Shown one piece after another: positions 1 to 64,000 of a stretch of DNA of 64,000 bases. The notes below the pieces were generated by a model, which was not told the DNA's origin, did no database searches, and saw only the letters and a list, made by a program, of their open reading frames with translations. The number at the start of each line of letters is the position of its first letter. Position 1 is the stretch's first letter. The position numbers and the translations under genes were made by a program. Origin of the DNA: Clostridiaceae bacterium (GTDB lineage: Bacteria > Bacillota > Clostridia > Peptostreptococcales > Natronincolaceae); assembly GCA_020832135.1 (NCBI GenBank), contig JAFIFG010000128.1:1-64000 (forward strand). Reading direction: 5' to 3'.

Positions 1-1
1 A

Positions 2-133
2 GAAGGTAAAAAAGAAGGTGAAAAGCCGAATGCCTCGTTGAACGGACCTAAAATTGTTGCTGGAATGACCTATGGAAAAGGCCAATTAAATGATCATGTT
101 ATAAATAATGAAAGCAAATGGGAAAAAGGATAG
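2..133 (+). CDS. C-terminal end of an unidentified protein (partial)
   Basis: An open frame enters from the left edge and runs 43 codons to a TAG at 131-133. The visible tail is hydrophilic and Lys/Glu/Asn-rich, ending in Lys-Trp-Glu-Lys-Gly, and contains no domain that I recognise. It is supported as the end of a real gene mainly by the rho-independent terminator that begins six bases after the stop codon. The function cannot be judged from this fragment. Confidence 0.55.
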   Translation, partial: EGKKEGEKPNASLNGPKIVAGMTYGKGQLNDHVINNESKWEKG

Positions 134-138
134 AAATC

Positions 139-166
139 ACACCGTCTTAGGACGGTGTTTTTATTT
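139..166 (+). terminator. Rho-independent terminator of the left-edge gene
   Basis: An 8-bp GC-containing stem (139-146 with 151-158) with a TTAG loop is followed by a T-rich tract. It lies directly after the stop codon of the partial gene. The roughly 175 bases from here to the ClC gene are AT-rich and I see nothing else in them. Confidence 0.85.
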
Positions 167-342
167 GACAAAGCTTATCAAAAATGGCATCATACTTATT
201 TGAGTATATTTATCTTTAAATAATTCATATTATCAAATGAATAACATGGTAATCGATATTTAACAGATACTAATAAATAAGCATAGGATAATAGATAATA
301 GGATATATACTCATAATATGAATAAATAAGGAGCTATAAACC

Positions 343-1623
343 ATGATAAGAATATTTCAATATGTGGGAGAATATATGACAAAATGGTTGATTGTTGCCA
401 CTTTAGTAGGTATTGGTGGTGGACTTTCTGCTGTGGCATTAAGCTATGCTATTAATTTTGTAACAGAGATAAGCTACTATGTGCCATTATGGATCGCTCC
501 AGTTATAGGGGGTATCTTAGTATCAATTTTATATTTAAAGGATCCTAGGGCTGCGGGGTTTGGGACTGATAAATATATTTATTCAGTAAATAAAAAGAAT
601 AAGCCTTTACCCTTTAGAATGTTGTTTAGCAAAATAATAGCCACAGCTATTACTATAGGCTTTCAAGGGAGTGGTGGTGTAGAAGGGCCTATGCTGGTGA
701 TAGGAGGGAGTATTGCCAATGGTATCAGGAAGATAAAGAGATTTAAAGCCTACTTCCATGAGGAAGATCGTAGGATTTTGGCTATTTGTGGTGCCGCTGG
801 TGCTATTGGTGCTATTTTCCGCTCTCCCTTAGGTGGAGGAATTTTTGTTGTGGAGATTTTATATAGATCTTCTTTGCATTATTCTGATCTTTTTCCTGCT
901 ATGCTTTCCTCAACTATGGGGTTTGTTATCTACAGTATGATAGCTCATGCAACACCTTTATTTTCAATTCCTAATTATCTTCCTAATGCAATGAATGTAC
1001 CGGTTTTCATATTGGCAGGGATTTTGGCTGGAATTGTATCTATGCTATTTATGACAGCCTTTAAATACGTCCAAAATATATTCGAAGATATACCTCTAAA
1101 AAAAATCCATCCTATTATTGGTGGCATGGTAACAGGACTTATCTTAATAGCTTTACCTGACGTGGCGGGAACAGGTACAGGAGTTATCCAAGAGATGATT
1201 GATGGAGTATTTCCAATAGAGCTATTGATCTTATTGTTGGCAGGTAAAATTATTGCAACTTCCTTTACTGTAGGATCTGGAGGAAGTGCCGGTTTAGTAA
1301 TACCAGCACTATTTATTGGAGCTGCTAGCGGAAATGTAATAGCGGCTTTATTAGGAAATGGTGATGCGGGGTTATCTGCTTCTCTTGTGATTACTGGTAT
1401 GGCGGCAAGTCTTGCAAGTATTGCTAATGTTCCTATTGCAGCAGCCATCATGTTGGTGGAGATGGTGGGGCTAAAATTGGGAGTTCCAGCTACACTAGGT
1501 AGTATTATAGGTTATGCTATAGGTCATAGCAAGGTTATATATGGTGTTACTTCCCCTGACCACTGGCAAGCGGAGGAAATGAAGGAATGGAGAAAAAATG
1601 ATCTCAACAAAAAAGATCATTAA
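343..1623 (+). CDS. ClC-family chloride channel / Cl-/H+ antiporter
   Basis: This 426-residue polytopic membrane protein belongs to the ClC family, which moves chloride or fluoride through a dimeric channel or by H+-coupled exchange. The family motifs are visible in order. The GSGGVEGP segment (residues 109-116) carries Glu114 at the gating-glutamate position, GAAGAIGAIF (150-159) follows, and a GSGGSAG...P segment lies near residue 311. There is no C-terminal CBS pair, so this is the short bacterial form. The start is set by an AAGGAG at 328-333. It appears monocistronic, with an inverted repeat downstream. The transported ion (Cl- or F-) cannot be decided from what I see. Confidence 0.9.
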   Translation: MIRIFQYVGEYMTKWLIVATLVGIGGGLSAVALSYAINFVTEISYYVPLWIAPVIGGILVSILYLKDPRAAGFGTDKYIYSVNKKNKPLPFRMLFSKIIATAITIGFQGSGGVEGPMLVIGGSIANGIRKIKRFKAYFHEEDRRILAICGAAGAIGAIFRSPLGGGIFVVEILYRSSLHYSDLFPAMLSSTMGFVIYSMIAHATPLFSIPNYLPNAMNVPVFILAGILAGIVSMLFMTAFKYVQNIFEDIPLKKIHPIIGGMVTGLILIALPDVAGTGTGVIQEMIDGVFPIELLILLLAGKIIATSFTVGSGGSAGLVIPALFIGAASGNVIAALLGNGDAGLSASLVITGMAASLASIANVPIAAAIMLVEMVGLKLGVPATLGSIIGYAIGHSKVIYGVTSPDHWQAEEMKEWRKNDLNKKDH

Positions 1624-1644
1624 AATATGATATAATATATTAAG

Positions 1645-1691
1645 ATTAAGGCTAAGGTTAAGTGAGATTAAAACTTAATCTTGGCCTTAAT
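1645..1691 (+). terminator. Inverted repeat after the ClC gene, possible terminator
   Basis: An 18-base arm at 1645-1662 pairs with 1674-1691 with few mismatches around an 11-base loop. There is no clear T-tract, so termination is plausible but not certain. No other feature lies between the ClC stop codon and tex. Confidence 0.4.
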
Positions 1692-1746
1692 GTTTCATAT
1701 AATGGTAATAATAGAGATACATATATATAAATAATGGAGGCTGCTT

Positions 1747-3900
1747 ATGGATATTATTAAACAACTGATAGAAGAATTTCAATTGAAAAAGTTTCAAGTG
1801 GAGAACACTATCGCTTTAATTGACGAGGGGAATACTATCCCCTTTATTGCTCGTTACCGTAAAGAACGAACAGGAGAATTAAGTGATGATGTTCTAAGGG
1901 ATCTAGGGGAGAGAATAAGTTATTTAAGAAACTTAGCTACAAAGAAAGAGGAAGTCATAAGACTTATTGAAGGGCAAGGAAAACTGACGGAGGAAATTCA
2001 AACAAAGATTGATCATACCAAGACAATGCAGGAAATAGAGGATATTTATCGACCCTTTAGACCCAAAAGGAGAACAAGAGCTACTATTGCTAAAGAAAAG
2101 GGGTTAGAGCCATTGGCTACAACTCTTTATGCTCAAGATCTTTATGAGGGAAATATAGAGGAGATAGCTAAGGAATATATCAATCCCGAGAAAGAGGTTA
2201 ACACTGTAGAAGATGCTCTACAGGGAGGTAAGGACATCATTGCAGAAATCATTTCTGATGATGCTGATTACAGAAAGGCCATCAGAGATATAACCTTTAA
2301 AGAAGGTATCATTCTTTCAAAGGCTACAGATGAGGAAAAATCCTCTGTCTATGAAATGTACTATGATTACAAAGAAAAGGTAAAAACGGCAGCAGAACAT
2401 AGAATCCTAGCCATGAACCGTGGTGAAAAGGAAGAGTTTTTGAAGGTTAAAATAGATATTGATGAAGATAAAATATTTCATTACTTAAAGAAGAGAGCAT
2501 TAAAGGCGAAGGTAAGTATAACCACAAACTATGTAGAAGATGCTTTAGAGGATGCCTATAAACGACTTATCCAGCCCTCCATTGAAAGAGAAATTAGAAA
2601 TAATTTAACAGAAAAAGCAGAGGAAAAGGCTATTAAAGTATTTGGAGAAAATTTAAAAAGATTATTGCTACAGCCTCCAGTGAAGGATAAAGTAGTCATG
2701 GGTTTTGACCCTGCCTATAGAACAGGATGTAAAATAGCTGTAGTAGATGGCACTGGAAAGTTATTGGATACAACCACAGTCTATCCTACGGCTCCTCAAA
2801 ACAATGTAGAAGGTACTAAGGAAAAATTAAAAGAGATGATTGAAAAGTACCATATCGATATTATAGCTATAGGCAACGGTACTGCCTCTAGGGAATCAGA
2901 GATTTTTGTAGCAGAAATGTTAAAGAAGGTAGAGAGAAAAGTATATTATATGATTGTAAATGAAGCTGGTGCTTCTGTTTATTCTGCTTCAGATCTAGCT
3001 TCAAAGGAATACCCTGACATCAATGTTTCCATTAGGGGTGCTATATCTATAGCCAGAAGACTACAGGATCCATTAGCGGAGTTGGTGAAAATTGATCCTA
3101 AGCATGTAGGTGTGGGGCAATACCAACACGATGTTAATCAAAAACGTTTGGATGAAACCCTAAAAGGCGTAGTAGAGGATTGTGTTAATAGTGTAGGTGT
3201 AGATTTAAACACAGCTTCAGCATCCTTATTACAGTATGTTGCAGGAATTAGCAAGACTGTTGGAGAAAATATTGTAAAGTATAGAGAAGAGAATGGAAAA
3301 TTTATCAGTAGAAAACAGTTAAATAAGGTCAAACGCTTAGGTCCCGCAGCTTTTCAACAGGCGGCAGGTTTTTTAAGGATTTCCGATGGGAAAAACCCTT
3401 TAGATAACACAGGAGTGCATCCAGAGTCCTATGATGCCACAGAAAAGCTACTGACAACATTAGATTATTCTTTTCGACAATTGAATAAAGAGCAGTTAAA
3501 GGATATAGATGAAAAGATGAAAATGTTAGATGAACACGAGGTGGCAAATCAATTACATTTAGGTATCCCTACCCTAAGAGATATTGTAAAAGAACTAAAG
3601 AAACCAGGTAGAGACCCTAGAGAGGAATTGCCAAAGCCTATTTTAAGGACAGATGTATTAAAGTTAGAGGATTTAAAGGTGGACATGACACTTGCGGGTA
3701 CTGTTAGAAATGTGATCGATTTTGGAGCTTTTGTGGATATCGGGTTGAAAAATGATGGGCTAGTTCATATTTCAGAGTTAAGTGATAGATTTGTAAAAAA
3801 TCCTATGGATGTAGTAGCGGTGGGAGATATTGTTAAGGTTAGAATTATTGGTGTAGACATGAAAAAAGGAAAAGTTGCCCTTAGCATGAAGGGAATGTAG
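1747..3900 (+). CDS. tex: Tex-family S1 RNA-binding transcription accessory protein
   Basis: This 717-residue protein matches Tex in length and layout. It has an N-terminal helical region, a YqgF/RNase H-like domain starting near residue 316 (VMGFDPAYRTG), helix-hairpin-helix segments around 490-560, and a C-terminal S1 domain from about 645 to the end (GTVRNVIDFGAFVDIG). Tex proteins bind nucleic acid and act in transcription and tolerance of stress; the exact role is unsettled in most species. The start is set by GGAGG at 1736-1740. The following MFS gene begins 26 bases after the stop codon, so co-transcription is possible. Confidence 0.95.
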   Translation: MDIIKQLIEEFQLKKFQVENTIALIDEGNTIPFIARYRKERTGELSDDVLRDLGERISYLRNLATKKEEVIRLIEGQGKLTEEIQTKIDHTKTMQEIEDIYRPFRPKRRTRATIAKEKGLEPLATTLYAQDLYEGNIEEIAKEYINPEKEVNTVEDALQGGKDIIAEIISDDADYRKAIRDITFKEGIILSKATDEEKSSVYEMYYDYKEKVKTAAEHRILAMNRGEKEEFLKVKIDIDEDKIFHYLKKRALKAKVSITTNYVEDALEDAYKRLIQPSIEREIRNNLTEKAEEKAIKVFGENLKRLLLQPPVKDKVVMGFDPAYRTGCKIAVVDGTGKLLDTTTVYPTAPQNNVEGTKEKLKEMIEKYHIDIIAIGNGTASRESEIFVAEMLKKVERKVYYMIVNEAGASVYSASDLASKEYPDINVSIRGAISIARRLQDPLAELVKIDPKHVGVGQYQHDVNQKRLDETLKGVVEDCVNSVGVDLNTASASLLQYVAGISKTVGENIVKYREENGKFISRKQLNKVKRLGPAAFQQAAGFLRISDGKNPLDNTGVHPESYDATEKLLTTLDYSFRQLNKEQLKDIDEKMKMLDEHEVANQLHLGIPTLRDIVKELKKPGRDPREELPKPILRTDVLKLEDLKVDMTLAGTVRNVIDFGAFVDIGLKNDGLVHISELSDRFVKNPMDVVAVGDIVKVRIIGVDMKKGKVALSMKGM

Positions 3901-3926
3901 GAAGACATTGCATGGGAGGGGATAAA

Positions 3927-5225
3927 ATGACGGAAGAATCAAAGAAAAGAAAACTCTTAACCTATAGGTGGATGGTATGGGGTACCTTAGCTTTGGCATA
4001 TATTATCGTTTTTTTTCATAGAATGGCTTTAGGTGTAGTAAGACAAGAATTAGTGGATGCCTTTGACATCACAGGAACTACCTTTGCTAACTTAGGTGCT
4101 ACTTATTTCTATGCCTATATGGTCATGCAAATTCCTTCAGGAATTTTGGCTGATTCATTGGGGGCTAGAAAAACGGTTACCATAGGAACTTTAATGGCGG
4201 CTGTGGGTTCTATTTTATTTGGTTATGCCCCAAATATAGCTATGGCTTTTTCGGGTAGACTCTTGGTGGGTATCGGTGTATCAGTGGTGTTTGTAGCTAT
4301 ATTAAAGGTACAATCCCAATGGTTCTTTGAACGAGAGTTTGCCACTATGTCGGGAATTACCTCCTTTGTAGGAAATTTAGGGGGAATTATAGCTCAGACC
4401 CCGTTAGCATTAATGGTGGTGTATTTCACATGGAGAACCACCTTTGTAGCCATTGGCTTCATTAGTTTAATTATTGCAGTCCTATGTTATGTTATTGTTA
4501 GGAATTCACCCGGTGAAATGGATCTTCCAACGATAGAAATGTTAGAAGGGAAAACGTCAGAAAAAAAACCTGCACAAGCACTACCTATAGGAGAAAGTCT
4601 TCGTAAGGCATTGTTGAATTGGAGAACATGGCCTCCTATGTTAGCCTTTGCTGGACTATTTGGATCCTTTGTGTCCTTAACAGGAACATGGGGGCCTAGT
4701 TATTTAGTCCAAGTATACGGTTTTTCTCCACAGGTTGCACCTAATTATATGACGGCAGGGATTTTAGGGTTGGCTATAGGCGGGATAGTCATAGGGCGAA
4801 TTTCTGATGCAGTGGGAAAACGTAAAACACCTATGGTGGCATTTACTGTTATATATATATTCACATGGGCTGTTTTAGTGTTTGCTGGTGGAGGAAAACC
4901 ACCTGTAGCAGTTCTGTATCCTTTATTTTTTGTGATGGGCTTTACTTGTTCTGCTTTTGTTCTGGGTTGGGCATGTGGCAAAGAAATCAATCATCCAAGT
5001 ATTGCCGGGATCTCTACATCTATTGTAAATATGGGTGGGTTTTTAGGAGCTGCTATCCTACCTCCATTATTAGGTAGAGTATTTGATAACTATGAAGCCG
5101 TGTTGGATCCAACAGAATTATTTCAAAAAGCTTTTATGTATTGTTTTATTGCAGCAATAATAAGCTTGGTGTTTATGTTACTTGTAAAGGAAACCAATTG
5201 TAAAAATATATATGTAGAAAAATAA
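3927..5225 (+). CDS. MFS transporter, sugar-phosphate/organic-anion permease-like
   Basis: A 432-residue major facilitator with about 12 membrane segments and the loop 2-3 signature region GxLADSLGARK (GILADSLGARK). The N-terminal half resembles the anion:cation symporter / hexuronate-glycerol-phosphate branch (an FFHRMALGVV-like first segment, and a Ser/Thr- and Gln-rich third segment). The substrate is not predictable. I place the start at 3927 because the GGGAGGGG at 3914-3921 sits correctly for it. The in-frame ATG at 3912 would lie upstream of that ribosome site. The gene follows tex closely. Confidence 0.85.
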   Translation: MTEESKKRKLLTYRWMVWGTLALAYIIVFFHRMALGVVRQELVDAFDITGTTFANLGATYFYAYMVMQIPSGILADSLGARKTVTIGTLMAAVGSILFGYAPNIAMAFSGRLLVGIGVSVVFVAILKVQSQWFFEREFATMSGITSFVGNLGGIIAQTPLALMVVYFTWRTTFVAIGFISLIIAVLCYVIVRNSPGEMDLPTIEMLEGKTSEKKPAQALPIGESLRKALLNWRTWPPMLAFAGLFGSFVSLTGTWGPSYLVQVYGFSPQVAPNYMTAGILGLAIGGIVIGRISDAVGKRKTPMVAFTVIYIFTWAVLVFAGGGKPPVAVLYPLFFVMGFTCSAFVLGWACGKEINHPSIAGISTSIVNMGGFLGAAILPPLLGRVFDNYEAVLDPTELFQKAFMYCFIAAIISLVFMLLVKETNCKNIYVEK

Positions 5226-5298
5226 AAAAAAATGGGAACTTTTTTCATATTTCTGTGTCTAATATATAGAGGGAATTTGGGGGGAAAGAGGTTATAAG

Positions 5299-5793
5299 AT
5301 GTATGCTATGCCTTTTGAGGTTTTAATTTTAAACACAATGCCGGAGGCAATGGTTACTATTTATTTGGGATTAATTTTAATTGGTATAAGGCCACAGAAA
5401 AGACGAGTGTTTTTAGCGGGAATACTTCAAGGAATAAGTTATTATTTTATAAGTAGAAACTTTGGATTTGGCATGCATATTCTTTTGCAGTATCTCTCCT
5501 TTGTTTTATTAACTTATGTAATAATAAATATTAGGTTTTCAGCTGCACTTATTTCAAATTTAATAGCCGTAACGATTGGAAAGTTGGTGGAAGGATCTAT
5601 AGGATTGGTCTTACCCTTCATCACTGGTCTAACCCCTGCAGAGATCATGTCCAGGGATTGGATTAGAGTGATGTGTTTTATGCCTTATTTAGGAGTTCTG
5701 GTTGTTATAGCTCTATTGTGTTGGAGATATAATTTTACCTTGGAGCATGAAATTAAAGGCTTGAAGAAAATAAATGGCAAAATAAGCAGATAA
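5299..5793 (+). CDS. Orphan integral membrane protein, unknown function
   Basis: A 164-residue protein with four to five hydrophobic segments and a short Lys-rich cytoplasmic tail (ending near KGLKKINGKISR). It looks like the membrane-sensor half of a GHKL-type histidine kinase with no kinase domain attached, but that resemblance is only general. A GAAAGAGG at 5284-5291 precedes the ATG. It stands between an MFS gene and the FMN riboswitch, and no neighbour suggests a function. I do not recognise the family. Confidence 0.7.
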   Translation: MYAMPFEVLILNTMPEAMVTIYLGLILIGIRPQKRRVFLAGILQGISYYFISRNFGFGMHILLQYLSFVLLTYVIINIRFSAALISNLIAVTIGKLVEGSIGLVLPFITGLTPAEIMSRDWIRVMCFMPYLGVLVVIALLCWRYNFTLEHEIKGLKKINGKISR

Positions 5794-5800
5794 AAAACCA

Positions 5801-5829
5801 TTGCAATAGAAAAGAAAAAACGGTATAAT
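5801..5829 (+). promoter_or_regulatory. SigA-type promoter of the ribU riboswitch transcript
   Basis: TTGCAA (5801-5806) is separated by 17 bases from a perfect TATAAT (5824-5829), placing the transcript start near 5836, about 20 bases before the FMN aptamer. Confidence 0.85.
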
Positions 5830-5854
5830 ATAGTTAAATTAAATACAAGTTGTT

Positions 5855-5972
5855 ATTCTTCAGGGCAGGGTGAAATTCCCGACCGGCGGTTAGAGTCCGC
5901 GAGTCGATATGTTTATCGATTGATCTGGTGTAATTCCAGTACCGACAGTAAAGTCTGGATGGGAGAAGATAT
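5855..5972 (+). ncRNA. FMN riboswitch (RFN element)
   Basis: The conserved RFN blocks are all present in order: CAGGGCAGGGTGAAATTCCC at the 5' side, the CCGGCGGT block, CCGCGAG, the CTGGTG...CCAG arm, the ACCGACAGTAAAGTCTGGATG block and the closing GGGAGAAGA. FMN binding represses the downstream gene in known members. Here the aptamer is followed by a terminator (6007-6038) and then ribU, so high FMN should stop transcription before the riboflavin importer. Confidence 0.97.
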
Positions 5973-6006
5973 AAAGTTTACTATGTTTTTTTGCATAGTA
6001 CATACT

Positions 6007-6038
6007 ACACCTGGAGAGTCTATCTTTAGGTGTTTTTT
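6007..6038 (+). terminator. Terminator of the FMN riboswitch expression platform
   Basis: An 11-bp stem (6007-6017 with 6023-6033, two G-U pairs) with a 5-base loop is followed by TTTTT. The right-hand part of the same stem can alternatively pair with 6048-6059, giving a larger hairpin that leads up to the ribU ribosome site. Confidence 0.75.
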
Positions 6039-6120
6039 ATTGTTTTATAGACTCTCTCCCGAGGAGGATTTAGTAGCCGAAGGATACTATAATTTTCACA
6101 ACTATAAGGGAGGTATTTTT

Positions 6121-6738
6121 ATGTTAAATGTAGGAAAATCTATGAGTTATAGAAAAACAAAGGTTTTTTCAACCAGTAATTTGGTGAAGATGTCCATTTT
6201 AGGTGTGCTTTCTTTTGTATTGATGTTGGTTAGTTTTGCTGTACCGGTATTTCCAGGTTTTTTAAAAATTGATTTAAGTGATGTACCAGCATTAATTGGA
6301 GGATTTGCCCTAGGACCTGTAGCAGGAATGTTAATTCAATTACTGAAAAATTTTCTGCACTTTATTACTAAAACATCAACTGGTGGAGTAGGAGAAGTAT
6401 CTAATTTCATTGTAGGAACAGCTTATGTGGTACCAGCGGCTATGATTTATCATCTAAAGAAGGATAGAACTCATGCTATTATAGGTGTATTAGTGGGAAC
6501 CGTTGTCATGGCAGCTGTAGGGGCATTATCTAATACTTATTTAATCATTCCTTTTTACTCAAATTTCATGCCAATAGATGCAATTGTACAAATGGGGACT
6601 GTTGTAAATAGTAGGATTGTAGATGTACCAACACTAGTGCTTTATGGAGTAACCCCTTTTAATATTTTCAAGGGTCTTGTTATAGCTGTTGTAACACTAT
6701 TTCTTTATAAAAAAATATCACCTATACTAAAAAAATAA
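6121..6738 (+). CDS. ribU: Riboflavin ECF transporter substrate-binding S component RibU
   Basis: A 205-residue membrane protein with five to six segments and the RibU signature region (DLSDVPALIGGFALGP, then LKNFLHF). RibU binds riboflavin at the membrane and works with the shared ECF energising module EcfAA'T, which is not in this window. The assignment is strengthened by the FMN riboswitch just upstream. The frame is open back through the riboswitch, but the real start is the ATG at 6121, which has AAGGGAGG at 6106-6113. A strong terminator follows. Confidence 0.95.
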   Translation: MLNVGKSMSYRKTKVFSTSNLVKMSILGVLSFVLMLVSFAVPVFPGFLKIDLSDVPALIGGFALGPVAGMLIQLLKNFLHFITKTSTGGVGEVSNFIVGTAYVVPAAMIYHLKKDRTHAIIGVLVGTVVMAAVGALSNTYLIIPFYSNFMPIDAIVQMGTVVNSRIVDVPTLVLYGVTPFNIFKGLVIAVVTLFLYKKISPILKK

Positions 6739-6750
6739 TTAATATAGTAT

Positions 6751-6790
6751 AAACACTGATAAATCCGAGGATTTATCAGTGTTTATTTAT
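6751..6790 (+). terminator. Terminator of ribU
   Basis: A perfect 14-bp stem (6751-6764 with 6771-6784) is followed by a T-rich stretch. Confidence 0.85.
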
Positions 6791-6929
6791 TTATGAGGAA
6801 AAAATAAAAAATTTCTGAAGGAATTTTCTGAATTTTGTATAATATATATAGTAACGATGTAGACTAATCTTTGAAACAATTACCAAATAATACTTTTTAA
6901 ACCATTATCATTAAAAGGGAGGAATTACC

Positions 6930-7175
6930 ATGAACAATTTGCATTATTGTATGGATTGTAGAAGGATTGCCAGTTTTAATGAAGGGTGTACCTATTGTGA
7001 ATCGGAAAATATTAAGGGTCTTACTAAAAAAGCCCCTGTAAATGTAATAGGAACGAAGGTAAAGGGTAATGTATTTAATAGCAATGGCGAAACCGTAAAC
7101 TTAATTTGTGTAGGGCCAGACAAGGAAAAAACCATTAGAGAATATGAGGCTGATCAACTGCAAAAAATTTTATAA
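6930..7175 (+). CDS. Small zinc-ribbon protein, unknown function
   Basis: An 81-residue protein with two CxxC pairs (Cys8/Cys11 and Cys20/Cys23) that should bind one zinc. The rest is a short basic-to-acidic region without recognised motifs. A GGGAGG at 6918-6923 precedes the ATG and a strong terminator follows, which supports a real single-gene transcript. Proteins of this type are common but unnamed in Clostridia. Confidence 0.75.
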   Translation: MNNLHYCMDCRRIASFNEGCTYCESENIKGLTKKAPVNVIGTKVKGNVFNSNGETVNLICVGPDKEKTIREYEADQLQKIL

Positions 7176-7178
7176 AGA

Positions 7179-7237
7179 AAAGCTCCTTGCTGACTTAGAA
7201 TCATTTAATGATTTTAGCCAGAGAGGAGCTTTTTTTA
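7179..7237. terminator. Bidirectional terminator between convergent genes
   Basis: AGCTCCT (7181-7187) pairs with AGGAGCT (7224-7230), with a second inner stem around the AATCATT/AATGATT repeat. The T-run at 7231-7237 serves the plus-strand zinc-ribbon gene. The chemoreceptor gene ends in the same hairpin from the other side. Confidence 0.85.
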
Positions 7238-9238
7238 GATTTTAAATACACTTATATTATTTTGCAAATCTTTAGCTACTTCTTTGAGTTTTTCAGCCAT
7301 CGCTGCAATTTCTTCTACAGTAGCAGTTTGTTCTTCAACAGAAGCCGATACTTCTTCTGTTGATGCAGAGGATTCTTGGGTAACAGCTGCAATGGTTTCT
7401 ATAGATGAAGATACATCATCACTATATTGTTGTACTTCATGAACATCATTTAATACATTTTCAATTTGTTTTAAGATGCCATTCAGTGATTCTGTTGTAT
7501 GATCAAAAGCCTTCACTACTTCCAGTGCTGTTTCATCAGCTTTTGTTACAGCAGACTTGGCACTAAGCATATTTTCATTGGCATTGTTAACTTCTTTTTG
7601 TATATTTGTTGTAATATTTTCAATGTCATGGGTAGAAGATGCTGTTTCTTCAGCTAACTTCCTAACTTCATCAGCAACAACGGCAAATCCTCGGCCCGCA
7701 TCGCCGGCTCTAGCTGCTTCAATAGCAGCATTTAAAGCTAAGAGGTTTGTTTGCTCTGCTATAGAACGAATAGTACTTACAATTTCACCTATAGATGCAG
7801 ATTGTTCTGAGAGTTTCTCAATACTTTCTGCAGTTCTTGTTGTTGTATCGTTATTTACTTCAAAACTTTTCTTAAGCTCTTGCATTTTCATTAAGGATTG
7901 TTTATTTATTTCATTGGTTTTTTCCGCATATCCATTCATAGATTGAGAGTTATTTATAAGTATCTGTATTTTTTCTTTAAGGTTTATTAGTTTTTCTGTA
8001 CCATTAGTAGCTTCAAGAGCTTGATTTTCTGCTCCGCTGGCTAATTCTTCTATTACTTTTGCTACCTCGTTCAAGGAAGTGGAGGTTTCACCTGTATTAA
8101 CTGTTAATACCTCAGCACTTGTCAAAAGGTTCTTCGATTGCAGCTTAGTTTGTTCTATAATACTTTTTATATGCTTGACTGTTTGGTTAAAGTGTCTTCC
8201 TAGATTTCCAATCTCATCTTGGGAATTAATATTAAAAATAACATTTAAATCTCCATTTCCTACACGTTCTACTTGTGTTACTAGCTGTGTTATAGGATTT
8301 AGAATTTGTTTTTTAATAAGAAGAATAATAATGATGGCACATAGAATCAACACAATACCCGTAATAAGTAATATGTTATTTCGTAACATGTCTACATGGG
8401 ATGCAAATTCATAGGTTGGAATAGCCGCTACAATAATAAATTCTCCAAGATTTCTATAATTTGCATATATTTCTTCATCACCGTCCCAATAAGTAATAGT
8501 TCCTTCTTTTGCAGTTAAAATGGCCTCATCTTCAGTTAATTCTCTAACATTACTACCAATTTGACTTGTTCTTGGGTGGGCCATAATATCTCCAGAGGTA
8601 TTTAAGACATAAGCATAACCTTCTTGTCCAACTTGCACTCTTTCAATTGTACTTTGAATATCCATAATACTCATAAGTCCCTGAATGGCATCGGGTGTAA
8701 CTCCTATTTGAATGATTCCCTTTTCATCTAACCTGGGGACACCTATGTATTGGAATAACTCACCAGTTGTTCCTCGGATTTCAGGCTCCTGTGCTAATAC
8801 AAAAGTACTGTCATTAAGAATTTGCAAAAAAGGAATTGTCTGTTGGCTTGTTGCGAAGTCAAAGCCATAAAAATCTACAATATTTCCATATCTCAATACA
8901 CCATCACCATCAATAATATGTATTTCATCTACTGACAATGCTTTAGCTAATTCAGTGATATTTTCTGTTGATAGCATTGCAGCATCTTTCTCTATGATTT
9001 GTGCCACAGCATGTGCTAAGGAAATATTCTTTTCGTCTATTTCTCTTTTTGTTACCTCCATTGTCTGTATACTTGAATCAATCATGTTGCTAACAGTATC
9101 GATTTCACTGTCCATTTGGATTTCCACCATAGTTAATACGATATTTCTGCTATAAAAATAACTATATCCTCCTAAAACTGCTGTTGCTAAAAATACAATA
9201 ATTAATACTGGTGTCAATATTTTTGTGGATAACTTCAT
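7235..9238 (-). CDS. Methyl-accepting chemotaxis protein with extracellular Cache sensor
   Basis: A 667-residue chemoreceptor. From the N-terminus it has a membrane segment at about 10-30, an extracellular dCache-like sensor to about 285, a second membrane segment at about 289-312, a HAMP linker, and a long methyl-accepting coiled coil. The coiled coil contains the near-invariant hairpin tip ([18 protein letters not shown]). It should signal through CheA/CheW to the flagellar motor. The ligand is unknown. I start it at 9238 because AAGGAGG (9245-9251 on the opposite strand) precedes that ATG; an in-frame codon 23 residues upstream has no ribosome site. No chemotaxis gene lies nearby. Confidence 0.95.
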
Positions 9239-9550
9239 TTTTTTCCTCCTTGTAAAATTAATTTTATCATCATAGTATAAGAACTTCCTTAGTTGTATCG
9301 GATACATTTAAACCGTTGTGAAGCAGTTAATTTACTTTTAGTAGTACTCTATGATACAGCTAAAGAAATTTTATAAACTTTTAATATATATTTTAGTTTT
9401 TATATAATATTTTTTTGAAAATATGGTTTTGTTAAATTGAATTGTTAATTTAAAGTTAATTAAACTATATTAGAAGGGGATATTAGTGAGTCTAATGGAA
9501 ATAATCATGTAAGGGATTTAAGTAGAAATTATTTTGCAATACCACTCAAT
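9239..9550. other. AT-rich intergenic stretch upstream of the chemoreceptor
   Basis: This holds the chemoreceptor's ribosome site (about 9245-9251) and presumably its promoter. I found no convincing SigA or SigD promoter, no ORF and no repeat worth reporting. Confidence 0.5.
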
Positions 9551-9587
9551 AAAAAAACTCCCATCTAATTGAGAGCTTTTTTATTTT
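9551..9587. terminator. Terminator of the acidic secreted protein gene, A/T-flanked on both sides
   Basis: A short stem (ACTCCC... with GAGAG...) around ATCTAATT is flanked by A7 on the left and T6 on the right, so it can act in either direction. It lies just beyond the stop codon of the minus-strand gene at 9615. Confidence 0.6.
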
Positions 9588-9614
9588 TGTTTAGAGAGGA
9601 ATTTCTATTTTAAA

Positions 9615-10583
9615 TTAGTTATTTCCTCTACCATTTCCCTTATTACCACTATTGCCTCTTGCACTATTATTGCTATTGCCTCTGTCGTTGCTAGATTTAC
9701 TTTCACTTCTTTCGACTTTAGCAGCTGCTCTTTCTTCTTTACGCTCTTGAATTTCTTGTTTCTTTGTTTCTTTACGTTCTTCGTTTTGTTGTTTCTTTTC
9801 TTCTAAAAACTCTTTTTGGATTTCTCGTCTTAATTCCTTGATATCTGTATCGTTATTTTCCAATAGTTCTTGAAGTTCATCTGTCTTATCTATTTCCTCT
9901 TGTAGCTTTAGAACCTTTTCTTCTAGAGCTTCTCTTTCTTCCTCTGTCAATTCCTCATTTAAAAGTTCTTGTTGTATTTCCTCTAGATCTTCCTTAAGAG
10001 CCTCTAAGGCCTCGGTATCAATAGCTTCTACTATTTCTTCTCCAGTTTCAACATGGTGTACTAAAATTTTCAGTTCTGTCTTACGGATGTTTTTCATGAT
10101 GGCTGGCTTTGCTGGAGCAGGAAGACGATCATATAGTGCTTCGAAGTGGGCTACTTTTCTATATAAATCTTCAAGAATTTCATCAACTGGCTCTTCCTTA
10201 GCATCTTCTTCATTTTCATCAGTATCTACATCTTCAGCATCTGTTTCTTCTATCTCTAATTCCTCTAAACTGCTTTGGAAAAGAGATATTAATTCTTCAG
10301 TAGTCATGGCTTCTATAGTTTCATCTACTGCATCTTCTACTAACTCTTTTAAAATATCTCGTAAAATTTCCACCATTTCTTCATCAGAGATATCTTCTAC
10401 CCCCAGTAAATCCTTTAATGCATCCATATCACTTAATTCTAAGTTATCATCTGCATCTACGGTAATAACAATAGTATCATCTTCTAATTCCTTTTCTTTA
10501 TTCCCTCCATCAATTGCAAAAGCATAGGTAGCAGAACCTACCAATAAAGAACCACTAATAATTAAAGCTAAAGTTTTTTTCAT
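9615..10583 (-). CDS. Secreted, Glu-rich coiled-coil protein, unknown function
   Basis: The 322-residue product begins with a clear signal peptide (MKKTLALIISGSLLVGSATYAFA). A strongly acidic region to about residue 150 follows, then a Glu/Lys/Arg coiled coil with many EELEE-type heptads, and finally a low-complexity Ser/Asn/Gly/Arg tail. The ribosome site AAGGGGG lies at 10592-10598 on the opposite strand. Codons 5' of 10583 are in frame but lack a ribosome site. The protein is exported and probably extended. No catalytic motif is visible. Repetitive acidic composition limits any homology call. Confidence 0.8.
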   Translation of the reverse strand: MKKTLALIISGSLLVGSATYAFAIDGGNKEKELEDDTIVITVDADDNLELSDMDALKDLLGVEDISDEEMVEILRDILKELVEDAVDETIEAMTTEELISLFQSSLEELEIEETDAEDVDTDENEEDAKEEPVDEILEDLYRKVAHFEALYDRLPAPAKPAIMKNIRKTELKILVHHVETGEEIVEAIDTEALEALKEDLEEIQQELLNEELTEEEREALEEKVLKLQEEIDKTDELQELLENNDTDIKELRREIQKEFLEEKKQQNEERKETKKQEIQERKEERAAAKVERSESKSSNDRGNSNNSARGNSGNKGNGRGNN

Positions 10584-10825
10584 CTTTTGTTCCCCCTTAT
10601 GACTTCTATTCTCTATATTATACGACAAAAAATTTTTTTTAGGGGTGAACAATGGAGAAATAGGTCTAAAATACTAAATCTTTATGACTAAGAGAAAGGT
10701 TTTTGTCAAGGCATGTAGATAAAAAGTGGAATTGTGTTAAAATAAAGTATGGATAAATAGAAATTCAATCATACTTAAGAGAAGGAAGTAGCGTAATATA
10801 TTTAATAGAGAAGTAGGTGTTATGG

Positions 10826-11284
10826 ATGAAATGTGTAAAGGTTTTTACTGAGCAGGAGACACAAGCTTTAGGGATAAAGCTAGGTAAGTTAATAGGGACA
10901 GGAGATGTAATATGCTTAATAGGTGATTTAGGTGCTGGAAAAACCACCTTTACTAAAGCCTTTGCAAAAGGGTTGGAGATAGAGGAGGACGTTACTAGTC
11001 CTACCTTTACTTTGATACAGGAATATGAGGGAAGGCTACCTTTATATCATTTTGATGTATATCGCATAGGTGATGTCAGTGAAATGGAGGATATAGCCTA
11101 TGAAGAATATTTTTATGGTGAAGGTGTATGTGTGATTGAATGGGCACATTTAATAGAGGAAATTTTACCTAAGGATTATTTACATATTGAAATAAAGCAT
11201 GTGGCTATCACAGAAAGAGAGATGTGCTTTAAAGGTACCAATACTTACTATGAAGATTTAATAGAGGAGTTGTTAAAGGAATGA
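10826..11284 (+). CDS. tsaE: tRNA t6A37 threonylcarbamoyladenosine biosynthesis ATPase TsaE
   Basis: A 152-residue P-loop ATPase with the Walker A motif GDLGAGKTT (residues 33-41), the SPTFTL segment and a DVYR motif typical of TsaE. It works with TsaB and TsaD to transfer the threonylcarbamoyl group to A37 of ANN-decoding tRNAs. I choose the ATG at 10826, preceded by AGGTG at 10815-10819, over a GTG at 10817 that lies inside the ribosome site. Its stop codon overlaps the tsaB start (ATGA). This is the B. subtilis ydiB position. Confidence 0.95.
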   Translation: MKCVKVFTEQETQALGIKLGKLIGTGDVICLIGDLGAGKTTFTKAFAKGLEIEEDVTSPTFTLIQEYEGRLPLYHFDVYRIGDVSEMEDIAYEEYFYGEGVCVIEWAHLIEEILPKDYLHIEIKHVAITEREMCFKGTNTYYEDLIEELLKE

Positions 11285-11991
11285 AAATATTAGCTTTAGA
11301 TACCTCGTCTACCGTGGCAACTGTGGCTGTGATGGATGGAGAAAAATTGGTGGGAGAATATATTTTAAATCATAAAAGAACCCATTCCCAAAAGCTGATG
11401 CCTATGGTGGATGAAATACTTAAAAGCTGTGATTTAACTCCAAAGGAGATGGATGTATTTGGTGTATCCTTAGGGCCTGGTTCCTTTACAGGACTAAGAA
11501 TTGGCATAGCATCTATAAAGGCAATGGCTCAATCCTTGAATAAACCCGTAGTAGGTGTTTCAGCATTGGAGGCGATGGCATTCAACTTGATCTATTGTAA
11601 GGAAATGATATGTCCTATTATAGATGCCCAAAGAGATATGGTGTATGCCGGTGTTTACCAATGGCAACAAGAAAACTTAGAAAATACTATGGAGGATCAG
11701 GTTTTACCGATAGAGGATTTATTGAAATTTTTGAAGGACAAAGAAGAAAAGATTGTATTTGTGGGGGATGCAGTGGAGAAGTTTAAGGAACTTATCGTGG
11801 AGAAAATAGGGAATCTAGCTGTATTTCCACCGTCGGCTATAGCTATGCCTAGGGCTTCCTCTATAGGTGAAATTACTAGAGTGCGAGCTGTGAAGGGTGA
11901 AATTCAAGACTTTTCTGAAGTATTACCTATCTACATGAGAAAATCCCAAGCTGAAAAGCAATGGGAAGAAAAAATGAAAAATAGGGGATAG
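11281..11991 (+). CDS. tsaB: tRNA t6A37 biosynthesis protein TsaB
   Basis: A 236-residue ASKHA-fold protein. The N-terminus MKILALDTSS and the GPGSFTGLRIG segment (about residues 67-77) are the TsaB signatures. TsaB is the non-catalytic partner that dimerises with TsaD. It overlaps tsaE by four bases and is followed six bases later by rimI, so the three genes are translationally coupled. Confidence 0.95.
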   Translation: MKILALDTSSTVATVAVMDGEKLVGEYILNHKRTHSQKLMPMVDEILKSCDLTPKEMDVFGVSLGPGSFTGLRIGIASIKAMAQSLNKPVVGVSALEAMAFNLIYCKEMICPIIDAQRDMVYAGVYQWQQENLENTMEDQVLPIEDLLKFLKDKEEKIVFVGDAVEKFKELIVEKIGNLAVFPPSAIAMPRASSIGEITRVRAVKGEIQDFSEVLPIYMRKSQAEKQWEEKMKNRG

Positions 11992-11997
11992 AGGACT

Positions 11998-12459
11998 ATG
12001 GAGGATATACATATAAGGAAAATGAAGGCTACTGATATAAAGGATGTATTGGTGGTGGAAAATGCTTGTTTTTCTACACCTTGGACGAAAAATGCCTTTG
12101 AAATGGAGATTAAAAAAAATAAGTTGGCTATTTATCTGGTGGCTACTATAGAGGACAAAGTAGTGGGGTATGGAGGTATGTGGCTTGTTGTAGATGAAGC
12201 ACACATCACTAATGTAGCAGTACATCCTGAATACCAAGGGAAAAAAATAGGTGAAGCTATTGTTAAAGGATTGACCCGAGAAGCAGAGGAAAAGGGTAGT
12301 GAACGTATGACCTTGGAGGTTAGGAAGTCTAATATTCCAGCACAAAATCTATATAAAAAAATCCAATTTATTATGTGTGGCATAAGACCAAGCTATTATA
12401 GCGATAATGGTGAGGATGCCTTGATTATGTGGAAGGAACTAGAGAAAACATCTATGTGA
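11998..12459 (+). CDS. rimI: Ribosomal protein S18-alanine N-acetyltransferase RimI
   Basis: A 153-residue GNAT acetyltransferase with the acetyl-CoA-binding region VAVHPEYQGKKIGEAI near residues 73-88 and the C-terminal NxxAxxLY element (NIPAQNLYKK). RimI acetylates the N-terminus of ribosomal protein S18. Its position after tsaE-tsaB is the usual Firmicute arrangement (ydiD). A terminator overlaps its stop codon, so the operon ends here, unlike in Bacillus, where tsaD follows directly. Confidence 0.9.
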   Translation: MEDIHIRKMKATDIKDVLVVENACFSTPWTKNAFEMEIKKNKLAIYLVATIEDKVVGYGGMWLVVDEAHITNVAVHPEYQGKKIGEAIVKGLTREAEEKGSERMTLEVRKSNIPAQNLYKKIQFIMCGIRPSYYSDNGEDALIMWKELEKTSM

Positions 12460-12477
12460 AAATATAGATGTTTTTTA
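12447..12477 (+). terminator. Terminator of tsaE-tsaB-rimI
   Basis: A stem of AACATCTAT (12447-12455) with ATAGATGTT (12464-12472) is followed by T6. It includes the rimI stop codon. Confidence 0.85.
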
Positions 12478-12576
12478 TCGTTGAAGTAGTTGGAATTTCT
12501 TTCTTAAAGTGATATTATTTCAATTGTGCTAATATATAGAAAAGCAGTGCTTTTTTAAGGTAGGAGAGGAGAAAAG

Positions 12577-13839
12577 ATGTCTAAGGGAAAATCAAAAAAG
12601 AAAATGCTAATTGCTGTTGTAATATCAATGATAATTATTGTAGCTGTGGGTGGAATCACCACCGCTTTAAGGGGGAAGGAACAGGGGATAGCTGTTAATG
12701 TTATGGCTGTTGAAAAGGGAGCTATTATTGTAACGGTTCCTGCTAATGGCATATTGGAAGAAATCGATAGACATATGGTTTTTACTGAGAATGCAACAAA
12801 AGTACTTTCAGTAAAGGTCCAAGAGGGTGATTATGTACAAAAGGGGCAGTTGTTGGCGGTGTTAGATACTAAGGATCTAAGTCATCAGCTAGAAATAAAG
12901 AAACATATGTTGGATATTGATAAAATTGAATTAGAAAAATTAGAGACTATAAGCAATCAAGCCATAGCCTCTCAAGAGAGAAAGATAGAAAGTAGTTTGG
13001 GAGCTATGGAGGAAGCTAAAAAGGTATGGGAGAGAAAAGAAGAGCTTTATCATAATGGTGCTATAGCTAAACAAGAGTATGAAGCAAGCCAAAGAAATTA
13101 TGAAGATGCTAAAAGAGCCTACGAAGAAGCAAAAGCAAATAATAATACTACAGAATTTGATATAGAAAGAATGAGAAGAAGAATTAAAATAACGGAGTTA
13201 GAAATTGAAGAATTAAAGAAGGATATGCAAAGACAAAGTCCTAAAATCACCAGCCCTATAGAGGGAATTGTTATAGATATTAATCTGCAGGAGGGTGCTA
13301 TGTCTAACCCTACAAATCCTAGCTTTATCGTTTCTAATATAGAGAATTTAGAAATTCAAATTAATGTTAGTGAATACGATATTGCCAAAGTAGAGGTTGG
13401 GCAAATTGTGACAATTGAAACCGATGCTATACCGGGTGAAAGCTTTGAAGGGATGGTAGAAAGAATTGCACCTGTAGCTAAAAGGATGTCTACAGGACAA
13501 ACAACAGAAACCATCATTCCTGTAACCATAAAGGTCAAGGAAACCGATGCTGTACTAAAACCAGGCTTTTCAGTGCGGACTAAAATCATTAGTGAGGAAA
13601 AGGAAGATGTCCTTATTGTCCCCTTCGATACTATTATTACGGAGGCTAATGGTGCTAAGGTAGTGTTTGTAGTAAGGGAAGGACTTCTCCATAAGGTAGA
13701 GGTTCAAACAGGGATAGAGTCGGATTTTGATGTGGAGATTATAGATGGACTTCAAGAGGGAGATGAAATTGTTGCAAATCCTTCAGTATCTTTGCAAGAA
13801 GGAGATACGGTTATTATTAATGGGAGGCATGGGAATTAA
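12577..13839 (+). CDS. HlyD/MacA-family periplasmic-adaptor-type export subunit
   Basis: A 420-residue membrane-anchored adaptor. An N-terminal anchor (about residues 9-29) is followed by a lipoyl-like half motif, a long coiled-coil hairpin (about 105-215), the second lipoyl half and a beta-barrel domain. In Gram-positive MacAB-like systems this protein stands outside the membrane and couples the permease to substrate. Ribosome site GGAGAGGAG lies just before the ATG. It heads an operon with two FtsX-type permeases and one ATPase. The substrate (antimicrobial peptide, siderophore or lipid) is not predictable. Confidence 0.9.
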   Translation: MSKGKSKKKMLIAVVISMIIIVAVGGITTALRGKEQGIAVNVMAVEKGAIIVTVPANGILEEIDRHMVFTENATKVLSVKVQEGDYVQKGQLLAVLDTKDLSHQLEIKKHMLDIDKIELEKLETISNQAIASQERKIESSLGAMEEAKKVWERKEELYHNGAIAKQEYEASQRNYEDAKRAYEEAKANNNTTEFDIERMRRRIKITELEIEELKKDMQRQSPKITSPIEGIVIDINLQEGAMSNPTNPSFIVSNIENLEIQINVSEYDIAKVEVGQIVTIETDAIPGESFEGMVERIAPVAKRMSTGQTTETIIPVTIKVKETDAVLKPGFSVRTKIISEEKEDVLIVPFDTIITEANGAKVVFVVREGLLHKVEVQTGIESDFDVEIIDGLQEGDEIVANPSVSLQEGDTVIINGRHGN

Positions 13840-13866
13840 TAAATTAATAGGTTAGGAAGGATTCAT

Positions 13867-15072
13867 ATGAATTTTATAGAGAATATCAGATTAGCCTTTT
13901 CATCTATCATGGCCAATAAGATGAGATCCCTTTTAACCATGCTGGGGATTATTATAGGGATTGCTGCAGTGGTGGCCATATCAGCTATTGGAAACGGTGG
14001 GAAATATCAAATACAACAAAGTATGGAGCAATTTGGTACTAATCGTTTGATGGTTTATATGAATTGGGAAAAACAAAATGAAATCACCAGTAGGGATTAT
14101 ATCAATGAGAGGGACATTGAAGCCATAAAGAGGGTTGAGGGAATAGAGGCCATGACACCATTATTTGAACAATGGACTTCTATTAGGGCAGAAAATAGAT
14201 CCATTGATATCGTTTTGGTGGGGGCCAATAGTGACAGTCAAATTATTACCAATGTTGAAATGCTACAGGGGAGATTTATTAACCAGAGGGATATAGATAA
14301 TTATAGTAATCATATTGTTATTTCTGAAAAGGAGGCCCGAGAGCTATTTGGCACTGTGGAGGCTATAGGGAAAAATGTAACCTTAAATACCAATAGAGGA
14401 TCTATTGATTTTAATGTTGTAGGGATTACCACCTATGAGGAGAATCTTTTTAGTGGTATGATGAATAGTGGTCGGGCTCAAGTTTATATTCCTATATCTA
14501 CCATTATGAGGGTATATAATCAAAGCCTATATTATGGTGTAAATTTAAAAGTTACCAATAGAGAAGATATGGAAATAGTAGGTCAACAGGTGGTTAGACT
14601 TCTAGAGCGACTTCATAATAATGAAAATATGTATACGGTATTTAATCTTGAAGAAATGATACAGACGGTAAATAATGTCACTGCTACCATCACCAGTGTT
14701 TTGGGTTTTATTGCAGGTATTGCTCTCCTGGTGGGAGGTATAGGTATTATGAATATTATGCTGGTATCCGTCAGTGAAAGAATAAGAGAGATTGGTATAA
14801 AAAAGGCTATCGGTGCACCTAAAGCTGCTATTTTAGCTCAGTTTCTAATAGAGTCCTCTATTTTATCGTTAATAGGGGGCATTATAGGCATCATTATAGG
14901 ATTTCTATTGGGCACGGTTGCATCCATGGCATTAAATATGCCACCTCTAATTAGTATAAGAGAGGTTGTAATTGCTACTATCTTAGCTATGCTCATAGGA
15001 ATTGTATTTGGGGTTTACCCAGCAAATCGTGCTGCAAAGTTGGATCCTATAGAGGCATTGAGATATGAGTAG
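13867..15072 (+). CDS. MacB/FtsX-type ABC export permease, first of two paralogues
   Basis: A 401-residue permease with one N-terminal membrane segment (about 20-45), a large extracellular MacB-like domain (about 45-265) and three C-terminal segments. It contains VGGIGIMNIMLVSVSER and ends with LDPIEALRYE. It lacks an ATPase domain, unlike E. coli MacB, and must use the separate ATPase at 16325. It is a clear paralogue of the next gene, so the two probably form a heterodimer. Confidence 0.9.
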   Translation: MNFIENIRLAFSSIMANKMRSLLTMLGIIIGIAAVVAISAIGNGGKYQIQQSMEQFGTNRLMVYMNWEKQNEITSRDYINERDIEAIKRVEGIEAMTPLFEQWTSIRAENRSIDIVLVGANSDSQIITNVEMLQGRFINQRDIDNYSNHIVISEKEARELFGTVEAIGKNVTLNTNRGSIDFNVVGITTYEENLFSGMMNSGRAQVYIPISTIMRVYNQSLYYGVNLKVTNREDMEIVGQQVVRLLERLHNNENMYTVFNLEEMIQTVNNVTATITSVLGFIAGIALLVGGIGIMNIMLVSVSERIREIGIKKAIGAPKAAILAQFLIESSILSLIGGIIGIIIGFLLGTVASMALNMPPLISIREVVIATILAMLIGIVFGVYPANRAAKLDPIEALRYE

Positions 15073-15102
15073 AGCAAATGAAAAGTTAAGGGGAAGATTT
15101 AT

Positions 15103-16311
15103 ATGTTGTTAATAGAAACCTTTAGAGTTGCATTGCAGAGTCTTTGGATAAATAAGCTACGTTCTAGTTTAACGATATTAGGATTGGTTATCGGCATTTT
15201 ATCTGTTGTCGTGATTACAACCTTAGGAAATGCAGCACAGGCGGATATGACTAGTGCATTTGATGAGTATGGTAGAGGAAGGATTAATGTAAATCTTCTG
15301 TTTAATGCCAATAGAAGTGTACAATATCGTGATTTTTTCAGTGATGATGATATAGATGCCTTGGAGGGAATGGAGTCGGATGTTGCCGCGGTATCACCTG
15401 AGTTAAGAAGGTGGATGAATATACAGCATGGGAATAAACAAATGCGAATAGATATGATGGGGGTAAATAGCAATTATAACAAGGTGGAGAGGATAGATTT
15501 AATTAGGGGACGTTTTTTTACAGAAGAAGATGTACTAGGTAGAAGGAATGTTATGGTGCTTGATGAAAAGGCAGCTAGATATTTATTTGGGAGTGTTGAT
15601 ATTATAGGGGAGGTAGTGAGTCTATCCACCGGTAATTTTTCAGTTGAATTAATGATTATAGGGGTTGACAAACTTCCAGATTCGGCAATTTTAAATATGG
15701 CTCAAGGTGATTACTCCTATGGGTATATGCCCATAACTGTAGCCTCAAGAATGTATTTTACTGACAGATACCCTAGATTTATGCTACAGGCCCAAGAAGG
15801 ATTGGATTTAAATATAGTGAGTGAAAGAATATTAAATTTATTGGAGAGAAGAAATAAAGAAAGAGGTATGTATAGGGTATTTACTAGAGAAGGGGAGTTT
15901 AACCAAGTGACTCAAGGTCTTGGATTTTTAACTGCTACAGTCTCAGGCATAGCAGCTATATCTCTATTGGTGGGGGGCATAGGCATTATGAATATTATGC
16001 TGGTCTCGGTAACTGAACGAACGAGAGAAATAGGGATTAGAAAGGCTATTGGTGCAAAAATGTCAGTAATTATGCTACAATTTTTAGTGGAGGCAGTGAT
16101 TCTTTCTATTGTAGGAGGCTTCTTAGGTTTACTTATAGGTGGGGCTATAAGTTTTGGCATTGTTAATATGCTAGGGTTGCCCTTTCTTATATCAAAGAAT
16201 TCCATTATGCTTGCTTTTCTATTCTCTACAGTTGTGGGTGTAGTTTTTGGGGTTTATCCCGCCCATAAAGCATCAAAACTGGATCCTATAGAAGCGCTGA
16301 GATACGAATAA
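15103..16311 (+). CDS. MacB/FtsX-type ABC export permease, second paralogue
   Basis: A 402-residue permease with the same topology as its upstream neighbour. It shares near-identical blocks (VGGIGIMNIMLVSVTER and the terminal LDPIEALRYE), while the extracellular domain has diverged strongly. That pattern suggests an old tandem duplication followed by specialisation of the extracellular face. The ATPase gene begins 13 bases after its stop codon. Confidence 0.9.
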   Translation: MLLIETFRVALQSLWINKLRSSLTILGLVIGILSVVVITTLGNAAQADMTSAFDEYGRGRINVNLLFNANRSVQYRDFFSDDDIDALEGMESDVAAVSPELRRWMNIQHGNKQMRIDMMGVNSNYNKVERIDLIRGRFFTEEDVLGRRNVMVLDEKAARYLFGSVDIIGEVVSLSTGNFSVELMIIGVDKLPDSAILNMAQGDYSYGYMPITVASRMYFTDRYPRFMLQAQEGLDLNIVSERILNLLERRNKERGMYRVFTREGEFNQVTQGLGFLTATVSGIAAISLLVGGIGIMNIMLVSVTERTREIGIRKAIGAKMSVIMLQFLVEAVILSIVGGFLGLLIGGAISFGIVNMLGLPFLISKNSIMLAFLFSTVVGVVFGVYPAHKASKLDPIEALRYE

Positions 16312-16324
16312 ATGAGGTGTGAAA

Positions 16325-17017
16325 ATGATTGATATTAAGGAAATAAATAAAATATATAAAACTGGAAATATAGAAGTACATGCATTGAAAGACATTAATT
16401 TACAGATACAAGAAGGAGAGTTTGTAGCCATTACGGGACCTTCTGGATCGGGAAAATCCACTTTTATGAATATTATAGGTTGCTTAGATAGGGCCACCTC
16501 TGGAATATATATTCTTGATGATGCCATGATCGATGATCTTTCTGATAATGAACTGGCTAGTATTAGAAATGAAAAAATAGGTTTTGTTTTCCAGTCCTTT
16601 AATCTGTTGTCAAGAACCTCTGCTTTAAAAAATGTAGAGTTACCTATGATGTATGCAGGGGTACCTAGAAAAGAAAGAAAAGAACGAGCTATGGAAGCAC
16701 TAAGGAGGGTGGGACTGGAGGATAGAGTTGATCATAAGCCTAATGAATTGTCAGGAGGACAAAAACAAAGAGTTGCTGTTGCAAGGGCTTTAGTAAATAA
16801 ACCTGCTATTATTTTAGCGGATGAACCTACGGGAAATTTAGATTCAAAATCTACACAAGAGGTGATGGACTTATTTAAAAGTCTTAACGAAGAAGGAGCT
16901 ACTATTTTAATTGTTACTCATGAGCAGGAGATAGCGGAACAGACCAAGAGAATGATTACCTTTAAAGATGGAGAGATTATTGTAGACAAAGAGCTAAAAA
17001 GGGAAGGAAATATTTAA
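16325..17017 (+). CDS. ABC exporter ATPase, MacB/LolD type
   Basis: A 230-residue ATPase with Walker A GPSGSGKST (about residues 39-47), the Q-loop, the signature LSGGQKQRVAVARAL, Walker B IILADEPT and the H-loop VTHE. It is the only ATPase in the operon, so it should drive both paralogous permeases. The start is the ATG at 16325, with AGGTG just upstream; a GTG two codons earlier is less likely. Confidence 0.93.
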   Translation: MIDIKEINKIYKTGNIEVHALKDINLQIQEGEFVAITGPSGSGKSTFMNIIGCLDRATSGIYILDDAMIDDLSDNELASIRNEKIGFVFQSFNLLSRTSALKNVELPMMYAGVPRKERKERAMEALRRVGLEDRVDHKPNELSGGQKQRVAVARALVNKPAIILADEPTGNLDSKSTQEVMDLFKSLNEEGATILIVTHEQEIAEQTKRMITFKDGEIIVDKELKREGNI

Positions 17018-17056
17018 AAAACTCGACAGAAGATTAATCTTCCATCGAGTTTTTTC
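17018..17056. terminator. Bidirectional terminator after the export operon
   Basis: AACTCGA (17020-17026) pairs with TCGAGTT (17045-17051) and an inner perfect palindrome (17029-17042) continues the stem, followed by T5. The small minus-strand gene ends inside it. Confidence 0.85.
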
Positions 17057-17234
17057 CTTCAAGTTCTTTTAAATTGGGCATATCTTTTGGAGCATTACTG
17101 GTTACTTCGAAATTAGCTATATCTGTAGGACTAATCGGCGGTAGTAAGCCGTTAGACAAAACATTTTCAATGCCTAAGCGTTGAAACATGGATCGTTCTT
17201 CCTGCGATGCATAATTTCTTTTATCCAAGATCAT
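17034..17234 (-). CDS. Hypothetical 66-residue protein
   Basis: A short hydrophilic protein without membrane segments or Cys motifs. On its own strand a GAGGAG lies three bases before the ATG at 17234, and it ends in the bidirectional hairpin, which together support a real gene. The ribosome-site spacing is tight. I do not recognise the family. It lies between the export operon and tsaD, facing away from tsaD. Confidence 0.5.
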   Translation of the reverse strand: MILDKRNYASQEERSMFQRLGIENVLSNGLLPPISPTDIANFEVTSNAPKDMPNLKELEGKNSMED

Positions 17235-17401
17235 CAACTCCTCTGTATAAACCCGGGGTTTTCATCTAACCCTAATCATAGTATTTACAAAAATAAAAAA
17301 ACTAACCTGATAAAAAAAGGTAAAAATTCCATGAAAAAAATTTTCAACTAGTATATAATCAGGTTATAATAATTAATGTGAATAAAAGGAGAGTAAAAGG
17401 T

Positions 17402-18442
17402 ATGACAGATATTTTTACCAAAGAAGATATAATTACATTGGCAATAGAAACCAGCTGTGATGAAACCTCCGTCAGTGTATTGAAGAATGGGAGATATGTT
17501 TTATCCAATATTGTTTCTTCGCAAATTGAACAACATAAAAAATTTGGTGGTGTAGTTCCAGAAGTGGCATCTAGAAAGCATATAGAGAATATTAATTTCG
17601 TTATTGATGAAGCTATGAGGGAAGCAGAGGTGGACTTTGGTGATGTAACCCATGTGGCGGCAACCTATGGACCAGGTTTGGTGGGAGCCTTGTTGGTGGG
17701 GCTATCAGCAGCTAAGGCCATTGCTTTTGCTAGAGAGATTCCTCTGAATGGAGTGAATCATATAGAGGGTCATATTTATGCTAATTTTATAGAAGATAAA
17801 GAGCTAGAACCTCCCTTCATTTGCTTAATCGTTTCAGGAGGACATACTCATCTTGTCTATATGAAGGATTACGGAGAATATGAAGTACTAGGAAAAACCA
17901 GAGATGATGCGGCGGGAGAAGCCTTTGACAAGGTGGCAAGAACATTAGGACTAGGCTATCCTGGTGGTCCAGAAATTGATAAATTAGCTAAAATTGGAAA
18001 TCAAAAATCTATAGATTTTCCTAAAGCTTATTTAGAAGAAGGAAGCTATGACTTTAGTTTTAGTGGACTGAAATCTGCTGTGTTGAATTATTTAAACTCT
18101 CAAAAAATGAAAAACAACCCCATTGTAGTGGAAGATGTAGCCGCAAGCTTCCAAAAATCTGTGGTGGAGATTCTAGTGGAAAAAACTATAGCCTGTGGAT
18201 TAGAAAAGGGTGTGGATAAAATTGTATTGGCAGGAGGTGTAGCTGCCAATAGTGGACTAAGACAACTGCTGGAAGAACAATGTAAGCAGCATAATATACA
18301 GCTTAGGTACCCTTCCTTAAAGCTTTGCACTGATAATGCAGCTATGATAGGCTGTGTTGGTTATTATGATTATATAAAGGGTCACAGATCTAGGTTAGAT
18401 TTAAATGGAGTACCTAATTTAAAAATAGGCCAAAGAATATAG
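17402..18442 (+). CDS. tsaD: tRNA t6A37 threonylcarbamoyltransferase TsaD (Gcp/Kae1)
   Basis: The 346-residue catalytic subunit of t6A synthesis, of the ASKHA fold. The metal-binding HIEGH motif is His120...His124, with the SGGHTHLV segment near 143-150 and the GGVAANS motif near 279. It acts with TsaB and TsaE, whose genes lie 5.4 kb upstream. The start at 17402 is set by AGGAG at 17387-17391; a GTG eight codons earlier has no ribosome site. The gene has been separated from rimI by the export operon, and it has AT-rich promoter-like sequence upstream (TATAAT near 17353). Confidence 0.96.
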
Positions 18443-18497
18443 AAAATTTCAAAAAAATACCAGTGCTACATAACATTACTTGTATAATAGCCCCTAA

Positions 18498-18519
18498 CCC
18501 CTATGCTATAATATAGGGG
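18498..18519 (+). promoter_or_regulatory. Promoter -10 enclosed by a CCCCTAT/ATAGGGG palindrome
   Basis: CCCCTAT (18498-18504) and ATAGGGG (18513-18519) form a perfect inverted repeat around TATAAT (18507-18512). A further CCCCTA copy lies at 18491-18496. The element is 28 bases upstream of the 53-residue gene and looks like an operator placed on its -10 box. No good -35 is visible. Confidence 0.5.
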
Positions 18520-18547
18520 ACATATTATTTAATGGGAGGGAGCTTAT

Positions 18548-18709
18548 ATGGAAATGTTATCATGGATGAGAAAAGTGGATGCCGGTATGGAAAATAGGGA
18601 TTTATTGGAGCTAATTGATAATATGCACGAGGTGATTGATGCTCTTATGATGAAGAACAAAGAAAACGAGAAAATCATAGGACAATTAAAAGAGGAATTA
18701 AATAAATAA
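18548..18709 (+). CDS. Small 53-residue helical protein
   Basis: A short ORF with a strong ribosome site (GGGAGGG at 18534-18540) and good coding character. It is predicted to be almost entirely helical and ends in a charged coiled-coil-like tail (KENEKIIGQLKEELNK). The segment NRDLLELIDN is similar to NRDFIELIEN, which I recall from the B. subtilis checkpoint protein Sda (46 residues). That is six of ten identities and may be chance. Otherwise unrecognised. It lies between tsaD and the DnaA-box cluster. Confidence 0.65.
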   Translation: MEMLSWMRKVDAGMENRDLLELIDNMHEVIDALMMKNKENEKIIGQLKEELNK

Positions 18710-18740
18710 TAACATTTAAACTTATTACATAATAATTCAT

Positions 18741-18800
18741 ATTAAGGCTGAGGATAAAATTTAGGGCAGAACTATATTTTAACTTTTGTCTTAATTTTTT
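18741..18800 (+). terminator. Imperfect hairpin followed by a T-run
   Basis: ATTAAG (18741-18746) can pair with CTTAAT (18790-18795), with a further TAAAAT/ATTTTA pairing inside, followed by TTTTTT. It is a plausible but imperfect terminator for the 53-residue gene. Confidence 0.4.
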
Positions 18801-18847
18801 TGTTTTTGAATAGAGCATTACTTAAAATTCATACCCAATTTTTAAAG

Positions 18848-18976
18848 TTATACACATAAAAATAGTAGTAATTCTGTTAATAATGTGAAGGAATTGTCAG
18901 TAAGTGTAATTGCAACGAACAAACCTGTGCATAAGTCTGTGGGTTATGTGGAAAACCTGTGGACAAGCGTGGATAG
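18848..18976. promoter_or_regulatory. DnaA-box cluster between convergent genes
   Basis: There are two perfect TTATNCACA boxes: TTATACACA at 18848-18856 and, on the minus strand, TTATGCACA at 18926-18934. Minus-strand one-mismatch versions of TTATCCACA lie at 18947-18955 and 18958-18966. Two-mismatch versions lie at 18938-18946 and 18968-18976, with another at 18998-19006. The five boxes at 18926-18976 share orientation and recur every 9-12 bases, about one helical turn. The site is not in front of a gene start: the 53-residue gene ends at 18709 and the dipeptidase gene ends at 19109 from the other side. No dnaA, dnaN or other oriC landmark is present. Confidence 0.75.
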
Positions 18977-19029
18977 AACCTCCCTTCTTTAAATATATGT
19001 GGGTATTACCAGAAATATGACTAAAATTT

Positions 19030-19105
19030 TTATTTAATAGAAAAGTAGAACTTTCCTATTAAATAAAAGACTGCAACTATAATATAGAAAATAGTTGCAG
19101 TCTTT
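19030..19105. terminator. Two consecutive hairpins beyond the dipeptidase gene
   Basis: A 16-bp inverted repeat with one mismatch (19030-19045 with 19050-19065) is followed by a perfect 15-bp stem (19066-19080 with 19091-19105). For the minus-strand dipeptidase gene the second hairpin followed by TTTATTTAAT is a good terminator. The first may back it up. Confidence 0.7.
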
Positions 19106-19108
19106 GTA

Positions 19109-20518
19109 CTATCTAGACAACTCATACAATGCTTTAGCATAGATATAAGTAATCTTTAAGAGGTTATCAATAGAAATATACTCATCTTTTTGATGAACAA
19201 CATCCTCATCACCAGGGAACATGGGGCCAAAGGCCACTGTATTAGCTAAGGTTCTAGCATAGGTACCACCACCAATGGTGATAGCTTCAGCATGTTTATC
19301 GCCGGTTTCTTCTTTATAAACCTCCATCAGTTTTTGAACTAGCATATGCTCCTTGGGTACGTATAGGGGCTTTGCATCCTCTTCTACTCTTAATTGAAGC
19401 CCTGTTCCCCTTAGCTTTTCTTCTATGGCGGTTACGACTTTTTCACCTTCAATTGTAATAGGATAACGTATATTTATCTTCATAGTAACCCCGTCTTCAT
19501 TGACATCTATCGTACCTACATTAAAAGTAAGTTTTCCAGATACATCATCTTCAAAGCCACAACCAATAGATTCTCCATAATACTCCATACCAATTTTTCT
19601 ATTATAGATATGAATTAACTCTAAAATATCACATTGACAATCCTCCAACACCGCTAAAAAGGATAAAAGCTGTGAGATAGCATTTTGACCTTTTTCTGGT
19701 GTGCTGCCGTGGGCAGATTTTCCTGTGGATTTTATGAGAATATCATCATTTTTTTCTTCTAGGGATAATGCAAAGCCTGTTTTTTTAATAAAAGAATCCA
19801 ATTGATCCTTAATTGATTGTGTACTTACTTTGTTTAGCTCTAGTATTGCTTCGCAAAAATCTGGAACTACATTAACTCTAGTACCGCCCCTGATACTTTT
19901 AATTTTTATACTGTTGGTACAATCACAATTTTTTCTCCATTTTTTATTTAAGGAAAGTATCTGTATCCCTTTTTCCCCGTGAATAACAGGAAAATCAGCA
20001 TCTGGGGTAAATCCCAGGTCAGGAGCCTTTTCTTTAGATAGATAATAGGGTATATCCTGCATACCACTTTCCTCGTTAGTGCCAAAGATGATCCTAATTT
20101 TTTTATGAATAGGTATATTGGACTCCTTTAAGGCCTTCATGGCAAAAAGAACTGCGATCATAGGGCCTTTATTGTCGATAGTGCCCCGTCCATAGATTTT
20201 ACCATCATGAATTTCTCCTCCATAAGGGGGATAGGTCCAGTCATCGCCTTCTGGAACTACATCTAAATGACCTAATACACCTATAGTTTCTTTACCCTCG
20301 CCCATTTCTCCGTATCCGGCATAGCCCTCTAGGTTTTTAGTTGTAAAACCCATTTCTTCAGCTAAACTTAAAGCATATTCCAATGCCTTATGAACTCCTT
20401 CACCAAAAGGCATTCCGGGCTTCTTGGTTTCCTCTACACTTTTAATTTGTATTATCTCTTGAGTCTTTTTAATAAGATCATCTCTATAATTATCTATTAA
20501 TTGTTTTAATTCATCCAT
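19109..20518 (-). CDS. M20-family dipeptidase, PepV type
   Basis: A 469-residue zinc aminopeptidase-like dipeptidase. The metal ligands are visible: His/Asp in GHLDVVPEGDDW (about residues 82-93), Asp in GRGTIDNKGP, the catalytic Glu pair in NEESGM, and Asp in FTPDADFPVIHGEKG. The length matches the PepV subfamily, which cleaves dipeptides including beta-Ala-His types in the cytoplasm. A GGAGGG ribosome site lies at 20525-20530 on the opposite strand. It stands alone between its terminator and the ABC-F gene. Confidence 0.9.
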   Translation of the reverse strand: MDELKQLIDNYRDDLIKKTQEIIQIKSVEETKKPGMPFGEGVHKALEYALSLAEEMGFTTKNLEGYAGYGEMGEGKETIGVLGHLDVVPEGDDWTYPPYGGEIHDGKIYGRGTIDNKGPMIAVLFAMKALKESNIPIHKKIRIIFGTNEESGMQDIPYYLSKEKAPDLGFTPDADFPVIHGEKGIQILSLNKKWRKNCDCTNSIKIKSIRGGTRVNVVPDFCEAILELNKVSTQSIKDQLDSFIKKTGFALSLEEKNDDILIKSTGKSAHGSTPEKGQNAISQLLSFLAVLEDCQCDILELIHIYNRKIGMEYYGESIGCGFEDDVSGKLTFNVGTIDVNEDGVTMKINIRYPITIEGEKVVTAIEEKLRGTGLQLRVEEDAKPLYVPKEHMLVQKLMEVYKEETGDKHAEAITIGGGTYARTLANTVAFGPMFPGDEDVVHQKDEYISIDNLLKITYIYAKALYELSR

Positions 20519-20590
20519 TCCTTTCCCTCCTTTATTTTACTTATTCTCATTATATTGATTTTACCAGTGGTTTATAACCGTTAGCAATAA

Positions 20591-22513
20591 TTATGAGTCT
20601 TGATACCCCTCCCATTGTTCATAAAGTATATCAATTTTTTCTTTCGTCTCCAGCACCTTCTGATGAATTTCTTTACTTTTTTCAGGATTAGAATAAATCT
20701 CTTCTTGACACATTAATGCTTCTAACTCTGATAATCTTTCTTCTGATACCATGATTTCTTCTTCTAAGCTTTGTTGTAGCTTTGCCTGTTGTTTCGTTCG
20801 ATTACGTTCTTCTTTTTCCTTACGTCGCTCATCTTTTAATTGAGTTTTGGTTTTAATTTGAGCGTCTTCATTTTCTTCTTCCAGTAACTGCTGTTTTTTC
20901 TTTTCCATACAATAATCATAGTTTCCTAAAAACATCTCTGCACCATTAGGTTTAAGCTCTATAATTTTAGTAGCTACACGATTTAGAAAGTATCTATCGT
21001 GGGATATGAAAAACACAGTACCATCGTATTGTAATAAAGCATCTTCTAAAACCTCTTTAGATTCAATGTCTAAGTGATTTGTTGGCTCGTCCAACAATAA
21101 AAAGTTAGATTTTGAAAGGATTAATTTCAGGAGAGATAACCTAGCCTTCTCTCCACCACTTAAATTTAAAACAGGTTTAAACACTTCCTCATCTCTAAAA
21201 AGAAAAGCACCTAACAAGGTTCGTATTTGTGTTTGATCCATATGAATATGGTCATCCCATATTTCATCAATAATGATTTTATTAGGATGAAGATTCTCCT
21301 GTTCCTGATCATAATAACCTATATCAACATTATGACCAAGTTTAAACTCTCCATCGGTTAAAATTTCTTTATTTAAAAGAATTTTAAACAAAGTTGATTT
21401 GCCAACACCATTGGGCCCTATTAAGGCAACTCTTTCCCCTTGATAGATATCAAAAAATACATTTTCAAATAAAGGCTGATCTCCGAAGGATTTCTGTAAA
21501 TCTTTTGCGGATAATATATCGTTACCACTTTTCATGCCTGTCTGAAATCTTATTTTGGCTTTATCATGGGACATTTGAGGTTTGGTAAGGACTTCCACTT
21601 TTGATAGTTGCTTCTCCTTACTTTTAGCACGATTCATTAGTTTTTCCGTACCATGTTGTCTAAGTCTTCTAATCACATCTTTTTGTCTATCTAGTTCTTT
21701 TTCCTGGGCTAGATACTCTCTTAACTGCTGCTCTCTAGTGATTTGCTTTTTCTTCATAAAATCCGTGTAGTTACCATTATAACTTTCTAATCCATGGTTT
21801 TCGATCTCCATAATACGACTTACTAATTGATCTAAAAAGTATCTATCATGAGAAATCATTAAAATAGTACCATTGTAGTCCTTTAAGAATCCCTCTAACC
21901 ATTCTACTGCCTCTATGTCTAAATGGTTAGTGGGCTCATCTAACATTAGAATATCTGGTTTTGTAAGCAGGAGTTTAGCAAGGGAAATCCGAGTCTTTTG
22001 ACCACCACTTAGTTGGAAAATAGGTTGATGAAATTCCTCCTCAGCAAAACCTAGGCCCCTCAGTACTCCCCTCACTTCGCTTCGAAAACCATAGCCATTC
22101 TTTTGATTAAAATCTTCCAGTAGAGAGGAATAGTGGTTCATGGCCTCATTCAACTGAAGAGAAGATGGGCTTTCTTTACTTAGCTCTGCGATGTTTACTT
22201 CTGCATCCCTTAATTGTTTCTCCATTGCCATTAGATCAGAAAACACCATGACTACCTCTTCATAAACGGTATGATCCATATTCAAAATATTATTTTGCTC
22301 TAAATAGCCTATTTTTGTAGACTTAGTTATATATAATTCTCCAGCTTCATAGGGAAGCTGTTGAGATATAATCTTAAAAAGGGTAGACTTCCCAGCTCCA
22401 TTTCCTCCCACTAAGCCAACCTTCTCCCCTTTGTTGATGCTGAAGGTAATGTTTTTTATAATAACATCAATCCCGAAGGACTTTGTTATATTATTACATG
22501 ATAAAACAATCAT
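20591..22513 (-). CDS. ABC-F family ATPase, YdiF/Uup-like
   Basis: A 640-residue soluble protein with two ABC domains and no membrane segment. Walker A motifs are GGNGAGKST (near residue 36) and GPNGVGKST (near 363), with signatures LSGGQKTRISLAKLLL and LSGGEKARLSLLKLIL. A charged linker separates the domains and a Lys/Glu coiled coil forms the C-terminus. ABC-F proteins bind the ribosomal E site and help stalled ribosomes. Its position between tsaD and rex matches ydiF of B. subtilis, here inverted. The ribosome site AGGAGG precedes the ATG. Confidence 0.92.
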   Translation of the reverse strand: MIVLSCNNITKSFGIDVIIKNITFSINKGEKVGLVGGNGAGKSTLFKIISQQLPYEAGELYITKSTKIGYLEQNNILNMDHTVYEEVVMVFSDLMAMEKQLRDAEVNIAELSKESPSSLQLNEAMNHYSSLLEDFNQKNGYGFRSEVRGVLRGLGFAEEEFHQPIFQLSGGQKTRISLAKLLLTKPDILMLDEPTNHLDIEAVEWLEGFLKDYNGTILMISHDRYFLDQLVSRIMEIENHGLESYNGNYTDFMKKKQITREQQLREYLAQEKELDRQKDVIRRLRQHGTEKLMNRAKSKEKQLSKVEVLTKPQMSHDKAKIRFQTGMKSGNDILSAKDLQKSFGDQPLFENVFFDIYQGERVALIGPNGVGKSTLFKILLNKEILTDGEFKLGHNVDIGYYDQEQENLHPNKIIIDEIWDDHIHMDQTQIRTLLGAFLFRDEEVFKPVLNLSGGEKARLSLLKLILSKSNFLLLDEPTNHLDIESKEVLEDALLQYDGTVFFISHDRYFLNRVATKIIELKPNGAEMFLGNYDYCMEKKKQQLLEEENEDAQIKTKTQLKDERRKEKEERNRTKQQAKLQQSLEEEIMVSEERLSELEALMCQEEIYSNPEKSKEIHQKVLETKEKIDILYEQWEGYQDS

Positions 22514-22636
22514 ATTTTTTCCTCCTACAGGTTTTCTATATATCCTTCACTAATTTTCCTATTCTAGTTATAGTTTAGCAAAAAAGAAGGCAATAATAAA
22601 GGTAAGTATGGAGTTAAGAGGTAATGAAATTGATGA

Positions 22637-22665
22637 TTTACACAAAAGAAAATATTTGATATAAT
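22637..22665 (+). promoter_or_regulatory. SigA promoter upstream of rex, with an overlapping Rex half-site
   Basis: TTTACA (22637-22642), 17 bases, TATAAT (22660-22665). A perfect TTGTTAA half-site (22665-22671) overlaps the -10, but the other half is not convincing. A second candidate, TTGTTA-N18-TATAAA, lies at 22715-22744. The first promoter would give a leader of roughly 220 bases; apart from these elements I see only AT-rich sequence from 22514 to 22894. Confidence 0.65.
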
Positions 22666-22894
22666 TGTTAATTATAGAAAATCGGGGGGAATAAGGTTTT
22701 TTAGTAATATTTTTTTGTTATTTTTTTTGCAAAGTGGGTATAAATATAGTTAAAGATAAAATTTAATTAGCATATAGATTTATATATATATGATAAATAA
22801 ACTAAAGTGGAAAGAATTCCGAATATTGGTAAAAATATACTGCTTTGCAACAAGTAATGACTTTAAATAAAAATTCATAATGGGAGACGATCAT

Positions 22895-23539
22895 ATGGGT
22901 AAAAGTTACAATAATATTTCAATGGCGGTTATTAGAAGATTGCCAAAGTATCACAGGTACTTAAAGGAGCTTTTAGATAAGGAAGTATATAGAATTTCCT
23001 CAAAAGAATTAAGTGTTATGATGGGCTTCACTGCTTCTCAAATACGTCAAGATTTAAATAATTTTGGTGGATTTGGCCAACAAGGTTATGGATATAATGT
23101 AGAAGAACTGTATGGAGAAATCAAAAAAATATTAGGATTAAATAATACCTATGGTACTGTAATAATAGGGGCCGGTAATTTGGGGCAGGCAATTGCAAAT
23201 TATGCTAATTTCCAAAAATATGGATTTAATTTAAAGGCTTTATTTGATGTTAATCCTAAGATGGTAGGCATAAAGATTAGTGATATACCTGTGTATGATG
23301 TAGATGAACTACAGGAATTTACTGCTAAAAACAATATTGAAATAGGAGTCATCTGTACACCTAAGGAATTTGCTCAAGATATAGCAGATAAATTGGTGAA
23401 ATCCGGGGTATCCTCAATATGGAATTTTGCACCTGTAGACCTTGATGTGCCAGAGGATATTATTATGGAAAATGTACACTTAAGTGATAGCTTGTTTATT
23501 CTTTCCTATCTGTTAAGTAATAATAATGAAGAAGCATAA
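22895..23539 (+). CDS. rex: Redox-sensing transcriptional repressor Rex
   Basis: The 214-residue protein has an N-terminal winged helix (about 1-80, with the QIRQDLNNFGGFG recognition region at 49-61) and a Rossmann domain with the NAD(H) motif GAGNLG (92-97). Rex leaves its operators when NADH rises relative to NAD+. The ATG at 22895 has GGGAG at 22882-22886; the ATG at 22880 overlaps that ribosome site and is rejected. Candidate targets with Rex-type operators lie close by, at 23667-23707 and 28719-28788. Confidence 0.96.
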   Translation: MGKSYNNISMAVIRRLPKYHRYLKELLDKEVYRISSKELSVMMGFTASQIRQDLNNFGGFGQQGYGYNVEELYGEIKKILGLNNTYGTVIIGAGNLGQAIANYANFQKYGFNLKALFDVNPKMVGIKISDIPVYDVDELQEFTAKNNIEIGVICTPKEFAQDIADKLVKSGVSSIWNFAPVDLDVPEDIIMENVHLSDSLFILSYLLSNNNEEA

Positions 23540-23559
23540 TCTTAAAAATATAAATCAAG

Positions 23560-23596
23560 AAATCATCCTATTGGCTTTTAAAAGGATGATTTTTTT
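23560..23596 (+). terminator. Terminator of rex
   Basis: AATCATCCT (23561-23569) pairs with AGGATGATT (23583-23591), followed by a T-run. Confidence 0.85.
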
Positions 23597-23666
23597 AGGT
23601 GGAAAATAAGAATTACTATATACTAATAAATATTTTTTTAATACCCCTTTTATTTTATGAAAGAAT

Positions 23667-23684
23667 ATGTTAATATATTATCAA
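23667..23684. promoter_or_regulatory. Rex-box-like operator 1 of the acyl-CoA dehydrogenase/etf operon
   Basis: ATGTTAA-N4-TTATCAA matches 12 of 14 defined positions of the clostridial Rex consensus TTGTTAA-N4-TTAACAA. It covers a possible -10 TATTAT (23676-23681), the expected position for repression. No convincing -35 is visible upstream. Confidence 0.65.
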
Positions 23685-23689
23685 ATAAA

Positions 23690-23707
23690 GTGTTAAAAAA
23701 ATATCAA
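23690..23707. promoter_or_regulatory. Rex-box-like operator 2 of the acyl-CoA dehydrogenase/etf operon
   Basis: GTGTTAA-N4-ATATCAA matches 11 of 14 positions and lies 23 bases centre-to-centre from operator 1, roughly two helical turns, so the pair could bind Rex dimers on one face. Confidence 0.5.
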
Positions 23708-23740
23708 ATACAACGACAAACTATTCTGGTTTAAAGAAAC

Positions 23741-23778
23741 TCCAAACAAGGTATATAAGACATATCGCTATGTTTGGA
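23741..23778 (+). other. Hairpin in the leader of the acyl-CoA dehydrogenase operon
   Basis: TCCAAACA (23741-23748) and TGTTTGGA (23771-23778) are perfectly complementary around a 22-base loop. It lies in the untranslated leader 43 bases before the start codon. No T-run follows, so it is not a terminator; it may stabilise the mRNA or bind a factor. Confidence 0.45.
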
Positions 23779-23820
23779 TAAAGTCATATGATTTAACTTA
23801 TTAAAAGGGAGGAATTCAAG

Positions 23821-24960
23821 ATGGATTTTGGTTTATCAAAAGAGCATAGAATGCTAAAGCAAATGTATCAAGAATTTGCTAAAAATGAAGTAAAGCCTCT
23901 TGCAGCAGAAATAGATGAAGAGGAAAGATTTCCGTTGGAAACTCTTGAAAAACTAGTAAGGTCTGGATTTATGGGAATTCCCTTTCCTAAAAAATATGGT
24001 GGCGAGGGTGGAGACAATCTTGGGTATGCCATGGCGGTTGAAGAACTATCAAGGGTTTGTGCCACCACTGGTGTTATTGTATCAGCCCATACTTCGCTAG
24101 GTGCAAATCCAATTTTTGAATTTGGAACAGAGGAGCAAAAAGAAAAATATTTAATACCTTTAGCAAAGGGTGAGAAATTAGGTGCCTTTGGTTTAACTGA
24201 AGCCAATGCAGGAACAGATGCATCAGCTCAACAAACAACAGCTGTATTAGATGGTGACCATTATATTTTAAATGGTTCTAAGATTTTTATAACTAATGCA
24301 GGGTATGCTCATACCTACATCATTATGGCAATGACAGATAAAAGTGCAGGAACTAGAGGTATATCGGCCTTCATAGTAGATGCAGATACTGAAGGATTTA
24401 CTATAGGTCCAAAAGAGAAAAAATTAGGGATAAGAGGTTCTGCTACTTGTGAATTAATATTCGAAAATTGTAGAGTGCCGAAGGAAAACCTTCTTAAAAA
24501 AGAAGGTGCTGGATTTAAAATAGCTATGCAAACCTTAGATGGCGGAAGAATAGGTATAGCTTCTCAAGCCTTAGGTATAGCTCAAGGTGCTATGGATGAG
24601 TGTCTTAACTATGTTAAGGAAAGAAAACAATTTGGTAGATCAATAGGTCAATTCCAAAACACACAATTTCAGCTAGCTGATATGCAAACAAAGGTGGAGG
24701 CTGCAAGGTTATTAGTTTATAAAGCTGCCTACAAAAAAGATAATAAATTACCATTCTCTTATGATGCAGCTATGGCAAAACTATATGCTTCAGAAGTTGC
24801 AATGGAGGTTACAACAAAGGCTGTGCAAATTTTCGGTGGCTATGGATATACAAGAGAATATCCAGTTGAAAGAATGATGAGGGATGCCAAAATAACTGAA
24901 ATATATGAAGGAACATCTGAAGTGCAAAAAATGGTAATCTCTGCTCATTTATTAAAATAA
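23821..24960 (+). CDS. Acyl-CoA dehydrogenase, butyryl-CoA dehydrogenase (Bcd)-like
   Basis: A 379-residue flavoprotein of the short-chain acyl-CoA dehydrogenase family. It has the FAD/substrate region FGLTEANAGTDAS (about 122-134), the R-rich FAD contacts near 255-270, and the catalytic-base motif YEGT with Glu363. With the EtfB and EtfA genes that follow it would form a Bcd-EtfAB-type complex, which in Clostridia can couple NADH oxidation to ferredoxin reduction by flavin bifurcation. No thiolase, crotonase or hydroxybutyryl-CoA dehydrogenase is adjacent, so the acyl-CoA substrate (crotonyl, acrylyl or another enoyl-CoA) is open. Ribosome site GGGAGG; Rex-type operators upstream. Confidence 0.92.
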   Translation: MDFGLSKEHRMLKQMYQEFAKNEVKPLAAEIDEEERFPLETLEKLVRSGFMGIPFPKKYGGEGGDNLGYAMAVEELSRVCATTGVIVSAHTSLGANPIFEFGTEEQKEKYLIPLAKGEKLGAFGLTEANAGTDASAQQTTAVLDGDHYILNGSKIFITNAGYAHTYIIMAMTDKSAGTRGISAFIVDADTEGFTIGPKEKKLGIRGSATCELIFENCRVPKENLLKKEGAGFKIAMQTLDGGRIGIASQALGIAQGAMDECLNYVKERKQFGRSIGQFQNTQFQLADMQTKVEAARLLVYKAAYKKDNKLPFSYDAAMAKLYASEVAMEVTTKAVQIFGGYGYTREYPVERMMRDAKITEIYEGTSEVQKMVISAHLLK

Positions 24961-24973
24961 GGAGGTATAAACG

Positions 24974-25756
24974 ATGAAAATAGTTGTTTGTATAAAACAA
25001 GTTCCGGATACAACGGAAGTTAGAATAGATCCAAAAACTGGAACCCTTATCCGTGAAGGTGTTCCAACAATCATTAACCCTGATGACAAAAGTGGTTTAG
25101 AGGCTGCTTTGCAATTAAAGGATAAGCATGGTGCAGAAGTTACTGTAATTACTATGGGACCTCCTCAAGCAGATGCAGCCCTTAGGGAAGCCTTAGCAAT
25201 GGGAGCGGATAGAGGTATACTTCTTACAGATAGAGCCTTTGCAGGAGCGGACACATGGGCTACTTCATCAGCACTAGCGGGAGCCCTTAAAAAATTAGAT
25301 TTTGATGTTATTATAGCAGGAAGACAAGCTATTGACGGTGATACAGCCCAAGTAGGTCCACAAATAGCAGAACATTTAAGTTTACCTTCTATCACTTATG
25401 TAGAGGATGTTGAAGTAGTGGAAGAAGCAATTATTGTTAGAAGATCTTTTGAAGATGGATATCATAAAATAAAGGTGAAAACACCGTGCTTAATCACAAC
25501 CCTTCAAGGAATGAATCAACCAAGGTATATGCGTGTATCTGGTATATATGATGTCTATAAAGAAGATAGAGTAGAGGTATGGAGTGTAAATGATATTGAA
25601 GTGGATCATGGTAACTTGGGTCTTAAGGGATCACCTACCAAAGTGAAAAAGTCCTTTACCAAAGGTGCAAAGGCAGCTGGAAAAGTATTTGATGTAGAAG
25701 CACCAGAAGCAGCTAAAATAATTATAGATAAAATTAAGGAAGAGTACATTATTTAG
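24974..25756 (+). CDS. etfB: Electron transfer flavoprotein, beta subunit
   Basis: The 260-residue EtfB has the N-terminal MKIVVCIKQVPDT and the conserved AGRQAIDGDTAQVGPQIAE block (about 115-133). It binds the beta-side flavin in bifurcating Etfs and carries electrons to the dehydrogenase encoded 13 bases upstream. AGGAGG lies before the ATG. EtfA follows after 33 bases. Confidence 0.95.
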   Translation: MKIVVCIKQVPDTTEVRIDPKTGTLIREGVPTIINPDDKSGLEAALQLKDKHGAEVTVITMGPPQADAALREALAMGADRGILLTDRAFAGADTWATSSALAGALKKLDFDVIIAGRQAIDGDTAQVGPQIAEHLSLPSITYVEDVEVVEEAIIVRRSFEDGYHKIKVKTPCLITTLQGMNQPRYMRVSGIYDVYKEDRVEVWSVNDIEVDHGNLGLKGSPTKVKKSFTKGAKAAGKVFDVEAPEAAKIIIDKIKEEYII

Positions 25757-25789
25757 GACTATAATCTTAATGATAGGAGGTTAGTAAAG

Positions 25790-26806
25790 GTGAATATAAC
25801 AGATTATAAAGGTGTTTTAGTTTATATAGAGCAAAGAAATAAAGAAATGATGAATGTTTCCTTAGAGCTTTTAGGTAAGGGAAGAGAACTAGCAGACAAA
25901 CTAGGAGAAAAACTTATAGGAGTTTTAGTAGGGCATGATGTAAAGGGATTAGCACAGGAAGTCGTATATCATGGTGCTGATAAAGTAGTTACAATAGATC
26001 ATAAAGTGCTTGAAAATTTCAGTAATGAAGCCTATACAAAGGCATTGACTGCTGCAATTAATCAAGAAAAGCCAGAGGTTGTTTTAGTAGGGGCTACTAC
26101 AATGGGAAGAGATATAGGTCCGAGAGTTGCTGCTAGAATAGCTACTGGACTTACAGCGGATTGTACTTTACTTGAAATAGAAGATGAAACTAGAGGTCTT
26201 CTTATGACAAGGCCTGCCTTTGGTGGTAATTTGATGGCTACAATTATTTGTCCTGACCATAGACCTCAAATGTCAACAGTAAGACCTGGGGTTATGGTAA
26301 AGCTTGATAGAGATGAAAATAGAACTGGGGAAATTATAGAATTAGATGCCGGACTTTCAGAGGCAGATCTTAATATAGAAATTCTTGAAATCGTAAAGGA
26401 AGAAAAGCAAAAAGCCAATATAGAAGATGCAAAGGTTCTTATTTCAGCAGGGAGAGGTATGGGCTCAAAAGAAAATGTTTCAGTTCTTTACGATTTAGCA
26501 GGAGAGTTGGATGCTGAGGTATCAGGTTCTCGTGCAGTAATTGATAATGCATGGTTAGATAAAGCAAGACAGGTTGGGCAAACAGGAAAAACTGTAAGAC
26601 CTGATCTATACTTCGCTTGTGGTATATCTGGAGCAATACAACACGTTGCTGGTATGGAGGAATCACAACTTATTATAGCAATTAACAAAGATGCAGGTGC
26701 ACCTATATTTGAAGTTGCAGATGTAGGTATTGTAGGAGATGCTACTAAAATCGTTCCATTGGTTACAGAAGAATTAAAAAAATTAAAAAAACAGGCAAAT
26801 AGCTAA
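25790..26806 (+). CDS. etfA: Electron transfer flavoprotein, alpha subunit
   Basis: The 338-residue EtfA has the C-terminal FAD-binding signature (GSRAVIDNAW, then GQTGKTVRPDLYFACGISGA, then INKDAGAPIFEVADVGIVGD). It lacks the N-terminal ferredoxin domain seen in some clostridial EtfA proteins. The start is a GTG with GGAGG at 25776-25780. It completes a three-gene dehydrogenase-etfB-etfA operon. Confidence 0.95.
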   Translation: MNITDYKGVLVYIEQRNKEMMNVSLELLGKGRELADKLGEKLIGVLVGHDVKGLAQEVVYHGADKVVTIDHKVLENFSNEAYTKALTAAINQEKPEVVLVGATTMGRDIGPRVAARIATGLTADCTLLEIEDETRGLLMTRPAFGGNLMATIICPDHRPQMSTVRPGVMVKLDRDENRTGEIIELDAGLSEADLNIEILEIVKEEKQKANIEDAKVLISAGRGMGSKENVSVLYDLAGELDAEVSGSRAVIDNAWLDKARQVGQTGKTVRPDLYFACGISGAIQHVAGMEESQLIIAINKDAGAPIFEVADVGIVGDATKIVPLVTEELKKLKKQANS

Positions 26807-26840
26807 AAAAACTATAGTATTTTTGAAAAAATTGATATAA

Positions 26841-26870
26841 TAATAAGAAATAAGTGCTTATTTCTTATTA
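26841..26870. promoter_or_regulatory. Perfect 30-bp palindrome upstream of marR
   Basis: TAATAAGAAATAAG (26841-26854) is exactly mirrored by 26857-26870 with a 2-base centre. Its right arm overlaps the expected -35 position for the TATAAT at 26883-26888. It could be an autoregulatory MarR operator or a terminator of etfA; the missing loop argues for a DNA site. Confidence 0.55.
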
Positions 26871-26898
26871 AAATTAAAATAGTATAATATTTTAATTA

Positions 26899-26928
26899 AG
26901 TTAAAGCATCCTTACGGGTGCTTTAACT
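26899..26928 (+). terminator. Leader hairpin between the marR promoter and start codon
   Basis: TTAAAGCATCC pairs with GGGTGCTTTAA around a TTAC loop, an 11-bp stem with one G-U pair. It lies 11 bases after the TATAAT, so it would be the first structure in the marR transcript, and could also terminate read-through from etfA. The following T content is low. Confidence 0.5.
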
Positions 26929-26944
26929 ATTTTGAGGTGAAAAA

Positions 26945-27385
26945 ATGAGAACCTATTATATTGAAATCAAAACCTATATGGAAAAGCTAATTAAAAATAT
27001 TGCCATCCATGATAAAAAAGAAATTCCGTTTGATGAGCTGACTTTGGGCATTATAGATTTAATGATTTTAAAGACTATTGGGGTAGAAACAGATAAAAAG
27101 TTATTTGAAATTATTAAAGACTTTGATATGGATAGGAATTCTTTAGTGGCTTCTGTAAATAAACTACAACAACAGGGTCTTATTTCTAAAAGAAAATCTC
27201 AACGGGATAAAAGGGTTCAAGTCCTTAATTTAACTACTAAAGGAAAAAAACTGCTAGAGGAAATAAACCACAAAGAAAGAGGATATTTAAATACGTTACT
27301 GAAGGATTTTTCCTTCAACGAAGAAAGGGCTATATTAAAGTTTTTAGTAAAGCTAGATATGTTAAATAAAGAACAAAATAAATGA
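26945..27385 (+). CDS. MarR-family transcriptional regulator
   Basis: A 146-residue winged-helix protein. The recognition region lies at about 60-95 (DRNSLVASVNKLQQQGLISKRKSQRDKRVQVLNLTTKGKKLL), with the typical Asp-x-Arg wing. N- and C-terminal helices would form the dimer. Ribosome site GAGGTG. It may control itself through the upstream palindrome. Ligand and targets cannot be predicted. Confidence 0.88.
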   Translation: MRTYYIEIKTYMEKLIKNIAIHDKKEIPFDELTLGIIDLMILKTIGVETDKKLFEIIKDFDMDRNSLVASVNKLQQQGLISKRKSQRDKRVQVLNLTTKGKKLLEEINHKERGYLNTLLKDFSFNEERAILKFLVKLDMLNKEQNK

Positions 27386-27415
27386 GATAGACTGACTTGT
27401 CTATCTCATATTTCT
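27382..27415. terminator. Bidirectional terminator between marR and ferredoxin
   Basis: ATGAGATAGAC (27382-27392) pairs with GTCTATCTCAT (27399-27409) around a 6-base loop. The T content after it is modest on the plus strand. Confidence 0.7.
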
Positions 27416-27437
27416 GCAAAATTATATTATGTATAAA

Positions 27438-27752
<315 letters not shown>

Positions 27753-27803
27753 TTAATTATGATAAAATGGAAGCAAAGGATTACATTTCAGGAGGCTGTA
27801 TAG

Positions 27804-28622
27804 ATGAGGGTTATCGTATTAGTAGGATCCAGTGGAACGGGAAAAAGCTATCAGGCTATGAATATAGCGAAAGTAAAGAATATAAAGTATATTATAGATG
27901 ATGGATTATTAATAAAAGAAAATAAAGTTTTGGAAGGTTCTTCAGCAAAACGAGAAAAATCAAAGATGGCTGCTGTCAAAAGAGCTTTGTTTATTGAGGA
28001 AGATCATAGAAAAAAAACCATAGAGACTTTGAAAAAAGAGAATCCTGAAGGGATCTTAGTGTTAGGCACCTCTGATAAAATGGTTGAAAGAATAACCAAG
28101 GCATTGGAATTAGGTGAGATTCAAGAAAAAATATTTATACAGGATGTGGCTTCGCAGGAGGAAATATTAATTGCTAAAAAAAGTCGAAAAAAAGAGGGAA
28201 AGCATATTATACCTGTACCTACATTTGAAATTAAAAAAGAGTTTTCGGGATATTTTCTAAATCCCCTGAGAGCATTTAAAAAGCGGGGAAAAGGAGAGGT
28301 ACAAGAGCTAGAAGAAAAATCGGTAGTGAGACCTACTTTTAGCTATATGGGAAAATACACGATATCAGATCGTGTTATTAGAGATTTAATTTTTTATGCT
28401 GCAAACAAAGTAATAGGTATATATAAAGTAGAAAAAATTGACATAGATAATACAAAAATAGGATTGATCATAGAAATGGAAGTTAAGGTTGTGTATGGCA
28501 ACCCTATAAAGCCTCTAATGGAGAGATTACAGGAAGAGATTATCTACGAAATAGAAGGAATGACATCTTTAAATATTGTTTCTGTAAATGTTTTGGTAAA
28601 AAGTTTAATAAGTATTGAGTAA
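27804..28622 (+). CDS. P-loop NTPase domain fused to an Asp23/Gls24-like domain
   Basis: The 272-residue protein starts with a Walker A motif GSSGTGKS (residues 8-15) in a small nucleotide-binding domain to about 165. A short linker follows, then a C-terminal Asp23/Gls24 (DUF322)-like domain from about 175 to 270 (YTISDRVIRDLIFYAANKVIGIYKVEKI, and the final VNVLVKSL). Asp23 proteins are small envelope-stress or membrane-associated factors, and the fusion suggests ATP-dependent assembly or release. AGGAGG precedes the ATG. It appears to be a single-gene unit before gdh. Confidence 0.75.
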   Translation: MRVIVLVGSSGTGKSYQAMNIAKVKNIKYIIDDGLLIKENKVLEGSSAKREKSKMAAVKRALFIEEDHRKKTIETLKKENPEGILVLGTSDKMVERITKALELGEIQEKIFIQDVASQEEILIAKKSRKKEGKHIIPVPTFEIKKEFSGYFLNPLRAFKKRGKGEVQELEEKSVVRPTFSYMGKYTISDRVIRDLIFYAANKVIGIYKVEKIDIDNTKIGLIIEMEVKVVYGNPIKPLMERLQEEIIYEIEGMTSLNIVSVNVLVKSLISIE

Positions 28623-28626
28623 GATG

Positions 28627-28656
28627 TTTACAATTTGAAGAGAGATATGTTATAAT
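28627..28656 (+). promoter_or_regulatory. SigA promoter upstream of gdh
   Basis: TTTACA (28627-28632), 18 bases, TATAAT (28651-28656), giving a start near 28663 and a leader of about 225 bases to the gdh start codon. The two Rex-like boxes and a palindrome lie inside this leader. Confidence 0.65.
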
Positions 28657-28718
28657 TCAAGTGTAAGTGAGGGGGACATAGTTATACATAAATTTTTTTT
28701 GTCCTTTAGCTTGCAATA

Positions 28719-28736
28719 CGGTTAAAAAGTTAACAC
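28719..28736. promoter_or_regulatory. Rex-box-like operator 1 upstream of gdh
   Basis: CGGTTAA-N4-TTAACAC has a perfect GTTAA-N4-TTAAC core and matches 11 of 14 positions of TTGTTAA-N4-TTAACAA. Confidence 0.55.
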
Positions 28737-28770
28737 TAAATACAACACAAGAATAGCTGATTAGCATGAA

Positions 28771-28788
28771 CTGTTAATTTTTTAACGG
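28771..28788. promoter_or_regulatory. Rex-box-like operator 2 upstream of gdh
   Basis: CTGTTAA-N4-TTAACGG again has the perfect GTTAA-N4-TTAAC core and matches 11 of 14 positions. It lies 52 bases (about five helical turns) from operator 1, compatible with cooperative binding or looping. Confidence 0.55.
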
Positions 28789-28798
28789 GAAAAGGTTT

Positions 28799-28821
28799 TC
28801 AAAAAAGTTCAACTTTTTTGA
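28799..28821. other. 23-bp perfect palindrome in the gdh leader
   Basis: TCAAAAAAGTT-C-AACTTTTTTGA is a perfect 11-bp-arm palindrome with a one-base centre, followed by AT-rich sequence. It may be a further operator or a weak attenuator. I do not recognise a known site. Confidence 0.5.
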
Positions 28822-28889
28822 TATATATTATTACAGTTATTAGTTTTCACCACTATTTAAAAAATATATTTTTAGGAGGGTGTTGTAAA

Positions 28890-30143
28890 ATGGCGGAAAA
28901 AACATTAAACCCATTTGAGATTGCACAGCAACAGGTAAAAGAGGCTTGCGATAAGCTAGGAACAGAACCAGCGGTATATGAGCTTCTTAAAAATCCAATG
29001 AGGGTAATGGAAGTAGCAATCCCTGTAAAAATGGATGATGGAACTATAAGAACTTTTGTAGGTTACAGATCACAACACAACGATGCAGTAGGTCCTTTTA
29101 AAGGTGGAGTTAGATTCCACCAAGATGTACACATGGATGAAGTAAAGGCTCTTTCCACTTGGATGACATTTAAATGTGGAGTTGCAGGAATTCCTTATGG
29201 TGGAGGAAAGGGTGGAGTTATCGTTAATCCTTCAGAACTATCTCAAGGAGAATTAGAAAGATTAGCTAGAGGTTATTCAAGGGCAATTGCTCCAATGATA
29301 GGTGAGAAAAAAGATATACCAGCACCAGATGTTGGTACAAATGGACAAGTTATGGCTTGGATGGTGGACGAGTATGAAAAAGCTACTGGAGAGTTCCAAC
29401 CAGGTGTATTCACAGGAAAACCTGTTGCATATTACGGTTCTTTAGCAAGAACAGAAGCTACAGGATACGGTACAGCCATCATGGCAAGAGATGCTGCTAA
29501 AAAGTTAAACCTAGACTTAAATAATGCTACAGTTGCTATACAAGGATTTGGAAACGTAGGTAGCTATGCAGGTAAATACATTGCAGAAATGGGTGCCAAA
29601 GTAGTTGCTGTTGGAGACCATACGGTTACAGTTGTAAATGATAATGGCTTAGATGTAGATGCATTAATGGAATATGTTGCTGCTAACAAAGCTGTAAAAG
29701 GTTTCCCAGGAGCTGAGAAAGAAATAGATAGAAGTGAAGTGCTTACTATGGATGTTGATATTTTAATGCCTTGTGCTTTAGAAAATCAGCTTACTTCTCA
29801 AAATGCTAATGACATTAAAGCAAAAATCATAAGTGAAGGTGCTAATGGACCTACAACACCAGAAGCTGATAAAATATTTAACGACAAAGGCATTATCGTT
29901 GTTCCTGATATTTTAGCAAATGGTGGTGGTGTAACCGTTTCTTACTTTGAATGGGTACAAAACTTAATGAGATATAGCTGGACATTTGAAGAAGTACAAG
30001 AAAAGCAAGCTCATATTATGGAAAAAGCTTTTGATGATATTTGGACATTAAAAGAAGAGCACGGTGTAAGCATGAGGGTAGCTGCATACATGATGTCTAT
30101 CAAGCGTGTTGCAGATGCTATGAAGCTTAGAGGTTGGTACTAA
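28890..30143 (+). CDS. Glutamate dehydrogenase (Glu/Leu/Phe/Val dehydrogenase family)
   Basis: A 417-residue hexameric amino-acid dehydrogenase. It shows the substrate-binding Lys region PYGGGKGGVIVNP (about 108-120), the catalytic APDVGT segment, and the Rossmann motif GFGNVGS. The length and sequence fit RocG/GudB-type NAD-linked glutamate dehydrogenase, central to amino-acid fermentation. The ATG at 28890 has AGGAGGG at 28874-28880; an in-frame codon 24 residues upstream has no ribosome site. A long leader with Rex-like operators suggests control by the NADH/NAD+ ratio. Confidence 0.93.
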   Translation: MAEKTLNPFEIAQQQVKEACDKLGTEPAVYELLKNPMRVMEVAIPVKMDDGTIRTFVGYRSQHNDAVGPFKGGVRFHQDVHMDEVKALSTWMTFKCGVAGIPYGGGKGGVIVNPSELSQGELERLARGYSRAIAPMIGEKKDIPAPDVGTNGQVMAWMVDEYEKATGEFQPGVFTGKPVAYYGSLARTEATGYGTAIMARDAAKKLNLDLNNATVAIQGFGNVGSYAGKYIAEMGAKVVAVGDHTVTVVNDNGLDVDALMEYVAANKAVKGFPGAEKEIDRSEVLTMDVDILMPCALENQLTSQNANDIKAKIISEGANGPTTPEADKIFNDKGIIVVPDILANGGGVTVSYFEWVQNLMRYSWTFEEVQEKQAHIMEKAFDDIWTLKEEHGVSMRVAAYMMSIKRVADAMKLRGWY

Positions 30144-30168
30144 AAATTAATAAATTAAAATAGAGTTT

Positions 30169-30206
30169 AAAAAGACTAGATCCTTTAAAGGATCTAGTCT
30201 TTTTAA
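30169..30206 (+). terminator. Terminator of gdh
   Basis: A perfect self-complementary stem (30169-30186 with 30187-30204), with a T-run inside its 3' arm and TTTT at the end. Confidence 0.88.
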
Positions 30207-30373
30207 AGTTTTTGCAAACGAATACTTTGAATAATAACCAACACTTTTAATAAAAGATTTGTAGCAACAGTATTATACCTGAAGAAAAAACGCTATACTA
30301 TAAAGGAGGATTCATTCAGAAGAAATTTTATTTCTGTGAAAAATCAATGTAACTTTTAATTTAGGAGGTATTT

Positions 30374-31513
30374 ATGTATTATAAATTTAGTTTACTGTAT
30401 GTGCTGTTATATTTTGCACTAGGATCTATATATCCTTTGCTGTCTAGATATCTTGAAGAAATAAATTTAACTGGATCGCAAATAGGGATGATAACTGCCA
30501 CTGGATCCTTTGTACTAATATTTGCACAGCCTTTATGGGGCTTTTTTTGTGACAAAACCCAAAAGACTAAAAAGATTTTGAAGGGTACTATTTTAGTAGC
30601 AGCTGTTTTGATGTTTTTTATGTCCTTTTTTGAAAATTTCTACTTATTATTAGTAGGATTTGCTCTAATTTACTTTTTCCAAGGTGCCAATGGACCTCTT
30701 ACCGATAGTTTGGCATTAAGCTATGTGGCAAAGAACAATACTTCCTTCGGTAAAATAAGGCAATGGGGAGCTGTTGGTTTTGCTGTAGCGGTATTTATTT
30801 CTGGTATGATAAGTGAAATCGTGGGATTGAAGGTAATTTTTTATTTGTACTTTTTAGCCTATACAATTTCTCTGTTATTTATTGATTTTTTACCGGAGGA
30901 GAAAGTAGTCATTTCTACCGGCATGAAGAAGGGTATGAAGCAGCTTTTAAAAAAACCTCAGTATACATTGTTACTAATTAGTGCATTATTAATTTTTGGG
31001 CCTATCAATGGAAATAATATTTATTTTGCTCTTTTAGCTAAAGACTTAGGGGGGAGTTTAACTGGTGTAGGAATAGCCTTCCTGTTATTTGCAGGCAGTG
31101 AAGCACCCTTTATGCTAATTTCTAATAAAATTATAAAAAAGCTAGGCCTCATCAATACCATTGTGTTTTCGGCAGTGATTTCCGCTGGAAGATGGTTTTG
31201 GTATAGTACTGGACCTAACTACAATTATATCCTTTATCTATTTGTATTACAGGGGATATCAGTGGGATTGTTTATTGTGGCATCTGCACAATATGTAAAA
31301 GAAAATTCTCCAGAGGAATTAAAGGTAACCGCCATGACACTTTTCACAGCACTGGCCTTGGGATTAGGTTCTATTATATCTAAGTTATTTGGTGGAATTA
31401 TTATTGACTACTTTGATATATTAAAGGCCTATTACTTTTTTGGTTGGGGTACGGTTGCAGGCTTAGTTCCTTTACTATTTATTAAATACCGTTACGATGG
31501 AGAAACTAAGTAA
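30374..31513 (+). CDS. MFS transporter, candidate pseudouridine importer
   Basis: A 379-residue, 12-segment permease of the LacY/nucleoside-H+-symporter-like MFS branch (N-terminus MYYKFSLLYVLLYFALGSIYPLLSRYLEE). It begins an operon whose next two genes encode a PfkB kinase and pseudouridine-5'-phosphate glycosidase. E. coli uses an unrelated concentrative transporter (PsuT) in this pathway. By context this gene is expected to import pseudouridine or a related C-nucleoside; the sequence alone does not show the substrate. Ribosome site AGGAGG. Confidence 0.8.
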   Translation: MYYKFSLLYVLLYFALGSIYPLLSRYLEEINLTGSQIGMITATGSFVLIFAQPLWGFFCDKTQKTKKILKGTILVAAVLMFFMSFFENFYLLLVGFALIYFFQGANGPLTDSLALSYVAKNNTSFGKIRQWGAVGFAVAVFISGMISEIVGLKVIFYLYFLAYTISLLFIDFLPEEKVVISTGMKKGMKQLLKKPQYTLLLISALLIFGPINGNNIYFALLAKDLGGSLTGVGIAFLLFAGSEAPFMLISNKIIKKLGLINTIVFSAVISAGRWFWYSTGPNYNYILYLFVLQGISVGLFIVASAQYVKENSPEELKVTAMTLFTALALGLGSIISKLFGGIIIDYFDILKAYYFFGWGTVAGLVPLLFIKYRYDGETK

Positions 31514-31549
31514 AAGTTAATGAAGTAATTAGAGTAAGGAGAAAATAAC

Positions 31550-32503
31550 ATGTCTAAGGAGAAAAATGCAGCAAATAAGAGTAGTTCTGTTGTTATTATA
31601 GGTGGTGCCAATGTAGATATTACAGGGAAAACCAATGAGGCACCTCTATATGAAACCTCCAATCCTGGTAATGTTCAGGTGTCCCTTGGAGGAGTAGGGA
31701 GAAATATTGCCCATAACCTTCACTATCTGGGAGTGGAAAGTTTCTTAATAACCGCTGTAGGGAAGGATATATACGGGGATAAAATACTATCGGAGTGCAA
31801 AGAGATAGGATTAAACCTAGAACATAGCTTAGTTGTAAAAGGTGGGACTTCTGGAATATATTTATCAGTGCTAGGTGAAGATGGAGAAATGGTTATTGCT
31901 CTATCACAGATGGATGTATTTGAAAAGTTAACTCCTGCTTTTCTTGAAGAAAAGACTGAGATCATCAAAAATGCTAAAGTTATTGTTGTAGATACCAATA
32001 TTCCTAGAAAATCTATAGAATTGATTTTGGAAATAGCTGTAAAAAATAACAACCCTGTCTTTTTAGATACGGTATCTCTAACTAAAGCAAAAAACATAAA
32101 GGACATTATTGGGCAGTTTCATACCATAAAGCCCAATCTGCTAGAATTAGAGTTGCTAGTGGAGAGGAAAATAGACACCCTTGAGGAAATCAAAATAGCA
32201 ACAGAAATATTATTAAGTAAAGGTGTAAAGGAAATAGTAGTATCTCTAGGAAAAGAAGGAGCTTTTTACCATGATGGAAAATGCTATGGAAGAGTACCGG
32301 GTTTTTCTGCGGAAGTAAAAAACACCACCGGTGCAGGAGATGCTTTTTTAGCTGGATTGGTTTATGGTACTTTGTTTGAAAAAAGCTTAAGAGAAAAGGT
32401 TGTTATAGGTTTAGGGTGTGGTGCTATTACTGTGGAGTCCTATAATACCATCAGTGACAAACTAAACCCCAGTGAGTTAAAACGAATAATAAGAGACTTA
32501 TAA
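31550..32503 (+). CDS. psuK: PfkB-family kinase, probable pseudouridine kinase
   Basis: A 317-residue ribokinase-fold kinase with an N-terminal GGANVDITG segment, the GGVGRNIAHNL substrate motif (about 48-58) and the PfkB signature TTGAGDAFLAG with catalytic Asp (about 267-277). In the pathway PsuK phosphorylates pseudouridine to pseudouridine 5'-phosphate. The call rests on its place next to psuG; PfkB sequences alone are hard to separate. Ribosome site AAGGAG. Confidence 0.85.
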   Translation: MSKEKNAANKSSSVVIIGGANVDITGKTNEAPLYETSNPGNVQVSLGGVGRNIAHNLHYLGVESFLITAVGKDIYGDKILSECKEIGLNLEHSLVVKGGTSGIYLSVLGEDGEMVIALSQMDVFEKLTPAFLEEKTEIIKNAKVIVVDTNIPRKSIELILEIAVKNNNPVFLDTVSLTKAKNIKDIIGQFHTIKPNLLELELLVERKIDTLEEIKIATEILLSKGVKEIVVSLGKEGAFYHDGKCYGRVPGFSAEVKNTTGAGDAFLAGLVYGTLFEKSLREKVVIGLGCGAITVESYNTISDKLNPSELKRIIRDL

Positions 32504-32545
32504 ATAATAGTACTTTCTGAAACTACATAAATATAAGGAGGAATC

Positions 32546-33469
32546 ATGTTGAAAAATATAGAGAAATACTTAAGTTTATCTCCAGAAGTTAAAAAAGCAA
32601 AAGCGGAGGGTAAAGCTATTGTGGCCCTAGAGTCCACCATAATTTCCCATGGCATGCCTTATCCTCAAAATGTTGAGACGGCTAGGGAGGTAGAGAGGAT
32701 TATTAGGGAAGCTGGTGCTGTGCCAGCAACTATAGCTATCTTAAATGGACAGTTAAAGGTAGGGTTAACAGAGGAAGAGTTGGAGTTCTTAGGACAGGCT
32801 AAGGATGTAGCTAAGGTGAGTAGAAGAGATCTTCCCTATATAGTAGCTGAAAAGAAAAATGGTGCAACCACTGTAGCTTCAACCATGATTATTGCTGAAA
32901 TGGCAGATATTAAGGTGTTTGTTACAGGTGGTATAGGTGGTGTCCATAGAGGTGCTGAAGAAAGCTTTGATATATCTGCTGATTTAATCGAACTGGCAAA
33001 CACAAGTGTAGCTGTTATATGTGCCGGTGCTAAGTCTATATTGGACTTAGGTCTTACTTTGGAGGTTCTAGAAACTCATGGAGTTCCTGTTATAGGCTAT
33101 AATACCGAGGATTTTCCAGCATTTTATACAAGCAAAAGTGAGTTTTCAGTGGATTTTAGTGTAAAAGACACAGAGGAATTGGCCAATATACTAAAAACAA
33201 AGTGGCAATTAGGCCTAAAGGGTGGTGTTGTGGTGGCCAATCCTATTCCCGAAGAGCATGCTATGGAGGAAGAAAAAATGAATGACATCATTGAAAAAGC
33301 TTTAGATAAGGCGAGAGCCGAAGGGATCACTGGAAAGAAAGTAACACCTTTTCTATTAGCTACCATTAAAGAAATGACAAAGGGAAGAAGCTTAGATGCT
33401 AATATACAGTTGGTATACAATAATGCCAGAGTGGGAGCTAAGTTGGCAGTAGATTATAATATTATTTAA
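32546..33469 (+). CDS. psuG: Pseudouridine-5'-phosphate glycosidase PsuG
   Basis: The 307-residue enzyme cleaves the C-C bond of pseudouridine 5'-phosphate to uracil and ribose 5-phosphate. The catalytic Glu lies in VALESTIISHGMPYP (about 28-42), the Schiff-base Lys in AKVSRRDLPY (about 90-99), and the metal/substrate block GGIGGVHRGAEESFDISADL near 134-153. The length is typical. A terminator follows. Together with the kinase and the MFS gene it forms a three-gene salvage operon. Confidence 0.95.
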   Translation: MLKNIEKYLSLSPEVKKAKAEGKAIVALESTIISHGMPYPQNVETAREVERIIREAGAVPATIAILNGQLKVGLTEEELEFLGQAKDVAKVSRRDLPYIVAEKKNGATTVASTMIIAEMADIKVFVTGGIGGVHRGAEESFDISADLIELANTSVAVICAGAKSILDLGLTLEVLETHGVPVIGYNTEDFPAFYTSKSEFSVDFSVKDTEELANILKTKWQLGLKGGVVVANPIPEEHAMEEEKMNDIIEKALDKARAEGITGKKVTPFLLATIKEMTKGRSLDANIQLVYNNARVGAKLAVDYNII

Positions 33470-33486
33470 TACAAAATTAAACTAGT

Positions 33487-33519
33487 GTAGCAGAGTGTTA
33501 ATTCTCTGCTACTTTTGTT
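33487..33519 (+). terminator. Terminator of the pseudouridine operon
   Basis: GTAGCAGAG (33487-33495) pairs with CTCTGCTAC (33504-33512), followed by TTTTGTT. Confidence 0.85.
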
Positions 33520-33619
33520 ATGATAATAATAATTTTTTTGAAAGCCAAATTGAATATTCAATTTATGATGTTTTGTGGTATGATAATATAAGAAAGACAA
33601 GTTAAGAGGGGGTTTGAAC

Positions 33620-34915
33620 GTGGACAGGTATAAGAAAATTATCATCTGGGTTATGTTAATTGGTAGTATCGCAACCAATATTTTTTACTATGCTCATTTT
33701 AGGGAGGCTAATGATAGAGCAGCTAGAGTCAATACTATTATAGCTTCTAATGTAGAAAGGAATGTACGCCAAAGTGTTAGACACATACAGGAATTGGTAG
33801 AGACGGAATCTCAAGAATCCATGAGGAATCTTGAACAATCTATGACTTCTCTGGTCTTATCCTTTAATCATTGGGTTGATTTAAATCAATCAGAAAGAAG
33901 ACCCAATGAAAGGATGAATAGAGGTCTTAATAGCATTGAAATGTTAAAAAATACAATTAGTCACCACTTAAACAATCAATATAGAAAAAATGGGGAACAA
34001 TTAACGAAATATGATGTTGAAATGTTAGAGAATGTGAGTCAACAGCTGAATAGACTCCTATTGACACATCATAATATAGAGGATCGGGTTCAAGATCTAA
34101 AGGATCCATTTACTAGTGATGCAGGATTGGTCCAAATAGCGGAGAATTTAGATGAAATAACTCGTCTCTATAGACATAGTCAAAAGCCCAATAGTCATCC
34201 GGATTATATAGTTTATGAAGAGGCAGTCCTTATGGCTGAAAAGTTTTTCCGTGATGAGTTACAACATCTAAGCATACGAGATGAAGCATTTACATTAAAC
34301 ATGAGGGATGGGGTGCATTATTATGAACTAAACTATTATAATGAAGATGAAAATTTATATACCATATGGGTAGATGCAATAGATGGAAATATACGGAATT
34401 TTGAGATGAAAAAAGATATTGTAGAAAATGCTGAAATAGGTGAAGCTAAAGCTATCGATATTGCTAGAAACTTTGTAAAGCAATTTTATAAAGGAGAGTT
34501 AAAAGAAGAAATATTTTATTTGGAGCAAAATGGAAGTGCTGCAGGGGTGTATTCCTTTAGATTTACTCCTATTAGAGATAAAGTAGAGATAGTAAGTGAT
34601 GCTTTGACTGTAAACCTGGCGGCTAACTCAGGAGAAATTTTAAAGTTTACCAATGATTTTATCCATACAAAAGTAGTTTATCATAAAAAAGCAAATACTA
34701 TAGAAGAAATAGAGGAAAAATACAGTGAGGAATTTGGAGAAATGCACTATGATGGAGAAGCTATTGTCAGGTCCTTCTTTACTAGGTATAAGCCTAGATT
34801 AACTTATGCTTACCGCACTATGCAAAATCAGCAAGAAGTTAAAGTATTCATCGATGTGACCACAGGTGTACCAGTATATCAGTTATATTATATATATCAA
34901 CCTATTGTTGATTAA
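33620..34915 (+). CDS. ypeB: YpeB-like spore germination protein
   Basis: The 431-residue protein has an N-terminal membrane anchor (about 5-22), an extracytoplasmic helical region, and two to three PepSY-like repeats (around 210-270, 275-345 and 360-430). This is the YpeB layout. YpeB stabilises the cortex-lytic enzyme SleB in spores. No sleB is adjacent, unlike in Bacillus. The GTG at 33620 has GGGGG at 33607-33611; a TTG two codons earlier overlaps that site. A GNAT gene follows after 15 bases. Confidence 0.75.
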   Translation: MDRYKKIIIWVMLIGSIATNIFYYAHFREANDRAARVNTIIASNVERNVRQSVRHIQELVETESQESMRNLEQSMTSLVLSFNHWVDLNQSERRPNERMNRGLNSIEMLKNTISHHLNNQYRKNGEQLTKYDVEMLENVSQQLNRLLLTHHNIEDRVQDLKDPFTSDAGLVQIAENLDEITRLYRHSQKPNSHPDYIVYEEAVLMAEKFFRDELQHLSIRDEAFTLNMRDGVHYYELNYYNEDENLYTIWVDAIDGNIRNFEMKKDIVENAEIGEAKAIDIARNFVKQFYKGELKEEIFYLEQNGSAAGVYSFRFTPIRDKVEIVSDALTVNLAANSGEILKFTNDFIHTKVVYHKKANTIEEIEEKYSEEFGEMHYDGEAIVRSFFTRYKPRLTYAYRTMQNQQEVKVFIDVTTGVPVYQLYYIYQPIVD

Positions 34916-34930
34916 CATAGGGAGGAAATT

Positions 34931-35443
34931 ATGCTTATAAGAGAGCTAGAAAATGAAGATATAGAAAATATAAAAAAAATTTCCTATGGGTACAGTAGTG
35001 AAAAATATTATAGTTTAACGAAGGGTATATTAAGTTATTGCCTACAGGAAAAATCCCTTTGTGAAAAAGTACAAAAAAGCTATAGTACCCATCTATATGA
35101 TGAGACATTAGAATCTTCAAAGGTCTTTGTTATTGAAGAAAAGAATGAGATCATTGGTTATATTGAAATGCTTTATGAGGAAAGTAGCAGGCTTTTAAAA
35201 ATAGTTAATATATGTATCAAAGAAGAATATAGGCACAAAAATATTGCAAGGAAATTAGTGAAGGCATCTAAGGGCTATGCCAGATTTAATAAAGCAAAAG
35301 GCATCATTGTTGAAGTTGAAAATTACAATTTTCCCGCAATAAGGTTTTTCTTAAAGGAGGATTTTAAAATTTGTGGTATTAATGAACTGGCTTTTGAGGA
35401 TGAAATAGGCATTCTTTTGGGATTTGAATTTAGTGCTATATAG
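34931..35443 (+). CDS. GNAT-family N-acetyltransferase, unknown substrate
   Basis: A 170-residue protein with the GNAT core: beta-strand FVIEEKNEIIGYIEM (about 60-75) and the acetyl-CoA motif region EEYRHKNIARKLVKA (about 98-112), where the usual Q/RxxGxG is degraded to RHKNIA. A loss of the glycine may mean weak or altered cofactor binding. Ribosome site GGGAGG. Probably co-transcribed with its neighbours on both sides. Confidence 0.75.
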   Translation: MLIRELENEDIENIKKISYGYSSEKYYSLTKGILSYCLQEKSLCEKVQKSYSTHLYDETLESSKVFVIEEKNEIIGYIEMLYEESSRLLKIVNICIKEEYRHKNIARKLVKASKGYARFNKAKGIIVEVENYNFPAIRFFLKEDFKICGINELAFEDEIGILLGFEFSAI

Positions 35444-35458
35444 GAAATGGTGGTAAAA

Positions 35459-36343
35459 ATGAAATTAGAGATCATATATGAAAAGGATCAAGTGGTAATA
35501 AAGAATATGGACAGCTTTGAACCAAAACATATTTTTGAATGTGGTCAATGTTTTCGTTGGGATAGAGAGGAAGATCACAGCTATACTGGAATAGCCTATG
35601 GTAGGGTGTTGAATGTAAGTAAAAGAGGTAGCGATATTATCTTTAAAAATACAAATAAAAAGGATTTTCAAGAGCTATGGTATCACTATTTTGACTTAGA
35701 TACCAACTACAATGTAATAAAAGAAAAACTAAGTCATAATGACCCCATTATGAAAAAGGCGATAGAGTTTGGAGCGGGTATACGGATATTAAAGCAACAA
35801 CCATGGGAAACTTTAATATCCTTTATCATCTCTTCTAACAACAATATACCAAGGATTAAAAAAGCCATTGAACTTTTATGTGAAGGATATGGTGAATATT
35901 TAGGGGTGTTTCTTGGAAAGAAGAGGTATAGTTTTCCTTCACCCGAGACAGTAGCTAAACGAAGTATAGAAGAAATTAAAGCCTGTAATACAGGATATAG
36001 AGCTCCATATATTATAAAAACAGCTGAATCAGTGGCATCAAACCCAGAAGCTTTTCAAAAGCTATATAAATTCAATACAGAGGATTGCCAAAGGCAATTG
36101 TTAACCTTTAGCGGTGTGGGACCAAAGGTTGCTCACTGCATTTTATTTTTTTGCATGGGAAAAATGGATGCTTTTCCAGTGGATGTATGGGTTAAAAGGA
36201 TCATGGAATATCTTTATTTCAAAGAAGATACTCCGTCCAAAGTAATACAACAATTTGCTAGAGATAAGTATGGAGGACATGCGGGGTTTGCTCAACAGTA
36301 TTTATTTTACTATGCAAGAGAACTAGGGATCGGTAAAAATTAA
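35459..36343 (+). CDS. 8-oxoguanine DNA glycosylase/AP lyase, Ogg1 type
   Basis: The 294-residue HhH-GPD glycosylase contains FECGQCFRW near the N-terminus (the OGG N-domain) and a helix-hairpin-helix with catalytic Lys223 (GVGPKVAHC) and Asp242 (VDVWVKR). It removes 8-oxoguanine and nicks the strand. The start at 35459 is preferred because GGTGG lies six bases upstream; an ATG at 35447 is possible. It is a bacterial Ogg1-like enzyme rather than MutM. Confidence 0.85.
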   Translation: MKLEIIYEKDQVVIKNMDSFEPKHIFECGQCFRWDREEDHSYTGIAYGRVLNVSKRGSDIIFKNTNKKDFQELWYHYFDLDTNYNVIKEKLSHNDPIMKKAIEFGAGIRILKQQPWETLISFIISSNNNIPRIKKAIELLCEGYGEYLGVFLGKKRYSFPSPETVAKRSIEEIKACNTGYRAPYIIKTAESVASNPEAFQKLYKFNTEDCQRQLLTFSGVGPKVAHCILFFCMGKMDAFPVDVWVKRIMEYLYFKEDTPSKVIQQFARDKYGGHAGFAQQYLFYYARELGIGKN

Positions 36344-36366
36344 AAAAAGTAAGAGGGGGACAAAGA

Positions 36367-37080
36367 ATGTTAGGGACGATTGTAAATACAATAGCCATTG
36401 TTGTTGGTGGGTTGTTGGGAGTGTTGCTTAGAAAAGGCCTTCCCGATAACTATAAAAACACCATTATGCAGGGGCTTGCCCTTAGTGTGTTGGTTATTGG
36501 TTTGATGGGGGCATTCAAAAGTCAAAATATTTTAATTGTTATTTGCAGTATTGTCATCGGAAGTATTATAGGAGAAATGTTACAGATAGAAAATAGATTA
36601 AACAATCTAGGAAAGTGGTTGGAGAATAAAGTGAGCAATGGAAGTGATGAAAGTAATAAAGCGGGGACTTCTGTGGCTAAGGGCTTCGTTACAGCAAGCC
36701 TTATTTATTGTGTAGGGGCTATGGCTATAGTAGGAGCTCTGGAGAGTGGTTTAACGGGTAATCATGAAACATTATATGCAAAATCTGTTATTGATGGTGT
36801 TTCAGCTATTATTTTCGCCTCTACTTTAGGCATAGGTGTAATTTTTTCTTCTGTTGCTGTATTTATCTATCAAGGGTTTATAACCATAACAGCAGGAGCT
36901 ATGAGTCATCTTCTAGTAGACAGTGTAGTATTAGAAATGTCGGCGGTAGGTGGGCTGCTGATTATGGGAATATCCCTTAATGTTCTGGAAATTAAAAAAA
37001 TACCTGTAGGCAACATGCTACCGGCTATTTTTATGCCTATATTATATCAACTGTTTCTAACTATAAGCGGAATTATCTAG
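36367..37080 (+). CDS. DUF554-family membrane protein
   Basis: A 237-residue protein with about seven membrane segments, starting MLGTIVNTIAIVVGGLLG, a family opening that I recognise as DUF554 (YdfK/YqgA-like). Function is unknown for the family. Ribosome site GAGGGGG. It starts 23 bases after the glycosylase and could be the last gene of the ypeB transcript. No clear terminator follows it. Confidence 0.85.
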   Translation: MLGTIVNTIAIVVGGLLGVLLRKGLPDNYKNTIMQGLALSVLVIGLMGAFKSQNILIVICSIVIGSIIGEMLQIENRLNNLGKWLENKVSNGSDESNKAGTSVAKGFVTASLIYCVGAMAIVGALESGLTGNHETLYAKSVIDGVSAIIFASTLGIGVIFSSVAVFIYQGFITITAGAMSHLLVDSVVLEMSAVGGLLIMGISLNVLEIKKIPVGNMLPAIFMPILYQLFLTISGII

Positions 37081-37118
37081 GATGCAATATAAAATTTTAA
37101 GAAAAACCATGAGAAAGT

Positions 37119-37208
37119 TTGAAAAACAAAGAGAACTGGGTATAATATTGAATAACTGGTTATAATAGGAAATGTCGGCATTTGCATCAGGAAAATCTTT
37201 TATATAAT
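37119..37208 (+). promoter_or_regulatory. Two candidate SigA promoters of groESL
   Basis: TTGAAA (37119-37124), 16 bases, TATAAT (37141-37146) is the better one. TTTGCA (37181-37186), 16 bases, TATAAT (37203-37208) is nearer and would place CIRCE at about +7 to +33, the usual arrangement. Confidence 0.6.
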
Positions 37209-37221
37209 ATTATAATTGTGA

Positions 37222-37248
37222 TTAGCACTCATTGACAGTGAGTGCTAA
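37222..37248. promoter_or_regulatory. CIRCE operator (HrcA-binding site)
   Basis: A perfect TTAGCACTC-N9-GAGTGCTAA. HrcA binds here and represses groESL until heat or misfolded protein draws off GroEL. The hrcA gene is not in the window. Confidence 0.98.
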
Positions 37249-37306
37249 CAATAAGATGGGCAAAATAATTAAAAAATAAAAACAATAGGTTAGGGAGGTT
37301 TAAAAC

Positions 37307-37591
37307 ATGAACATTAAACCATTGGGCGACAGAGTTGTTATTAAAAAATTAGAAGCCGAGGAAAAAACAAAAAGTGGTATTGTATTACCAGGAACTGCTA
37401 AGGAGCAACCTCAAATGGCAGAAGTAGTAGCTGTAGGTCCAGGAGGAGTAGTGGAAGGTAAAGAGATCGTTATGGAAGTAAAGATAGGCGATCGAGTAAT
37501 CTTTTCAAAATATGCTGGAACTGAAGTGAAATTCGATGGTGAAGAATACACAATCTTAAGACAAAATGATATTTTAGCTATCGTAGAGTAA
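37307..37591 (+). CDS. groES: Co-chaperonin GroES
   Basis: The 94-residue lid of the chaperonin has the classic opening [16 protein letters not shown], a mobile loop with the SGIVLPG segment (about 23-29) and the C-terminal ILAIVE. Ribosome site GGGAGG. It is transcribed with groEL under CIRCE control. Confidence 0.98.
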
Positions 37592-37606
37592 GGAAAAAAT
37601 ACATAA

Positions 37607-39268
<1,662 letters not shown>

Positions 39269-39280
39269 TTAAAGTTTAGT

Positions 39281-39312
39281 AAAAGACAGATGCATAGGCA
39301 TCTGTCTTTTCT
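39281..39312 (+). terminator. Terminator of groESL
   Basis: A 13-bp stem (39281-39293 with 39298-39310) with a 4-base loop and a T-run in the 3' arm. Confidence 0.9.
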
Positions 39313-39385
39313 ATTAGATCTTCAAAAGAAAGATTGCTCTATTATTCAAGTATAGAAAATTTTAAATTATTTTTAAAAAAAAAGG

Positions 39386-39414
39386 TTGATAATTTTCAGA
39401 AGATTTGTTATACT
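39386..39414 (+). promoter_or_regulatory. SigA promoter of the candidate ncRNA
   Basis: TTGATA (39386-39391), 17 bases, TATACT (39409-39414). The expected transcript start near 39421 coincides with the first base of a stable hairpin. No start codon with a ribosome site follows before the terminator at 39735. Confidence 0.8.
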
Positions 39415-39420
39415 ATGTTT

Positions 39421-39783
39421 AAGGAAGTAGAAACTTCCTCAGAATCCTTTCTTAAGCTAGATCCTATAGAACATGATTACGAAGTGTCGTGAGAATTAAG
39501 TGTAAGTGTAAGTGTAGTGTTTAGTTGAAAGATTCTATTATGATAAGTAAAATGTAAGATGCAAAAAAGTAAAAAGCGTCTACCGTTGTTGAGTTAGTTA
39601 GTAGGAGATGACTTTAAAATTTTAAAGAAGTATAGAATGTAAATTTGTTTCATGAAAGTGTAGGGTAAAATGGAAGATGGTTAGTATAGAAGCAATGAAT
39701 TTAAAGGGTCTACTTAAGAGGGATTCTAATAATAAATAAATCAAGTATTCATTCAAACGAATACTTGATTTATTTGTTTTTTG
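39421..39783 (+). ncRNA. Candidate structured non-coding RNA, unrecognised family
   Basis: The transcript bounded by promoter and terminator is about 360 bases and has no ORF longer than a few codons. It opens with a hairpin (AGGAAGT-AGAA-ACTTCCT, 39422-39439). A long-range closing helix of about 22 bp follows: 39441-39447 with 39721-39727, two pairs at 39449-39450 with 39719-39720, 39451-39456 with 39713-39718, and 39458-39464 with 39706-39712, interrupted only by single-base bulges. Inside lie ATTCTAT/ATAGAAT (39532-39538 with 39632-39638), an AGATGC/GCGTCT hairpin (39557-39562 with 39576-39581) and three tandem TAAGTG hexamers (39497-39514). It lacks the hallmark sequences of tmRNA, RNase P RNA, SRP RNA and T-box leaders. 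Confidence 0.75.
39735..39783. terminator. Terminator of the candidate ncRNA and of the coat-protein genes
   Basis: ATAAATCAAGTATTC (39736-39750) pairs with GAATACTTGATTTAT (39759-39773) around an 8-base loop, then a T-rich run to 39782. The minus-strand coat gene ends five bases beyond it, so it can serve both directions. Confidence 0.88.
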
Positions 39784-39787
39784 TTAC

Positions 39788-40072
39788 TTACTGCAAGTCA
39801 TTTTTCATTTGATTAAACTTGGTTTGTGCACTTTGTACATCTTGAGCTTGAGCTTGTTTTGTTTGATACCAACCTCTTTGTTGCATTGCATTAAATATAT
39901 CATACTGAATTTGTTGACTATCATTTAAACAAGTGGTTAAATGTTGTCTTAAATTTTGGCAAGATGCCTCTGTAATCCCTACATTATAAGCTGAGGTCAC
40001 TTGTTTCTCAGAAGCTAATAAATCATTCATCAATTCCTTCTCTGTAAAACTAGCCTGATGATTTGTATTCAT
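39788..40072 (-). CDS. CotF-family spore coat protein
   Basis: A 94-residue, Gln/Asn-rich helical protein of the coat F family: the FTEKELMNDLLASEKQVTSAYNVGITEAS region (about 9-37) and RQHLTTCLNDSQQIQYDIFNAMQQRGWY are typical. It should form part of the spore coat. AGGAGG lies just before its ATG. It follows a second small coat-like gene by 26 bases in the same direction, a two-gene operon. Confidence 0.88.
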   Translation of the reverse strand: MNTNHQASFTEKELMNDLLASEKQVTSAYNVGITEASCQNLRQHLTTCLNDSQQIQYDIFNAMQQRGWYQTKQAQAQDVQSAQTKFNQMKNDLQ

Positions 40073-40098
40073 AAAAAAACCTCCTAAATGTATTTTTA

Positions 40099-40323
40099 TT
40101 ATTGATGTGAGTTTAAATAGTTTAATAATTCATTATAATGTTGCTTATGCTTTTGACTTGCTTGTTGACACAAATTTTTAAGCTCAGTATCAGTACAATA
40201 ATTGGCATAGGTAGTAAACTTTTTGTTCATTAAAGCCTCGTAGCCTAACTGATCTTCTAGAATTTTCAAATTGTTGGAATCCAGTTTGGGTGCTGTTTGA
40301 TTGTTCATATTATTTACATTCAT
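40099..40323 (-). CDS. Small CotF-related spore protein
   Basis: A 74-residue protein with an Asn/Met-rich start and a helical body (ILEDQLGYEALMNKKFTTYANYCTDTELKNLCQQASQKHKQHYNELLNYL) that resembles half of a CotF-type four-helix unit. GGGAGG precedes the ATG. Operon position next to a CotF gene supports a spore-coat role. It has two Cys residues. Confidence 0.75.
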   Translation of the reverse strand: MNVNNMNNQTAPKLDSNNLKILEDQLGYEALMNKKFTTYANYCTDTELKNLCQQASQKHKQHYNELLNYLNSHQ

Positions 40324-40587
40324 GTCTTAAAAACCTCCCTAAAATAATTTTGAGATTTATCTTTTTTGAGTTATGAATCATTTTATCTCTATACTATTAT
40401 TTGATAAAATTCAAAAGATATAGGTTGTAAAAAAAGACAGATATGTACAAAATTATAAGAATAGATTTATTTGGAAATTATATAGTAAAAGATACAAAAA
40501 ATAGAAAAATTAAAACTTTTCATGTATAATGATAATTAAACAACTAAGTAAGAGTAAAGCTCAAGAAAAGAGTTGAGGAGGGTTTAG
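40324..40587. other. Divergent intergenic region, coat genes and aldo/keto reductase
   Basis: This contains the ribosome site of the minus-strand coat gene at its left end and a TATAAT (40525-40530) with a weak TAGAAA -35 (40502-40507) for the reductase. A mother-cell sigma promoter for the coat genes is expected, but I cannot point to a convincing one. Confidence 0.45.
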
Positions 40588-41679
40588 ATGATTTATAGGG
40601 ATTATGGCAAAACAGGAAAAAAAGTATCAACAATTGGTTTTGGTGGTATGAGATTTGGTAAAGATGAAGATTATGCAGCTGAGGTAGTTCGTAGAGCCAA
40701 TGAACTGGGAATCAATTATTTTGATACCGCTCCCTTTTATTGTAATGATCGTAGTGAGGAAATTTTTGGCAAAGCATTTAAGAATATGCCTGGAGAATTT
40801 TATGTATCAACAAAAAGTATGGTAAATAAAGAACCAGATGCTGATTCCGTAAGGAGAAGATTGGAAAAATCTTTAAAGAGAATAGGTGTAGATAAAATAA
40901 ATTTCTTTCATATGTGGTGTATTATGGATTTAGAACAGTATAAAAAAGTAATGGCTCCTGGAGGCCCTTATGAAGGTGCTTTGAAGGCAAAGCAAGAAGG
41001 ATTAATAGAACATCTTGTTTTCTCCACTCACTGTAAGGGAGAAGATATAAGAACTATTATTGAAGATGATGTTTTTGAGGGTGTATTATTGGGTTATAAT
41101 GTAATGAATCATCCCTATCGTCAAGAAGGGATAAAAGCGGCTATGGAGCACAATATAGGTGTTGTTACAATGAATCCCTTAGGTGGGGGGTTAATACCAC
41201 AGCATAAAGAATACTTTGAGTTCATCAAACAATGGGATGATGAAACAGTAAGCCAAGCAGCACTTAGATTTAATGCAGCTCAAGAAGGAATTACAGTATC
41301 CTTAGCTGGTATGGGATCTTTAGAGGAAGTGGAAGAAAATATAAACACATTGAAGCACCCTATTGCTTTCTCGGAGGAGAAGTTACAGGAAATAAAGAAA
41401 AAAATTATAAATGATATGGATTCTTTATGTACAACTTGTAGTTATTGTACAAAATGTCCTAAGAAAATACATATTCCTCATTATCTAGAGGCATATAATT
41501 TGATGATTTTGAAGGATGAAGCAACGATGAAAAAACATATAGATTGGTTAAAACAGGAAGGTAGAATAAAAGAAGAGAGTCCTTCACCAGATGAATGTAT
41601 TGCCTGTGGTGTCTGTGAAGAACTTTGCACACAAAAACTTCCTATTATACAGAGGTTAAAGGAAATAGCTGAAGCATAA
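40588..41679 (+). CDS. Aldo/keto reductase with C-terminal ferredoxin-like domain
   Basis: The 363-residue protein has an aldo/keto reductase barrel (1 to about 265), with the catalytic Asp-Tyr region NYFDTAPFY (about 48-56), the Lys in STKSM and the His in FFHMW. A C-terminal 4Fe-4S region follows: CTTCSYCTKCP (about 279-289) and CIACGVCEELC (about 334-344). This AKR-ferredoxin architecture is common in Clostridia; the substrate is unknown. Ribosome site GAGGAGGG. Monocistronic, perhaps with the zinc-ribbon gene that follows. Confidence 0.9.
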   Translation: MIYRDYGKTGKKVSTIGFGGMRFGKDEDYAAEVVRRANELGINYFDTAPFYCNDRSEEIFGKAFKNMPGEFYVSTKSMVNKEPDADSVRRRLEKSLKRIGVDKINFFHMWCIMDLEQYKKVMAPGGPYEGALKAKQEGLIEHLVFSTHCKGEDIRTIIEDDVFEGVLLGYNVMNHPYRQEGIKAAMEHNIGVVTMNPLGGGLIPQHKEYFEFIKQWDDETVSQAALRFNAAQEGITVSLAGMGSLEEVEENINTLKHPIAFSEEKLQEIKKKIINDMDSLCTTCSYCTKCPKKIHIPHYLEAYNLMILKDEATMKKHIDWLKQEGRIKEESPSPDECIACGVCEELCTQKLPIIQRLKEIAEA

Positions 41680-41753
41680 CTAGGTTAATATAAAGAATGT
41701 AAAATCAATGATGGAGTTTAACGAAGTCTTACTTATTAGAAAGAAGGAATTAT

Positions 41754-41957
41754 ATGAATAAAAAAGCCAATAAGGTAACAATAGTAGGGAAAGATTTAAT
41801 ATGCCCTGTTTGTGATCATGATGAGTTTTGGACTAGAGAAACCCTAATGAATACTTCAGGTGCTACTTTTCTTGGTTTTGACTGGGCTAATAAAGCTGCT
41901 ACTAATTATGTATGCAATGTCTGTGGCTATGTATACTGGTTTCTAAATAAGCAATAA
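41754..41957 (+). CDS. Small zinc-ribbon protein
   Basis: A 67-residue protein with CPVC (residues 17-20) and CNVC (about 54-57) pairs for one zinc, and aromatic-rich sequence between them (FLGFDWANKAATNYVC). It fits short nucleic-acid-binding ribbons found throughout Firmicutes. A GAAGGA ribosome site precedes the ATG. Function unknown. Confidence 0.75.
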   Translation: MNKKANKVTIVGKDLICPVCDHDEFWTRETLMNTSGATFLGFDWANKAATNYVCNVCGYVYWFLNKQ

Positions 41958-41964
41958 ATGTCTC

Positions 41965-42028
41965 TTGACAACAGTCGACATATTTGATAACTTATATTTA
42001 ATCTTATTTTAACAAGTAAATAGACATA
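41965..42028 (+). promoter_or_regulatory. Promoter region of guaBA (only the -35 is clear)
   Basis: A perfect TTGACA lies at 41965-41970, but the sequence 17 bases on (TAACTT) is a poor -10. A second start such as TTGATA at 41984 is possible. Some promoter must lie here since the guanine aptamer begins near 42030. Confidence 0.4.
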
Positions 42029-42029
42029 T

Positions 42030-42108
42030 ACACACTCGTATAATATCGATAATATGGTTCGATAGTTTCTACCCCAAGGGAACCTCAAATTCCGGGACTA
42101 TGAGTGGA
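42030..42108 (+). ncRNA. Guanine riboswitch of guaBA
   Basis: P1 is CACTC/GAGTG (42033-42037 with 42102-42106). The core matches the purine class: TATAAT junction, P2 ATCGA/TCGAT with an L2 carrying ATATGG, the invariant TTTCTAC junction, and ACTAT with cytosine at the specificity position (42098). Cytosine there indicates guanine recognition. The P3 helix is unusual: CCC-AAG-GGAA pairs with TTCC-GGG and leaves a three-base AAG bulge. Ligand binding should favour the terminator at 42184. Confidence 0.92.
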
Positions 42109-42183
42109 GTTATTATATTTTAGCGGGGCTGTGTAGAAAAGAATCCTATGTAGTTTTGCTGAGGTTTTTATATATTTTACTTA

Positions 42184-42238
42184 AAACCCGTATAATAATT
42201 TCACTCTTTTGAGAGAGTAATTATCATACGGGTTTTTG
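42184..42238 (+). terminator. Terminator of the guaBA riboswitch platform
   Basis: AAACCCGTAT (42184-42193) pairs with ATACGGGTTT (42226-42235), extended inward by a further ten or so pairs, then T5. A G-U-rich hairpin (around 42123-42165) precedes it and may be part of the alternative fold. Confidence 0.9.
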
Positions 42239-42293
42239 TTTTTGATTTTATTATTTTAGTATATATAAATAACTACGTAAAGGAGGGCTTTAA

Positions 42294-43751
<1,458 letters not shown>

Positions 43752-43770
43752 AGGGGAAGGTGAGGATAAC

Positions 43771-45303
43771 ATGAAAAAGGAACTTATATTGATATTAGAT
43801 TTTGGTGGACAGTATAATCAATTAATTGCTAGACGAGTTAGAGAATCGAATGTATATTGTGAAGTCGTACCTTATACAATCTCTATAGAGGAAATAAAGG
43901 CAAAACAACCGACTGGAATTATTTTTACCGGTGGTCCCGCTAGTGTATACGGAGAAACTTCTCCTACATGTGACAAAGCCATATTTAAGTTGGAAGTACC
44001 AATCTTAGGTATATGCTATGGAGGTCAGCTTATGGCTCATGCATTAGGCGGAAAAGTAAATGCAGCTGTAAAAAGAGAATATGGAAAAACACCCTTAAAC
44101 TTAAATGGTGGTTCTTCCTTGTTCGAGGGAATATCACAAGATAGTATATGTTGGATGAGTCACACTGATTTTATTGAAAAAGCTCCAGAAAACTTTATAA
44201 TCACTGCTACTACAGAAGATTGTCCAGTGGCAGCTATGGAAAATAGAGATGAAAATCTATATGCAGTACAGTTTCATCCTGAAGTAGAACATACAGAAGC
44301 TGGGAAGAAAATTATAAAAAATTTCCTATACAACATTTGTGGCTGTGAAGGCACTTGGACTACAGAAAATTATATTGATGAAGAGATAAAGAGGATTGCT
44401 GCTAAGGCTAATGGCAAAAAGGTGCTTTGTGCCTTATCGGGTGGAGTAGATTCTTCCGTTGCAGCGGTACTAGTTCATAGGGCCGTAGGTGACAATTTGA
44501 CCTGTGTTTTTGTAGATCATGGTTTACTTCGTAAGGATGAAGGGGATCAAGTGGAAACACTTTTTAAAGATAAATTTAAGATGAATTTTATTCGGGTTAA
44601 TGCTAAAGAAAGATTTCTTAGTAAGTTAAAGGGTGTAGCAGATCCTGAAAAGAAGAGAAAAATTATTGGAGAAGAATTTATACGTTTATTTGAAGAGGAA
44701 GCTAATAAATTAGGAGAAATAGATTATTTAGTACAGGGAACACTGTATCCTGACATTATAGAAAGTGGTACCGAAACAGCTTCTGTTATTAAAAGTCACC
44801 ATAATGTTGGTGGATTACCTGAGGATATGCAATTCCAACTGATAGAACCCTTTAAATATTTATTTAAGGATGAAGTAAGGGCTGTAGGCTTAGAATTAGG
44901 AGTTCCAGAGGAAGTTGTTTGGAGACAACCCTTTCCAGGGCCTGGTTTAGCTGTAAGGGTATTGGGAGAAATTACAGAAGAGAAACTGAAGATTGTGGCG
45001 GAAGCAGATGCTATTGTGCGTGAAGAAATTAAAAAAGCTGGAATGGAAAGAGAAATATGGCAGTACTTTGCTGTACTACCCAATATTAAAAGTGTTGGTG
45101 TTATGGGGGATGAAAGAACTTATGCCCATACTATTGGTATAAGAGCCATAACCAGCTCCGATGCCATGACAGCTGATTGGGCTAGAATTCCCCATGATGT
45201 ATTGGAGAGGATGTCCAATAGAATTGTAAATGAAGTAGAGAATGTTAATAGAATTGTCTACGATATTACCTCTAAGCCACCATCTACGGTGGAGTGGGAA
45301 TAA
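43771..45303 (+). CDS. guaA: GMP synthase (glutamine-hydrolysing) GuaA
   Basis: A 510-residue fused enzyme. The class I amidotransferase has the nucleophile in [15 protein letters not shown] (about 73-87) and the FHPEVEHTE His-Glu pair (about 168-176). The ATP-pyrophosphatase P-loop is LSGGVDSSV (about 223-231), and the C-terminal dimerisation domain ends in KPPSTVEWE. It converts XMP to GMP. Second gene of the guaBA operon. Confidence 0.98.
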
Positions 45304-45330
45304 ACGAATTTAAAATTATAAAAATTACAT

Positions 45331-45356
45331 TTAAGTTCGAATATTATAGAACTTAA
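45331..45356 (+). terminator. Inverted repeat after guaA, weak terminator candidate
   Basis: TTAAGTTC (45331-45338) pairs with GAACTTAA (45349-45356) around a 10-base loop. No T-run follows. Confidence 0.35.
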
Positions 45357-45390
45357 TTAAAAAATATATAAAAATAATTCGGAAAAACTA

Positions 45391-45419
45391 TTGACCTTTA
45401 ACTAACTGTTTGTTATTAT
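45391..45419 (+). promoter_or_regulatory. SigA promoter of the tandem riboswitch and purine permease
   Basis: TTGACC (45391-45396), 17 bases, TATTAT (45414-45419), placing the start near 45426, about 30 bases before the first aptamer. Confidence 0.8.
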
Positions 45420-45454
45420 AAAAGAGAAGTTAAGACACGGATATTTGACAACTT

Positions 45455-45526
45455 AAGACTCATATAATGTCGATAATAGGGTTCGACAGTTTCTAGAGGA
45501 TCACCAAGAATGATTCTACTATGAGT
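45455..45526 (+). ncRNA. Guanine riboswitch aptamer (first of tandem)
   Basis: P1 ACTCAT/ATGAGT (45458-45463 with 45521-45526), the TATAAT junction, P2 GTCGA/TCGAC, the TTTCTA junction and an ACTAT segment with cytosine at the specificity position (45519) identify the guanine class. L2 and L3 keep the GG and CC used in the loop-loop contact, though L3 (CCAAGAA) differs from the usual CCGTAAA. It abuts a second aptamer of a different class. Confidence 0.88.
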
Positions 45527-45622
45527 GAAAGTGTACCTAGGATTCCCTTCTGTAAAGAAGCAGGTCCAAGTGGTACAGGCATTGATTCAATGTCACACCG
45601 ATGGGATAAAAGTCCGGGCGTG
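45527..45622 (+). ncRNA. PRPP riboswitch aptamer (ykkC subtype 2b, second of tandem)
   Basis: Directly after the guanine aptamer come ykkC-class blocks in the right order: GAAAGTGTACCTAGGATTCC, a CTTCT/AGAAG hairpin, CAGGTCCAAGTGG, TACAGGC, a variable CATTG/CAATG hairpin, CACACCG and GGGATAAAAGTCCGGG. GTACC (45533-45537) pairs with GGTAC (45572-45576). This is the PRPP-type variant, known to occur in tandem with guanine aptamers before purine genes. Its 3' block overlaps the 5' arm of the terminator at 45609, so PRPP binding should block termination. Confidence 0.85.
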
Positions 45623-45666
45623 TAAATTTCACTTTATGAAATTTAACACCTGGACTTTATTTTGTT
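45609..45666 (+). terminator. Shared terminator of the guanine-PRPP riboswitch
   Basis: AAAGTCCGGG (45609-45618) pairs with CCTGGACTTT (45649-45658) and an inner AT-rich stem, followed by a T-rich run. The left arm is the last conserved block of the PRPP aptamer. Confidence 0.9.
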
Positions 45667-45748
45667 ATTAAACTAAAAATAAAAGAATATTTTTAGGGAA
45701 CAATAAAGTAGGTAAACAATCTACTTTTATTGAAAGGGAGGAGACATC

Positions 45749-47095
45749 ATGACAGAAAAAACAGCTACAACATTAGATACTATGTTTAAGCTCAAGGAAA
45801 ATAATACTAATGTAAAAACAGAAATTATTGCAGGTATTACTACTTTTATTACAATGGCTTATATTTTGTTTGTTAATCCTGATATTTTATCAGCGGCAGG
45901 AATGGATTTTAATGCAGTATTTATGGCTACATGTATTTCAGCAGCCATTGGTACATTGATTATGGGATTTCATGCCAATCTACCATTTGCACAGGCACCA
46001 GGAATGGGACTTAATGCCTTCTTTACTTACGGTGTTGTTTTGGGAATGGGATATACATGGGAACAAGCTTTAGCAGCTATTTTTATTTCGGGAATCGTAT
46101 TTATTATCTTAACTGTAACAGGTCTTAGAGCTGCTATTGTAGAAGCTATTCCTTTATATCTAAAACATGCAATTGGTGGAGGTATTGGACTTTTTATTGC
46201 ACTATTAGGATTAAAAAATGCACAAATTGTAGTGCCCTATGAAGCTACATTAGTAACTTTAGGGGATTTTACAGATCCAGGTGTGGCATTAGCCGCTATT
46301 GGATTGTTTATAACGGCAATATTAATGGTAAAAAGAGTAAGGGGAGCTATATTGATAGGTATTTTAACAACAATGTTACTTGGTATTCCATTTGGAGTAA
46401 CAGATGTTTCTGTGGGATTAAACTACTCCTTTGATATTACACCTACATTATTCAAAATGGATTTACCGGGATTATTAAATATAGGTGAGGCAGGAATCGT
46501 GGGAGCTATAACAAGTGTATTAACTGTTGTTATCTCCTTCAGTTTAGTAGATATGTTTGATACTATTGGTACATTAATAGGAACTGGAGCAAAGGCAGGT
46601 ATGTTAGATGAAAAAGGAAATCTACCTAACATGAACAAAGCTTTATTAGCAGATGCTGTGGCAACTTCTGCTGGAGCACTTTTAGGAACTTCTACTGTTA
46701 CTACATTTGTAGAATCTACTGCCGGTGTAGCAGAGGGTGGAAAAACTGGATTAACTGCTGTAACAACGGGTGTATTATTCATATTAGCGATTCTATTGGC
46801 ACCTTTTGCATTAATGGTGCCAGCACAGGCAACAGCTCCTGCACTAATCATTGTTGGTGTACTAATGATGGGGACTGTAACCAAGGTGAACTTTGACGAC
46901 TTTACAGAAGCTGTACCAGCTTTCTTTACTATAGCAATGATGCCATTTACCTTCAGTATTGCAAATGGTATTGCTGCAGGACTTATATTTTACCCAATTA
47001 CAAAAATAGCAGCAGGAAAGTCAAAGGATGTACATGCTATTATTTATGTACTAGCTATATTATTTATTTTAAGATTTGCATTATTACCTCACTAA
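45749..47095 (+). CDS. pbuG: Guanine/hypoxanthine permease, PbuG/AzgA type
   Basis: The 448-residue transporter of the nucleobase-cation symporter AzgA group has about 13 membrane segments, with APGMGLNAFFTYGVVLGMG (about 88-106) and a TTFVESTAGVAEGGKTGL block (about 317-334) characteristic of the family. It imports hypoxanthine and guanine. The tandem riboswitch supports this role: guanine should switch it off, and PRPP (needed to convert imported bases into nucleotides) should relieve the stop. Ribosome site GGGAGGAG; a terminator follows. Confidence 0.93.
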   Translation: MTEKTATTLDTMFKLKENNTNVKTEIIAGITTFITMAYILFVNPDILSAAGMDFNAVFMATCISAAIGTLIMGFHANLPFAQAPGMGLNAFFTYGVVLGMGYTWEQALAAIFISGIVFIILTVTGLRAAIVEAIPLYLKHAIGGGIGLFIALLGLKNAQIVVPYEATLVTLGDFTDPGVALAAIGLFITAILMVKRVRGAILIGILTTMLLGIPFGVTDVSVGLNYSFDITPTLFKMDLPGLLNIGEAGIVGAITSVLTVVISFSLVDMFDTIGTLIGTGAKAGMLDEKGNLPNMNKALLADAVATSAGALLGTSTVTTFVESTAGVAEGGKTGLTAVTTGVLFILAILLAPFALMVPAQATAPALIIVGVLMMGTVTKVNFDDFTEAVPAFFTIAMMPFTFSIANGIAAGLIFYPITKIAAGKSKDVHAIIYVLAILFILRFALLPH

Positions 47096-47102
47096 ATAGA
47101 AG

Positions 47103-47135
47103 AGCAGCTAAGTTTTGTCTTGGCTGCTTTTTATT
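47103..47135 (+). terminator. Terminator of the purine permease gene
   Basis: AGCAGCTAAG (47103-47112) pairs with CTTGGCTGCT (47119-47128, one G-U), then TTTTATT. Confidence 0.88.
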
Positions 47136-47277
47136 ACCCTAAAACTAAAATTTTGGTAAAAAAGAGGTTGTAGGGTATGAAAACTCCTGACCGTTTTTAA
47201 GAAAGTGCTCAGACGGTTTTGCTGTCGTCGAAGGAAACCTAGGGTTTTCTAGCGGAAACATCGTAGATGCTCTTTTT
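47135..47277 (+). ncRNA. Structured leader of the pur operon, unrecognised
   Basis: Four stems follow each other. These are TACCCTAAAAC with GTTGTAGGGTA (47135-47145 with 47167-47177, ten of eleven pairs); an 8-bp stem 47189-47196 with 47211-47218; an 8-bp stem 47232-47239 with 47243-47250; and CATC-GTA-GATG (47259-47269), enclosed by a competing AGC/GCT. A T5 run lies at 47272-47276, 44 bases before purK. I see no guanine, PRPP, ZTP or guanidine riboswitch signature. It could be a regulatory leader of a new type, or an untranslated remnant. Confidence 0.5.
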
Positions 47278-47319
47278 AAATGAAGATAGATGAATTCAGT
47301 ATTGAGAGGGGGAAGTAAT

Positions 47320-48459
47320 ATGAAGACAATTGGTATAATTGGGGGAGGACAATTAGGGAAAATGATGATTTTAGAAGGAAAAAAGCTAGGTTTAAGTTTT
47401 ATTATTCTAGATCCTACTACAAATTGCCCTGCCGCTTCTATAGCTGATGAACACATTGTAGGAGATTTTTATAATGAGATGTCTTTAAAGGAATTAGCAG
47501 AAAAAAGTGATATTATAACCTATGAATTTGAACATATAGATGCTCAAATATTGATAAATCTTCAAGAAGAGGGATATGTCATTCATCCATCACCAAACTC
47601 TCTAAAAATAATTCAAAATAAATTTCTTCAAAAAAATTTTCTGAAGAATAATAACATTAAAACATCAAGATTTCGGGCAATAGATTGTGTAGGAGACATT
47701 GACATTGCTATCAAAGCCTATGGTTTTCCTGTCATGTTAAAAAACTGTACCAATGGTTATGATGGCAAAGGAAATTATAGGATAGAAAAGCAAAATGACA
47801 TACCTATCGCTTACAAGGCTTTAGGAGGAGACAACTATCAGTTGATGGTGGAGGAGTATATACCATTTGAAAGAGAAATATCCGTTATTGCGGCTATGGG
47901 AGTAACTGGAGAACAAACCATATATCCTGTAGGAGAAAATATACACCAAGATAGTATTTTAAAAACAACGATTGTTCCGGCTAAAGTCAGTTTAAATGTT
48001 GAAAGAAAAGCAAAGGAAATAGCCTCAAAAGTTATGGAGATATTTAATAGCCAGGGAATCTTTTGTATAGAAATGTTTGTGGATAAAGAGGAAAATGTCT
48101 TAGTAAATGAAATTGCTCCACGACCTCATAATTCAGGTCATTATACGATAGAGGGGTGTAGTACTTCTCAATTTTATCAGCATCTGCGATCAATTTTAGG
48201 GTTACCCCTTGGGGAAGTAGAACTCATAAAGCCAGCAGTAATGATAAATCTTTTAGGTGAAGAGGGATATAAAGGAAGCGCAAGACTTATTGGAGTAGAA
48301 GAAGCATTAAAAATTCCTGAAGTCCATGTGCATTTCTATGGAAAAGAGATGACAGCACCAAAACGAAAAATGGGACATGTTACCATTTTAGCAAAAAGTA
48401 TAGACTTAGCTCTTGAGAAGGCAGAAAAGATAAGAAAAATGATGAAGGTTATAAGTTAG
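47320..48459 (+). CDS. purK: N5-carboxyaminoimidazole ribonucleotide synthase PurK
   Basis: The 379-residue ATP-grasp enzyme carboxylates AIR to N5-CAIR using ATP and bicarbonate. The N-terminal fold begins [16 protein letters not shown], and the ATP-grasp core includes [14 protein letters not shown] (about 141-154), FCIEMFVD and the metal-binding [13 protein letters not shown] (about 267-279). The start at 47320 has GAGGGGG at 47306-47312; an ATG ten codons earlier has no ribosome site. First gene of an eleven-gene pur operon, here with purK before purE. Confidence 0.96.
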
Positions 48460-48469
48460 GAGGGGTATC

Positions 48470-48982
48470 ATGAATCAACCAGTGGTGAGTATTATTATGG
48501 GCAGTGATTCGGATTTGCCGGTGATGAAGGAAGCAGCTGCCATGCTAGAGAAGTTAGAGGTTCCTTATGAATGTACCATTGTTTCTGCTCATCGAACCCC
48601 TAAAAGAATGTATGATTTTGCCACGAAGGCGGAAGAAAGAGGGATAGAAGTTATTATTGCAGGGGCAGGGGGAGCTGCACATCTGCCGGGGATGGTGGCA
48701 TCTTTAACCACTTTACCCGTTATAGGGGTTCCGGTGGAAAGTAAGACTATGAAGGGTATAGACTCACTTTACTCTATTGTACAAATGCCTCCAGGAATTC
48801 CAGTGGCCACCGTTGCAATCAATGGTGGAAAAAATGCAGGAATCTTAGCCGCCAGCATTATAGCACTTAAGGATGAAGGTATAAAAAACAACTTAAAGAT
48901 TTATAAGAGTAACCTAGAGAATATGGTGAAGGAAAAGGCAGGAAAATTAGAGGAAATAGGGTGGAGGGGTTATGATGAATAA
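48470..48982 (+). CDS. purE: N5-CAIR mutase PurE (class I)
   Basis: The 170-residue mutase moves the carboxyl of N5-CAIR to make CAIR. It contains [12 protein letters not shown] (about 9-20), the [13 protein letters not shown] block (about 43-55) and [11 protein letters not shown] (about 66-76). The presence of purK confirms the class I, two-enzyme route. Ribosome site AGGAGGGG. It overlaps purC by eight bases if purC starts at 48975. Confidence 0.97.
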
Positions 48983-49688
48983 CATAGAAAAAGGTGAAAT
49001 GCTCTATGAGGGAAAGGCAAAAAAAGTATATAGAACCAACGATAGAGATAAATTTATTGTAGAATACAAAGACGATGCAACAGCCTTCAATGGAGAAAAA
49101 AAAGGTACTATCAGTAACAAGGGGATTGTAAACAACAAAATGTCGGCGGTAATTTTTCAATTATTGCAGGACATGGAAATTGAAAACCATTATATAGAAG
49201 TTCTAAGTGATCGCGAAATGCTGGTAAAGTCAGTAGAAATATTACCTGTAGAAGTTATCGTGAGAAATATAGCCGCAGGCTCCATGGCGAAACGGTTAGG
49301 ATTACAAGAGGGAAGAAAAATGAAAACCCCCATTCTAGAGTTTTGTTATAAAAGTGATGAGTTGGGGGATCCATTAATTAATGAATATCACATAGAGGCC
49401 CTTGAATGGGCAACAAAAGAAGAAATAAAAACCATAAAGGATTATACCTTTAGAATCAATGAAATATTATCGGTATACTTTTTAGAAAAAAATTTAACCT
49501 TAGTGGATTTTAAGTTAGAATTTGGACTACACAATGGCAGGGTAATCTTAGCGGATGAGGTTTCTCCTGATACCTGTAGACTTTGGGATGCAACTACTGG
49601 AGAAAAACTGGATAAGGATAGATTTAGAAGAGATTTAGGCAATGTGGAGGAATCTTATCAAGAAGTGCTGAGAAGGATTAAAGGATAA
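48975..49688 (+). CDS. purC: SAICAR synthase PurC
   Basis: The 237-residue synthase condenses CAIR with aspartate using ATP. It has the opening YEGKAKKVY (about 11-19), [11 protein letters not shown] (about 94-104) and VDFKLEFG (about 178-185). GGAGGGG at 48963-48969 suits the ATG at 48975 better than the ATG at 48972, which is only two bases away. About 100 AT-rich bases without a recognisable element separate it from purS. Confidence 0.96.
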
Positions 49689-49790
49689 AAAATAATCAAT
49701 AATGAATCATTTAAAATGCCCAATAACATTTAAAATAAGAAATCTAAATGTAAAATATTAAAATAATGAAAACATGGGAGGATGATGAGA

Positions 49791-50030
49791 ATGAAGGCTA
49801 AGGTGTATGTAACATTAAAAAAGAGTATTGCTGATCCACAGGGGACTGCAATAAAGGGAGCTCTTCATAAAAGCGGGTACAACAATGTAGAGGATGTAAG
49901 AATAGGGAAATTGATTGAACTAGATTTGGGAGAAATAACAAAAGAAGCAGCAGAGGAACAATTGAAGGTTATGTGTGAGAAGCTATTGGCTAATACAGTA
50001 ATTGAATCATACCAATATGAAATAATCTAA
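49791..50030 (+). CDS. purS: FGAM synthase subunit PurS
   Basis: The 79-residue small subunit bridges PurQ and PurL in the three-part FGAM synthase of Gram-positives. It shows [22 protein letters not shown] and the [10 protein letters not shown] strand. Of three closely spaced ATGs I prefer 49791, nine bases after GGGAGG (49776-49781). Its 3' end overlaps an in-frame but ribosome-site-less extension of purQ. Confidence 0.95.
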
Positions 50031-50050
50031 TGGTGAGAGGAGGACTTAGT

Positions 50051-50734
50051 ATGAAGTTTGGAATCATTGTATTTCCAGGATCCAATTGTGATATAGACTG
50101 TTACCATGTATTAAAGGAAGTATTAAATCAAGAGACAGAGTATGTCTGGCATGATACAGAAGATATAGAGGATTTTGATTGTATTGTATTGCCAGGAGGT
50201 TTTTCCTACGGAGATTATTTAAGATGTGGGGCTGTAGCTCAATTTTCTAAAGTAATGGATAGCATCAAAGTGCATGCAGCAAAAGGAAAGCCAGTAATAG
50301 GTATATGTAATGGATTTCAAATATTAACTGAAGCTGGGCTTTTACCAGGAGCTTTAGTGAGAAACGCCAACTTAAAATTTATTTGTGATATAGCGGCACT
50401 AAAAATAGAGAATACAGAAACACCTGTTACCAATTGTTATGAAGCAGGAGAGATCATCCATATTCCTATTGCCCATGGGGAAGGAAATTATGTGGTAGAT
50501 GAAGATACCTTAGAGGATATGAAGGCCCATGGACAAATTTTATTTACCTATGTTAACAATCCCAATGGTTCTATAGTAGATATAGCCGGGGTATGTAACA
50601 AAGAAAAAAATATTATTGGTCTTATGCCTCATCCTGAAAGGGCCAGTGAAGCTTTATTGGGTAATACTGATGGATTAAAGTTTTTTCAATCAATAATTCA
50701 TCATTTAGAGGAGGGATTTAGCAATGGAAAATAA
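50051..50734 (+). CDS. purQ: FGAM synthase glutaminase subunit PurQ
   Basis: The 227-residue class I amidotransferase supplies ammonia to PurL. The nucleophile Cys lies in [17 protein letters not shown] (about 85-101), and the His-Glu pair in MPHPERASE (about 196-204). The start at 50051 has GAGGAGG at 50036-50042; the frame is open seven codons further but that region contains the ribosome site. It overlaps purL by 11 bases, which fits a fixed stoichiometry. Confidence 0.97.
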
Positions 50735-52925
50735 CTATAAAGCCGTAGGATTAACACAAAAAGAATACGAAAAAATTGTAGCTGTTATGGGACGGGAACC
50801 TAATGAACTAGAGTTAAATATGTACGGTGTTATGTGGTCAGAGCATTGTAGTTATAAACATTCCAGAGCACTATTTAAACATTTTCCTACCAGTGGTGAA
50901 AAGGTATTGCAGGGACCAGGAGAAAATGCAGGGATTGTAGATATCGGAGACAATTTAGCCGTCGCCATGAAAATAGAAAGTCATAACCATCCCTCTGCCA
51001 TAGAACCCTATCAAGGGGCTGCTACAGGGGTAGGTGGTATTATTAGAGATATATTTGCAATGGGGGCAAGACCGGTTGCTTTATTAAACTCCTTACGCTT
51101 TGGAGACTTAGAAAATAGCGATAGAGTAAAATTTTTATTAGATGGTGTTGTAGAAGGTATAGCAGGCTATGGAAACTGCATGGGAATTCCTACGGTAGGG
51201 GGAGAGGTTTATTTCAATAAATCCTATAATGGCAATCCCTTAGTAAATGCCATGTGTGTAGGAATTATAGAACACGATAAAATTCATCGAGGAAATGCTT
51301 CGGGAGTAGGAAATTCCATTATGTATGTAGGAGCTCCTACCGGTAGAGATGGTATAGGTGGAGCCAGTTTTGCTTCGGTAGAATTAACAGAGGAATCAGA
51401 GGAAAAACGTTCAGCTGTACAGGTGGGGGATCCCTTCATGGAAAAACTCCTGCTGGAAGCTTGTCTTGAACTATTACAAATTGGCTGTGTAGTAGGGATT
51501 CAAGATTTAGGTGCTGCAGGACTAGCTTCTGCCTGCTGTGAGACCGCCACTAGAGGTGAAGGTGGTATGGAGGTAGATGTAGCTAAGGTTCCTAGGAGAG
51601 AAACAGGAATGTTGCCGGTGGAGGTAATGATTTCTGAATCCCAAGAGAGAATGCTTTTAATTGTGGAAAAGGGTAGGGAAGAAGAAGTAAATAAAGTTGT
51701 TGAAAAATGGGGGCTTCATTCTGTCATCATTGGTAAGGTAACAGATGATGGTTTTTTAAGAATCCTAGAGGGAGATCAAGTGGTAGGGGAAATGCCAGCA
51801 GAAAGCTTAGATTCCTCTGGTGCACCAAAATACTATAGCGATTATGAAAAGCCTGCATATATAGAAGAAGTACAGAACTTCACAAGTGGTGATATAGAGG
51901 AACCAAAGAATTATAAAGAAGTCCTAACAAAGCTATTAACCTCCCCTAATATAGCCAGCAAAGAGTGGATCTATAGACAATATGATCATATGGTTCGAAC
52001 CAATACAGTGGTAAAGCCAGGCTCTGATGCAGCTGTTATTAGAGTAAAGGGTACAGAAAAGGGGATTGCCTTAACGACAGATTGCAACAGTAGACTTTGC
52101 TATCTTGATCCTAGAGAGGGCAGTAAGATTGCTGTAACAGAAGCTGCTAGAAATATTATATGCAGTGGAGCCAAACCGTTAGCTATTACGGATGGACTGA
52201 ATTTTGGTAGTCCTGAGAAACCAGATCGCTTCTGGCAGTTTAGGGAGTGTGTTTTAGGAATCAGTGAAGCTGCAAGGGAATTGGATACTCCGGTAATAAG
52301 TGGTAATGTAAGCTTCTATAATGAAACTGATCAAGATGCCATTTATCCTACACCTATTATAGGCATGGTGGGTGTTTTAGATGATGTAGAGAAAGCAATG
52401 ACGATGGAGTTCAAAAATGAAGGTGATGTAATAGTACTTTTAGGTCATACTAAGGATGAAATAGGCGGTAGTGAATATATTTCTAGAATTCATGATCTAG
52501 AAAAAGGAAGAATTCCTGCTATAAACTTTGGATTAGAGAAAAAACTTCATAGCCTCATTTTAGAAGCCAATGAAAAAAATCTACTACAATCAGCCCACGA
52601 CTTAAGTGAGGGAGGATTAGGGATAGGGGTGGCAGAATCCTGTATTAGTGGCAAATTAGGTGCAAAGATAAATATAAATACAGATTTAAGAAAAGATGTA
52701 TACCTTTTCTCAGAAAGTCAATCTAGATTTTTAATTACAGTAAAAGAGAAGGACTTGAAAGATTTAAAAGAAATGTTGCAGCTAAGGGAAGTACCTTATC
52801 AGAGGATAGGAAGGGTTGAGGGTCAAGATTTAGAAATTACTATAAATGAAGCAAGTGTGATCTGTGAAGCTGTAGAGGAATTGGAGGCAGCTTGGAGAGG
52901 GGCATTGCAATGTATAATGGAGTAA
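50724..52925 (+). CDS. purL: FGAM synthase catalytic subunit PurL (small type)
   Basis: The 733-residue ATP-dependent synthase converts FGAR to FGAM. It contains [12 protein letters not shown] (about 33-44), [21 protein letters not shown] (about 86-106) and [11 protein letters not shown] (about 620-630). The length is that of the small PurL that needs PurS and PurQ, both encoded upstream. Overlaps with both neighbours (11 and 16 bases) indicate translational coupling. Confidence 0.97.
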
Positions 52926-54334
52926 ATCTTGATAAGCTTAAGGAAGAATGTGGTGTAGTAGGGATCTATCATGATAGTCCAGAGGAAACTGCTAGATTAG
53001 TATACTATGGGTTATATGCTCTACAGCATAGGGGACAGGAAAGTGCTGGTATAGCAGTAAATGATGGAATAAAATGCAATCATTATAAAGGGATGGGTTT
53101 GGTGTCTGAGGTGTTTGATGATGCTAGACTCAAGGAAATGAAGGGTCACATAGGAATAGGGCATGTAAGGTACTCTACTGCAGGCGAAAGTTATGTAGGT
53201 AATGCTCAGCCCTTGGTTGTTCGATATAGAGGTGGCACCATAGCAATGGCCCATAATGGTAATTTGACCAATGCCTCAAAAATCAGAAGTAGGTTAGAGG
53301 ATGATGGATTAGTATTTCAAACTACTATAGACAGTGAAGTTATTGTAAATCTAATTGCAAGATATAGCAATGAAGGTGTAATTGCAGCTATTGAAAGAAC
53401 CATGGGACTAATAAAAGGAGCCTATGCATTGACGATAATGACGGAGGAAGAACTGATTGGTGTAAGAGATCCCTTAGGTTTAAGACCTTTATCCTTAGGT
53501 AAAATAGGAGATAATTATGCTCTAGCCTCTGAAAGCTGTGCTTTTGATGTTATGGGAGCCACCTTAATTAGAGAGGTTGAACCAGGAGAAATTATTAAAA
53601 TAAATAAAAATGGTATAGAATCAACAAAATATAAAAATGTTGGAAGACGGGCTTCCTGTATATTCGAATATATTTATTTTGCTCGACCAGATAGCATATT
53701 AGATGGAGTAAGTGTTTATGAAGCTAGAAAAAATGCTGGCAAACTTTTAGCATTAGAGCACCCGGTGGAGGCTGATGTAGTTATTGCTGTTCCTGACTCG
53801 TCTATACCATCTGCCGTTGGTTATGCGGAGGCTTCAGGCATCCCCTTTGGTGAAGGGTTAATTAAGAATAGGTATATAGGTAGGACCTTTATTCAGCCTA
53901 CTCAATCCATGAGGGAAATAGCTGTAAGATTAAAATTAAATCCATTGAAGCAAAATGTAGAAGGTAAAAGAGTGATTATGATAGATGATTCCATTGTCAG
54001 GGGAACCACCAGTAAGAGATTAGTAAAAAGTCTAAAAAATGCAGGTGCTAAAGAAGTGCATGTAAGGGTGAGTTCTCCTCCTGTGGCTTTTAGCTGTTAT
54101 TTTGGCATAGATACCCCTGATAAAAATCAACTGATAGGTGGAGTTAAAACAGTAGAGCAGATTAGAAAAATTATTGAGGCTGATAGCTTAGGGTACATTA
54201 GCTTAGAGGGGCTGGTAAAGTCCACAACATTACCAAAAGAAAATTTGTGTCTAGCTTGTTTTAATGGAGACTACCCAATTCCAGTCCCAAATCCAGAGGA
54301 AAAAGCTTTTGCAAGATATATAGGAGGTGAATAA
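52910..54334 (+). CDS. purF: Amidophosphoribosyltransferase PurF (Fe-S type)
   Basis: The 474-residue enzyme makes phosphoribosylamine from PRPP and glutamine, the first step of the pathway. The N-terminal propeptide should be removed to expose Cys14 (EECGVVGIY). The PRPP loop is [13 protein letters not shown] (about 351-363). Cys residues in [23 protein letters not shown]-type and CLACFNGD segments match the B. subtilis-type 4Fe-4S enzyme, which is oxygen-labile. The start at 52910 has GGAGAGGGG upstream; an in-frame TTG six codons earlier overlaps that site. Confidence 0.96.
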
Positions 54335-54336
54335 AC

Positions 54337-55374
54337 TTGGATAAAATCACTTATAAAGATGCAGGTGTAGATGTTGAAGAAGGACAAAAAGCAGTTCAAT
54401 TAATGAAAAAACACGTACAGAGCACCTTTAATCAACAGGTCCTAGAAGATATAGGGGGATTTGGAGGGTTGTTTGCCTTAGACTTAACAGATATAAAGGA
54501 ACCTATTTTGGTATCCGGTACAGACGGAGTAGGAACAAAACTCAAGATCGCCTTTATGATGGATCAGCATGATACTATCGGCCAGGATTGTGTAGCAATG
54601 TGTGTCAATGATATTTTATGTCAAGGGGCAAAACCACTGTTTTTTCTCGATTATATAGCTACAGGGAAATTAAGTTCTGAGAAGGTAGCTGAGATTGTAA
54701 AGGGTATCGCTACGGGCTGTAGAGAAGCTGGTGCTGCACTAATTGGAGGAGAAACAGCTGAGATGCCTGGCTTTTATCAAGAAGGAGAGTATGATGTTGC
54801 TGGATTTACTGTAGGGATCGCCGATAAATCTAAATTAATTACAGGAAGAAATATTCAAGAAGGAGATGTTATTATAGGTATTGGCTCCAGTGGTGTCCAT
54901 AGTAATGGCTTCTCTTTGGTAAGAAGGTTATTATTGGAAATTAAAGATTTTTCTCTTGATTGCTATTTTGAACAATTAGGTGAAACCTTAGGAGAAGCAT
55001 TGATTAGGCCTACAAAAATTTATGCAAAGGCAATTAGTGAAGTAATGAAGGAAGTAGAAATAAAAGGGGCAGCCCATATTACTGGTGGTGGTTTTTACGA
55101 AAATGTACCAAGGATATTGCCGAATGAGATGGATGCCTATATAAAAAAGGATAGCTGGGATGTGCCTAAAATCTTTAATTTCATTCAAAAGAATGGGAAC
55201 ATTCAAGAAAAAGAAATGTTTAGTACCTTTAATATGGGGATTGGTATGATGTTGGTGGTGGATCCAAAAGATGCTAATGTGACATTAGATATCTTGGAGA
55301 AGGCTGGAGAACCAGCTTATAGAATAGGTGCAATTAAAAAAGGACAAAAACAGGTGGTTTTATGGCAGGAATAA
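54337..55374 (+). CDS. purM: AIR synthase PurM
   Basis: The 345-residue synthase closes the imidazole ring of FGAM to AIR. Family blocks are GGFGGLF (about 42-48), LVSGTDGVGTKLKIA (about 58-72), GGETAEMPGFY (about 136-146) and HITGGGFYEN. The start codon is a TTG at 54337, seven bases after AGGAGGTG, and no ATG is positioned correctly. It overlaps purN by 13 bases. Confidence 0.97.
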   Translation: MDKITYKDAGVDVEEGQKAVQLMKKHVQSTFNQQVLEDIGGFGGLFALDLTDIKEPILVSGTDGVGTKLKIAFMMDQHDTIGQDCVAMCVNDILCQGAKPLFFLDYIATGKLSSEKVAEIVKGIATGCREAGAALIGGETAEMPGFYQEGEYDVAGFTVGIADKSKLITGRNIQEGDVIIGIGSSGVHSNGFSLVRRLLLEIKDFSLDCYFEQLGETLGEALIRPTKIYAKAISEVMKEVEIKGAAHITGGGFYENVPRILPNEMDAYIKKDSWDVPKIFNFIQKNGNIQEKEMFSTFNMGIGMMLVVDPKDANVTLDILEKAGEPAYRIGAIKKGQKQVVLWQE

Positions 55375-56000
55375 AAATAGCAGTACTTATATCAGGAGGT
55401 GGGTCGAATCTACAGGCTTTGATAGATGCTGTGGAGCAGAAATATCTTCAAGGAGAAATTGCTATTGTTATTTCTAATAAAAAAGAGGCTTATGGTGTGA
55501 AAAGGGCCCAAAAACATCATATTAAAACAAGTATCGTAGATAAAGAAACCTATGGTACAAGAGAAAAAAGAGATGAAGCTTTATTAAAGATTTTACAGCA
55601 GGAGGAAATAGATTTAATTGTATTGGCAGGATATTTAGCAATATTACCTAGAAGTATTGTAGAAAACTATAGGAACAAAATCATCAATATACATCCCTCT
55701 CTAATCCCTAGCTTTTCTGGAGAGGGGTATTATGGAGAGAAGGTTCATAGGGAAGTGTTGGAGCGAGGCGTGAAAATCACCGGTGCTACTGTTCATTTTG
55801 TCAATGAAGAAACTGATGGGGGTCCCATCATACTACAGGAGACGGTAGACGTAGAGTTTGATGATGATATAAATAGTATTAAAGAAAAGGTGTTAAAAAT
55901 AGAACATCAAATTCTTCCTTTAGCTGTTAAACTGTTTGTGGAAGGAAGATTACGAGTGATGGGGAATAAGGTAAAGGTAAAGACTGGCAACTTAAAATAA
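55362..56000 (+). CDS. purN: Glycinamide ribonucleotide formyltransferase PurN
   Basis: The 212-residue transferase formylates GAR with 10-formyl-THF. The opening is AVLISGGGSNLQALID (about 7-22). The catalytic block INIHPSLIPSF has Asn and His near 107-109, and the Asp is in ETDGGPII (about 147-154). No ATG other than 55362 fits. It is translationally coupled to purM by overlap. Confidence 0.96.
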   Translation: MAGIKIAVLISGGGSNLQALIDAVEQKYLQGEIAIVISNKKEAYGVKRAQKHHIKTSIVDKETYGTREKRDEALLKILQQEEIDLIVLAGYLAILPRSIVENYRNKIINIHPSLIPSFSGEGYYGEKVHREVLERGVKITGATVHFVNEETDGGPIILQETVDVEFDDDINSIKEKVLKIEHQILPLAVKLFVEGRLRVMGNKVKVKTGNLK

Positions 56001-56015
56001 AAGTGGGGTGAAGCA

Positions 56016-57545
56016 ATGATGAAACGATGTCTAATAAGTGTATCGAATAAAATGGGCATTATAGATTTTGCTAAGGGGTTAGAAGAACTAGGGGTGGAAA
56101 TTCTATCTACTGGTGGTACGGCAAAAACTTTAAGAGAAGCTGGAATCGAAGTAGTGGACGTTTCGGAGGCAACTGGATTTCCTGAATGTTTAGATGGACG
56201 GGTGAAGACATTACATCCTGTAATCCATGGAGGTATACTAGCGGTTCGAGATAAGGAAGAACATCAAAAGACATTAGAAAAACTGAATATTACACCTATT
56301 GATTTGGTAGTAATCAATCTTTACCCATTTAAAGAGACAATCCTAAGGGAAGAAGTTACTTTAGAAGAAGCCATTGAAAATATAGATATTGGTGGACCAA
56401 CTATGCTAAGGTCTGCTGCTAAAAACCACAAATTTGTAACGGTTGTAACAGATCCAAAGGATTATGTTAAGGTGCTTTCAGAAGTTAGGGAAAATGGGGA
56501 TACCAATTATGAAACGAGATACAATTTAGCCCTAAAGGTATTTCAACATACAGCGCATTATGATGCATTAATTGCTGGTTATTTAGGGAGAGATAAGGAT
56601 AACTTTGAAGATACCTTAACCATTACCTTTGAGAAGGTTCAGGACTTAAGGTATGGAGAAAATCCCCATCAAAGAGCAGCCTTCTATAAAGAAGTTACAC
56701 ATCAAGCCGGAACTCTGGTGGATGGAAAGCAACTACAGGGAAAGGAATTATCCTTTAATAATATAAATGATACCAATGGTGCTTTAGAGCTTTTAAAGGA
56801 GTTCGAGGAACCAACGGTTGTTGCTGTGAAACATACGAACCCTTGTGGAGTAGCATCTGGAAAGGATATTCATGAAGCCTATAGCAAGGCCTATAACTCT
56901 GATCCTTTATCTATTTTTGGAGGTATTGTTGCTGCTAATGAGACGGTAGATAAAGAAACAGCTGAAAAAATGGTGGAGATTTTTCTAGAGGTAATTATTG
57001 CACCTGGGTTCACTGACGAAGCATTAGCTATTTTTAGTCAAAAGAAAAATTTAAGGATAATTCAATTAGAAAATATTAAAAACAAGCAAAAAAATGCTAT
57101 AGATATAAAAAGGGTAGAGGGAGGCATTTTAATTCAAGATCATAATGATAAGTTATTAGAAGAAATAGAAGTGCCTACATCTAAAAACCCTACTGAGGAA
57201 GAACTGGAGGATTTAATCTTCGCTTTTAAAGTAGTAAAACACACAAAATCTAATGCTATTGTTCTAGCGAAAAACAAGCAAACCTTAACTATAGGACCTG
57301 GACAAACCAGCAGAATATGGGCTCTAGAAAATGCTATAAAAAATAGCCATAATGAGTTAGATGGAAGTGTGTTGGCATCTGATGCCTTCTTTCCCTTTAG
57401 TGATTGTGTAGAGGCTGCGGCAAAAGCAGGAGTGAAGGCAATTATTCAGCCTGGGGGTTCTCTAAAGGACCAAGAGTCTATTAAGATATGTGATGAAAAG
57501 CATATAGCTATGGTGATGACAGGGAAGAGACATTTTAAACACTAA
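56016..57545 (+). CDS. purH: Bifunctional AICAR transformylase/IMP cyclohydrolase PurH
   Basis: The 509-residue enzyme carries out the last two steps to IMP. The N-terminal cyclohydrolase (to about 195) has [11 protein letters not shown] and [14 protein letters not shown] (about 64-77). The transformylase domain includes LRYGENPHQ (about 211-219) and KHTNPCG (about 272-278), with the catalytic Lys-His, and ends in GKRHFKH. GGGGTG lies before the ATG. Confidence 0.98.
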
Positions 57546-57561
57546 ATTGGGTGGTGAAGAG

Positions 57562-58815
57562 ATGAAGGTATTTATAGTGGGCGGTGGCGGTAGAGAGCAT
57601 GCGATCGCGTGGAAGATAAAGCGAAGTCCGTTGGTGAAGGAAATATATTGTGCACCGGGCAATCCGGGAATAGGGGAAATCGCAGAATGTGTAGATATAG
57701 CAGTGGAGGATGTAGAAAAACTTGTTGATTTTTCCCGGGAAATGTCAATTGACTTGACGATTGTCGGACCAGAGATACCTTTGGTGGCAGGTATTGTTGA
57801 CAGGTTTCAAGAAGAAGGATTAAATATCATAGGACCCTCTAAAGAAGCTGCACAGTTAGAGGGAAGTAAAGCCTTCTCTAAAGAATTCATGGATAAATAC
57901 AATATTCCTACTGCTCTATATGATGAAGCAACCTCTTATGAAGAGGCTAAGGATGCATTAGGCAAGCATAATTTCCCTGTAGTCATTAAAGCTGATGGGT
58001 TAGCGGCGGGAAAAGGAGTTTTTATATGTGAAGATCAGCAAGAGGCAGAGAAGGCACTGGGGGAAATACTAATAGAGGAGATTTTTGGAGTGTCTGGCCA
58101 TAAGGTGATAATTGAAGAATTTTTAGAGGGGACGGAAACCTCTGTACTCTGCTTTGTAGATGGACAGTCTATTATACCTATGGTAAGTAGCCAAGATCAT
58201 AAAAGAATCTATGATGGAGATGAAGGACCTAACACTGGGGGAATGGGAACCTACTCACCTAATTATATATATACAGAAGAGATGGCTGAAGAAGTGGATA
58301 AGAGTATTTTGCAGCCAACCTTGAGGGGTATACAGCAGGAAAATATGGACTATAAGGGAATATTGTTTGTAGGACTTATGATTACTCAAGAAGGACCTAA
58401 AGTATTAGAATACAACGTTAGATTTGGAGATCCTGAAACTCAAGTGGTGCTTCCTAGATTAGAGACTGACTTAGTGGCTATATTTCTAGCAATGTTAAAG
58501 GAAGACCTCACCAATACAGAAATAAAGTGGAATGAAAAGACAGCCATATGTGTGGTACTAGCATCAGAAGGCTATCCTGGTAATTATCCAAAAGGAAGAG
58601 AAATAACAGGATTATCTGACGTAGATAAGGATACAATTGTTTTTCATGCTGGGACTACTTTGGAAGGTGAGGGTCTAGTGACAGCCGGAGGCAGAGTGCT
58701 AGGGGTAACGGTTCTTGCTGAAGATATAGATACAGCAAGAAGACTAGTCTATGAAAATGTGGAGAAGATAAGGTTTAAAGGAAAAACATATCGTACAGAT
58801 ATAGCAGCAGGATAA
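57562..58815 (+). CDS. purD: Phosphoribosylamine-glycine ligase PurD
   Basis: The 417-residue ATP-grasp ligase joins phosphoribosylamine and glycine. It contains MKVFIVGGGGREHAIAWKI, VIKADGLAAGKGVF (about 140-153), GPNTGGMGTYSP (about 222-233) and YNVRFGDPETQ (about 286-296). The start at 57562 has GGGTGGTG upstream; an in-frame TTG five codons earlier does not. It is the last gene of the operon, which lacks purB; purB and purA must lie elsewhere. Confidence 0.97.
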   Translation: MKVFIVGGGGREHAIAWKIKRSPLVKEIYCAPGNPGIGEIAECVDIAVEDVEKLVDFSREMSIDLTIVGPEIPLVAGIVDRFQEEGLNIIGPSKEAAQLEGSKAFSKEFMDKYNIPTALYDEATSYEEAKDALGKHNFPVVIKADGLAAGKGVFICEDQQEAEKALGEILIEEIFGVSGHKVIIEEFLEGTETSVLCFVDGQSIIPMVSSQDHKRIYDGDEGPNTGGMGTYSPNYIYTEEMAEEVDKSILQPTLRGIQQENMDYKGILFVGLMITQEGPKVLEYNVRFGDPETQVVLPRLETDLVAIFLAMLKEDLTNTEIKWNEKTAICVVLASEGYPGNYPKGREITGLSDVDKDTIVFHAGTTLEGEGLVTAGGRVLGVTVLAEDIDTARRLVYENVEKIRFKGKTYRTDIAAG

Positions 58816-58840
58816 AAGCTCCTGCTGCTATATCTGTTTT
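58801..58840 (+). terminator. Terminator of the pur operon, overlapping purD
   Basis: A perfect 12-bp stem (58801-58812 with 58820-58831) encloses the purD stop codon and is followed by TATCTGTTTT. Confidence 0.85.
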
Positions 58841-58931
58841 AAAATACAATGTACTTCTGCAAATATAGGATGAAATATTGGGTAATGGTGTGGTGCCAGT
58901 GAATGTGATAAAATAGTGGTAGGTGATGAAA

Positions 58932-60959
58932 ATGACAAGTAAACTAAAGAAAAAAACATTGATATGTTTAGTAGTTTTGATGCTGTTATTGATGCATAGT
59001 TCATTGCATAGAAAGGTTTCAAGCCAAACAAAGGAAACTACTTCTAGTGATCCTATAGAACATATTAAAGTAGCTGTTGATCCAAACATGCCCCCATTAC
59101 AATATGTAGAGGGGGAAGACTATCTAGGGTTTCATATAGATATTTTAGAGAGTGTAGGGGATATTTATAACATTGATATCTCTTATGTCCCTATGCCGGT
59201 AGAAAAGGTAGTGGAAGCTATAGAGCAGAAAGAGGTAGACGCAGCAATAGGCATCAATTTTCTATCTGAACTATCTGAAAATTTGATATTTACAGACAGT
59301 ATTTCCACCTCTTCGGTAGGCTTGATTGTAGAGAATAAACACATAAACAGTCAGGAGGATGTTTTAGAATTAACGGATATGGTGATTACCTTAAAGAGGG
59401 ATTCAGTAGAATATCAATACTTGCAAAATGTTAGAAGAGTAAAATATAATACCACCAGTAATATAGCTGATGCATTTCAACTATTAGAACAAGAACGAGG
59501 CAATGCCTTAATGGGGGACAGACTTGTTGCTCAGCAATTAATGGAACAGTATAATTTAGATAATAAATATACATTTATAAATAGTTATATTATCCCTATA
59601 GAGTATGCTATTGTTGTGGGGAAGGACAACTATAACTTATTGACTAAGTTTAATGATGGTATACAACAGATCAAGGAAAGTGGCGTTTATGGAGAAATAT
59701 ATGCTCATTGGTTTTTAGATAAGGAATTAGTTGCAGAGAAGCGATTGCGACAATTGCTGAAGGTTTTTATTGTATTTATAATGATGGCAGCTATCTTATC
59801 TATAGTGGGAATTAGGTGGAATAAACAGCTTAAAAGGCAAGTGGATAAAAAAACACAGGAATTGCAGACCATGAATGAAAACTTAGCATATCAAATTACT
59901 GAGACGAAAAATAAAAATGAAATGATCAATCAGCTATTAGAAAGTAGCCCAAGGGGGTTAATTATAATAGAAAAAAATGGAATCATTGCCTCCTGCAACC
60001 CCACTGTAGTGGAATTAATAGGTTTGGAGAATAACTCAACAGGAAGATACTATAATGAGGTGCCTTTTATCCGACAATTATTGCAAGAAAAAATTGGAGA
60101 TGTCATAGAAAAAGAAGTGCAATTTTCTGGTGAAGAAGTCAATTGGCAAAGAGAGGATGGAAAGAAGTATGATATTAGATATATGGTATACCCCTTAAGA
60201 AGCTATGATAGAAAAGTTAAAGGCATCATAGTCTCCTTTGAAGATATCACCCAAGAAAAGAAATTGAGGGAAGAATGGTTTGAAAGGGAAAAAAGTAGAG
60301 CATTAAATGAAATCGTGGCGGGAATTTCTCACGAAATAAGAAATCCTCTAACTTCTATAAAAACTTTTGTAGAATTACTTCCTAAAAAATTTGATAATCC
60401 TCAATTTCGAAGAGACATTACAACCTACGTTCCTAAAGAGGTGGAACGAGTCAATCAGTTAATTGAAAGTCTTATTAATTATGCAAAACCAAGAAAGCCT
60501 AATAAAGAAATAGTAGATATAAAGGATTTGGTTGAATATAACATAAGATTATTTACACCCATCATAGAGCAAAAGGGATTAAAAGTAACTATAGATATGG
60601 AGAAGAACTTAAAAGTTAATGTAGATAAGGCACAAATGAAGCAGGTTATGATGAATTTTTTCTTAAATGGTATTGAAGCGATGGAAGAAATACAACAAGA
60701 TAGGCAATTGACCTTAAGCATCCGTGGATGGAGGCATCAGGAACATATCTATATATCTATTAAGGATGAGGGAGTAGGTATGACACAAAAAGAAATTATT
60801 CATGCATTAAATCCTTTTTATACCACAAAAGCTACGGGTACTGGATTAGGAATACCACTATCAAAACAATATATTGAAGATAATGATGGACAGCTAACAA
60901 TAGAAAGTGAGAAAAATGTCGGGACAAAATTAATTTTAAGATTCGAAGGGAGAGATTGA
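58932..60959 (+). CDS. Sensor histidine kinase with extracellular solute-binding domain
   Basis: A 675-residue sensor. In order: an N-terminal signal/anchor (about 8-24), a periplasmic-binding-protein-type (SBP_bac_3) domain (about 40-270), a membrane segment (about 277-298), a coiled coil, a PAS domain (about 330-445), a HisKA region with His near 467 (ISHEIRNPLTS) and an ATPase domain (NFFLNGIEAM, DEGVGM, TGLGIPLS). The start at 58932 has TAGGTG six bases upstream. The response regulator starts three bases after its stop codon. It should sense a small amino-acid-like or organic-acid ligand and control the TAXI transporter downstream. Confidence 0.93.
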   Translation: MTSKLKKKTLICLVVLMLLLMHSSLHRKVSSQTKETTSSDPIEHIKVAVDPNMPPLQYVEGEDYLGFHIDILESVGDIYNIDISYVPMPVEKVVEAIEQKEVDAAIGINFLSELSENLIFTDSISTSSVGLIVENKHINSQEDVLELTDMVITLKRDSVEYQYLQNVRRVKYNTTSNIADAFQLLEQERGNALMGDRLVAQQLMEQYNLDNKYTFINSYIIPIEYAIVVGKDNYNLLTKFNDGIQQIKESGVYGEIYAHWFLDKELVAEKRLRQLLKVFIVFIMMAAILSIVGIRWNKQLKRQVDKKTQELQTMNENLAYQITETKNKNEMINQLLESSPRGLIIIEKNGIIASCNPTVVELIGLENNSTGRYYNEVPFIRQLLQEKIGDVIEKEVQFSGEEVNWQREDGKKYDIRYMVYPLRSYDRKVKGIIVSFEDITQEKKLREEWFEREKSRALNEIVAGISHEIRNPLTSIKTFVELLPKKFDNPQFRRDITTYVPKEVERVNQLIESLINYAKPRKPNKEIVDIKDLVEYNIRLFTPIIEQKGLKVTIDMEKNLKVNVDKAQMKQVMMNFFLNGIEAMEEIQQDRQLTLSIRGWRHQEHIYISIKDEGVGMTQKEIIHALNPFYTTKATGTGLGIPLSKQYIEDNDGQLTIESEKNVGTKLILRFEGRD

Positions 60960-60962
60960 TAA

Positions 60963-62318
60963 ATGCAAAAGATTTTAATTATAGATGATGAAGCGGCTAT
61001 CTGCTCTTCCTTGAGCTTTGCATTGGAAGATATGTATATAGTAAAGACCACGACAAAACCTTCGGAGGGCCTTAATTGGGTTAAGGAAGAAACTTTTGAT
61101 TTATGTCTTTTAGACTTAAAAATAGGGGCAATCAATGGAATGGAAGTATTGACAAGGCTAAAGGAAATACAGCAGGATATAATCATCATCATGATGACAG
61201 CCTATGGAACCATATCCTCATCAGTGGAGGCGGTTAAAAAGGGAGCATATTCTTATCTAACTAAACCTATTCATATAGATGGTTTGTATTCTATTGTAGA
61301 GCAAGCATTAAATTACCAAAAATTAAACCGTCAGGTGGAATGTTTAAGTCAGGAATTACATGATAAATATATTTATAATGGCATTATAGGAAAGAGTCCT
61401 GTCATGAAAAATGTGTTTGAGTTAATAGAAAAATTGAAGGATGTAGATACAAATGTTGTTATAACCGGTGAAAGCGGAACTGGTAAGGAAATGGTGGCAA
61501 GGGCAATACATTATGCAGGAAAAAGAAAAAAAGAGGCTTTTGTTGCGGTGAACTGCAGTGCTATTCCAGAACATCTATTAGAAAGTGAATTGTTCGGCTA
61601 TAAAAAGGGAGCTTTTACAGGAGCTAATAGTGATAAAATAGGTAAATTTCAATACGCTAATCATGGAACTATCTTTTTGGATGAAATAGGTGATATGCCT
61701 ATGGCTCTACAGGCAAAACTCCTTAGGGTATTACAATTAAAACAGATTACACCCTTAGGAGCTAATGAATCCATTGAACTAGATATTCGTGTTCTTGCAG
61801 CCACCAACAAAGATCTGAAAAAGGCTGTAGAAGAAGGAGAGTTTAGACAAGATCTTTATTTTAGACTAAATGTTGTAGAGATTGATTTACCGCCTTTAAG
61901 GGAAAAAAGACAGGATTTGATTCTTTTGTTCCAACATTTTATACAGGTTTATAATAAAGAGCTTAATAAGAATATAGTAGGAATTTCTCAAGAGGCTCAG
62001 GATTATCTTATGGAATATGAGTACCCTGGCAACATAAGGGAATTTGCTAATATTATAGAATATTCCATGTTAATGGCGGAGGGATCTTATATACAAGTGA
62101 AAGATTTACCGATGGAGGTAAAGAAAAAAACTCTTTCAACCTTCACCTATAATCAAAATCCTATAGAAGCATTTGTAGGACTTTCTTTGGATGATATGGA
62201 AAAGTTATTAATAGAGGCTACCTTAAATAGAAATAAGGGACATAGAAAGAAAACAGCTGAAGTGTTAGGTATAAGTGAGCGTGGACTGAGAAATAAACTT
62301 AGAAAATATAATTTATAA
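60963..62318 (+). CDS. Sigma-54-dependent response regulator, NtrC/DctD type
   Basis: The 451-residue regulator has an N-terminal receiver domain with phosphoacceptor Asp51 (LLDLK), a central AAA+ domain with Walker A GESGTGKE (about 168-175), the sigma-54-contact loop ELFGYKKGAFTGA and Walker B GTIFLDEIGDMP, and a C-terminal Fis-type helix-turn-helix (KKTAEVLGISERGLRNKLRKYNL). It should activate sigma-54 promoters on phosphorylation by the kinase encoded just upstream. A canonical -24/-12 promoter lies 276 bases after its stop codon. Confidence 0.96.
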   Translation: MQKILIIDDEAAICSSLSFALEDMYIVKTTTKPSEGLNWVKEETFDLCLLDLKIGAINGMEVLTRLKEIQQDIIIIMMTAYGTISSSVEAVKKGAYSYLTKPIHIDGLYSIVEQALNYQKLNRQVECLSQELHDKYIYNGIIGKSPVMKNVFELIEKLKDVDTNVVITGESGTGKEMVARAIHYAGKRKKEAFVAVNCSAIPEHLLESELFGYKKGAFTGANSDKIGKFQYANHGTIFLDEIGDMPMALQAKLLRVLQLKQITPLGANESIELDIRVLAATNKDLKKAVEEGEFRQDLYFRLNVVEIDLPPLREKRQDLILLFQHFIQVYNKELNKNIVGISQEAQDYLMEYEYPGNIREFANIIEYSMLMAEGSYIQVKDLPMEVKKKTLSTFTYNQNPIEAFVGLSLDDMEKLLIEATLNRNKGHRKKTAEVLGISERGLRNKLRKYNL

Positions 62319-62334
62319 AGATGAGGTTAAGTAA

Positions 62335-62385
62335 AATGAAAGGGAATTTTTTTCCGCAAGGGAAAAAAATTCCCTTTCATTTTAT
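62335..62385 (+). terminator. Terminator of the two-component operon
   Basis: AAATGAAAGGGAATTTTTTTCC is mirrored by GGAAAAAAATTCCCTTTCATTTT around a short GCAAG loop. The stem exceeds 20 bp and is the strongest hairpin in this part of the window. Confidence 0.88.
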
Positions 62386-62419
62386 CTTTTTAAATGTTGT
62401 TCTTCAACTACAGGAATAC

Positions 62420-62433
62420 ATGGTTGTAACCAT
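62420..62433. promoter_or_regulatory. Palindrome ATGGTT-GT-AACCAT, possible activator site
   Basis: A perfect 6-2-6 inverted repeat centred 168 bases upstream of the sigma-54 -24 element, a usual distance for an enhancer bound by an NtrC-type regulator. Confidence 0.5.
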
Positions 62434-62507
62434 TTAAAAAACTAATCAAACTCAACAAGTTCAAAATAATAAAAGTAAAACAATTGCAATCTAATATATA
62501 GAAATTT

Positions 62508-62525
62508 CAAAAATGAACATTTTTG
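62508..62525. promoter_or_regulatory. Palindrome CAAAAATG-AA-CATTTTTG, possible activator site
   Basis: A perfect 8-2-8 inverted repeat centred about 78 bases upstream of the -24 element. It is unlike the 62420 palindrome, so at most one may be the regulator's own site. Confidence 0.45.
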
Positions 62526-62593
62526 CCGCATTTATATATTCAATGAACAATAGAGAAATTTAAAGTTTTAGACTATACCTAGCTTGTGGAAGT

Positions 62594-62609
62594 TGGCACA
62601 AGACTTGCT
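62594..62609 (+). promoter_or_regulatory. Sigma-54 (-24/-12) promoter of the TAXI transporter operon
   Basis: TGGCAC (62594-62599), five bases, TTGCT (62605-62609), with the invariant GG and GC exactly ten bases apart. This matches the sigma-54 consensus. It lies 58 bases before the TAXI start codon and downstream of a sigma-54 activator gene. Confidence 0.93.
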
Positions 62610-62667
62610 CTATATCTAAGTCATATTAATAAAAAATCAAATAAAATCAAGAAAGGGAGTATGTAAA

Positions 62668-63663
62668 ATGAAAAAAATATTGTTTCTTTTATTGGCAATA
62701 GCACTTATAGCCACGGGGTGTGGAGGTGGAGGAGGAGCTGCTGAAACCAGTGAAGACCAAGGTGGAGAAGCCACGGTAGATAGAAGTATGTTCATAACAG
62801 TAGCAACTGGACCAACCAGTGGTATTTATTATCCAATCGGTGGAGGATTTTCTAATATTATAGAGCATGACTTAGGCTATAGATCCTCTGTACAGTCTAC
62901 TGGAGCCTCTGTAGAGAATATCAACTTATTACTAAACAATCGTGCTGAACTAGCTATCACTATGGCGGATGCAGTATCTCAGGCCTATGAAGGCTTTGGT
63001 GCTTTTGAAGGGGAGGCTAAAAAAGAGTTAAGAGGCTTGATGAGTCTGTACCCAAATTATGTTCAACTGGTAACAACAGCTGATTCTGGAATTGAAACCT
63101 TCTATGACTTAAAAGGTAAAAGAGTAGGGGTTGGTGCTCCTAATTCAGGTGTTGAGTTAAATGCAAGACTTATGTTTGAAGCTCACGATATGACTTATGA
63201 TGATATAAGAGAAGATTATTTAAATTATGGTGAAGCTATAGATCAAATCAGAAACGGTATGGTGGATGCAGCTTTTGTAACAAGTGGAATTCCAAATGCA
63301 ACGATTATGGATCTTGGTACTACTCATGATATAAGAATTATACCGATAGAAGGAGAAGGCATGGCATATCTTCAAGAACATTATCCTTTCTTCTCACCAA
63401 GTATTATTCCTGCAGGGACTTATAATAATGAAGAAAACATAAATACAGCAACTATTATGAACTTGATGCTAGTGAATGAGAGTGTGCCTGAGGAAGTAGT
63501 GTATGATATTTTAACTGGAGTATTTGAAAATATAGAAACAATCCATAGTGCTCATAATGCTGCAAGACAACATATAAATCTTGACACAGTAATGGAGGGT
63601 ATGGTTGTACCGCTACATCCAGGTGCGGAAAGATACTTCAAAGAAGCTGGTGTAATTGAATAA
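62668..63663 (+). CDS. TAXI-family TRAP transporter solute-binding lipoprotein
   Basis: The 331-residue protein has a lipoprotein signal with lipid-attachment Cys18 (ALIATGC), followed by a Gly-rich linker and a TAXI domain (VATGPTSGIYYPIGGGFSNII, about 49-69). These bind carboxylic or amino-acid substrates such as glutamate and deliver them to the DctM-type TRAP membrane subunits. Ribosome site AAAGGGAG. A sigma-54 promoter upstream and the neighbouring two-component system suggest induction by substrate. The membrane components should follow beyond the window. Confidence 0.95.
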   Translation: MKKILFLLLAIALIATGCGGGGGAAETSEDQGGEATVDRSMFITVATGPTSGIYYPIGGGFSNIIEHDLGYRSSVQSTGASVENINLLLNNRAELAITMADAVSQAYEGFGAFEGEAKKELRGLMSLYPNYVQLVTTADSGIETFYDLKGKRVGVGAPNSGVELNARLMFEAHDMTYDDIREDYLNYGEAIDQIRNGMVDAAFVTSGIPNATIMDLGTTHDIRIIPIEGEGMAYLQEHYPFFSPSIIPAGTYNNEENINTATIMNLMLVNESVPEEVVYDILTGVFENIETIHSAHNAARQHINLDTVMEGMVVPLHPGAERYFKEAGVIE

Positions 63664-64000
63664 TCAATTATTAAGAAAGCAACAGAGGAAGCATATTAGA
63701 ACTTCCTCTGTTGTATATGAAGAAACTTTTATAAGGATAGCTATTACAGCTATTGCACTTATGATTTTACTGGTATATTATCAATATTTCCATACAGCTA
63801 CAGAACTAAGATATATGTTGACGATTATAGAGGAAAAAACAACAGAAGATTTTGTTGCAATAGAAGTGAATGTAGGGGATATAGTAGAATTTCATTGGAT
63901 ACATTCAGTGGAGCACATTCCCTGGATAGAAACCTTTATGATCGATGATGAAGGAAAATTTATGTTGATAGAAACTAAATTTAAGGGTTTTGGTGCAGGC
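63656..64000 (+). CDS. DUF1850-family protein of a TRAP operon (partial)
   Basis: The frame is open from a TTG at 63656, which overlaps the TAXI stop codon, to the right edge. An N-terminal membrane segment (FIRIAITAIALMILLVYYQYF) is followed by the typical domain start (IEVNVGDIVEFHWIHSVEHIPWIETF). DUF1850 proteins sit beside TAXI-TRAP genes and probably help in transport. The start is uncertain: the first ATG in frame (63761) lies inside the membrane segment. The right end is truncated by the window. Confidence 0.8.
   Translation, partial: MNNQLLRKQQRKHIRTSSVVYEETFIRIAITAIALMILLVYYQYFHTATELRYMLTIIEEKTTEDFVAIEVNVGDIVEFHWIHSVEHIPWIETFMIDDEGKFMLIETKFKGFGAG
63681..63712 (+). other. Intercistronic hairpin within the TAXI-DUF1850 junction
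   Basis: AACAGAGGAAG (63681-63691) pairs perfectly with CTTCCTCTGTT (63702-63712) around a 10-base loop, just after the TAXI stop codon. No T-run follows. Such hairpins commonly protect the solute-binding-protein mRNA so that it is made in excess over the membrane parts. It lies inside the 5' end of the DUF1850 frame if TTG at 63656 is used. Confidence 0.65.

Follow-up and report, generated by a model that had tools for sequence, protein, structure and literature searches.

OLE RNA (RF01071) is a large stand-alone RNA of anaerobic, often extremophilic Clostridia, and to our knowledge it has no habit of carrying tandem arrays. 6S RNA (RF00013) ends in a long closing helix and is made as a single transcript with a terminator. 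Comparative surveys have provided motif sets of large, intergenic bacterial RNAs with conserved structure, most of them found through alignable sequence (e.g. PMC2864571, PMC6429828). Other RNAs are known for the words they display. CrcZ of Pseudomonas is a sponge RNA that titrates Hfq, and RNAs of this type carry multiple A-rich words per molecule (PMC4063720). Finally, genome-wide heptamer repeats of the TAACTGA type have short units, often of 7 nt, with stop codons in all frames, and are spread over numerous intergenic sites, most often immediately before a start codon (PMC4679880).

Here we describe an element that resembles each of these in part. It lies downstream of groEL in a stretch of 64,000 nt from a Clostridiaceae bacterium (GCA_020832135.1, contig JAFIFG010000128.1, positions 1 to 64,000; hereafter the window). 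An earlier note, made from the letters of the window, had proposed a candidate new structured RNA at this place, having seen in it no signature motifs of OLE or 6S RNA. Direct search located both of these elsewhere in the same genome. OLE RNA, which co-occurs with the new RNA in this genome and in most of its family, is encoded at G000:C4:135857-136458 (506 bits), and the locus itself has no match to RF01071 at gathering or relaxed thresholds. The 6S model finds two genes elsewhere and none at the locus. The interior of the new RNA (240-600 nt) also differs from that of 6S RNA in being C-poor and repeat-bearing, and we did not recognise in it a bubble resembling an open promoter. Rfam 15 assigns no family to the element at gathering score, in the window or at eight homologous loci, in line with the proposal of a new RNA; relaxed thresholds return only chance-level matches for the window element. 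Unlike the survey motifs, the new RNA keeps its ends, a core hairpin and its position rather than alignable sequence. It differs from CrcZ-type RNAs in showing, in most members, no enrichment of Hfq-type motifs and in a repeat word that is different in each genus, and from the heptamer repeats in that its arrays are part of a single structured RNA, with a unit that differs between genera. The open-access literature yielded no paper that deals with small RNAs in Alkaliphilus or Natronincola. The element represents a genuine family of stand-alone noncoding RNA genes, not catalogued before, which occurs in two families of Clostridia.

Architecture of the element in the window

The features of the locus are collected in table 1. 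The hairpin P0 sits at the expected transcription start, at about 39421, and is followed by the first arm of a helix, P1, whose roughly 23 pairs are interrupted on the 5' side by two bulges of one base each. The terminator comprises 20 pairs and a T-run, and probably also serves the cotF operon, which converges on it. The predicted fold of the element has a z-score of -5.1 with the terminator, beating all 100 dinucleotide shuffles, and of -3.9 without it. The ORF list holds no reading frame of at least 60 aa inside the element.

Table 1. Features of the locus, with positions in the window.
Feature	Position	Strand	Basis
groEL, upstream neighbour	37634-39268	+	ORF list; homologues 82-92% identical within the family
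Promoter TTGATA-N17-TATACT, extended -10 (TG)	39386-39414	+	consensus scan, consensus match alone
Noncoding RNA, start to terminator	39421-39780	+	distance from -10 box and position of terminator; both ends inferred
P0, 5' hairpin AGGAAGU-AGAA-ACUUCCU	39422-39439	+	fold; different sequences in most relatives
P1 closing helix, 5' arm	39441-39464	+	fold; co-evolution with 3' arm
Tandem array, unit TAAGTG, about four copies	39497-39520	+	TRF
Core hairpin AAG-CGUCU-A-CC...GG-AGAUG-A-CUU, bulged adenines	39574-39614	+	pattern common to two bacterial families; fold
P1 closing helix, 3' arm	39706-39727	+	fold; co-evolution with 5' arm
Intrinsic terminator	39731-39778	+	consensus scan; precedes cotF in relatives too
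Coat F domain protein (cotF), convergent neighbour	39788-40072	-	Pfam Coat_F, E 5e-25
Aldo/keto reductase, conserved downstream neighbour	40588-41679	+	Pfam; synteny

The structural statements of the earlier note all hold. It had described an ORF-free stretch bracketed by a strong promoter and a terminator, a hairpin opened by the predicted start base, and a long-range helix, whose arms the fold places at exactly the same positions. The promoter has, in addition, a TG before its -10 box. The spore-coat gene that it named as neighbour indeed encodes a Coat F domain protein. Its three tandem TAAGTG hexamers are counted by TRF as 4.2 copies, i.e. three exact and one degenerate. The note had missed the core hairpin with bulged adenines, and also that the TAAGTG repeats belong to a habit of acquiring tandem arrays lineage by lineage.

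The window holds further RNA elements, all on the + strand: an FMN riboswitch (5852-5974), two purine riboswitches before guaB-like and permease-like genes (42016-42120 and 45440-45541), and a Clostridiales-2 RNA (RF02937; 47156-47238; 59.5 bits for a gathering score of 58.6), which is a small RNA downstream of a purine permease-like gene.

Distribution and neighbourhood

Eleven genera were found to carry the element, ten of them in Natronincolaceae and the eleventh in a second family of the order; it adjoins groEL and/or the aldo/keto reductase gene. Relatives within Natronincolaceae were located by synteny (groEL, cotF and the reductase gene). Besides the window genome (G000), the carriers are G001 (Anaerovirgula multivorans), G003, G005, G007, G008, G009, G010, G012 (Natronincola peptidivorans), G014, G015 and G017, with G005 and G015 counted as one genus and G008 and G017 as another. 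The named members belong to Natronincolaceae, order Peptostreptococcales, in the NCBI taxonomy. The second family was retrieved with a sequence model of the promoter, P0 and the 5' arm of P1, run over 297 genomes of the order; its five carriers (G024, G035, G046, G063 and G071) are of one genus and have groEL or the reductase gene next to the RNA. The interior is so variable that BLAST is nearly useless: the window element retrieved only the 3' end of one relative, which has the same neighbours. A similar model searched against 391 genomes of the class, a sample with the window genome as its sole known member, gave at most 26 bits outside the window genome, mostly from the promoter part. The exact core motif was absent from the viral contigs searched, and a search of plasmids gave no match. 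Because the models are specific to the promoter-P0-P1 region, distant relatives may be missed.

The same promoter arrangement could be aligned in 14 relatives. All full-length members have consensus elements of a promoter and a terminator of their own, and no ORF, even a short one, is conserved among them. Insertions separate the RNA from groEL in G001 and G017, and from both neighbours in G003, where groEL and the reductase gene are about 70 kb apart and the RNA stands beside another gene. The RNA is present without an adjacent cotF in G007 and in the entire second family; these loci show that the link to the spore-coat gene is not essential. The RNA is missing at the locus in G002, G004, G006, G019 and other Natronincolaceae genomes, and is thus dispensable.

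In several relatives, mobile elements appear to have integrated at the 3' end of groEL. Sequence of an integrase-like mobile element comes directly after the groEL stop codon at five loci (L041, L045, L047, L049 and L054), and in Anaerovirgula multivorans (L062) the groEL end (TGCCAATGATGTAA) is repeated ahead of the RNA. The groEL-cotF gap of Alkaliphilus transvaalensis (L058) contains a repeat-like, C-poor stretch whose promoter side has apparently been replaced, possibly a decayed remnant of the RNA.

Co-evolution of the closing helix

The earlier note had taken the long closing helix as a mark of a large functional RNA. We analysed one sequence for each of the 11 genera and paired all combinations of arms, taking the first 75 nt of the transcript and the 45 nt before the terminator, i.e. 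segments fixed by the promoter and terminator and not by the choice of arms. The sum over own arms was -321.6 kcal/mol vs -219.7 (s.d. 14.6) for permuted arms, and the own-arm sum was reached by none of 100,000 permutations. The own arm ranked first in 10 of the 11 rows and in all 11 columns. Arms chosen by eye gave a result in agreement (0/20,000 permutations). For example, the pairing is AGAAUCC/GGAUUCU in several members, AGUAUCC/GGAUACA in G003, and UGAAUUUUUCAUAU/AUAUGAAAAAUUCA in the outer part of P1 in G014; the inner part is less certain than the outer one. The arms do not change independently but co-evolve across the genera, which is the covarying secondary structure expected of a stand-alone structured noncoding RNA. 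This comparison of sequences shows that P1 is maintained by selection although its sequence changes.

In most relatives the hairpin P0 keeps its pairing with a different sequence; it is absent in G005, G015 and G010, where P1 starts near the transcript start. Some members have fold energies close to those of shuffled sequences (z = -1.2 in G005, -1.5 in G009). When the 5' region is given alone, RNAalifold prefers to pair the 5' strand of P0 with the 5' arm of P1. We set this alternative aside since P0 and P1 are each better supported; the RNA may switch between the two conformations.

Core hairpin and interior

Inside P1, a hairpin of the pattern C[AG]U[CU]U-A-CC...GG[AG]GAUGA (39577-39611 in the window) is present in five Natronincolaceae members (the window, G001, G005, G012 and G015). 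The second family has it in all four of its full-length members. It folds in every member that has the pattern. Its upper stem varies with pairing kept (CCAC/GUGG, CCCAA/UUGGG), and the adenine between U and CC is retained. Of the ten Natronincolaceae genera that carry the RNA, six yielded no such hairpin, which thus cannot be the sole functional part. The rest of the interior, which in Natronincolaceae is C-poor, varies freely and can hardly be aligned from one genus to another. The second family has a more ordered interior: three members were tested and gave z-scores between -6.4 and -10.2, and the consensus fold has a further helix inside P1.

Tandem arrays

Most genera carry different arrays, mostly of 6-9-nt units in up to about 44 copies (TRF), of which the TAAGTG array of the window is the smallest case. 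The units are AAAGCAAGT and AGAAGTT in G012, AAGAATT and AGTAAGTAA in G010, AAAGAAGT (17 copies) in G015, GTAAGAA in G007, TTTAAGA (44 imperfect copies) in G017, AGTTAAG (27 and 31 copies on two contigs) in G008, TAGGATT, AAGATTT and ATAAGAA in G014, AAGTGT and ATTTAGAT in G003, and, in the second family, AAGTAGTAC (12 copies) in G024. TRF reports little or no array in G005, G001 and G009, the last of which has no real array. In G008, G014 and G012 true lengths exceed these counts, because contigs of the first two end inside the array and the assembly of G012 has a gap. G outnumbers C in the RNA strand of all 15 main array units, and 13 have no C at all. All 15 also contain UAA or UAG, a modest, post hoc result (P about 0.004) from units that are not all independent.

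The word AAGANTT is found throughout the genomes of G008 and G017. In G014 every match falls in the RNA, in G010 their number fits the array alone, and the octamer of G015, a genome of two contigs, is exclusive to the RNA. The array word appears, from these counts, to be confined to the RNA in the three genomes checked (G015, G014 and G010); arrays therefore often arise in place and not by the spread of a repeat over the genome. Two genomes of another family of the order (G026 and G037) have many scattered hexamer arrays of the GTAAGTGTAAGT type, whose word is that of the window RNA. In G024 (L104), a separate array with a unit like AAGACCGCAAAAG precedes the reductase gene, outside the RNA.

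Discussion

We give a probability of about 0.95 to the element being a real functional RNA family. The mechanism that we propose for it is as follows. A sigma-A-type promoter and a terminator of its own would produce a stand-alone RNA. P0 and P1 would hide both ends from exonucleases, so that the RNA would be long-lived; structures of both kinds are known to shield transcripts against these enzymes. Specificity would lie in the core hairpin of those members that have it and in the strand close to the 3' arm, probably as a site where a protein binds. The arrays would serve as an elastic, unpaired spacer rather than as a coded signal, which fits the C-poor strand being in the RNA for all 15 units. 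The RNA would act in trans, as an RNA-protein particle, and not on its neighbour genes, since members share no ORFs, end in their own terminator and persist without cotF or where insertions part them from their neighbours. The absence of the RNA from the locus in several genomes of the family, the core hairpin that six genera lack and the near-shuffled fold energies of G005 and G009 speak against this account. As stated, i.e. an end-protected, trans-acting RNA with an elastic spacer, this mechanism is the most likely of the readings considered and has, in our estimate, even odds or slightly less.

The arrays may matter in another way. The RNA could combine conserved ends and a small core with a functional middle made of arrays, the repeat word of which would change with each genus, perhaps to track a fast-evolving partner protein or target RNA. 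We regard this as unlikely. If true, it would mean that the specificity of an RNA is rewritten by repeat expansion.

It is quite unlikely that the array is the business end of a sponge that displays a short purine-rich word many times over to titrate Hfq or another RNA-binding protein. The arrays of most genera are purine-rich and C-poor, closed and stable ends would suit a sponge, and Hfq was detected in 19 of the family's 20 genomes. The exception (G004) also lacks the RNA, but this joint absence is a single coincidence, and most genomes without the RNA retain Hfq. Moreover, Hfq-type (ARN)n and (RL)n motifs are in most members no more frequent than in dinucleotide shuffles, with depletion in the largest arrays, those of G008 and G017, the word changes between genera while Hfq is conserved, and G009 has the RNA with no array to display. 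The content of distal-face motifs thus does not support an Hfq sponge of the CrcZ type.

A role in cis, with the RNA controlling cotF by read-through, transcription interference or as an antisense, is improbable too. Synteny is widely kept in Natronincolaceae, and the terminator hairpin abuts the stop codon of cotF and can serve both strands. Yet this terminator is strong and stands ahead of cotF, the RNA persists where cotF is not adjacent (G007, the second family) or where its neighbour is another gene (G003), and selection acts on pairing within the RNA, in P1, for which antisense action has no need.

Pairing between the two ends is also known in type I toxin mRNAs, such as hok and aapA1, where it keeps the message untranslated. 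That the element is a small-peptide mRNA of this kind is very improbable: short ORFs exist in single members, but none is common across genera, frames are broken between members of the same genus in the second family, many arrays have stop codons in all frames, and no candidate hydrophobic peptide recurs. The conserved short ORF of a type I toxin mRNA is thus lacking among the members. Scarcely credible is a feature of the DNA alone, i.e. a repeat-prone intergenic site or the scar of a mobile element that resembles an RNA gene, which could account for the apparent integration at the groEL 3' end and for the genome-wide heptamers of G008 and G017, but not for a promoter, P0, P1 and terminator in the same order and orientation over 11 genera, for P1 arms that co-evolve, or for array words apparently confined to the RNA in G015, G014 and G010.

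These results add an uncatalogued RNA family, supported by covariation, to bacteria that also carry OLE RNA. They provide a natural case of short arrays that arise repeatedly within a single RNA gene, with one strand consistently preferred. The role of an array inside an RNA becomes testable at a defined locus, and the family has cultured members, Natronincola peptidivorans and Anaerovirgula multivorans.
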